This document shows, piece by piece, positions 1 through 23,775 of a stretch of DNA of 23,775 nucleotides. The stretch is taken from positions 1 to 23,775 of the IMG/VR virus record IMGVR_UViG_3300036832_001505; one strand, 5' to 3'. The number at the start of each line of letters is the position of its first letter. The first letter of the stretch is position 1. Both the position numbers and the translations under genes were made by a program. Origin of the DNA: a virus. The notes beneath the pieces are model-generated. The model was given only the letters and a program-made list of their open reading frames with translations, was not told where the DNA came from and did no database searches.

Positions 1-270
1 GCAGGGGCGATGGTCAAGACCGACACCGTGTCGGGGCGCGAGTACGCCGCGGCCTGCGGCGGGTTCTACGACGCGGTGGTCCAGGGCACCGTCGTCCACC
101 TCGATCAGCCGGTGCTCAACGCCGCGGTGGCCGGGGCACGCAAACGCATCCTGGGCGACGCCTGGGCGTGGGGCCGGAAGGGTGGTACCGATGTGTCCCC
201 GCTGGTGGCGGCCACTCTGGCACGCTGGGGCCTCGTGAAGGCTGGCGACGGGAAGATCCAGGTGCTGTGA
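1..270 (+). CDS. Terminase large subunit, C-terminal end (partial)
   Basis: The frame is open from the first base and ends at TGA 268-270, so only the last 89 codons are present. The piece has the pattern of the C-terminus of actinophage large terminases: a Tyr-Ala-Ala-Ala-Cys-Gly stretch, then VHLDQPVLNAAVAGARKR, then WAWGRKGGTDVSPLVAATLA. In this family it closes the RNase H-like nuclease domain that cuts concatemeric DNA during packaging; the ATPase domain would lie upstream of the window. The ATG at base 10 is an internal Met and not the start. The next gene overlaps by four bases. The assignment rests on motif recognition and on the position directly before a portal gene. Confidence 0.85.
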   Translation, partial: AGAMVKTDTVSGREYAAACGGFYDAVVQGTVVHLDQPVLNAAVAGARKRILGDAWAWGRKGGTDVSPLVAATLARWGLVKAGDGKIQVL

Positions 271-488
271 GCGCCCCACTACCGCCAGGCCCGCGCATCG
301 ACTGGCTCGATGATGGCGCGGAGCGCCGTGACCTGCGACGATGGCTGCCGGTGCTCACACAACTGCTCGGAGTGGTAGCGGTGGCCTTCGGCTTCGGGCT
401 GCTGGCGGTGTGGGCCGGGTTGGTGGCGGGCGGGCTGGGACTACTGGCCTTCGGCATCGCCGCCGAGCTGACCGAAGCGAGGCACTGA
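267..488 (+). CDS. Small membrane protein between terminase and portal
   Basis: A 73-residue protein starting at GTG 267, which overlaps the terminase stop (GTGA). This start is preferred over upstream codons because it gives the coupling used throughout the window. Residues 1-28 are polar and charged (RIDWLDDGAERRDLRRW). Residues about 29-66 are strongly hydrophobic and Gly/Ala/Leu-rich, enough for one long or two short membrane spans, and the tail is short and acidic. The family is not recognised. A small membrane protein at this position is seen in some actinophages, but no role is known to me. The portal gene starts two bases after its stop, so it is part of the head operon. Confidence 0.6.
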   Translation: MSAPLPPGPRIDWLDDGAERRDLRRWLPVLTQLLGVVAVAFGFGLLAVWAGLVAGGLGLLAFGIAAELTEARH

Positions 489-489
489 A

Positions 490-1929
490 ATGGGCCTGGC
501 GGCGCTGCTCAACCGCAGCTCCCCCAACGTCGGCTCCGCCGCCCGGGGCGTGGGCCCGGCCTTGGGGCCGACGCAGTTCATGGCCGGGCCGGAGCAGACG
601 TGGCCGCCGAGCTCGGTGCTGCCTCCGCCATCGGAATCCGATGCCCTGTCGGTACCAGCGTTCTGGCGCGGCTGCGCCTACACCTGCGGAACCGTGGGGA
701 TGCTGCCCCGCTACGTCTACCGCGGCACCGACGTCGTCGACCCCCAGCCGCCTGTGGTCGTCCAGCCCGATCCCAACCAGACGCCGATGGCCTACTGGAC
801 CGGGCAGGCCGAGAGCCTCACCCTCTACGGGAACGCCATCAACATCATCACCGCCACCGACCGCAACGGCTGGCCCACGACGCTCAAGCCGATCCACCCG
901 ACGCTGGCCGCGGTGCGCTTCACCGGGAACCCGATGGCTCCTACCATCGCCGCCTGGTACGTGGCCGGGCAGATCTACGACCCCTCGGAGATATGGCACG
1001 TCAAGAGTCACCTGGGTAGGGCAGGCTGGCCGCTCGGGCGCGGCCTCATCGACACCGACTCCGACGCCATCGCCATGGCCCTCGCACTCCAGAGCTACGG
1101 CGCCGGTTATTTCAACTCGGGCGGGATGCCCATCGGCGTGCTCAAGGTCCACCGGCCCGAGGTGACCCAGGAACAGGCTGACCAGGCCAAGACCCAGTGG
1201 ATCAGTAAATACGCCGGGACACCGGGGGTGGCGGTTCTCAACGAGCTGACCGACTTCACCCCGGTGGCGTTCAACCCGGTGGACTCCCAGATGATCGAGA
1301 GCCGCCAGTTCTCCCTGGTCGAGGTGGCCCTCATGTGGGGCGTGCCGCCTTCCAAGCTCGGCGCCAGCGTGGGCGGAGGCACCTACCGCAACGCCGAGAT
1401 GGAGGAGGTGCAGGCCCGCAACGACGCGGTGGCGCCGTGGACCCGACTGCTGGAGGAGGCAGCGTCGCTCGAGCTGGTGCCCCGGGGCCAGCACGTCGAG
1501 TGGAACCTCTCGGCCAGCCTGCGTACCGACACCCTCTCGCTGTATCAGGCCTACCAGGCTGCCCTCGGTGGCCCCGGGCCGCAGTCGCTGTGGATGCTGC
1601 CTGACGAGATCAGGGCGAAAGAGAATATGGACCCGATGGCCATCGTGGCCGACGAGATCAATGACCAGGTCAAGGCGGCTGGCGTCGACCTCCTGCCGGG
1701 GATGGCCGCGGTGGCCGGGATGCCCGCCACAGCTCCGCCAGCACCGGCTCCCTCGCCGGCGCCAGCCCCTGCCCCGGGCAGCCCGGCGATGCCGCGGGTG
1801 GGCGGGGGACCTGCGACGCCCAACTCGACGCCCGAGCCGAACCCCCCGGTGAGCCCGCCGATGATGCACCCGAACCAGACCGTGGGGAGCGGCGCCTCGG
1901 CTGCCGGACCCAACGGGAAAGGAGGCTGA
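490..1929 (+). CDS. Phage portal protein, HK97 type
   Basis: A 479-residue protein of normal length for HK97-type portals, which form the dodecameric ring at the capsid vertex through which DNA enters and leaves. Supporting features in order: an N-terminal segment ending in FWRGCAYTCGTVGMLP, the LYGNAINII and KPIHPTLAAVRF core, LMWGVPPSKLG followed by TYRNAEMEEVQARND (the typical C-terminal portal signature), and LLPDEIRAKENM-type helix sequence near residue 370. From about residue 405 on, the tail is Pro/Ala/Gly-rich (repeated APAPSPAPAP) and probably disordered. The start is ATG 490, two bases after the preceding stop, with GAGG a little upstream. It lies between terminase and protease as in most siphoviruses. 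Confidence 0.93.
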   Translation: MGLAALLNRSSPNVGSAARGVGPALGPTQFMAGPEQTWPPSSVLPPPSESDALSVPAFWRGCAYTCGTVGMLPRYVYRGTDVVDPQPPVVVQPDPNQTPMAYWTGQAESLTLYGNAINIITATDRNGWPTTLKPIHPTLAAVRFTGNPMAPTIAAWYVAGQIYDPSEIWHVKSHLGRAGWPLGRGLIDTDSDAIAMALALQSYGAGYFNSGGMPIGVLKVHRPEVTQEQADQAKTQWISKYAGTPGVAVLNELTDFTPVAFNPVDSQMIESRQFSLVEVALMWGVPPSKLGASVGGGTYRNAEMEEVQARNDAVAPWTRLLEEAASLELVPRGQHVEWNLSASLRTDTLSLYQAYQAALGGPGPQSLWMLPDEIRAKENMDPMAIVADEINDQVKAAGVDLLPGMAAVAGMPATAPPAPAPSPAPAPAPGSPAMPRVGGGPATPNSTPEPNPPVSPPMMHPNQTVGSGASAAGPNGKGG

Positions 1930-1930
1930 G

Positions 1931-2869
1931 ATGCCCCTCGATATGCGTCCGCTGTACCTGCGGGCTCAGTGGCCCACCGCCTACGTCAACGACCTGCCCG
2001 ACTCAGCGTTCCTGCTCATCACCCCGGGCGGCACCAAGACCGGAGGGAAGACCGACAGCGCCCACAGGTTCTTTCCGGTCTTCGGCTCGGATGGCAAGCT
2101 CGACCCGGGTCATCTGGCTAACGCCCTCAGCCGGATCTCCCAGGCCTCCACCCTCACCGCCGACCAGCGTGCCTCGGCCATGAATAAGGCCAAAGCCCTG
2201 TCGAAGGCCACCCCGATGAGCGGACCCATCGGCTCCTACCAGGGAAGCGCTGGCTCGGGCAGATCCCGCCCGGCCGGGGCCACCGATGTACGCTCATATC
2301 CCGTGGAGCCGATCCCCAACGTCGCCTTGGGGCCGCAGGAGCGGACCTTCGAGCTGATCATGGAGCTGCGCAGTTCCTCTGACGGACGCACACTCTTCGG
2401 CCGAGCCGTGCCCTACGGCGTCATCGCTCAGGTCGCCAGCTTCCGGGAGCGCTTCCAGCCAGGGGTGTTCTCCCGCCAGGTCGGCTCGGGCCAGGTCGGT
2501 CAGGTCAAGCTGTACGACGCCCACTCCGACCGCATCGACGGTCGCCACCCCATCGGGCGCACCACCGGCCTGCGCGAGCAGCCCGATGGCCTGTACGGCG
2601 AGTGGCAGCTCTTCGACACCTCCCGGGCCGAGGACGCGCTCAAGTTGGTAAAGGCTGGCGAGGTCACCGGTCTGTCGGTCGGGTTCTCGGCGAAGGGTGC
2701 CGGGAGCCAGCGCGGCGAGGACGGCGTCATCGACCGGATCTCGGCCCACCTCGACCACGTGGCCCTGACCCACGAGCCTGTCTACGCTGACGCCCAGGTC
2801 CTCGGCGTCCGTTCGCGCCTGCCCGAGCTGGAGGCCGAGCGCGAGCGCTTCCGGGCTCTCGTCCTCTGA
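1931..2869 (+). CDS. Prohead maturation protease (HK97 family) with N-terminal extension
   Basis: A 312-residue protein. Residues about 136-312 match the HK97 gp4-like prohead protease: RTLFGRAVPYGV, FQPGVFSR, LYDAHSD with the likely catalytic His198, then VTGLSVGFSA with the likely nucleophile Ser249, and HLDHVALTHEPVYADA. Such enzymes trim the capsid N-terminal delta domain and themselves. Residues 15-95 form an extra domain (YVNDLPDSAFLLITPGG, then HLANALSRISQ) of the kind found fused to proteases in some actinophages, where a metadata-like 'FPV...HLANALSR' pattern recurs; a Gly/Ser linker joins the two. The start is ATG 1931 behind a strong AAAGGAGG five bases upstream. The catalytic assignment is by motif position and is not proven. 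Confidence 0.9.
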   Translation: MPLDMRPLYLRAQWPTAYVNDLPDSAFLLITPGGTKTGGKTDSAHRFFPVFGSDGKLDPGHLANALSRISQASTLTADQRASAMNKAKALSKATPMSGPIGSYQGSAGSGRSRPAGATDVRSYPVEPIPNVALGPQERTFELIMELRSSSDGRTLFGRAVPYGVIAQVASFRERFQPGVFSRQVGSGQVGQVKLYDAHSDRIDGRHPIGRTTGLREQPDGLYGEWQLFDTSRAEDALKLVKAGEVTGLSVGFSAKGAGSQRGEDGVIDRISAHLDHVALTHEPVYADAQVLGVRSRLPELEAERERFRALVL

Positions 2870-2882
2870 GGAGGTTCCGCCA

Positions 2883-3017
2883 ATGTCCGACGTCGCTCCC
2901 CCGATCGATCCCGAGCTCCTCGCTGAGGTAAAGCGCATCGCCGACGCGCTGGAGAGCATCGAACACGGCCTCGAACACGCTCTGGAGCGCTGGAACATCG
3001 AGACTGGCGGTACCTGA
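2883..3017 (+). CDS. Small helical protein, 44 aa
   Basis: A short frame (MSDVAPPIDPELLAEVKRIA... to TGA 3015-3017) behind a very good ribosome binding site, GAGGAGG, at about 2868-2874. The encoded 44 residues are Glu/Ala/Leu/His-rich with heptad-like spacing of Leu and Ile, which predicts one amphipathic helix. It lies 13 bases after the protease gene. No family is recognised. A small scaffold or protease-associated factor is possible from position alone, but this is inference. A hairpin that may terminate transcription begins 12 bases after its stop. Confidence 0.6.
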   Translation: MSDVAPPIDPELLAEVKRIADALESIEHGLEHALERWNIETGGT

Positions 3018-3029
3018 ACCCGAGAGCGC

Positions 3030-3051
3030 CGGGTGGATCACCGTCCACCCG
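3030..3051. terminator. Candidate bidirectional terminator hairpin
   Basis: A perfect 8-bp inverted repeat (CGGGTGGA, six-base loop, TCCACCCG). It begins 12 bases after the stop of the + strand 44-aa gene and lies 49 bases beyond the stop of the minus-strand small membrane frame. There is no T-run, which is common for GC-rich actinobacterial terminators. It could equally be an RNA processing or structural element. Confidence 0.45.
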
Positions 3052-3099
3052 CGGGCGGCAGCGGCCAGGAGCGGCTGCGGAGTGGGCCTCTCGGTTGAC

Positions 3100-3189
3100 C
3101 TAGCGGCGCGCCAGGAGGAACGTGATGAGGGTGACGAGAGCGATCACGCCCACCTCGGCCACCAGCCACCAACCCTGAGCCACGGTCAC
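3100..3189 (-). CDS. Possible minus-strand single-span membrane peptide, 29 aa
   Basis: A short frame on the opposite strand inside the head operon. It reads (M)TVAQGWWLVAEVGVIALV then TLITFLLARR and stops at TAG (3100-3102). The composition is a clean single membrane span ending in two Arg, which is unusual for a chance frame in such GC-rich DNA. The start used here is GTG 3189. An in-frame TTG at 3198 would add three residues and sits five to six bases after an AGGG-type sequence on that strand, so it may be the real start. No family is recognised. Expression is unproven. Confidence 0.4.
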   Translation of the reverse strand: MTVAQGWWLVAEVGVIALVTLITFLLARR

Positions 3190-3316
3190 GCCCGCCAACC
3201 TACCCTCTCGTCACCGCTCCTGATCTGCTGCCCAGGTGTCCACCCCCGGCCACGAGCGGCCCACGAGCGTGAGCGTAGGTGGCGCTCGGGTGATCCTCGC
3301 CCCGGCGACCTCCCGG

Positions 3317-3325
3317 TGCTACCGT
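3317..3325 (+). promoter_or_regulatory. Candidate extended -10 promoter for the capsid gene
   Basis: TGCTACCGT fits the extended -10 form TGN-TANNNT used by actinobacterial housekeeping sigma factors. No good -35 hexamer is visible 16-18 bases upstream. It lies about 138 bases before the capsid start, after the candidate terminator, so it would give the capsid gene its own transcript. Prediction from one short motif only. Confidence 0.33.
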
Positions 3326-3342
3326 CACCGCTGCACGCAGTC

Positions 3343-3425
3343 GAACCCGGGAGTGACGAACCCGCTGGCAAGCGGAACCGTCGGGCGCCGGAACCGGCTC
3401 AGGGCCTGAGTCCCTGCGCCGCGCC
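3343..3425 (+). promoter_or_regulatory. Structured leader with four GAACC repeats upstream of the capsid gene
   Basis: The 445 bases between 3018 and 3462 hold no convincing + strand gene; the possible 29-aa minus-strand frame occupies 3100-3189. The leader part has GAACC at 3343, 3358, 3375 and 3391, spaced 15, 17 and 16 bases. Short hairpins are interleaved: CCGCT/AGCGG with a four-base loop (about 3362-3375), GCCGG/CCGGC (about 3387-3398) and CAGGG/CCCTG (about 3400-3416). The capsid ribosome binding site (GGGAGA) follows. The arrangement suggests a structured 5' UTR or a protein binding site, but no known RNA family is recognised. Confidence 0.35.
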
Positions 3426-3462
3426 CTGGGCGTCCCACTTCTCGACACACCGGGAGACCAAA

Positions 3463-4815
3463 ATGCCGAACCGACTGCTGGAGCGACTGGGCTCCGACTA
3501 CAACCAGCTCTTCGAGAGCTACGACACCATCCTCAATCGCTGCCACGACGAGCAGCGCGATCCCGACGAACAAGAGACCGCCATCCTCGACGGCCTCCGC
3601 TCGGAGATGGAGCCGCTGGGCGACCGCATCGTCCAGCTGCGCGAGACAGAGGATCGCCGCCAGTCCACCGTGACCGCGCTGGCGAACCTGCCCGACCGCG
3701 GCGACAGCGGCGACAGCGGGAGCAGGACCTCGGTGGTCCAGGTCCGCTCGGAGCCGGAGCTCTACCGGCGCGATAACCCTGACGGACACAGGTTCTTCCG
3801 TGACCTCTTGCACGCCCAGCTCGACCACGACCCCCAGTCTCGCCAGCGTCTCGACCGCCACGAGCTGCAGATGCGTGCCCTCGGCACCACCGGCACCGGC
3901 GGAGGCGTGGTACCGCCAACGTGGCTGTTCGAGGAGTTCGCCATCATCGCCCACGGCGCCCGACCGTGGGCCGACGCGCTGCGCCGGGTGGGGATCACCG
4001 ACGCCAACCCGGTCAACATCGGCGTCCAGACGGCGCCCGGCGCCGCGGTGACCGCTCAGGCCTCGGAGGGCACCGCCCCCAACGACGGCAGCTTCAACGC
4101 CACGGTGCTGACCACCAGCCCCAAGACCTACACCGGGAAGGTCGACGTGAGCCGCCAGTTGGTCGACGGCTCGAACCCTGCGATAGATGGGATCGTCTAC
4201 GCCGACTGCATGGGCTCGTATAACGAGCAGATCGAAACCGCGGTGGTCAACGCCTTCGAGAACGCTGCGAGCTATGCGGCGACCATCACCTACCCGGGCA
4301 CCGCCCCTGTCTACGCCAACCTCTTCGACGCCTTCATCGACGGCTCGGCCAGCGTCCGCAAGCATCGGAAGTCGCCGCCGCGGGCGGTGCTGTGCTCTGA
4401 GGGGGCCTGGGCCTTCATGGCGAAGGAGAAGGACCAGCAGGGTCGCCCGCTGGTCACCACCGGCTACCACGGCCCGGTCAACGCCTACGGCCTGGGCGAG
4501 GCAGTGACCTACGGCCAGATCGCCGGGGAGGTCGTGGGACTACAGGTCATCCCGAGCTGGGCTGGAGTCGACAACCACCTCTACGTGGTCAAGCTCGACG
4601 ACTCCCTGCTCTTGGAGTCCTCGACGTTCAACTTCCGCTACGAAGAGGTGCTCGGGCCAGAGGCGATCCGCCTCGGAGTGTGGGGCTACGCCGCGGTGGT
4701 GCTCGGCCGCTACCCCAACGCCATCGCCAAAATCGATGCCGGTACCACCATCCCGGCTCCGGCCGAACAGGATGCGCAGCCGCCTCCGGCCAAGACCTCT
4801 GGCTCGGCCAAGTAA
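3463..4815 (+). CDS. Major capsid protein, HK97 fold
   Basis: A 450-residue protein starting at ATG 3463 behind GGGAGA. The frame is open upstream to 3082, but that extension is low-complexity and not protein-like, so the shorter start is chosen. Residues about 5-68 are charged and helical (a coiled-coil delta or scaffolding region). A disordered Asp/Gly/Ser linker follows (80-90), and the HK97-type shell domain runs from about 140 to 430 (GGGVVPPTWLFEEFAI, the YTGKVDVSRQLVD segment, LGVWGYAAVVLGRYPNAIAKI near the end). No separate scaffold gene is seen, so the N-terminal region probably serves as scaffold and is removed by the protease encoded just upstream. The C-terminal 25 residues are Pro/Ala-rich. 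Confidence 0.93.
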   Translation: MPNRLLERLGSDYNQLFESYDTILNRCHDEQRDPDEQETAILDGLRSEMEPLGDRIVQLRETEDRRQSTVTALANLPDRGDSGDSGSRTSVVQVRSEPELYRRDNPDGHRFFRDLLHAQLDHDPQSRQRLDRHELQMRALGTTGTGGGVVPPTWLFEEFAIIAHGARPWADALRRVGITDANPVNIGVQTAPGAAVTAQASEGTAPNDGSFNATVLTTSPKTYTGKVDVSRQLVDGSNPAIDGIVYADCMGSYNEQIETAVVNAFENAASYAATITYPGTAPVYANLFDAFIDGSASVRKHRKSPPRAVLCSEGAWAFMAKEKDQQGRPLVTTGYHGPVNAYGLGEAVTYGQIAGEVVGLQVIPSWAGVDNHLYVVKLDDSLLLESSTFNFRYEEVLGPEAIRLGVWGYAAVVLGRYPNAIAKIDAGTTIPAPAEQDAQPPPAKTSGSAK

Positions 4816-4836
4816 CTGAGGGGAGGCTCAGAAGCG

Positions 4837-5175
4837 ATGGCGGCCGACTGGCCGGTACTGACCGACGTGAAAGCGTTGCTACGGGTGGACGATTCCACCG
4901 ACGACGCTCTCATCTCCACCAACCTGTCGGCCGCCATCGCCTGGGTCACCAACCGGGTCGACCCCAAGTACGTCCCTGGCTCGGCCACGTTCGTGGCCCC
5001 GCTGCCCGATCCCCTCTTCACCGTGGCCCAGTACGAGGCAGCCCGGCTCACCCGGCGCCGGGATTCGGTTGACGGGACCATCGGCTGGGGCGATATGGGC
5101 ATCGTCAGAGTGGGGCCGAAAGACCCCGACATCGAGACGCTGATGGCGCCGTACCTCGTCATCGTCCTCGGGTGA
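4837..5175 (+). CDS. Head-tail connector (gp6-like adaptor)
   Basis: A 112-residue protein starting at ATG 4837 behind GGGGAGG. It opens with WPVLTDVKALLRVDDSTDDALI, the pattern of the helical head-tail adaptors that bind under the portal ring, followed by LSAAIAWVTNRVD and a helical QYEAARLTRRRDS segment. Size and position, directly after the capsid gene, fit the gp6/gp15-like connector of siphoviruses. The next gene overlaps its stop by four bases (GTGA). The structural role is inferred from family pattern and gene order. Confidence 0.75.
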   Translation: MAADWPVLTDVKALLRVDDSTDDALISTNLSAAIAWVTNRVDPKYVPGSATFVAPLPDPLFTVAQYEAARLTRRRDSVDGTIGWGDMGIVRVGPKDPDIETLMAPYLVIVLG

Positions 5176-5561
5176 GCTGGGACCGCGCCACCGTGTCGGC
5201 TGCCCTCGTCAGCGTTCTCGGCCCGGCCACCGGCGTGACCGTCCACCGCTCGCCGCCCGAGACGCTCAACCCCAACTGCGTCGTGGTCAGCCGTCCTCAG
5301 ACGGTGGCGTACTCGACCATCGCCCCCGGCATTGACGAGGCCACGCTTCCGCTGGTCATCGTCGGCGGCGTGGAAACCGAGGACCGCATCGAGGCGCTCA
5401 AGGAGCTGTGCCGGGCCACCATTCGCTCCGACCCCACCCTCGGCGGCGCGGCGCCGACGCTCAACGCCTACCCGTCCGAGGAGCGGAACTGGCGCAACGT
5501 CACCGGGGCCGGGGGAATCCAGCTCCTGCTGTGCGAACTGATCCTCACCGTCCAGATGTGA
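5172..5561 (+). CDS. Tail terminator or head-tail closure protein
   Basis: A 129-residue protein starting at GTG 5172, overlapping the stop of the connector gene. Visible features are an N-terminal helix followed by GVTVHRSPPETLNPNCVVVS, a beta-rich centre with LPLVIVGGVETEDRIEALKE, and a conserved-looking end NWRNVTGAGGIQLLLCEL. This is the alpha/beta layout of tail terminator (gpU-like) proteins, which cap the tail tube and join it to the head. It lies between the connector and the major tail protein, where either a stopper or a terminator is expected. The choice between the two is not firm. Confidence 0.65.
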   Translation: MSWDRATVSAALVSVLGPATGVTVHRSPPETLNPNCVVVSRPQTVAYSTIAPGIDEATLPLVIVGGVETEDRIEALKELCRATIRSDPTLGGAAPTLNAYPSEERNWRNVTGAGGIQLLLCELILTVQM

Positions 5562-5574
5562 AAGGAACCCTGCT

Positions 5575-6291
5575 ATGACCAACGCCGACGTAATGGACCC
5601 GCCCAACGGTGGCGACGCTCCCGCCCTCCCGGCTCTGACAGCGACAGGAGATCCGACGCCACCCGTCGCCACGCCGCTGATCCTCAATGACGGGTACTTC
5701 ACCCTTGGCGGAGTCAACCTTTCCTGCCTGGTCAAGCACCTGGAGGCGCCGTTCGCCGAGAACAAGCCTGTAACGGTCACGACTTTCTGCTCGGAAATCG
5801 ACTACCCGGGAGTCACCAAGTACCACCTGCGGGCCACGCTCTACCAGACCTTCGACCCGGGCGCCACCTTCGACACGCTGAACGCTGCGCTGACCAGCTA
5901 CCAGGCCTCCAACACCCCGGTGGCGTGGACGGCTCGGCCCCACGCCTCGTGGGCGCCGTCGACCAACAACCCCATCATCTCCGGCCTGGTAATCCCACAG
6001 CCCTTCGACTACATCGTGGGCGACGCAGGCGCCGCGGCGGAGGTCGCCATCGACTGGCTGCTGACCGGGCCACCCTCGGTCAACAAGGGAGCGGTGGCCG
6101 CCACCGGGGCCCAGATGGGCGCGCCTGGCTACTACACGCCTTCGGGGGCCACCGTGCCGGCGAACCTGGCGGCACTGTCGGGGCTCACCGCCAACCCGGC
6201 CACGGCGTGGACCACCGGCAGCTACGTCATCACCGCCGACCTGCTGGCCGCCCACTGGTCGGGCACGGCCTGGGTCGCCGGGAAAGCCTGA
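5575..6291 (+). CDS. Major tail (tube) protein
   Basis: A 238-residue protein starting at ATG 5575 behind AAAGGA. After a Pro-rich leader of about 35 residues comes the tube core (LNDGYFTLGGVNLSCLVK, then ENKPVTVTTFCSEIDYPG and KYHLRATLYQTFD), the usual beta-sandwich of siphovirus tube proteins. From about residue 178 there is a second small module (GYYTPSGATVPANLAALSGL, then WTTGSYVITADLLAAHWSG) of the kind found as a decoration domain on phage structural proteins. It forms the hexameric rings of the tail. Position before the assembly chaperone and tape measure supports this. Confidence 0.88.
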   Translation: MTNADVMDPPNGGDAPALPALTATGDPTPPVATPLILNDGYFTLGGVNLSCLVKHLEAPFAENKPVTVTTFCSEIDYPGVTKYHLRATLYQTFDPGATFDTLNAALTSYQASNTPVAWTARPHASWAPSTNNPIISGLVIPQPFDYIVGDAGAAAEVAIDWLLTGPPSVNKGAVAATGAQMGAPGYYTPSGATVPANLAALSGLTANPATAWTTGSYVITADLLAAHWSGTAWVAGKA

Positions 6292-6305
6292 CGAGCGCAG
6301 CCGCG

Positions 6306-6755
6306 TTGGCGACGCCCAAGGTGGAGGTGGCCGGGCTGGACGCGCTGGCCCGGGATTTCAAGAAGCTGGCCGGGCCGAGTGGGCCGATGGTCAAAGCCAT
6401 GCGGGGCGCAGGCCTCCAGGCCCTGGAGCCGCTGGCCGCGGTGACCCGGAGCCAGCTCCCCCAGGTCAGCGGGCGCCTCGCCGCCGACGTGCGCGTAGAC
6501 ACCAACCGCGCCGGGGCCACCCTCCACATGGGCAGTCCCTCGGTGCGCTACGCCGGGTGGGTGGAGTTCGGCGGGCGCCGCAAGGTTCCCCATGAGTCGA
6601 CCAGGGAGTACGACTCCCGCGGCCGGTACCTCTTCCCAGCGGCGATTCAGGTCGCCTCCAGATCCGCTGGCCTCTACAACGATGCGGTGACCGAGACAGT
6701 GCGATCGTTCCATTGGACCAACCAGACCAGCGAAGGAGAATCCGTTCATGACTGA
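6306..6755 (+). CDS. Gp10-like neck/tail-completion protein
   Basis: About 149 residues. The region VEVAGLDALARDFKKLAG, then LPQVSGRLAADVRVD and YAGWVEFGGRRKVPHEST, matches the HK97 gp10-like family of small head-tail or tail-completion proteins. There is no ATG in the expected place. TTG 6306 is used here; CTG 6288 (overlapping the previous stop as CTGA) and GTG 6321 are alternatives, and none has a clear ribosome binding site. Its last eight bases overlap the ATG of the next gene. It lies after the major tail gene, where the neck protein is not always placed, but this is common in actinophages. Confidence 0.7.
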   Translation: MATPKVEVAGLDALARDFKKLAGPSGPMVKAMRGAGLQALEPLAAVTRSQLPQVSGRLAADVRVDTNRAGATLHMGSPSVRYAGWVEFGGRRKVPHESTREYDSRGRYLFPAAIQVASRSAGLYNDAVTETVRSFHWTNQTSEGESVHD

Positions 6756-7110
6756 AATCACCGGGGCCGAAGCCGCCCAAGAAGCGCTGCCCGAGGTGGT
6801 GACCTGCACGATGGCCGAGCTCGAGTCCTACGCCCGGCGCCTGCCCTCGCCACGGATCTCCGACCAGCTGGAGAAGCTGGGCACCTCGTTCGGCGAGGTG
6901 TGCTCGAACGAGTCCGGGAAGGAGCGCTACGCCGCCTGGCGGCTGTTGATGCGCGACTGGCCCGAGCGGGACGTGACCTCGCTGTGGCTTCACTCGTGGT
7001 TCTGTGAGATAGAGGTGACCGAGGTGGACCCTACGCCCGCCGCACCGCCGACGGCATCGCCTCCTTCTGCGCCTTCTACCACTGCCTCCCCCGCGACGTC
7101 GACGAGCTGA
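6748..7110 (+). CDS. Tail assembly chaperone, short form
   Basis: A 120-residue protein starting at ATG 6748 behind GAAGGAGA. The N-terminal part (ALPEVVTCTMAELESYARRL to LWLHSWFCEIEV) is a compact helical domain with the SGKERYAAWRLLMRDWPE stretch. The last 25 residues are Pro/Ser/Thr/Ala-only and look like out-of-frame translation. This is the usual picture of the G part of the G/GT pair that precedes every siphovirus tape measure gene; these proteins coat the tape measure during tail assembly. The extended form is listed separately. Confidence 0.75.
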   Translation: MTEITGAEAAQEALPEVVTCTMAELESYARRLPSPRISDQLEKLGTSFGEVCSNESGKERYAAWRLLMRDWPERDVTSLWLHSWFCEIEVTEVDPTPAAPPTASPPSAPSTTASPATSTS

Positions 7111-7196
7111 GCCCCGAAATGCTGTCGGCGATGGTGCGCCACATGGTCACTGAGGCCGCCGCCATCGAGAACGCCAACCGAGCCAGGCGCCGCTAA
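6748..7196 (+). CDS. Tail assembly chaperone, -1 frameshift (extended) form
   Basis: From about 7008 to TAA 7194-7196 the -1 frame is open and codes for a convincing helical sequence: PYARRTADGIASFCAFYHCL, then PRDVDELSPEMLSAMVRHMV and a basic end NRARRR. It has no start of its own. Joining it to the upstream frame near GTG-GAC-CCT (7024-7032) gives about 149 residues with a smooth change from the first domain. TGA 7005-7007 in the -1 frame limits the shift to the region after it. The final TAA overlaps the tape measure ATG. Frameshifted GT products at this locus are well established in tailed phages; the exact slip here is inferred. Confidence 0.7.
7021..7034 (+). other. Probable -1 ribosomal frameshift region
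   Basis: In the zero frame the codons are GAG GTG GAC CCT ACG; in the -1 frame they become GGA CCC TAC. A proline tRNA on CCT can re-pair with CCC after a one-base backward slip, but the P-site re-pairing (GAC to GGA) is poor, so the site is not a canonical X-XXY-YYZ heptamer. The placement comes from where protein-like sequence changes frame. Confidence 0.45.
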
Positions 7197-9193
7197 TGGC
7201 CGGTCCGTCAATCGCCGTACGCGTCCTGGGCGATATCGGCGGCTTCGCCAAGAGCGTGGCCGGGGCAGCCGAAAAGGGCGCGGGCGTCTTCTCGAAGATG
7301 CACTCCGGCTTCTCGTCCATGATCAACTCGATCAATCAGACGGGCATCCTCGGGCCGTTCGGTCAGGAGCTGGCGAACGTCAACGACGCCATGGGTCAGC
7401 TGGCCGAGCACGGTGCCTCGGTCAGGGAAAAGATGGCGGCCATCGGTGGCGTGATGACCGGGGTGGGCGCGGCGCTGACCGCCTTCGGCTCCAAGGAGAA
7501 GGCCAGCCACCAGCAGCTCCAGGCCGCCATCGCCGCCACCGGGCACAGCTACGACACCTACGCCAAGCAGATCGAAGAGGCCATCCATCACCAGGAGAAC
7601 TTCGGTCACTCCTCCGAGCAGACCCAGGACGCCCTGCGAGCGCTGACCGTCGCCACCGGCAGCCCGGCCAAAGCCCTTGGGCTCCTCAACGAGGCCTCCG
7701 ACCTGGCCGCGTCCAAGCACGAGAGTCTCGCCACCGCGGCCACGCAGCTCGGGAAGGTCTACAACGGGAACACCAAGCTCCTCAAGGAATTCGGGATAAC
7801 CGTGGCCTCGACAGCGTCGGTCCAGAAGGGTCTGCTCACCGCCACCTCCCAGGCTCAGGCGGCCGATACCAAGCTCGCCACGGCGAAGCTGAAGCTGGCC
7901 CAGTTGGAGGACCTCGACCACACCCGCCACAAGCTCACTCTGGCCCAGCAGTTCCAGCTCCAGAACGCCCAGCTGGCGGTGAACGACGCCTCGACCAAAG
8001 CGGTCGCCGCCCACCAGAAGCTCACCGTGGCCCAGGACGCGGCGAGGAAGGCCTCCGGCGCCCACGGCTCGGCCGTGGATCTACTGGCGGGCAAGCTCAA
8101 GGGTCAGGCGTCTGCCGCCGCCAACACTTTCTCCGGTCACCTCGACGCCATGAAGACCAAGATCGAGGACCAGATATCCATGTTCGGCCAGAAGTACGGC
8201 CCGACCCTGCAAATCGCAGGCGTCGCCATCATGGCCCTGGCGTCGATAATGGAAATCGCTGGCCCGCTCATGGCCGCGGCCGAAGCCCTGCCCCTGGCAC
8301 CGATCCTGCTCATCGTGGCCGCCATCGGCGTGCTGACGCTGGCCGCCTACGAGATTTATAAGCACTGGGGAGAGATCTGGGGCGGGATGAAGCGGATCAT
8401 CAAGGACGTCTGGGACTGGATCAAATCCAACTGGCCGTACCTGCTCGGAATCCTGCTCGGCCCAATCGCCCTGGCCGTCGCACTGATCTACAAGCACTGG
8501 CAGACCATCAAGGCCGACGCCATGGCCGTGATCTCCTACATCGAGGGGATCTGGGACGACCTGGTCACGTTCTTCACCTCCATCCCGGCCAAGCTGTACG
8601 CGGCAGCCTCGGGAGCGTGGGAGTTCATCTGGCGCGAGGCCGACGCCGTGCTCTCCTACGTCGTCAACATCTGGAACTCCATGATCCGTTGGGTCGGCGG
8701 GATCCCCGGCGCCGTGCTCGGGGCGATGTCGGGGCTGTGGGGTTTCATCTCCCACGAGGCCTCGGTCGTTTACGGCGGCGTGGTGAATATCTGGAACGCC
8801 ATGCTGCGCTGGGTGGCCGGGCTGCCGAGATCGGTGGCTCGCCTGGTGGGAAATATGTGGCACGGCATCACCGACGCCTTCCGTGCCGCCATCAACGAGC
8901 TGATCGATATTTGGGACCGGCTGCATTTCAAGATTGGCGGCTGGCACGTCGGCCCGGTCCACGTCCCCACCGTCAACGTCGGGATGCCCCATATCCCCCA
9001 CCTCGCCCAGGGCGGATTGATGACCGGCTCGGGCCTGGTCTACGCACACGCCGGGGAGGTCATCACCCCGGCGCCTGTCGCCGCCAGGCGCGGCCCGGTG
9101 GTCCACGTCCAAAACGCCACCTTCTCCACCGCCATGGACGTCGAGTCGTTCATGAAGCAGGTGGCGTGGGTAGCGCAGACCCGGGGCGTGTAA
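7196..9193 (+). CDS. Tail tape measure protein
   Basis: A 665-residue protein; ATG 7196 overlaps the preceding TAA. It sets tail length and is carried in the tube. By the usual ratio of about 0.15 nm per residue, the tail would be near 100 nm. Visible parts: helical N-terminus with Ala/Gly-rich stretches (80-100), a Lys/Ala/Leu coiled coil (about 215-310), two hydrophobic segments (338-360, 368-388) and a further one at 413-432, then three exact 40-residue repeats at about 452-571 with Ile-Trp at 452, 492, 532 and 572, and a C-terminal LAQGGLMTGSGLVYAHAGE motif typical of tape measure ends. It is shorter than many actinophage tape measures. Confidence 0.92.
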   Translation: MAGPSIAVRVLGDIGGFAKSVAGAAEKGAGVFSKMHSGFSSMINSINQTGILGPFGQELANVNDAMGQLAEHGASVREKMAAIGGVMTGVGAALTAFGSKEKASHQQLQAAIAATGHSYDTYAKQIEEAIHHQENFGHSSEQTQDALRALTVATGSPAKALGLLNEASDLAASKHESLATAATQLGKVYNGNTKLLKEFGITVASTASVQKGLLTATSQAQAADTKLATAKLKLAQLEDLDHTRHKLTLAQQFQLQNAQLAVNDASTKAVAAHQKLTVAQDAARKASGAHGSAVDLLAGKLKGQASAAANTFSGHLDAMKTKIEDQISMFGQKYGPTLQIAGVAIMALASIMEIAGPLMAAAEALPLAPILLIVAAIGVLTLAAYEIYKHWGEIWGGMKRIIKDVWDWIKSNWPYLLGILLGPIALAVALIYKHWQTIKADAMAVISYIEGIWDDLVTFFTSIPAKLYAAASGAWEFIWREADAVLSYVVNIWNSMIRWVGGIPGAVLGAMSGLWGFISHEASVVYGGVVNIWNAMLRWVAGLPRSVARLVGNMWHGITDAFRAAINELIDIWDRLHFKIGGWHVGPVHVPTVNVGMPHIPHLAQGGLMTGSGLVYAHAGEVITPAPVAARRGPVVHVQNATFSTAMDVESFMKQVAWVAQTRGV

Positions 9194-10111
9194 ATGGGCG
9201 CGGTCATCTCGGGCCAGGCTGGCGTACGCACGGCCTGGCTGGACCTCTACGGCGACGGGTCGGTGACGCTGCCGCTGGAGAGCACCACCGGAGGCTGGTT
9301 TTGCCAGTCCCTCGACCTGGGCTACCCCGAGCCGCGCGAGGTCATCACCAACCGGCCCGACACCGACGGCGCGGTGGACCGCACGACCCTGATGGGGCCG
9401 CGCCTGGTCGCGGCAGAGATAAAGGCCGAGACTGGGGCCGGGGCGCAGATCGACGCTGTCGCCGCCAGCTTCGCCAAGTTCATGGTGCCCTCGGCCCGCC
9501 CGGTGCTGCACTACGTGCTCGACCGGCCGGGCGCGCCCGAGCGCACGCTAACCCTGCGAGCGATGGCCTCGGCCTGGCAGGTGGTGGGAGGAGTGGAGCG
9601 GGACATCCAGCTCCAGTGGAAAGCGGCCGACCCCATCGCCCGCGACCCCATCGTCCACACCGCCATCGCCCTGGCCGGGGCAGCGGGAGGCAGCGGGCGC
9701 ACGTACCCGCTCATCTACAGCCGCTCCTACCCTGTCGGCGGTGGGTCGTCGTCGACCGGCGCCATCTTCTCGCCCGGCGACGTGGCCGTACGCCCGCTCC
9801 TGCGCATCTACGGCCCGGCCACCGGTCCGGTGGTGACGTTCACCCCGAGTGCCGGAGCGGTGTCGGAGGTGGCGTTCGTGGGCGCCTACCGGGTCGACGC
9901 CGGGAACTTTGTGGAGGTGGACACCGTAGCCAAGACCGCCTACCTCAACGGCCCGGGCGGTGCGTCGGAGCTGGCCTGGCTGGACTGGTACCACACCGTC
10001 TGGCCGGTGCTGCCCGTCGCCCCTGCCTCGACCACCTTCGGGATGGCGGCCGGATCGGCTTCAGGCTCGACCCAGGCCCAGGCCATCTGGCAGGACGGGT
10101 ACCTGACGTGA
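9194..10111 (+). CDS. Distal tail protein (Dit-like minor tail protein)
   Basis: A 305-residue protein with ATG 9194 immediately after the tape measure TAA. The first part (TAWLDLYGDGSVTLPLEST then LGYPEPREVITNRPDTDGA and TTLMGPRLVAAEI) matches the N-terminal ring domain of siphovirus distal tail proteins. The middle carries RPVLHYVLDRPGAPERTLTL and a WQVVGGVERDIQLQWKAADP strand, and the C-terminal half (about 185-300) is a beta-rich domain with FVEVDTVAKTAYLNG, common in this family. It forms the hub between tube and tip. Its stop overlaps the next GTG (GTGA). Family call by pattern and position. Confidence 0.8.
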   Translation: MGAVISGQAGVRTAWLDLYGDGSVTLPLESTTGGWFCQSLDLGYPEPREVITNRPDTDGAVDRTTLMGPRLVAAEIKAETGAGAQIDAVAASFAKFMVPSARPVLHYVLDRPGAPERTLTLRAMASAWQVVGGVERDIQLQWKAADPIARDPIVHTAIALAGAAGGSGRTYPLIYSRSYPVGGGSSSTGAIFSPGDVAVRPLLRIYGPATGPVVTFTPSAGAVSEVAFVGAYRVDAGNFVEVDTVAKTAYLNGPGGASELAWLDWYHTVWPVLPVAPASTTFGMAAGSASGSTQAQAIWQDGYLT

Positions 10112-11478
10112 GCGGCGCCAGTAGTACCGCACAATTGTACGCCGGTAGTACCACCTGGCCTGCCGGGCGTGCGCCCGAGGTCCTCGAGCTGGCGGAGCTG
10201 GCCGAATCGCGATCGCCCGGGCTCCGAGCTGCGCCGGGCACGTATCCGGTGCCGCCCGGGCGCGGCCGGTGGCGCGTCACCCTCCACGCCCGCGACTTCA
10301 CCGGGAACGCGTCGCTGGCCCAGACGACGATGGCGGTACTCCCCGACGCCATGACCCGGGTGCTGACCCGGGCCTGGAACTCCTCGGCCCAGCTCGACTT
10401 CGCCATCGACGGTCGCTCGGAGGCTGCCGGGCTCATCGCCGAGCTCCAGCAGGACGTGGTGGCGTGGCGATGGGACGACACCGCCAACGTGGACCGGCCA
10501 ATGTTCCGTGGCCCCATCACCCAGACCGCCGACAACCTGACCGAGGAAACCCACGTCGTCAACGTGACCGCCCACGACCATCTGGCGATGCTGTCGCGCC
10601 GTCTGCTCACCGCCGCGGTCACCTACACCAACGCCGACCAGGACGATATGGCCGCTGATCTGGTTACCCGGGCCAGCGCTGTCTCCGCCAGCTCGGGCAC
10701 GTCGTTGGCGCCCGGGTCGGTGCTGCCGCTGGTGCTCCTACTGGCGAACCCCGACGGCTCGACCCGCTCCGCCAAGTCGGGCCAGCTCCGCTCCAACACC
10801 TTCAACGCCTCCACCGACCTGCTCACCATCCTCGATGGCGAGGCCACGCTGGTCAACGGGTTCGACTACGACGTGCTCCCGGCAGGGCTAACCGGCTCCT
10901 CCGACGCGCTGCGGGTCTTCTACCCCTACCAGGGGGTGCAGCGCTCGGACCTGGCGCTGGTGTACGGCTCCACGGTTTCCGCCCTCACCCGCACCATCGA
11001 CTCCAGTACCTATGGCAACTACTGGCGGGTCATCGGTAATAACTCCAGCGGAGGCAACCCGGCCACCGCCCAGCTGTTCGCCGAGACCTGGAACGCCGAC
11101 GCCAACAACGTCCCCACCTACCCCATCGGCCTGTGGATGAGCGCCGACAACGCGCCGTCCATCGTCACTCCCGCCGCGTTGACCGCCCAGGCGCAGGGGG
11201 ACCTGTCGCTGCACGGGACTTTGATCCCGGTCTACACCCTGACCCTCACCCCGGGCACCTACTACTACGGCGCGCCGTTCATGGGCGACGTGGTACCGCT
11301 GGTCGTTCAATCGGGGCGCCTCAACGTCAACACCAACGTCCGTGTCCTCGGCATCACTTACCAGATCGGCGACGACGGCCAGGAGGACGTGCTGCTCACG
11401 GTCGGCCAGCCCGGGCGCACCCTGGTCCAGCTAATCCAGCAGTCCCAGCACGATCTCAACGCTCTAGCTCTGAGGTGA
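10108..11478 (+). CDS. Minor tail protein, tail-tip hub (Tal/gp37-like)
   Basis: A 456-residue protein starting at GTG 10108, overlapping the distal tail stop. The stretch MTRVLTRAWNSSAQLDFAID then VVAWRWDDTANVDRPMFRGP resembles the N-terminal hub domain of actinophage minor tail proteins that follow the distal tail protein, and NVTAHDHLAMLSRRLL continues it. Central and C-terminal parts are beta-rich (TLTLTPGTYYYGAPFMGDVV, VLGITYQIGDDGQEDVLLTV) and end in a helical VQLIQQSQHDLNAL. The first 70 residues are less family-like, so a later start is possible. Probable role: baseplate-like hub closing the tube and helping contact the host. No catalytic motif is recognised. Confidence 0.7.
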   Translation: MSGASSTAQLYAGSTTWPAGRAPEVLELAELAESRSPGLRAAPGTYPVPPGRGRWRVTLHARDFTGNASLAQTTMAVLPDAMTRVLTRAWNSSAQLDFAIDGRSEAAGLIAELQQDVVAWRWDDTANVDRPMFRGPITQTADNLTEETHVVNVTAHDHLAMLSRRLLTAAVTYTNADQDDMAADLVTRASAVSASSGTSLAPGSVLPLVLLLANPDGSTRSAKSGQLRSNTFNASTDLLTILDGEATLVNGFDYDVLPAGLTGSSDALRVFYPYQGVQRSDLALVYGSTVSALTRTIDSSTYGNYWRVIGNNSSGGNPATAQLFAETWNADANNVPTYPIGLWMSADNAPSIVTPAALTAQAQGDLSLHGTLIPVYTLTLTPGTYYYGAPFMGDVVPLVVQSGRLNVNTNVRVLGITYQIGDDGQEDVLLTVGQPGRTLVQLIQQSQHDLNALALR

Positions 11479-11482
11479 CCCA

Positions 11483-12373
11483 ATGACCCGCTACACGCCA
11501 CTGTGGGAGCAGTCCGGTTCCTACGCCGCCGGTGTCGATCGCAGGCTTATCGCCGCCCTGTGGCCGCTGGCGTCTTTGGTCGGCTGCGCCGTGACCGCCC
11601 AGACCGCGCCTGCCTCCATGACGCTCAACGTCGCCCCGGGCGCGGCCGCGGTGCCGACGCAAAACTCCACCGGCTCCACGCTCTGCGTCTCCGACGCGAC
11701 CGAGCTCGTGCCCATCGGCGGCGCGTCGGCCCAGCCCCGTATCGACCTGGTGATCTGCCAGCCCCGCGGCACCGATCTCGATGGCGGAACCAACAACGAT
11801 TTCGTTTTCACCGCCATCCAGGGCACGCCCGCGGCGTCCAATCCCGCTGTCCCGGCCACGCCCGCTGGCGCCATCGCCCTGGCCCAGGTGGCGGTGGCGC
11901 CCGGCGTGGTAACGCTGGCTCAGGCCAACATCACCGACGTCCGCCCGGGCCAGCAGCTGGCGGTGCCTGTCGCCGTCAAGGCTTCGGCCCGCTACTCCGG
12001 CTCGGGAACCAGCTCCGCCACCTCGGGCACGCTCGTCCCGGTCACGTGGAGCAGCTCGGCCTTTGACGACGCCAACGCGGTCAGCGGTACCACCTGGACG
12101 TGCAAATACGCTGGCGTCTACACGTTCTCGTTCCAGGTCGGCGTCAACTCCTCGACCACCAACGGCCAGACGAATCTGGCCTTTTACAAGAACGGAGCCC
12201 AGATCCTCCTTGGCGGCTCCACTGCGCCCACCGGCTTCAACGAGAAACCGCAGGTGGTGGTTGACCGGTGCGCCGTGGGCGACACCATGACCTTTCAGTT
12301 CTCCACCACCCAGACCAGTCTGACCCTGCGCGGCTCAGAGACCTATCTCAACATCGCCTACAACCACCCGTAG
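11483..12373 (+). CDS. Minor tail protein with C1q-like C-terminal domain
   Basis: A 296-residue protein starting at ATG 11483 behind GAGGTGA. Residues 1-165 are a mixed Ala/Thr/Pro-rich part with PIGGASAQPRIDLVICQPRG and a long VPATPAGAIALAQVAVAPG strand pair seen in many phage tip proteins. Residues about 168-296 form a jelly-roll of the C1q/TNF type: VPVTWSSSAFDDANAV, WTCKYAGVYTFSFQVGV, LAFYKNGAQILLGGS, VDRCAVGDTMTFQFSTTQ. C1q-like domains trimerise and are used by phages as receptor-binding heads, so this is the best receptor-binding candidate in the window. Its ligand cannot be inferred. Confidence 0.7.
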   Translation: MTRYTPLWEQSGSYAAGVDRRLIAALWPLASLVGCAVTAQTAPASMTLNVAPGAAAVPTQNSTGSTLCVSDATELVPIGGASAQPRIDLVICQPRGTDLDGGTNNDFVFTAIQGTPAASNPAVPATPAGAIALAQVAVAPGVVTLAQANITDVRPGQQLAVPVAVKASARYSGSGTSSATSGTLVPVTWSSSAFDDANAVSGTTWTCKYAGVYTFSFQVGVNSSTTNGQTNLAFYKNGAQILLGGSTAPTGFNEKPQVVVDRCAVGDTMTFQFSTTQTSLTLRGSETYLNIAYNHP

Positions 12374-12386
12374 AAAGGAAACTCCT

Positions 12387-12722
12387 GTGAGCTACCAGGC
12401 GCAGTTCCAACTCTCCAACGACTCCGACTTCAATGGCCGGTCCCAGGCCGCGGCGGCCCAGCAGGCCGAGACGTACATCAACGACACCCGCCTCGATATC
12501 GTCGCCCTGGCCGACGCAGTCCTTAAGGCCGACCTGGATATCCTCAGCGCGTTCGTCCGGGCCAACGCCGCTGGCCCCGGCATCGCGGAGAAGGTCGACC
12601 TTGGTGACGGCACCATCGACCAATCCCTGGCGACCGACGCCGACCTGCTCTCGCTGACCCAGGCCAACTGGCCCACCATCGCAGGCCTCTACTTCAACGC
12701 CGATGGGACGGCCAAGCCATGA
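12387..12722 (+). CDS. Tail-associated protein of unknown function, 111 aa
   Basis: Starts at GTG 12387 behind AAAGGAAA. The N-terminal half (SYQAQFQLSNDSDFNGRSQAA then AETYINDTRLDIVALADAVL) is helical with a pattern seen in small proteins encoded next to actinophage tip proteins; the C-terminal half has DLGDGTIDQSLATDADLLSL and ends in GLYFNADGTAKP. It lies between the C1q-like tip gene and the lysis genes and overlaps the next gene by four bases (ATGA). A virion component is likely from position. No biochemical role can be given. Confidence 0.6.
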   Translation: MSYQAQFQLSNDSDFNGRSQAAAAQQAETYINDTRLDIVALADAVLKADLDILSAFVRANAAGPGIAEKVDLGDGTIDQSLATDADLLSLTQANWPTIAGLYFNADGTAKP

Positions 12723-12859
12723 CCGAGCGCGACCTGCCTCCGCTGGAGCGCTTCGACCGGGAGGCGGAGTGGCCTGTGCCGAGGCCAGATCCGCCAGATC
12801 CGCCAGCCCATCCGGCGCGCTCGCCCCTCGATGACGAGGAGGATCGGCGGTGGCTCTGA
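12719..12859 (+). CDS. Small Pro/charged-residue protein, 46 aa
   Basis: A frame from ATG 12719 (overlapping the previous stop as ATGA) to TGA 12857-12859. The product begins MTERDLPPLERFDREAEW, continues with a Pro/Asp repeat (PRPDPPDPPAHP) and ends in an acidic DDEEDRRWL. It has no membrane span or metal motif. Its 3' end overlaps the endolysin GTG by ten bases, so it is coupled on both sides, which is the main support for it being real. It may mainly serve translational coupling to the lysin. Family unknown. Confidence 0.5.
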   Translation: MTERDLPPLERFDREAEWPVPRPDPPDPPAHPARSPLDDEEDRRWL

Positions 12860-13650
12860 CCCGGGTGGCGATGCCCTCGCCCAACTACTCCGGCCGCGAC
12901 CCTGGCGGAGTCAGGCTTCTGGTGCTGCATACCGCCGAAGGTGCGAGGACCATCGAGAGCCTCGGTTCGTGGTTCGCCAATCCGGCCAACGAGTGCTCCA
13001 GCCACGCCGGGATCGACGACACGCCGGGCACCATCGGCGTCTACGTCAAGCGGGCCGACAACGCGTGGACCCAGGCCGGGGCCAACGGAGTCAGCGTTTC
13101 GGCCGAGCTCTGTGGCTTCGCCAACTGGGACGCCGGGGAGTGGTCGCGCCACCCGGCGATGCTCGACTCCTGCGCGGCGTGGCTGGCCGAGGAAGCGGCA
13201 GCGTTCGGCGTGCCGCTGGTCGCGCTGACCCCTGCGCAGGCACAGTCGGGCGGGCGCGGCGTGTGCCAGCACATCGACCTGGGCTCCTGGGGTGGGGGCC
13301 ACGTCGACTGCGGCTCGGCGTTCCCCTTCGCCGAAGTGCTGGCGAGCGCAGGCGGTCAGCCCTCGCCGGCGCCAGCGCCTGTGCCTCCGCCAGCCCCGAG
13401 CGCCCCGAGCTCTGCCGCGCCACCGTGGCCCGGGCGGTACCTCAGCTACCCGCCGCTCATGCAGGGGACCGACGTGACGACCTGGCAGCGCCAGATGGCG
13501 GCGAGAGGCTGGAGCATCGTCGCCGACGGCCAGTACGGCCCGGCCAGCGCCGACACGTGCTCGCAGTTCCAGGCGGAGAAAGGTCTTGGCGTAGATGGCA
13601 TCGTCGGCCCGGAGACGTGGGCGGCGACGTGGACGGCGCCGGTGACGTGA
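12850..13650 (+). CDS. Endolysin: N-acetylmuramoyl-L-alanine amidase with peptidoglycan-binding domain
   Basis: A 266-residue protein starting at GTG 12850 behind GAGGAGGAT. Residues 15-165 form an Amidase_2/PGRP-type zinc amidase that cuts the bond between muramic acid and the stem peptide: VRLLVLHTAEG gives the first zinc ligand His27, and GVCQHIDLGSWGGGHVDCGS gives His141 with Asp153 or Cys154 as the remaining ligands (compare His/His/Asp in AmpD). A Pro/Ala linker runs from 170 to about 196. Residues 204-260 are a PG_binding_1 domain (DVTTWQRQMAARGWSI, DGQYGPASADTCSQFQAEKG, DGIVGPETWAA). There is no signal peptide, so export depends on the holin encoded next. Confidence 0.9.
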   Translation: MALTRVAMPSPNYSGRDPGGVRLLVLHTAEGARTIESLGSWFANPANECSSHAGIDDTPGTIGVYVKRADNAWTQAGANGVSVSAELCGFANWDAGEWSRHPAMLDSCAAWLAEEAAAFGVPLVALTPAQAQSGGRGVCQHIDLGSWGGGHVDCGSAFPFAEVLASAGGQPSPAPAPVPPPAPSAPSSAAPPWPGRYLSYPPLMQGTDVTTWQRQMAARGWSIVADGQYGPASADTCSQFQAEKGLGVDGIVGPETWAATWTAPVT

Positions 13651-13826
13651 GCCGGGTCCGCCAAATCGCCTCTCTGATCCTGCTCGGGGTGGCGGTTCTG
13701 GTCCTCTCGATCCTCATCCTCATCCGTAACCGCAGCCTCGACGTGGACCTGCTGGCGGTCATCGGGATTCTGGGTGGGCTCGCCATCGTCGTGGTGGCGC
13801 TGCCCACCCAGAACGGTAAGACCTAG
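13647..13826 (+). CDS. Holin-like two-span membrane protein
   Basis: A 59-residue protein from GTG 13647, overlapping the endolysin stop (GTGA), to TAG 13824-13826. Two hydrophobic segments (about 8-26 and 35-53) are separated by a short basic/acidic turn (RNRSLDVD); the N-terminus is basic (VSRVRQ) and the tail polar. Size, topology and the position directly after the lysin fit a class II-type holin that opens the membrane for the amidase. Many small phage membrane proteins share this look, so the role is inferred. The stop shares a CTAG with the convergent gene on the other strand, leaving no room for a terminator. Confidence 0.75.
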   Translation: MSRVRQIASLILLGVAVLVLSILILIRNRSLDVDLLAVIGILGGLAIVVVALPTQNGKT

Positions 13827-14089
13827 GGCTGCTCGAAGCGCCTGCGGAGGCTGTCGCCGACGTCCTCGGTGGGCGTCGGCTCCACCATCCCGCCCGGGTC
13901 CGTGCCCCACCGGACGTGCTCCCCGTCGGCGAAGACGACCTCGACCATGAAGCGCTGCCCGGCCTTCTCGGCTGCCTCGGCCATCTCCACGTGGCGCGCC
14001 GCCACCTCCTCCACGCCGTCTTCGAGGACGGTGGCCTCGTCCACCAGCCGCCCGGCGATGTAGAGGCGCAGCGTCGTCCGCCCGATCAC
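13823..14089 (-). CDS. Hypothetical protein, 88 aa, last gene of the minus-strand operon
   Basis: Starts at GTG 14089, overlapping the stop of the upstream gene (GTGA), and ends at TAG 13825-13823. The product begins IGRTTLRLYIAGRLVDEATV, continues with an Ala/Glu-rich helix (EEVAARHVEMAEAAEKAGQ) and a strand-rich RFMVEVVFADGEHVRWG, then a polar tail. This is a plausible small alpha/beta fold. A longer frame reaches upstream to 14230 but is low-quality sequence over the neighbouring gene. No family is recognised. It is the promoter-distal gene of a five-gene unit pointing at the late operon. Confidence 0.6.
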   Translation of the reverse strand: MIGRTTLRLYIAGRLVDEATVLEDGVEEVAARHVEMAEAAEKAGQRFMVEVVFADGEHVRWGTDPGGMVEPTPTEDVGDSLRRRFEQP

Positions 14090-14409
14090 GGCTCCTCCTC
14101 CAGACGGCGCTTCACCGTGGCCTCGTCGCGCTCGGCCGCGTCGGCTGCCTCGATCAGAGCTGCGCCCCATTCCCGGGCCGTATGGGCCCCTACGATCAGC
14201 GAGAGCGTGTCCTTGGCGCCGTGGTTCCACTTACCCTGGACGTCAACGCCAACCAGTCCCCGCGGCGGTGGGGGTTCCACCGCCACCAGCGACCGGGTGT
14301 AGGCGCCGAAGGCCAGGAAGGTGACGCCGGGCTGGGGACGCCAGGGTTTCATCCAGCCCGGGCCTTCCGGCTCGGAACCCTCGGGCGGCACCATTCGGTC
14401 GCCGGTCAC
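14086..14409 (-). CDS. Hypothetical protein, 107 aa
   Basis: Starts at GTG 14409, with GAGGAGG seven bases upstream on that strand; both lie in a strong hairpin (see the separate entry). The product has a Pro/Gly/Glu-rich start (VPPEGSEPEGPGWMKPWRP), a beta-rich middle (GVTFLAFGAYTRSLVAVEPP, GLVGVDVQGKWNHGAKDTLS) and a helical end (REWGAALIEAADAAERDEATV). The acidic-Ala helix at the end resembles that of the next gene's product in style only. Function unknown. It is coupled to the downstream gene by a four-base overlap. Confidence 0.6.
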   Translation of the reverse strand: MTGDRMVPPEGSEPEGPGWMKPWRPQPGVTFLAFGAYTRSLVAVEPPPPRGLVGVDVQGKWNHGAKDTLSLIVGAHTAREWGAALIEAADAAERDEATVKRRLEEEP

Positions 14410-14437
14410 CCTCGGGCCTCCTCGTGCCCCGAGGGTG
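14407..14437 (-). promoter_or_regulatory. Hairpin enclosing the ribosome binding site and start codon of the 107-aa gene
   Basis: A perfect 10-bp inverted repeat (CACCCTCGGG and CCCGAGGGTG, 11-base loop). In the minus-strand transcript the loop holds GAGGAGG and the 3' arm ends in the GTG start codon. Pairing would hide the start while showing the ribosome binding site. It could be a translational switch, a protein binding site, or a DNA operator. A 20-codon frame (GTG 14468 to TGA 14406) runs through it and could act as a leader. Confidence 0.5.
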
Positions 14438-14520
14438 GCCCGGTGGGTATGCGCCCATCCACCGCCACGCCGGTCCCAGGAGCGGGCGGCGAGGTGGCTC
14501 TCGGGTGATCGGGGCCGACT

Positions 14521-14712
14521 TCACCTGGGCAGACGTCGGCGTGGGCCGATGATCGGGGTGTCGGTGGCCCCGCAGACGGCGCACCCGGCAGGCGGGTGCC
14601 CGAGTGGGCATTCGCAGTGGTCGATGACGAGCTCGGTGCCCCGGGCGCCCCATTCGAGGTGGCCGTAGCAGCGTCCGTTGGGGTGGGTGACGAGGATCTC
14701 TGGCTCGGTCAT
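14521..14712 (-). CDS. Small Cys/His-rich protein, 63 aa, likely metal-binding
   Basis: ATG 14712 overlaps the preceding stop (ATGA); the gene ends at TGA 14523-14521. The protein has Cys15, His18, His32, Cys33, Cys35, His39, Cys44 and Cys47 within 63 residues, including CECPLGHPPAGCAVCG, so a zinc knuckle or small ribbon is likely. It ends in a basic RRRLPR. Small zinc proteins of this kind are common in actinophages and are usually uncharacterised. It is separated from the next gene by the 111 bases that contain the start hairpin. Confidence 0.6.
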   Translation of the reverse strand: MTEPEILVTHPNGRCYGHLEWGARGTELVIDHCECPLGHPPAGCAVCGATDTPIIGPRRRLPR

Positions 14713-15056
14713 GACTCGTCCCAGTCATTCTCAAACTCGGCGTCCGTCATGACGTGATGATCAGCACCGTACGTGTAGTGGCCGACCATCTTGGCTCGCC
14801 AGTACTCCTTGGGTCCCTCCGGGGCGATGCTGGCCTCGTAGTTTTCTTGGTCTAGCCGGTCTTGTGCGTCGGCGTCATTGAGCGGCTCGCTGTCGACCTG
14901 TGCGGCCCAGTCGGTGACCAGGATCGCCAGCTTCGCCAGCCGCCCGGCCACGATCTGGAGGTCGGCGGCGAGCTCCGTCAGGAGTCGGGCGTGGAGCGCC
15001 AACGCTTCCGCCCGGGTGCGCGGCTCTGGCTCGGTCACGAAGCTCACCTCGTCCAT
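14709..15056 (-). CDS. Hypothetical helical protein, 115 aa
   Basis: Starts at ATG 15056 within the last 13 bases of the upstream gene and overlaps the downstream start by four bases. Residues 13-55 are a strongly helical Ala/Leu-rich region (TRAEALALHARLLTELAADL then RLAKLAILVTDWAAQV). The C-terminal half is acidic and polar with EYWRAKMVGHYTYGADHHVM and a DAEFENDWDES end. No signal peptide or clear transmembrane segment is present. Family not recognised. Tight overlap on both sides indicates translation together with its neighbours. Confidence 0.6.
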   Translation of the reverse strand: MDEVSFVTEPEPRTRAEALALHARLLTELAADLQIVAGRLAKLAILVTDWAAQVDSEPLNDADAQDRLDQENYEASIAPEGPKEYWRAKMVGHYTYGADHHVMTDAEFENDWDES

Positions 15057-16123
15057 GACTTCACCTTGTCGGCCGGGCGCAGAAGGGGTGCCTCCGCTGG
15101 TCCTTTGAGGAACGACTCGATGAACTTGGGCCGGTGCTGGCTGTACCCGGGGCCGTAGGCCTGGTTACGCCAGTACCCCTCCACGATCCAGCGGTGGCGA
15201 TAGGTGCGGGTGCCGGGCGGTGGCGCCTCGGAGTCCCGCGGCCGGTGACGCTGGCGGAGCTGGATGATCTTCACCCTCGGGTCGAGGCCGTCCCTGGAGC
15301 GGCCAAAGCGGCGCGCCACCGCCCGGTTCGGCGCCCGCGCCTCCACTGGATCGGCCAGCCCGGGCTGCGACGACAGAATCCACAGCGCGGCCAGCCGTCG
15401 ACGGTCCTCGCACATCGACGCCACCTGGGTGTCGGTCAGGTCGCCGCCCTGCGCGAACTGTGCGTCGGTCAGCGGATCGTCAACGCTGCGCCCGTAGGGC
15501 CAGACCAGAGAGCCCAGCGGCATCAGCGGGTACTGCCGGTCGACGGCGCCCGGGCCGTAGACGGTGATGCCGATGACCGGCTCGCCGGTGTTCTCCCACA
15601 GCGCTTGGCCCCACAGGTACGCCCCGGTGTTGCAGTTGAGGCCCGAGCCGGTGGAGTCGAGTCCGGCCAGGGGAGTCTGGAAAACGACCAGCCCGGCTGC
15701 GTCGGGCACCAGATCGGGGGTGAGGACGGCGGACGGCATCGTCGGCGCTGCGCCCGCCAGCAGGTCGCACATCTCGTGGCCGACGAACCAGAGCATGGCC
15801 TCGCTGGCGTTTCGCCACTCCCACTCCGGTTTGAACTGGTGCTGGCCCGCCGACACTGAGTTGAGCAGCGGCTGGATCGCGGTCAGGCGCCCGTAGCGGT
15901 TCCAGTCGTCGACCAGCCACTGACGCCAATCGGGCAGATCCGCTGGCCTCGGCAGCCACGCCCCCAGCCGCTCGTCCAGACCGGCTGCCTCCCGTGGGTC
16001 GATGTAGATGTTCTCCCCGTCCGGTCCGATGATGGTGTACGGCGCCGGGAGCGCGCCGTTGGAATCGGCGTGCGGATGCCAGCCGAAGTCAGGCTCTGGA
16101 CGGGATTTCTCCACGTCGGCCAT
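15044..16123 (-). CDS. Large hypothetical protein, 359 aa, first gene of the minus-strand operon
   Basis: ATG 16123 lies six bases after a strong AGGAGGT on that strand. The N-terminal half has YTIIGPDGENIYIDPREAAG and WRQWLVDDWNRYGRLTAI; the middle has EAMLWFVGHEMCDLLAGAAP and LVVFQTPLAGLDS. The last 130 residues (RRRLAALWILSSQ, VKIIQLRQRHRP, RHRWIVEGYWRNQAYGPGYS, HRPKFIESFLKGPAEAPLL) match a C-terminal module that I recognise from uncharacterised proteins on actinobacterial mobile elements. No catalytic motif or function is known to me. Divergent from the integrase across a 199-base control region, it is the lead gene of a candidate prophage-expressed unit. Confidence 0.65.
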   Translation of the reverse strand: MADVEKSRPEPDFGWHPHADSNGALPAPYTIIGPDGENIYIDPREAAGLDERLGAWLPRPADLPDWRQWLVDDWNRYGRLTAIQPLLNSVSAGQHQFKPEWEWRNASEAMLWFVGHEMCDLLAGAAPTMPSAVLTPDLVPDAAGLVVFQTPLAGLDSTGSGLNCNTGAYLWGQALWENTGEPVIGITVYGPGAVDRQYPLMPLGSLVWPYGRSVDDPLTDAQFAQGGDLTDTQVASMCEDRRRLAALWILSSQPGLADPVEARAPNRAVARRFGRSRDGLDPRVKIIQLRQRHRPRDSEAPPPGTRTYRHRWIVEGYWRNQAYGPGYSQHRPKFIESFLKGPAEAPLLRPADKVKSWTR

Positions 16124-16149
16124 GATGTACCTCCTAGGTTCGAGTGAGA

Positions 16150-16172
16150 CCTCGGGGATCCTAGAACCGAGG
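16150..16172. repeat. Short inverted repeat in the leader of the minus-strand operon
   Basis: CCTCGG, 11 bases, CCGAGG: a 6-bp hairpin about 27-49 bases upstream of ATG 16123 on that strand. It contains TAGGAT (minus strand, 16163-16158), which fits a TANNNT -10 element, but no -35 is visible. Structural or promoter role uncertain. Confidence 0.25.
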
Positions 16173-16209
16173 GTGTGTCGCGCGGGCGAAACGCCACATC
16201 GCCGGGTGT

Positions 16210-16243
16210 TTTAGGTGACTACACCTCCCCACGATCACCTAAA
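16210..16243. promoter_or_regulatory. 34-bp dyad site between the divergent operon and the integrase: attP core or operator
   Basis: Perfect 9-bp arms, TTTAGGTGA (16210-16218) and TCACCTAAA (16235-16243), with a 16-base asymmetric spacer containing CACCTCCCC. The position, 80 bases before the integrase start, and the arm/spacer geometry are like serine integrase attP sites, for example the dyad arms of phiC31 attP. However, the inner core recurs at 17947-17979 over the repressor promoter, which favours an operator. Both readings remain open. Confidence 0.5.
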
Positions 16244-16277
16244 GTCTCCGGCGCCGGATATGGTTACGGCTCCCCCG

Positions 16278-16294
16278 GGCGCCACAGCGGCGCC
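16278..16294 (+). repeat. Short hairpin in the integrase leader
   Basis: GGCGCC, five bases, GGCGCC in the 5' region of the integrase gene. A palindrome CCGGCGCCGG (16248-16257) and TATGGT (16259-16264, a possible -10) lie just upstream. No -35 element is visible. Weak evidence. Confidence 0.25.
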
Positions 16295-16322
16295 AGGGTC
16301 ACCTCACTCAAGGAGACAAACG

Positions 16323-17828
16323 ATGACCACCCGCAGCCCTACTGGCCGCGTCACGCCCAAGAAGACCAACCTCCGCTGGATCATTTACTTCCGGCTCTCC
16401 ATCGGCGACCCCAACATGCAGCGCGACGCGGCGCGCCAGCGCGCCGAGCTCTACGGTCTGGTGGAGCGCCAGGGTGGAACGGTGGTGGCCGAGCTGGGCC
16501 AGGGCGACCGCAGCGCTTCCGAGTTCGCCACCCGGAAGCGGTCGGAGTATGCCGAGGCCATGAGGATGATCGACCGCGGTGAGGCCGATGCCATCGCCTT
16601 CAGCCGCGTCGACCGGATCCTGCGCCGGATGGACGAATGCGTGGACCTGCTGCGCCGGGTGCGGGAGACAGACCTGGAGGTGTGGGACTGCTCCGAGGAC
16701 GAGGAGATGAGGCTGAATACCGCCAACGGGCGCAAGCGCCTCCAAGACAAGGTCAACTCGGCCGAGTACGAGACGGCCATAATCTCCTGGCGGGTCAAGC
16801 GGGCCACCAAGGCGCGCCGGGAGGAGAAAGGTCTGCCCACCTCGGGCGCCTGCCTCGGCTGGGCCGACACCACGACCATCTGCGAGGACGAGGCCCGGTG
16901 GGTAGCGGCCATGGTCGAGCGGGTGCTGCGGGGCGAAGCGCTGACTACGGTGGCCCGGTGGCTCAACGCCAACGGTGTCGAGCGTAAGAGGAGCGACCGA
17001 CCGTGGGACGTGTCGAGCGTGGCCTCGGTGGTGACGACCCCTCGCAACTTCGGCCTGCTGGCCTTTCAGGGCGAGATCCTCGGGCCATCGAAGGTGCCGG
17101 GGATCTGCCCGACCGAGAGCTACGGGCAGGTCCGCTCGGCGCTGGCGGAGCGGGCGATGCCCTCGACACGGCCACGTAACGCGTCGACGCTGGCGACGCT
17201 GGTCCACTGCTCGCAGTGCGGGATGGCGATGCTCCGCCAGACCGGAGGCGCCGTCCGGGTCACCCTGGCCTGCCGGCGCCAGCTCTGTACGCCCCGCTGT
17301 GGCGCCGGTGGCATCGACTACCAGCTCACCGAGGACCACATCACCGACCTGGTGACGCAGTGGATCGACGGCGCCGAGCTGGCCGACCTGATGGCGCCCG
17401 AGTCCCGGGTGGACACCGACGCCATCGCCGCCGAGCTGGCCCGGCTGGAGGCGAAACTCTCCGAGGCCACCGACGACTGGCTGGACGACAAGATCGATCA
17501 GGCGCGCTACGACACCATCTCGGCCAAGGTCAAGACCCGACGTGAGGAGCTGACCCTTACCCTGTCCCGAGCCACCGCCCACCTGGTCTTGGCAGAGTAT
17601 GTGGGGAAGCCGGGCGCGTTGGCCGAGCGGTGGCCTCGGTTGGCTACGGAGGTGAAGAGGACGATCATCTCCGAAGCGCTGGACCTGCGCCACGTGAGCA
17701 TCGTGGTCGACCCACCGACGCCGGGCGGACCCAACTCGCCAGGCTCCAACGTCCGCTTCGACCCCGAGGACCCGGCCACCCAGGAGGCCACGTGGGCGCG
17801 GATCCGGCTGGAGAAGCGCACCGACTGA
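16323..17828 (+). CDS. int: Serine integrase (large serine recombinase)
   Basis: A 501-residue protein starting at ATG 16323 behind AAGGAG; the frame is open to 16215, but that extension crosses the dyad site and is not protein-like. Residues 18-150 form the resolvase-type catalytic domain: YFRLSIGD with Arg24 and nucleophile Ser26, QRDAARQR, and AIAFSRVDRILRR with further active-site Arg. Residues 155-290 are the recombinase domain (GWADTTTI, WLNANGVERKRSDRPWDVSS, TTPRNFGLLAF). The zinc ribbon has Cys296, Cys299, Cys322 and Cys326, with an extra Cys317. A coiled coil (365-425) follows. It would join attP to a host attB; excision needs a partner directionality factor, and none is recognisable in the window. 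Confidence 0.95.
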   Translation: MTTRSPTGRVTPKKTNLRWIIYFRLSIGDPNMQRDAARQRAELYGLVERQGGTVVAELGQGDRSASEFATRKRSEYAEAMRMIDRGEADAIAFSRVDRILRRMDECVDLLRRVRETDLEVWDCSEDEEMRLNTANGRKRLQDKVNSAEYETAIISWRVKRATKARREEKGLPTSGACLGWADTTTICEDEARWVAAMVERVLRGEALTTVARWLNANGVERKRSDRPWDVSSVASVVTTPRNFGLLAFQGEILGPSKVPGICPTESYGQVRSALAERAMPSTRPRNASTLATLVHCSQCGMAMLRQTGGAVRVTLACRRQLCTPRCGAGGIDYQLTEDHITDLVTQWIDGAELADLMAPESRVDTDAIAAELARLEAKLSEATDDWLDDKIDQARYDTISAKVKTRREELTLTLSRATAHLVLAEYVGKPGALAERWPRLATEVKRTIISEALDLRHVSIVVDPPTPGGPNSPGSNVRFDPEDPATQEATWARIRLEKRTD

Positions 17829-17855
17829 CCGCTAAGTGACATCCGAGGCAGGGAC

Positions 17856-17881
17856 CGAGAGCGGCCACGCGGCCGCTCTCG
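17856..17881 (+). terminator. Strong terminator hairpin after the integrase
   Basis: A perfect 11-bp stem (CGAGAGCGGCC / GGCCGCTCTCG) with a four-base loop ACGC, 28 bases after the integrase stop. There is no T-run, as is usual in GC-rich genomes. It would keep integrase transcription out of the repressor control region, and may also act on the opposite strand. Confidence 0.75.
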
Positions 17882-17916
17882 TCGCGTAGTCCTGGCATTA
17901 GTGACAAAAATGCTTC

Positions 17917-17945
17917 ATGACAACGACCGCTCACCGCGTTAGAAA
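17917..17945 (+). promoter_or_regulatory. Candidate promoter of the repressor gene
   Basis: ATGACA (17917-17922; five of six against TTGACA), a 17-base spacer, then TAGAAA (17940-17945; four of six against TATAAT). Transcription would begin near 17952, about 50 bases before GTG 18000. The region is AT-richer than its surroundings (TTAGTGACAAAAATGCTTC). Confidence 0.4.
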
Positions 17946-17946
17946 C

Positions 17947-17979
17947 GTGACTACTCCACCTCCCCTTGGTGGGGATCAC
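17947..17979. promoter_or_regulatory. Candidate operator over the repressor promoter, related to the site upstream of the integrase
   Basis: GTGACTAC, two extra bases, CACCTCCCC, then TTGGTGGGG and ATCAC. The site upstream of the integrase reads GTGACTAC, ACCTCCCC, ACG, ATCAC. The present copy lies directly after the predicted -10, over the transcription start, so binding here would block the repressor promoter. Related half-motifs TAAGTGAC (17833-17840) and TTAGTGAC (17898-17905) lie just upstream. Confidence 0.45.
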
Positions 17980-17999
17980 GGGAGAACCGGAGGTCGACC

Positions 18000-18377
18000 G
18001 TGGCCCTGACCGTTCCAAGACCATCGCTAGGCGTGCGCATTCGGGAGGCGAGGGAGGCTCGGGGCTGGACGCAGCAGACCCTGGCCGACAAGATTCTGGT
18101 AGACCGGACAGCGGTCGTGCGCTGGGAGCACGACGATCGGGCGCCCACGGCGCGCCACCGTAGGGATCTGGCGCTCGCACTCGGGGGCCAGCCGTGGGAG
18201 TACACCGACGACGAGAGGATCCCTGTCGAGTCCACGCCCGCCCGGCGCGCCCGGGTGGCCCGGGCGAAGCTGCGCAAGGCTCAGGCCGAGGGAGTGCTGC
18301 CGGAAAAGCCTGCCCCGCTCACCCTCGTGGCCGTCGCCTCCGCCGCGCTGACCGCCGAAGTCGTGGCCTCGCCATGA
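18000..18377 (+). CDS. XRE-family helix-turn-helix regulator, candidate immunity repressor
   Basis: A 125-residue protein starting at GTG 18000 behind GGAGG (seven bases). Residues 10-66 form a HTH_3/XRE domain: GVRIREAREARGWTQQTLAD, then VDRTAVVRWEHDDRAPTARH and RRDLALALG. A basic region follows (ARRARVARAKLRKAQAEG, 81-98). The C-terminal 20 residues (APLTLVAVASAALTAEVVA) are mildly hydrophobic with no recognised domain. There is no peptidase or dimerisation domain of the LexA/CI type, so induction would not be by RecA-style self-cleavage. The position next to the integrase and control sites suggests the lysogeny repressor or a Cro-like partner. The downstream gene overlaps by four bases. 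Confidence 0.8.
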   Translation: MALTVPRPSLGVRIREAREARGWTQQTLADKILVDRTAVVRWEHDDRAPTARHRRDLALALGGQPWEYTDDERIPVESTPARRARVARAKLRKAQAEGVLPEKPAPLTLVAVASAALTAEVVASP

Positions 18378-18526
18378 CCGCCGTCGCCCTGTTCGCCCTG
18401 GCGTCGTTCGCCGCAGGCGCGCTCACCGCGGCGTACCGCCACCGCCACCCGGCGCAGTCGCCGCTGGCGCTCCACCTGCGGGCGCTGGGCCAGGCAGCCG
18501 CCCGGGCGCGAGGACGGCGCTCGTGA
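18374..18526 (+). CDS. Small single-span membrane protein, 50 aa
   Basis: ATG 18374 overlaps the repressor stop (ATGA), and its own stop overlaps the next GTG (GTGA). Residues 2-20 form one membrane span (TAVALFALASFAAGALTAA). The rest is basic and helical (YRHRHPAQSPLALHLRALGQ, ending RARGRRS), predicted to face the cytoplasm. Such small membrane proteins near the immunity genes are often linked to superinfection exclusion in temperate phages, but there is no sequence evidence of that here. Family unknown. Confidence 0.6.
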   Translation: MTAVALFALASFAAGALTAAYRHRHPAQSPLALHLRALGQAAARARGRRS

Positions 18527-19446
18527 TCACGGTCGTCCTGTGCCTCTACTGGCTCCTCCTGGCGTCAAGCTCGGGCCAGGCTCTGGAGCACTGGGAGCCG
18601 ACAGGCATTCCGGCCGTCGACTCCGCCGTGCGCCGCTGGCTCCCGGCGTCGATGTGCCCGAGCCACTTCAAGGACAAAGACGGGAACGTCCGCGTGGCCG
18701 ACCTGGCCCTGGCCTGCCTGGTGCTCTACGACCTGCGGGTACCACCGCGGCCCAACCTGCCCCAGGTGTTCGTGGTCCGCGGCGCCGTCGGCTTCACCGG
18801 GAAACTCCTGTCGGCGTTGGCGATGCGGGAAGGCTGGGACCTCGAGGAGGTGGGCACGGCCAACGATGGCTCCGCCACGTGGCGCATCCGGCGAATGGAT
18901 AACTGCCTGGCCGACGCATGCCCGCACTGGAAGCCGCCGCGGACCACGACGATGGAGATGGCCCGGAAGGCTGGCTGGACCAAGCGGAAGCGCGACGACC
19001 TGCCCTCCGCATACGAAACGATGGGCGAGCGGATGCTGTCGTGGCGCTCCATCACCTGGCTCATCGACCACTACGCCCCGGGCGTGCGCCTCGGCATCGA
19101 GTCGAACCTCCCCGAGGGAGCGGCGCTGGACTGGGCAGACTACGACGCCACCGGGCCGGAGCTCGTCGGGGAGGTCGGTGAGGGACCGGTGGCGTCGCCA
19201 GGCTCGGTTGGCTCGGACGAGGTGAAAGGAGCCCAGGTCTACGGTCAGACTCCGGGCCAACCGACCGGGCTGGCGCCAGCGGAAGCTCCGCCACCTCCGC
19301 TGGCCTCGCCCACTCCGGTCGAGGTGGTCGTGCCCGACGCCGTCTACGACAACCTGCCCGAGGCACGCGGGATGGGCCTCGGCCAGCGCCAGCCGCGCTA
19401 CGACCCTGACGACGCCACGACCAAAGAGGGGATCCCCAACCCATGA
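18523..19446 (+). CDS. RecT-like single-strand annealing protein (remote match)
   Basis: A 307-residue frame from GTG 18523. Residues about 39-195 follow the RecT layout: LPASMCPSHFKD, VADLALACLVLYDLRVPPRP, LPQVFVVRGAVGFTGKLLSA, LAMREGWDLE, then MEMARKAGWTKR and YETMGERMLSWRSITWLIDH, YAPGVRLGI. RecT proteins anneal DNA strands during phage replication and recombination. Residues 220-307 are Pro/Ala-rich and probably disordered. The first 20 residues (ITVVLCLYWLLLASSSGQA) are hydrophobic like a membrane anchor, which is odd for this family. A later start (GTG 18628 or ATG 18652) is possible but lacks a good ribosome binding site. Cys128 and Cys133 are extra. The call is by pattern and moderate. 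Confidence 0.6.
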   Translation: MITVVLCLYWLLLASSSGQALEHWEPTGIPAVDSAVRRWLPASMCPSHFKDKDGNVRVADLALACLVLYDLRVPPRPNLPQVFVVRGAVGFTGKLLSALAMREGWDLEEVGTANDGSATWRIRRMDNCLADACPHWKPPRTTTMEMARKAGWTKRKRDDLPSAYETMGERMLSWRSITWLIDHYAPGVRLGIESNLPEGAALDWADYDATGPELVGEVGEGPVASPGSVGSDEVKGAQVYGQTPGQPTGLAPAEAPPPPLASPTPVEVVVPDAVYDNLPEARGMGLGQRQPRYDPDDATTKEGIPNP

Positions 19447-19763
19447 AGACCAACCTGCCCAAGTTCGAAGGCCGACCGGTCGAGGCTGCCTCGCTCAGGC
19501 TCTCGGGCAAATCCCAGGAGCGGGTGGGGTCGCTGGCGCTCGGCGAGGAGGTCTACGTCATCGTGAAAGCGACTATCGCCAAGATCAGCCATGGCGACGC
19601 CAGCGAAGTCTTCACCCGCCAGCACGACGCCCGGGCCGTGGCGGTCGTCATCGTGGACCGCAAGGACGGTGAGCGCTGGCTGTCGGAGGCAGCGATGTTG
19701 GCCGACGAGCGCTTCGGGATTCAGAACCTCTTCGGCCCCAACGGTGAGCTGCGGGAGGAGTAG
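19443..19763 (+). CDS. Conserved-type early protein, 106 aa, unknown function
   Basis: ATG 19443 overlaps the preceding stop (ATGA). The product is beta-rich: LPKFEGRPVEAASLRLSGKS, LALGEEVYVIVKATIAKISH and FTRQHDARAVAVVIVD, then a polar helical end with SEAAMLADERFGIQNLFGPN. The pattern 'dominant strand, GEEVYVIV, SHGD' is familiar from uncharacterised proteins encoded near annealing proteins in actinophages, and is compatible with a small barrel fold. No nucleic acid binding has been shown to my knowledge. It sits directly downstream of the RecT-like gene, so a role in DNA handling is possible. Confidence 0.65.
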   Translation: MKTNLPKFEGRPVEAASLRLSGKSQERVGSLALGEEVYVIVKATIAKISHGDASEVFTRQHDARAVAVVIVDRKDGERWLSEAAMLADERFGIQNLFGPNGELREE

Positions 19764-19954
19764 TGCCGCCCGCTGGATGGACCAAGCTCAACCTCGGTGT
19801 CTACGTCAGCCCCGACGGCGCGCTCCACCTATCGCTGCGGGATCTGCTCGAAGCCAACGGCTACGAGGTGACGCCGGAGAACCTGGCGGCGCTGGTGGAC
19901 GCCGCCCGGGCCATGAGCCTCGACCTCGGCATCGAGCTGGAGGAGACAGAGTAG
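19763..19954 (+). CDS. Hypothetical protein, 63 aa
   Basis: GTG 19763 shares its first base with the last base of the preceding TAG. The product (PPAGWTKLNLGVYVSPDGAL then LSLRDLLEANGYEVTPENLA and a helical AALVDAARAMSLDLGIELEE) looks like a small alpha/beta protein with an acidic end. No family is recognised. It is in the continuous early operon, and translation is probably coupled to the gene before it. Confidence 0.6.
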   Translation: MPPAGWTKLNLGVYVSPDGALHLSLRDLLEANGYEVTPENLAALVDAARAMSLDLGIELEETE

Positions 19955-19956
19955 AG

Positions 19957-20379
19957 GTGTCGGTCAGCCCGAATCCCCTGCCCGTACCGGGTACGAGGGA
20001 CTTCACGCTGGCGGACGTGGGCCCGGGCTGGCAGGTGTGGATGCGCCAGCACCCGAGCTCGGACCTGCCCGACAAGGGTGGAATGGTCGTCCAGGTCCTC
20101 CACGGCTCGACGGCTGACGAGGCCACCGGAGAGGTCATCCCGGTCACCTACTACCGCTGCCTCGCCACGTGGAACCCGATGCCGTGGGCCAGCCTCAGCG
20201 CGGCCGACGTCGACCTGACCCGTCTGGACGGCCTCGACCGCGTCCGCGCCTTCGCCTGCTTCTGCTGGCTCCTGCGCCCGGTGGTGACCGGGAAGGCCAG
20301 GGTCGCCAGAGCGGCGCACATCGAGCCCGTCGAGGACGCCATCCGCCTGTGGCGGGCCATCAACTCGTGGACGCCGTGA
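19957..20379 (+). CDS. Hypothetical protein, 140 aa
   Basis: GTG 19957 lies two bases after the previous stop, with GGAGGAG about 14-20 bases upstream, so re-initiation is likely. Features: a Pro-rich start, FTLADVGPGWQVWMRQHPSS, a strand pair GGMVVQVLHGST and IPVTYYRCLATWNPMPWASL, then RVRAFACFCWLLRPVVTG and a C-terminal helix VEDAIRLWRAINSW. The YYRC...CFCW region has several Cys, but not in a metal-binding arrangement. Family unknown. Its TGA overlaps the ATG of a short Cys-containing frame (TGATG). Confidence 0.6.
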   Translation: MSVSPNPLPVPGTRDFTLADVGPGWQVWMRQHPSSDLPDKGGMVVQVLHGSTADEATGEVIPVTYYRCLATWNPMPWASLSAADVDLTRLDGLDRVRAFACFCWLLRPVVTGKARVARAAHIEPVEDAIRLWRAINSWTP

Positions 20380-20918
20380 TGGGGGACCAGTGCGAATCTC
20401 AGACGTGTGGTTATACACTCCGAGAGCAGAGACGCCGCGACCGGCGGTGCTCGTATCACCAGCCGGTCACGACTTCACCAGTCCTTGGTGAGAAGGAGAT
20501 GGTGCATGACCAGTATCGAACATCCGACGTCGAAAGACCGTATGGGCGTCCTGGAGCTCCCCGAGCAGCTCAATCTGTTCGGGGAGACTCGCCCGGCGCC
20601 GAGACAGTGGGTGTACGCGATGGCGCGGCTCGGCTGCCTCAAGATCGGGGTGACCAGCGACGTCCAGCGCCGCGCCCGCGAAAACGGCGCGCTGCTGCTA
20701 GCGCTGGGGCCGGGCGACTCCCGCTACGAGCACGCCGTCCACTGGCGGTTCCGCGAGTACCGCTACTGCCACGAGTTCTTCCTGCCCGCGCCACCCGTTC
20801 TCCGCTGGGTAGCCAGTCTGCCGATTCAGGTGCGCCCCTACCCGGACGGAGGCCCCGGACCCATTCTGCGGCTGGCCGCCTAGTCGCTCGGACCCGGTGC
20901 CCGGGGCAGGCCCGGTGA
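20379..20918 (+). CDS. Doubtful frame with a zinc-finger-like start, overlapping the GIY-YIG gene
   Basis: ATG 20379 overlaps the previous stop (TGATG). The first 30 residues have the layout of a small treble-clef-like finger: QCESQTCGYTL, a basic stretch, then RRCSYHQP, giving Cys5, Cys10, Cys24 and His27. The frame then runs on without a stop to TGA 20916-20918, passing the whole GIY-YIG gene in another phase, and that part (from about residue 60) is Arg/Pro/Ala-rich shadow sequence. Perhaps only the start is meaningful, or a +1 shift joins it to the GIY-YIG protein. Its stop overlaps a GTG (20915), which may be chance. Confidence 0.3.
   Translation: MGDQCESQTCGYTLREQRRRDRRCSYHQPVTTSPVLGEKEMVHDQYRTSDVERPYGRPGAPRAAQSVRGDSPGAETVGVRDGAARLPQDRGDQRRPAPRPRKRRAAASAGAGRLPLRARRPLAVPRVPLLPRVLPARATRSPLGSQSADSGAPLPGRRPRTHSAAGRLVARTRCPGQAR
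20506..20883 (+). CDS. GIY-YIG-type (T5orf172/MUG113-like) protein
   Basis: A 125-residue protein starting at ATG 20506 behind GAAGGAG; upstream in-frame sequence is not protein-like. Residues 34-90 carry the family pattern: WVYAMARLGCLKIGVTSDVQ, RRARENGALLLALGPG, YEHAVHWRFREYRYCHEFFL. The first strands hold Tyr and the Lys-Ile-Gly in place of GIY...YIG, followed by the Arg-containing helix and a Glu/His near EHAVHWRF, as in T5orf172/MUG113-like domains. Members are nucleases or nuclease relatives found in phages; activity here is not certain. A short Pro/Gly-rich tail follows. Early operon position fits DNA metabolism. Confidence 0.75.
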   Translation: MTSIEHPTSKDRMGVLELPEQLNLFGETRPAPRQWVYAMARLGCLKIGVTSDVQRRARENGALLLALGPGDSRYEHAVHWRFREYRYCHEFFLPAPPVLRWVASLPIQVRPYPDGGPGPILRLAA

Positions 20919-21109
20919 GCGCCGAGGAACGCCAGCCCTGCTGGGAGTTGACGCTCCCGGGTACCCCGGGTCCCAAGTTTTGCGCCAGTAGGGCCAACGG
21001 TCGCCCGCGCTGCCGGAAGGGGTTCTGTTTCGTTCTGGCCGTGACCGACGAGGACGGCCACGTGCTGCCGCGTCAGACCGTCCTCCAGCCGGAGCCAGAG
21101 CCGACGTGA
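20915..21109 (+). CDS. Small Cys-containing protein, 64 aa
   Basis: GTG 20915 is used (alternative GTG 20897); neither has a strong ribosome binding site. The product has four Cys (about residues 8, 22, 32 and 36) in QPCWELTLPG, KFCASRANGRPRCRKGFCFV, so a small zinc-binding fold is possible. It then has FVLAVTDEDGHVLPRQTV and a Pro/Glu-rich end. Its stop overlaps the next gene by four bases. No family is recognised. Confidence 0.5.
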   Translation: MSAEERQPCWELTLPGTPGPKFCASRANGRPRCRKGFCFVLAVTDEDGHVLPRQTVLQPEPEPT

Positions 21110-21291
21110 CCCGCCACCCGCGAGCCGTGGCTCCGCCAGCGGAAGTGAGGATCGTCCGCGTCTGGGACGAGCGCTCGGTCGAGGGGTGGATCGTGGAGTG
21201 CTCCCGCCACGGTTCGGTGGGCCTCTACGGCGACCGCAGCGAGGCCAGGGAAGCCTGCCGGCGCCACGAGGAGGAGGATCTCCAGCCGTGA
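21106..21291 (+). CDS. Hypothetical protein, 61 aa
   Basis: GTG 21106 overlaps the previous stop, and its stop overlaps the following GTG. The product (EVRIVRVWDERSVEGWIVEC then SRHGSVGLYGDRSEAREACR) looks like a small beta hairpin-rich domain with a C-terminal helix and an acidic end. The strand pair 'RIVRV...GWIVEC...HG' recalls small phage proteins that carry one Cys/His pair. Function unknown. Confidence 0.55.
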   Translation: MTRHPRAVAPPAEVRIVRVWDERSVEGWIVECSRHGSVGLYGDRSEAREACRRHEEEDLQP

Positions 21292-21611
21292 GCGCGCCGA
21301 ACCCGATGCGCCGGATGCTCGACGACCGGATGGACGAGGACTCCTGGCAGCGCCAGGTCCTGGCCTACGCCGGGATCATGGGGTGGTGGAGCTACCACCC
21401 CTACGACAGTCGCCGCTCCGCGCCGGGCTGGCCCGACCTCGGTCTGATCCGGCCACCGCGCCTCGTGCTGGCCGAGCTGAAGCGCGAGAAGGCCAAGCCC
21501 ACCCGGGCCCAGAGCGAATGCCTGGGACTACTGGCGGGCTGCCCCGGCGTCGAGGTGTACCTGTGGCGTCCCTCGGACTGGCCCGAGGTGGAGAGGATCC
21601 TGGCCCGGTGA
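21288..21611 (+). CDS. VRR-NUC domain nuclease
   Basis: A 107-residue protein from GTG 21288 (GTGA overlap), behind GAGGAGGA. It is essentially one VRR-NUC domain: SWQRQVLAYAGIMGWW, then SYHPYDSRRSAPGWPDLGLI with the catalytic Asp50, RLVLAELKREKAKPTRAQ with Glu63 and Lys65 (the PD-ExK pair) and Gln75, and VEVYLWRPSDWPEVERIL. VRR-NUC proteins are PD-(D/E)XK nucleases, often acting on branched DNA. A stand-alone copy beside a RecT-like gene and an origin fits replication or recombination repair. All key residues are present. Confidence 0.88.
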   Translation: MSAPNPMRRMLDDRMDEDSWQRQVLAYAGIMGWWSYHPYDSRRSAPGWPDLGLIRPPRLVLAELKREKAKPTRAQSECLGLLAGCPGVEVYLWRPSDWPEVERILAR

Positions 21612-21817
21612 CAGCTACGCCAGGCCCGCTGGGCGAGCTCGACGCGCCGGAGCTGCTGGCGTGGCTCGGACGCTGGAACCGCCAGCTCGCCCGGCTCAGC
21701 GCGCTCGTCCTCATCGAGGTGGACGACGCCCGCGGGCTACCCATCGAGGAGCTGCGCTCGGTGGTGGCGATCACCGCCCAGCACGTCACCGCGGTGCTGC
21801 GCGTCGCCACCTGGTGA
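21608..21817 (+). CDS. Small helical protein, 69 aa
   Basis: GTG 21608 overlaps the nuclease stop, and its stop overlaps the initiator GTG. The product is mostly helical: LGELDAPELLAWLGRWNRQL, then ARLSALVLIEVDDARGLPIE and LRSVVAITAQHVTAVLRVAT. It has no Cys or membrane span. It lies between a nuclease and the replication initiator and is translated with them. A partner role for the initiator is possible only from position. No family is recognised. Confidence 0.55.
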   Translation: MTATPGPLGELDAPELLAWLGRWNRQLARLSALVLIEVDDARGLPIEELRSVVAITAQHVTAVLRVATW

Positions 21818-22323
21818 CCTCTATCGCTTCCCTCATGGCGGCGCTGGACGTCGAGGACCTGGACCCGGTGGCGAAGTTCGCTCTGGTGGCCCTGGCAGCG
21901 CGCTCTGGGCGCTACTCCCTGACCGCCCGGGTGAGCTACACGAGGCTGGCAAAAGACCTGGGCGACGTGGATCGCCGCACCGCCATCCGGGCCGTTCAGC
22001 GGTTGCTGGATCGTAAACTGGTGACTGTGGATAAGCGGCCTGGCGGGACCAATGTTTTCCACATGGGGGTGTCACCCGAGACACCCCCAGGGGTGTCACC
22101 CGAGACCGATGGGGGTGTCACCGGTGACACCCCCTGCCCGGGACAGGGGTGTCACCCCAGACACCCAAAGGATGTTGGAGAAAAACAAGGAGAGGCTGGC
22201 GCCGGCAGTTCCGCTCCTGTGGCTGGGGATAAACCCGTCAACGTCGCGGCGGCCAGGCTCAACGAGATCATGGTCCGCCACGGGATTCCGCACCTCGACG
22301 GAGAGGACCCTGGCGGTACCTGA
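21814..22323 (+). CDS. Replication initiator (winged-helix, lambda O-like)
   Basis: A 169-residue protein from GTG 21814 (GTGA overlap). Residues 17-84 form a winged helix-turn-helix: DPVAKFALVALAARSGRYSL, SYTRLAKDLGDVDRRTAIRA, VQRLLDRKLVTVDKRPGGTN. This is typical of phage replication initiators or replisome organisers. Residues 85-120 are encoded by the iterons and give Gly-Val-Ser-Pro-Glu-Thr repeats. The C-terminal part (ARLNEIMVRHGIPHLDGEDP) is helical. The arrangement, initiator with origin repeats inside the gene, matches lambda O and related phages. The protein would bind the iterons and recruit host replication factors. It ends abruptly at TGA 22321-22323, and a related-looking continuation lies in another frame. 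Confidence 0.8.
   Translation: MTSIASLMAALDVEDLDPVAKFALVALAARSGRYSLTARVSYTRLAKDLGDVDRRTAIRAVQRLLDRKLVTVDKRPGGTNVFHMGVSPETPPGVSPETDGGVTGDTPCPGQGCHPRHPKDVGEKQGEAGAGSSAPVAGDKPVNVAAARLNEIMVRHGIPHLDGEDPGGT
22026..22034 (-). promoter_or_regulatory. DnaA box (perfect)
   Basis: On the minus strand the nine bases read TTATCCACA, an exact match to the DnaA box consensus. It lies 32 bases upstream of the first iteron, within the initiator gene. Confidence 0.7.
22066..22157. repeat. Iteron cluster inside the initiator gene (candidate replication origin)
   Basis: Four copies of GGGGTGTCACC(C/G) start at 22066, 22090, 22112 and 22146. Inverted partial copies (ACACCCCC at 22081, GGTGACACCCCC at 22123, AGACACCC at 22159) lie between or after them. 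The third copy and its partner form a perfect 24-bp palindrome (22111-22134). Such clusters are the binding sites of phage and plasmid initiator proteins. DnaA boxes flank the cluster on both sides, and an A-rich stretch follows at 22166-22194. Confidence 0.75.
22166..22194. other. AT-rich stretch beside the iterons (possible unwinding element)
   Basis: About 17 of 29 bases are A or T, against about one third elsewhere, with a run of five A and a purine-rich strand. It directly follows the last iteron, where a duplex-opening element would be expected. It is also coding sequence of the initiator gene. Confidence 0.35.
22224..22232 (-). promoter_or_regulatory. DnaA box (one mismatch)
   Basis: The minus strand reads TTATCCCCA, eight of nine against TTATCCACA. 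It lies on the other side of the iteron cluster from the perfect box. Confidence 0.4.
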
Positions 22324-22327
22324 GCGC

Positions 22328-22609
22328 GTGGCCTCACCGGCCACCGCCCGCCGATGGATCACCTCCATCAGGCGACGACTCTCCTCGGGAGAGCTCCCCC
22401 CTCAGCAGCTCACCCTCGACCTGGGCGATGAGGCTCGCGTCGTTCCATGCCCGGGGGTGACTTTCAGCGATTCCGCCGATTCACCAGAACCTGGGCATAT
22501 GGTCTGGCCTCCGGCCAGAGCGGCCGGGCTGCACCCCTCACTCAAGGAGCATCATGACACCCAGCACCACCCTCACCGGCGCCGACTTCGAGGTCGGCCA
22601 GAAGGTTGA
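22328..22609 (+). CDS. Possible small basic protein after the initiator, doubtful
   Basis: In the frame +1 to the initiator, GTG 22328 opens a frame whose start (VASPATARRWITSIRRRLSS then GELPPQQLTLDLGDEA) is helical, basic and protein-like. After about residue 37 the sequence is less convincing, and it runs 56 bases into the next gene. The ribosome binding site is poor. Alternatives are that this helix is the C-terminus of the initiator, reached by a frameshift or a sequence error just before TGA 22321, or that the region is simply the 5' control region of the next gene. Confidence 0.33.
   Translation: MASPATARRWITSIRRRLSSGELPPQQLTLDLGDEARVVPCPGVTFSDSADSPEPGHMVWPPARAAGLHPSLKEHHDTQHHPHRRRLRGRPEG
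22503..22519 (+). repeat. Short hairpin in the region before the Lys/Ala-rich gene
   Basis: TCTGGCC, three bases, GGCCAGA: a 7-bp perfect stem 35 bases before ATG 22554. TATGGT (22498-22503, TANNNT) directly precedes it and could be a -10, without a visible -35. Could be a leader hairpin or a weak terminator of the upstream operon. Confidence 0.3.
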
Positions 22610-23775
22610 GTTCGCAGCGAACCGGGTCTGGTATCCCGGCGTCGTCACCAAGGCCACCAAGACCACCGTCACCGTCAGCTACCTCAAGGGTTCCGGCCAG
22701 TTCTACTCCCAGACGGTCAACCCGAGCCAGCCGTTCTCGGCCGGTGGCGCTCTCGGCCACCTCCCCAGCCGGGTGCGCCGGGTGACCGTCTCCCCGCACC
22801 TGCGCGCGGTCGCTCGGGAGGAGGAGAAGGTCACCCTCACTCCCGAGCAGCGGGATCGCTTCATGCAGGCGCTGGCCGACGGCGCCAGCGAGGCTGACGC
22901 TTACGCCACCGCCTTCGAGGACGATGGCGCCGCCATCCTCGGAGCCGCCATCGAGGCCAAGATGGTCGCGGCCGCCAAGAAGGCTGGCCCGGCCAAGGCA
23001 GCCGTCCAGCGAGCGGTCAAGAAGGCCATCGACGCTGGTGCCCCGGTCATCACCGAGAAGGCTGGCCCGACCACGATTCCCGTCATCGGGAAGCTCAAGG
23101 GCAAAGTCTCCGGCCAGCCGGTGACGCCCAAGGTCGCCAGCCTGGCCGGTGCGCTCACCGACACCCTCGACCGCCTAGCGGGCGGGCAGGTCGCCGGGAT
23201 CGACACCCTCCGCGAGGCAGCCACGAGCGGCAGCGAGGCTGTCGCCGCTGGCCTCTCCGCACCGCTGCTGTGCGGCGTGTGCTACCACCCGATGACCGCC
23301 GCACAGGAGAAGGCGTTCGTCAACGGCCGGAACCCGGGCCACAAGGTCCAGGGCTGGTCGAGCCACAAGATCACCCTCGCCACCGACCCCTTCGAGGCCA
23401 AGAAGGCTGCGAAGCGCACCGGCGCTGACCGGCTCCTCCACATGGACGAGGCCCGGGATGCCCGGAAGGCTGCCGCTGCCACCAAGAAGGCTGCGAAGGC
23501 CACCCCGGCCACCAACTCGGCCACCAAGGTGGTGGCCCGCACGGACCCGGCGTTCGTCACCGCCACCAACGTCGCTGGCTTCCCCATCGGCGCGGCCGAG
23601 CCCAACCAGGAGCGGATCGGGCTGCCGGTCCCAGGCCACGACGGCTATTTCGTGCGCTACGCCAGGGGTGCTTACGACCTGGCTGCCCGCATCGGCGACG
23701 TCGACGGCCCGGCGTGGCTGGCGCTGTGTCGCCACGGTGCCTCCGCCAGCTCCGAGAAGCTCATGGGCGAAGGCG
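22554..23775 (+). CDS. Long Lys/Ala-rich protein of unknown function, N-terminal part (partial)
   Basis: ATG 22554 behind AAGGAG (six bases); the frame is open for 407 codons to the window edge. Residues 10-75 look like a small SH3/Tudor-type barrel: FEVGQKVEFAANRVWYPGVV, then TVTVSYLKGSGQFYSQTV and LPSRVRRVTV. Residues 90-130 are helical (TLTPEQRDRFMQALADGASE). Lys/Ala motifs recur (AAKKAGPAKAAV about 140; AKKAAKRTGA and AATKKAAKATPATNSATK about 275-325), recalling the basic tails of histone H1-like proteins. Near residue 242 there is LLCGVCYHPM, a possible metal site with later His. Positive charge suggests nucleic acid binding. No family is recognised. Codon use favours AAG GCT, and the own ribosome binding site suggests strong expression. 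Confidence 0.75.
   Translation, partial: MTPSTTLTGADFEVGQKVEFAANRVWYPGVVTKATKTTVTVSYLKGSGQFYSQTVNPSQPFSAGGALGHLPSRVRRVTVSPHLRAVAREEEKVTLTPEQRDRFMQALADGASEADAYATAFEDDGAAILGAAIEAKMVAAAKKAGPAKAAVQRAVKKAIDAGAPVITEKAGPTTIPVIGKLKGKVSGQPVTPKVASLAGALTDTLDRLAGGQVAGIDTLREAATSGSEAVAAGLSAPLLCGVCYHPMTAAQEKAFVNGRNPGHKVQGWSSHKITLATDPFEAKKAAKRTGADRLLHMDEARDARKAAAATKKAAKATPATNSATKVVARTDPAFVTATNVAGFPIGAAEPNQERIGLPVPGHDGYFVRYARGAYDLAARIGDVDGPAWLALCRHGASASSEKLMGEG

Follow-up and report, generated by a model that had tools for sequence, protein, structure and literature searches.

A candidate lambda-O-type replication origin inside a phage initiator gene, with dyad iterons and adjoining DnaA boxes

The origins of the iteron plasmids P1, F, RK2, and pSC101 lie outside the initiator gene. 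An iteron origin within the gene of its own initiator is a kind already known from phage lambda, whose ori consists of iterons and an AT-rich tract inside gene O, and where DnaA acts through pR transcription and not through ori (PMC7466680). The lambda iterons are bound by dimers of the O protein, and iterons, DnaA boxes, and an AT-rich region occur together in the P1 oriR, F, RK2 oriV, and pSC101 origins (PMC5043065). Here we analyzed the IMG/VR virus record IMGVR_UViG_3300036832_001505, a stretch of 23,775 bases that is probably a fragment and is referred to below as the window, in which an array of iterons inside an initiator gene was found next to exact DnaA boxes.

The initiator gene and its iterons

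The window carried genes for a portal protein, a serine integrase (16215-17825), a RecT-like protein (18523-19443), and an endonuclease-like protein. Matches of the portal protein leaned to actinophages and also included Vibrio, Streptococcus, and Rhizobium phages. GC skew was little informative in this 23.8 kb fragment, in which only 1.5 kb follow the initiator gene. This gene (21835-22323, plus strand) encoded 162 aa from the ATG at 21835, with a GTG at 21814 as a possible earlier start. The protein matched PHROG 270, 'replication initiation protein' (E 1.7e-8), and weakly HTH_36 (E 0.007, below the cut-off of Pfam). AlphaFold predicted a confident winged helix-turn-helix (wHTH) at residues 1-78 (pLDDT about 95), encoded by 21835-22068 and aligned with 23 related initiators, followed by a disordered repeat-coded part with one further helix at 137-149. 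The PHROG 270 match and the AlphaFold model related this N-terminal wHTH to phage replication initiators. No helicase-recruiting or helicase-loader contact domain was recognizable in the protein by domain search. Close relatives of the initiator were found neither in IMG/VR nor among GenBank phages, and the gene was a very divergent member of its family (30% identity or less over 79 columns).

The protein ended about 46 residues past the iterons, and the coding signal went on in another frame. Between 22290 and 22460 the signal, measured as GC at third positions, shifted from frame 1, which has its stop at 22323, to frame 2, which read ...TARRWITSIRRRLSSGELPPQQLTLDLG up to about 22450. A genuine frameshift, an error in sequencing or assembly, or a distinct small gene could each account for this change. 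The open frame that follows (22554-23774) had weak Agenet/chromo-like matches at its start. No close relatives of its protein or of the RecT-like protein were found in IMG/VR.

Four exact copies of GGGGTGTCACC were located on the plus strand, at 22066, 22090, 22112, and 22146, within 91 nt of the initiator coding sequence and directly 3' of the wHTH codons. The first-pass annotation had reported these four copies, all of which were confirmed (22066-22156), and it understated the array. A fifth exact copy was present on the minus strand at 22123-22133, with none elsewhere in the window, and each plus-strand copy formed the left part of a dyad, GGGTGTC-N6-GACACCC. Three of the dyads were perfect, namely iteron 1 (22067-22086, GGGTGTC-ACCCGA-GACACCC), iteron 3 (22113-22132, GGGTGTCACCGGTGACACCC, fully palindromic), and iteron 4 (22147-22166, GGGTGTC-ACCCCA-GACACCC). 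Iteron 2 (22091-22110, GGGTGTC-ACCCGA-GACCGAT) had an intact left arm and a degenerate, broken right arm. As in the lambda-O type, repeated sites were located inside the coding sequence of the initiator.

The four iterons were read in three phases, as GVSP, GVSP, GGVT, and GCHP: iteron 1 lay in codons GVSPETP (phase 1), iteron 2 likewise in phase 1, iteron 3 in codons GGVTGDT (phase 2), and iteron 4 in codons GCHPRHP (phase 0). We also generated 20,000 synonymous recodings of the initiator protein with the codon use of the window. These yielded at most two 11-mers or one dyad, and never four 11-mers or three dyads. The use of three reading frames indicated that selection on the repeats acts on the DNA and not on the peptide.

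Directly after the last iteron, an AT-rich stretch (22160-22196) formed a candidate unwinding element. The 30-mers starting at 22160-22167 were 57% AT, compared with about 31% in the window, which placed them in the top 0.2% of 30-mers. An AT-rich tract beside the iterons is a feature of the lambda-O type, though here a modest one, and its earlier description was correct in that modest form. The same trend was found across 65 related arrays, where the 20 nt immediately 3' of the array showed an AT excess of 16 points and the following 20 nt an excess of 7 points. The lambda-O-like plan of wHTH, in-gene iterons, and AT-rich stretch that had been proposed for the gene was supported by these features and by the PHROG 270 match.

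The same iteron in other phage contigs

The iteron itself was taken as the probe because the initiator, RecT-like, and downstream proteins had no close relatives. A search with the dyad pattern returned 51 contigs, and a search with the direct-repeat pattern returned at least 119 stretches, compared with 43 for a reversed-motif control. The iteron was present in more than 150 IMG/VR contigs. A wHTH HMM was built from the first (dyad) set, and 108 new loci were independent of this HMM. The iteron followed the wHTH within a single ORF in 42 of 51 cases in the dyad set and in 75 of the 108 independent loci; the reversed motif did so in 1 of 43. Family members matched PHROG 270 (56 of 56) and HTH_36 (55 of 56), and matches to other O-like families were frequent. 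In 64 non-redundant genes, the 10-mer occupied all five strand and phase classes that are free of stops, the sixth class giving an in-frame TGA. Across phages the iteron sequence itself was kept, in both orientations and including half-sites without a partner. A strict 19-base dyad search in genome contigs found 3 loci, and in samples of bacterial genomes the iteron was present in 7 of 396 from Actinomycetota and 1 of 398 from a second phylum (control, 0); the iteron was mostly a phage feature. These results indicated that GGGTGTC-N6-GACACCC is common to a highly varied set of phages, among them a Bifidobacterium phage and numerous contigs that lack close relatives.

Several other features were observed in these contigs. 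One gene (L121:242-1045, minus strand) combined a wHTH and in-gene iterons with a C-terminal DnaA_N domain (DnaA domain I, E 8.7e-12), and two others (L012 and L145) had a C-terminal DnaT domain in its place. The element GAACC[AG]TC, often repeated, was found within 60 nt after related arrays (such as L047, L095, and L123) and was absent from the window. GAACCAT occurred in 18 of 64 genes versus 0.1 expected, and GAACC[AG]TC was used in all three phases, mostly as codons EPS. The reversed motif CCACTGTGGG formed close direct repeats in 43 viral contigs (for example L188), almost never beside a wHTH.

DnaA boxes beside the arrays

Exact matches to TTWTCCACA occurred only twice in the 23.8 kb, versus 0.025 expected per window, and both were within 41 nt of the array. 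The first, TTATCCACA at 22026-22034 on the minus strand (TGTGGATAA on the plus strand), is the perfect box upstream of the iterons that had been reported previously, and was confirmed 31 nt before the first 11-mer. The second, TTTTCCACA at 22055-22063 on the plus strand, was absent from the earlier list; it lies 3 nt before the first dyad, adjoining iteron 1, on the side and in the orientation seen for the boxes of related arrays. A near-perfect box claimed downstream was indeed present at 22224-22232 on the minus strand (TTATCCCCA), but it is weak and doubtful, having one mismatch like other boxes elsewhere in the window. The proposed layout of iterons between two DnaA boxes did not hold, as both good boxes are 5' of the array. 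Two exact boxes were reached in 5e-5 of the synonymous recodings, and the adjoining of DnaA boxes to iterons was beyond chance.

Whether these boxes serve the origin was weighed against a lambda-O-type iteron origin without DnaA, in which the initiator and its loader would open the origin and the window boxes would be chance occurrences or coding by-products. An exact box was missing from about three quarters of the related genes that carry this iteron, and in lambda DnaA works via pR transcription and not at ori (PMC7466680). Moreover, the box at 22026-22034 is located in the codons of the wing, and in other genes, too, DnaA-like minus-strand boxes preceded the array by 32-47 nt; the box at 22026-22034 may partly reflect V-D-K codons and is the less certain of the two. 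However, the only two exact boxes of the window are both next to the array, and the same association was found among its relatives. Exact TTATCCACA was counted 14 times in the 38.9 kb lying within 250 nt of arrays and twice in 582 kb elsewhere, an enrichment of about 100-fold (p 1.5e-15, with the window excluded and under an assumption of independence between genes that does not hold). The distribution of boxes on the wHTH tree required 8 changes, which by reading of the tree corresponds to about five lineages. We therefore consider an origin without DnaA unlikely, although it is the strongest of the alternatives. The distribution indicates that DnaA boxes were joined to the iteron in several lineages.

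Box and iteron also recurred as a composite, TTATCCACA-N-GGGTGTCA, which was present in 22 contigs, compared with 1 for the control with the box reversed. Nearly all relatives had 1 nt between box and iteron; the window had 3 nt. In L230 and L231, an inverted box pair, TGTGGATAA-CG-TTATCCACA, directly preceded the iteron and resembled the window pair, which has a 20-nt gap. Searches with the composite site as a short DNA query gave no similar site in plasmids, and among named phages no more than one weak match, in a helix-turn-helix gene of a Caudoviricetes. We tentatively suggest, at slightly less than even odds, that the composite places host DnaA and a lambda-O-like initiator side by side with fixed spacing (TTATCCACA-N-GGGTGTCA), within the gene and in several lineages. 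In the window, the boxes form an inverted pair (22026 and 22055) adjoining iteron 1. If true, the composite site ties an in-gene phage origin to the host's own initiator. As a separate observation, L037 had two DnaA boxes alternating with iterons, each one base before an iteron, as TTATCCACAGGGGTGTCACCCATGACACCC twice.

Proposed origin function and comparison with known systems

Judging from the sequence and its computational analysis, we estimate a probability of about 80% that 22026 to about 22196 is a lambda-O-type in-gene origin, where initiator dimers would occupy the dyads and host DnaA would assist, here and in several lineages. Counting against this reading are the strong divergence of the gene, the end of its protein soon after the iterons with no helicase-recruiting domain recognizable, the modest degree of AT enrichment, a box-to-iteron spacing unlike that of nearly all relatives, the overlap of the box at 22026 with wing codons, and the lack of exact boxes in about three quarters of the related genes. 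The steps proposed are drawn from comparison with lambda with respect to dimer loading, opening, and helicase recruitment (PMC7466680, PMC5043065). The N-terminal wHTH of the initiator would bind the dyad iterons as a dimer, and the codons that carry the iterons would encode a flexible protein linker. The nucleoprotein array may then open the AT-rich stretch on its 3' side (22160-22196), where the host helicase would be loaded. Host DnaA bound to one or both 5' boxes may help to open the DNA or to load the helicase, in the manner of the P1, F, and RK2 origins (PMC5043065).

Dyad sites and a wHTH dimer are equally the plan of a repressor, and the dyads could instead be operators by which the wHTH regulates its own operon, or partition sites. 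The best PDB matches found by Foldseek were in fact generic wHTH regulators and TubR-like partition proteins. However, the sites follow the wHTH codons within the ORF and are not at a promoter, and the commonest profiles of the family are those of replication initiators. The rise in AT after the array, the DnaA boxes beside it, and the C-terminal DnaT or DnaA_N domains of some members also argue against operators or partition sites, which we regard as improbable. Still less probable is that the repeats reflect RNA structure in the initiator mRNA, such as a control hairpin. The plus strand folded better than its shuffles (-71.3 kcal/mol, z -4.75), but such folding is expected of dyad repeats in general, and what is kept across phages is the sequence, in both orientations and in unpaired half-sites, and not pairing through compensatory change. 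Peptide selection for GVSPETP-like linker repeats, to which an open frame giving repetitive peptides lends some appearance, was refuted by the frame test, as one 11-mer was read as GVSP, GGVT, and GCHP in this gene and in five strand and phase classes across the family, and synonymous recoding never reproduced the repeats.

In the open literature searched, we found no description of the shared iteron or of the composite of DnaA box and iteron, an absence that is no proof. Within the scope of that literature, neither the occurrence of one iteron in such diverse phages nor its recurrent association with DnaA boxes has been described. Together, these two features give a sequence-based rule by which origins of uncultured phages can be located, and they make it possible to test directly under which circumstances a phage origin depends on host DnaA.

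Among iteron plasmids (P1, F, RK2, and pSC101), the origin is outside the gene, the Rep protein has two domains, and the iterons are not dyads and do not bind dimers as those of lambda do; the window has an in-gene array, a single wHTH, and dyads. The candidate origin in the window may work like the P1 or RK2 type and is not classed as one. It resembles the lambda ori and the Stx phages P27 and 933W in having a mid-gene origin with four (or six) iterons and an adjoining AT-rich tract (PMC7466680, PMC5043065). It differs from lambda in the sequence of the iteron (GGGTGTC-N6-GACACCC), in the exact DnaA boxes 5' of the array, where lambda involves DnaA via pR transcription, and in its short protein, in which no helicase-loader contact domain is visible. 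The Bifidobacterium phage PMBT6 (AXF39301.1; PHROG 270 / HTH_36) likewise has a wHTH followed by in-gene repeats, and the 8 copies of GGGTGACA in its HTH gene belong to the same iteron class as those of the window. Unlike the window, it has no DnaA box at the gene, and the two proteins are only distantly related. A weaker form of the window iteron was found in Gordonia phage DatBoi. Besides PMBT6 and DatBoi, nine named phages shared the gene plan and carried repeats that differ in sequence from the window iteron. The lambda-O-like genes of Pseudomonas JBD68, Bordetella PHB09, Moraxella Mcat8, cdtI, Bcep176, and Bbif-1 share this plan and differ in iteron sequence (GGGTGCAA, AAGGGGGT, GTAGTGCA, GTCCCAAA, and TGCAAACA). 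All 11 lambda-O-like genes contained an 8-mer in three or more close copies, compared with 10 of 40 neighbor genes. The gene plan is common, and the iteron sequence varies between groups.
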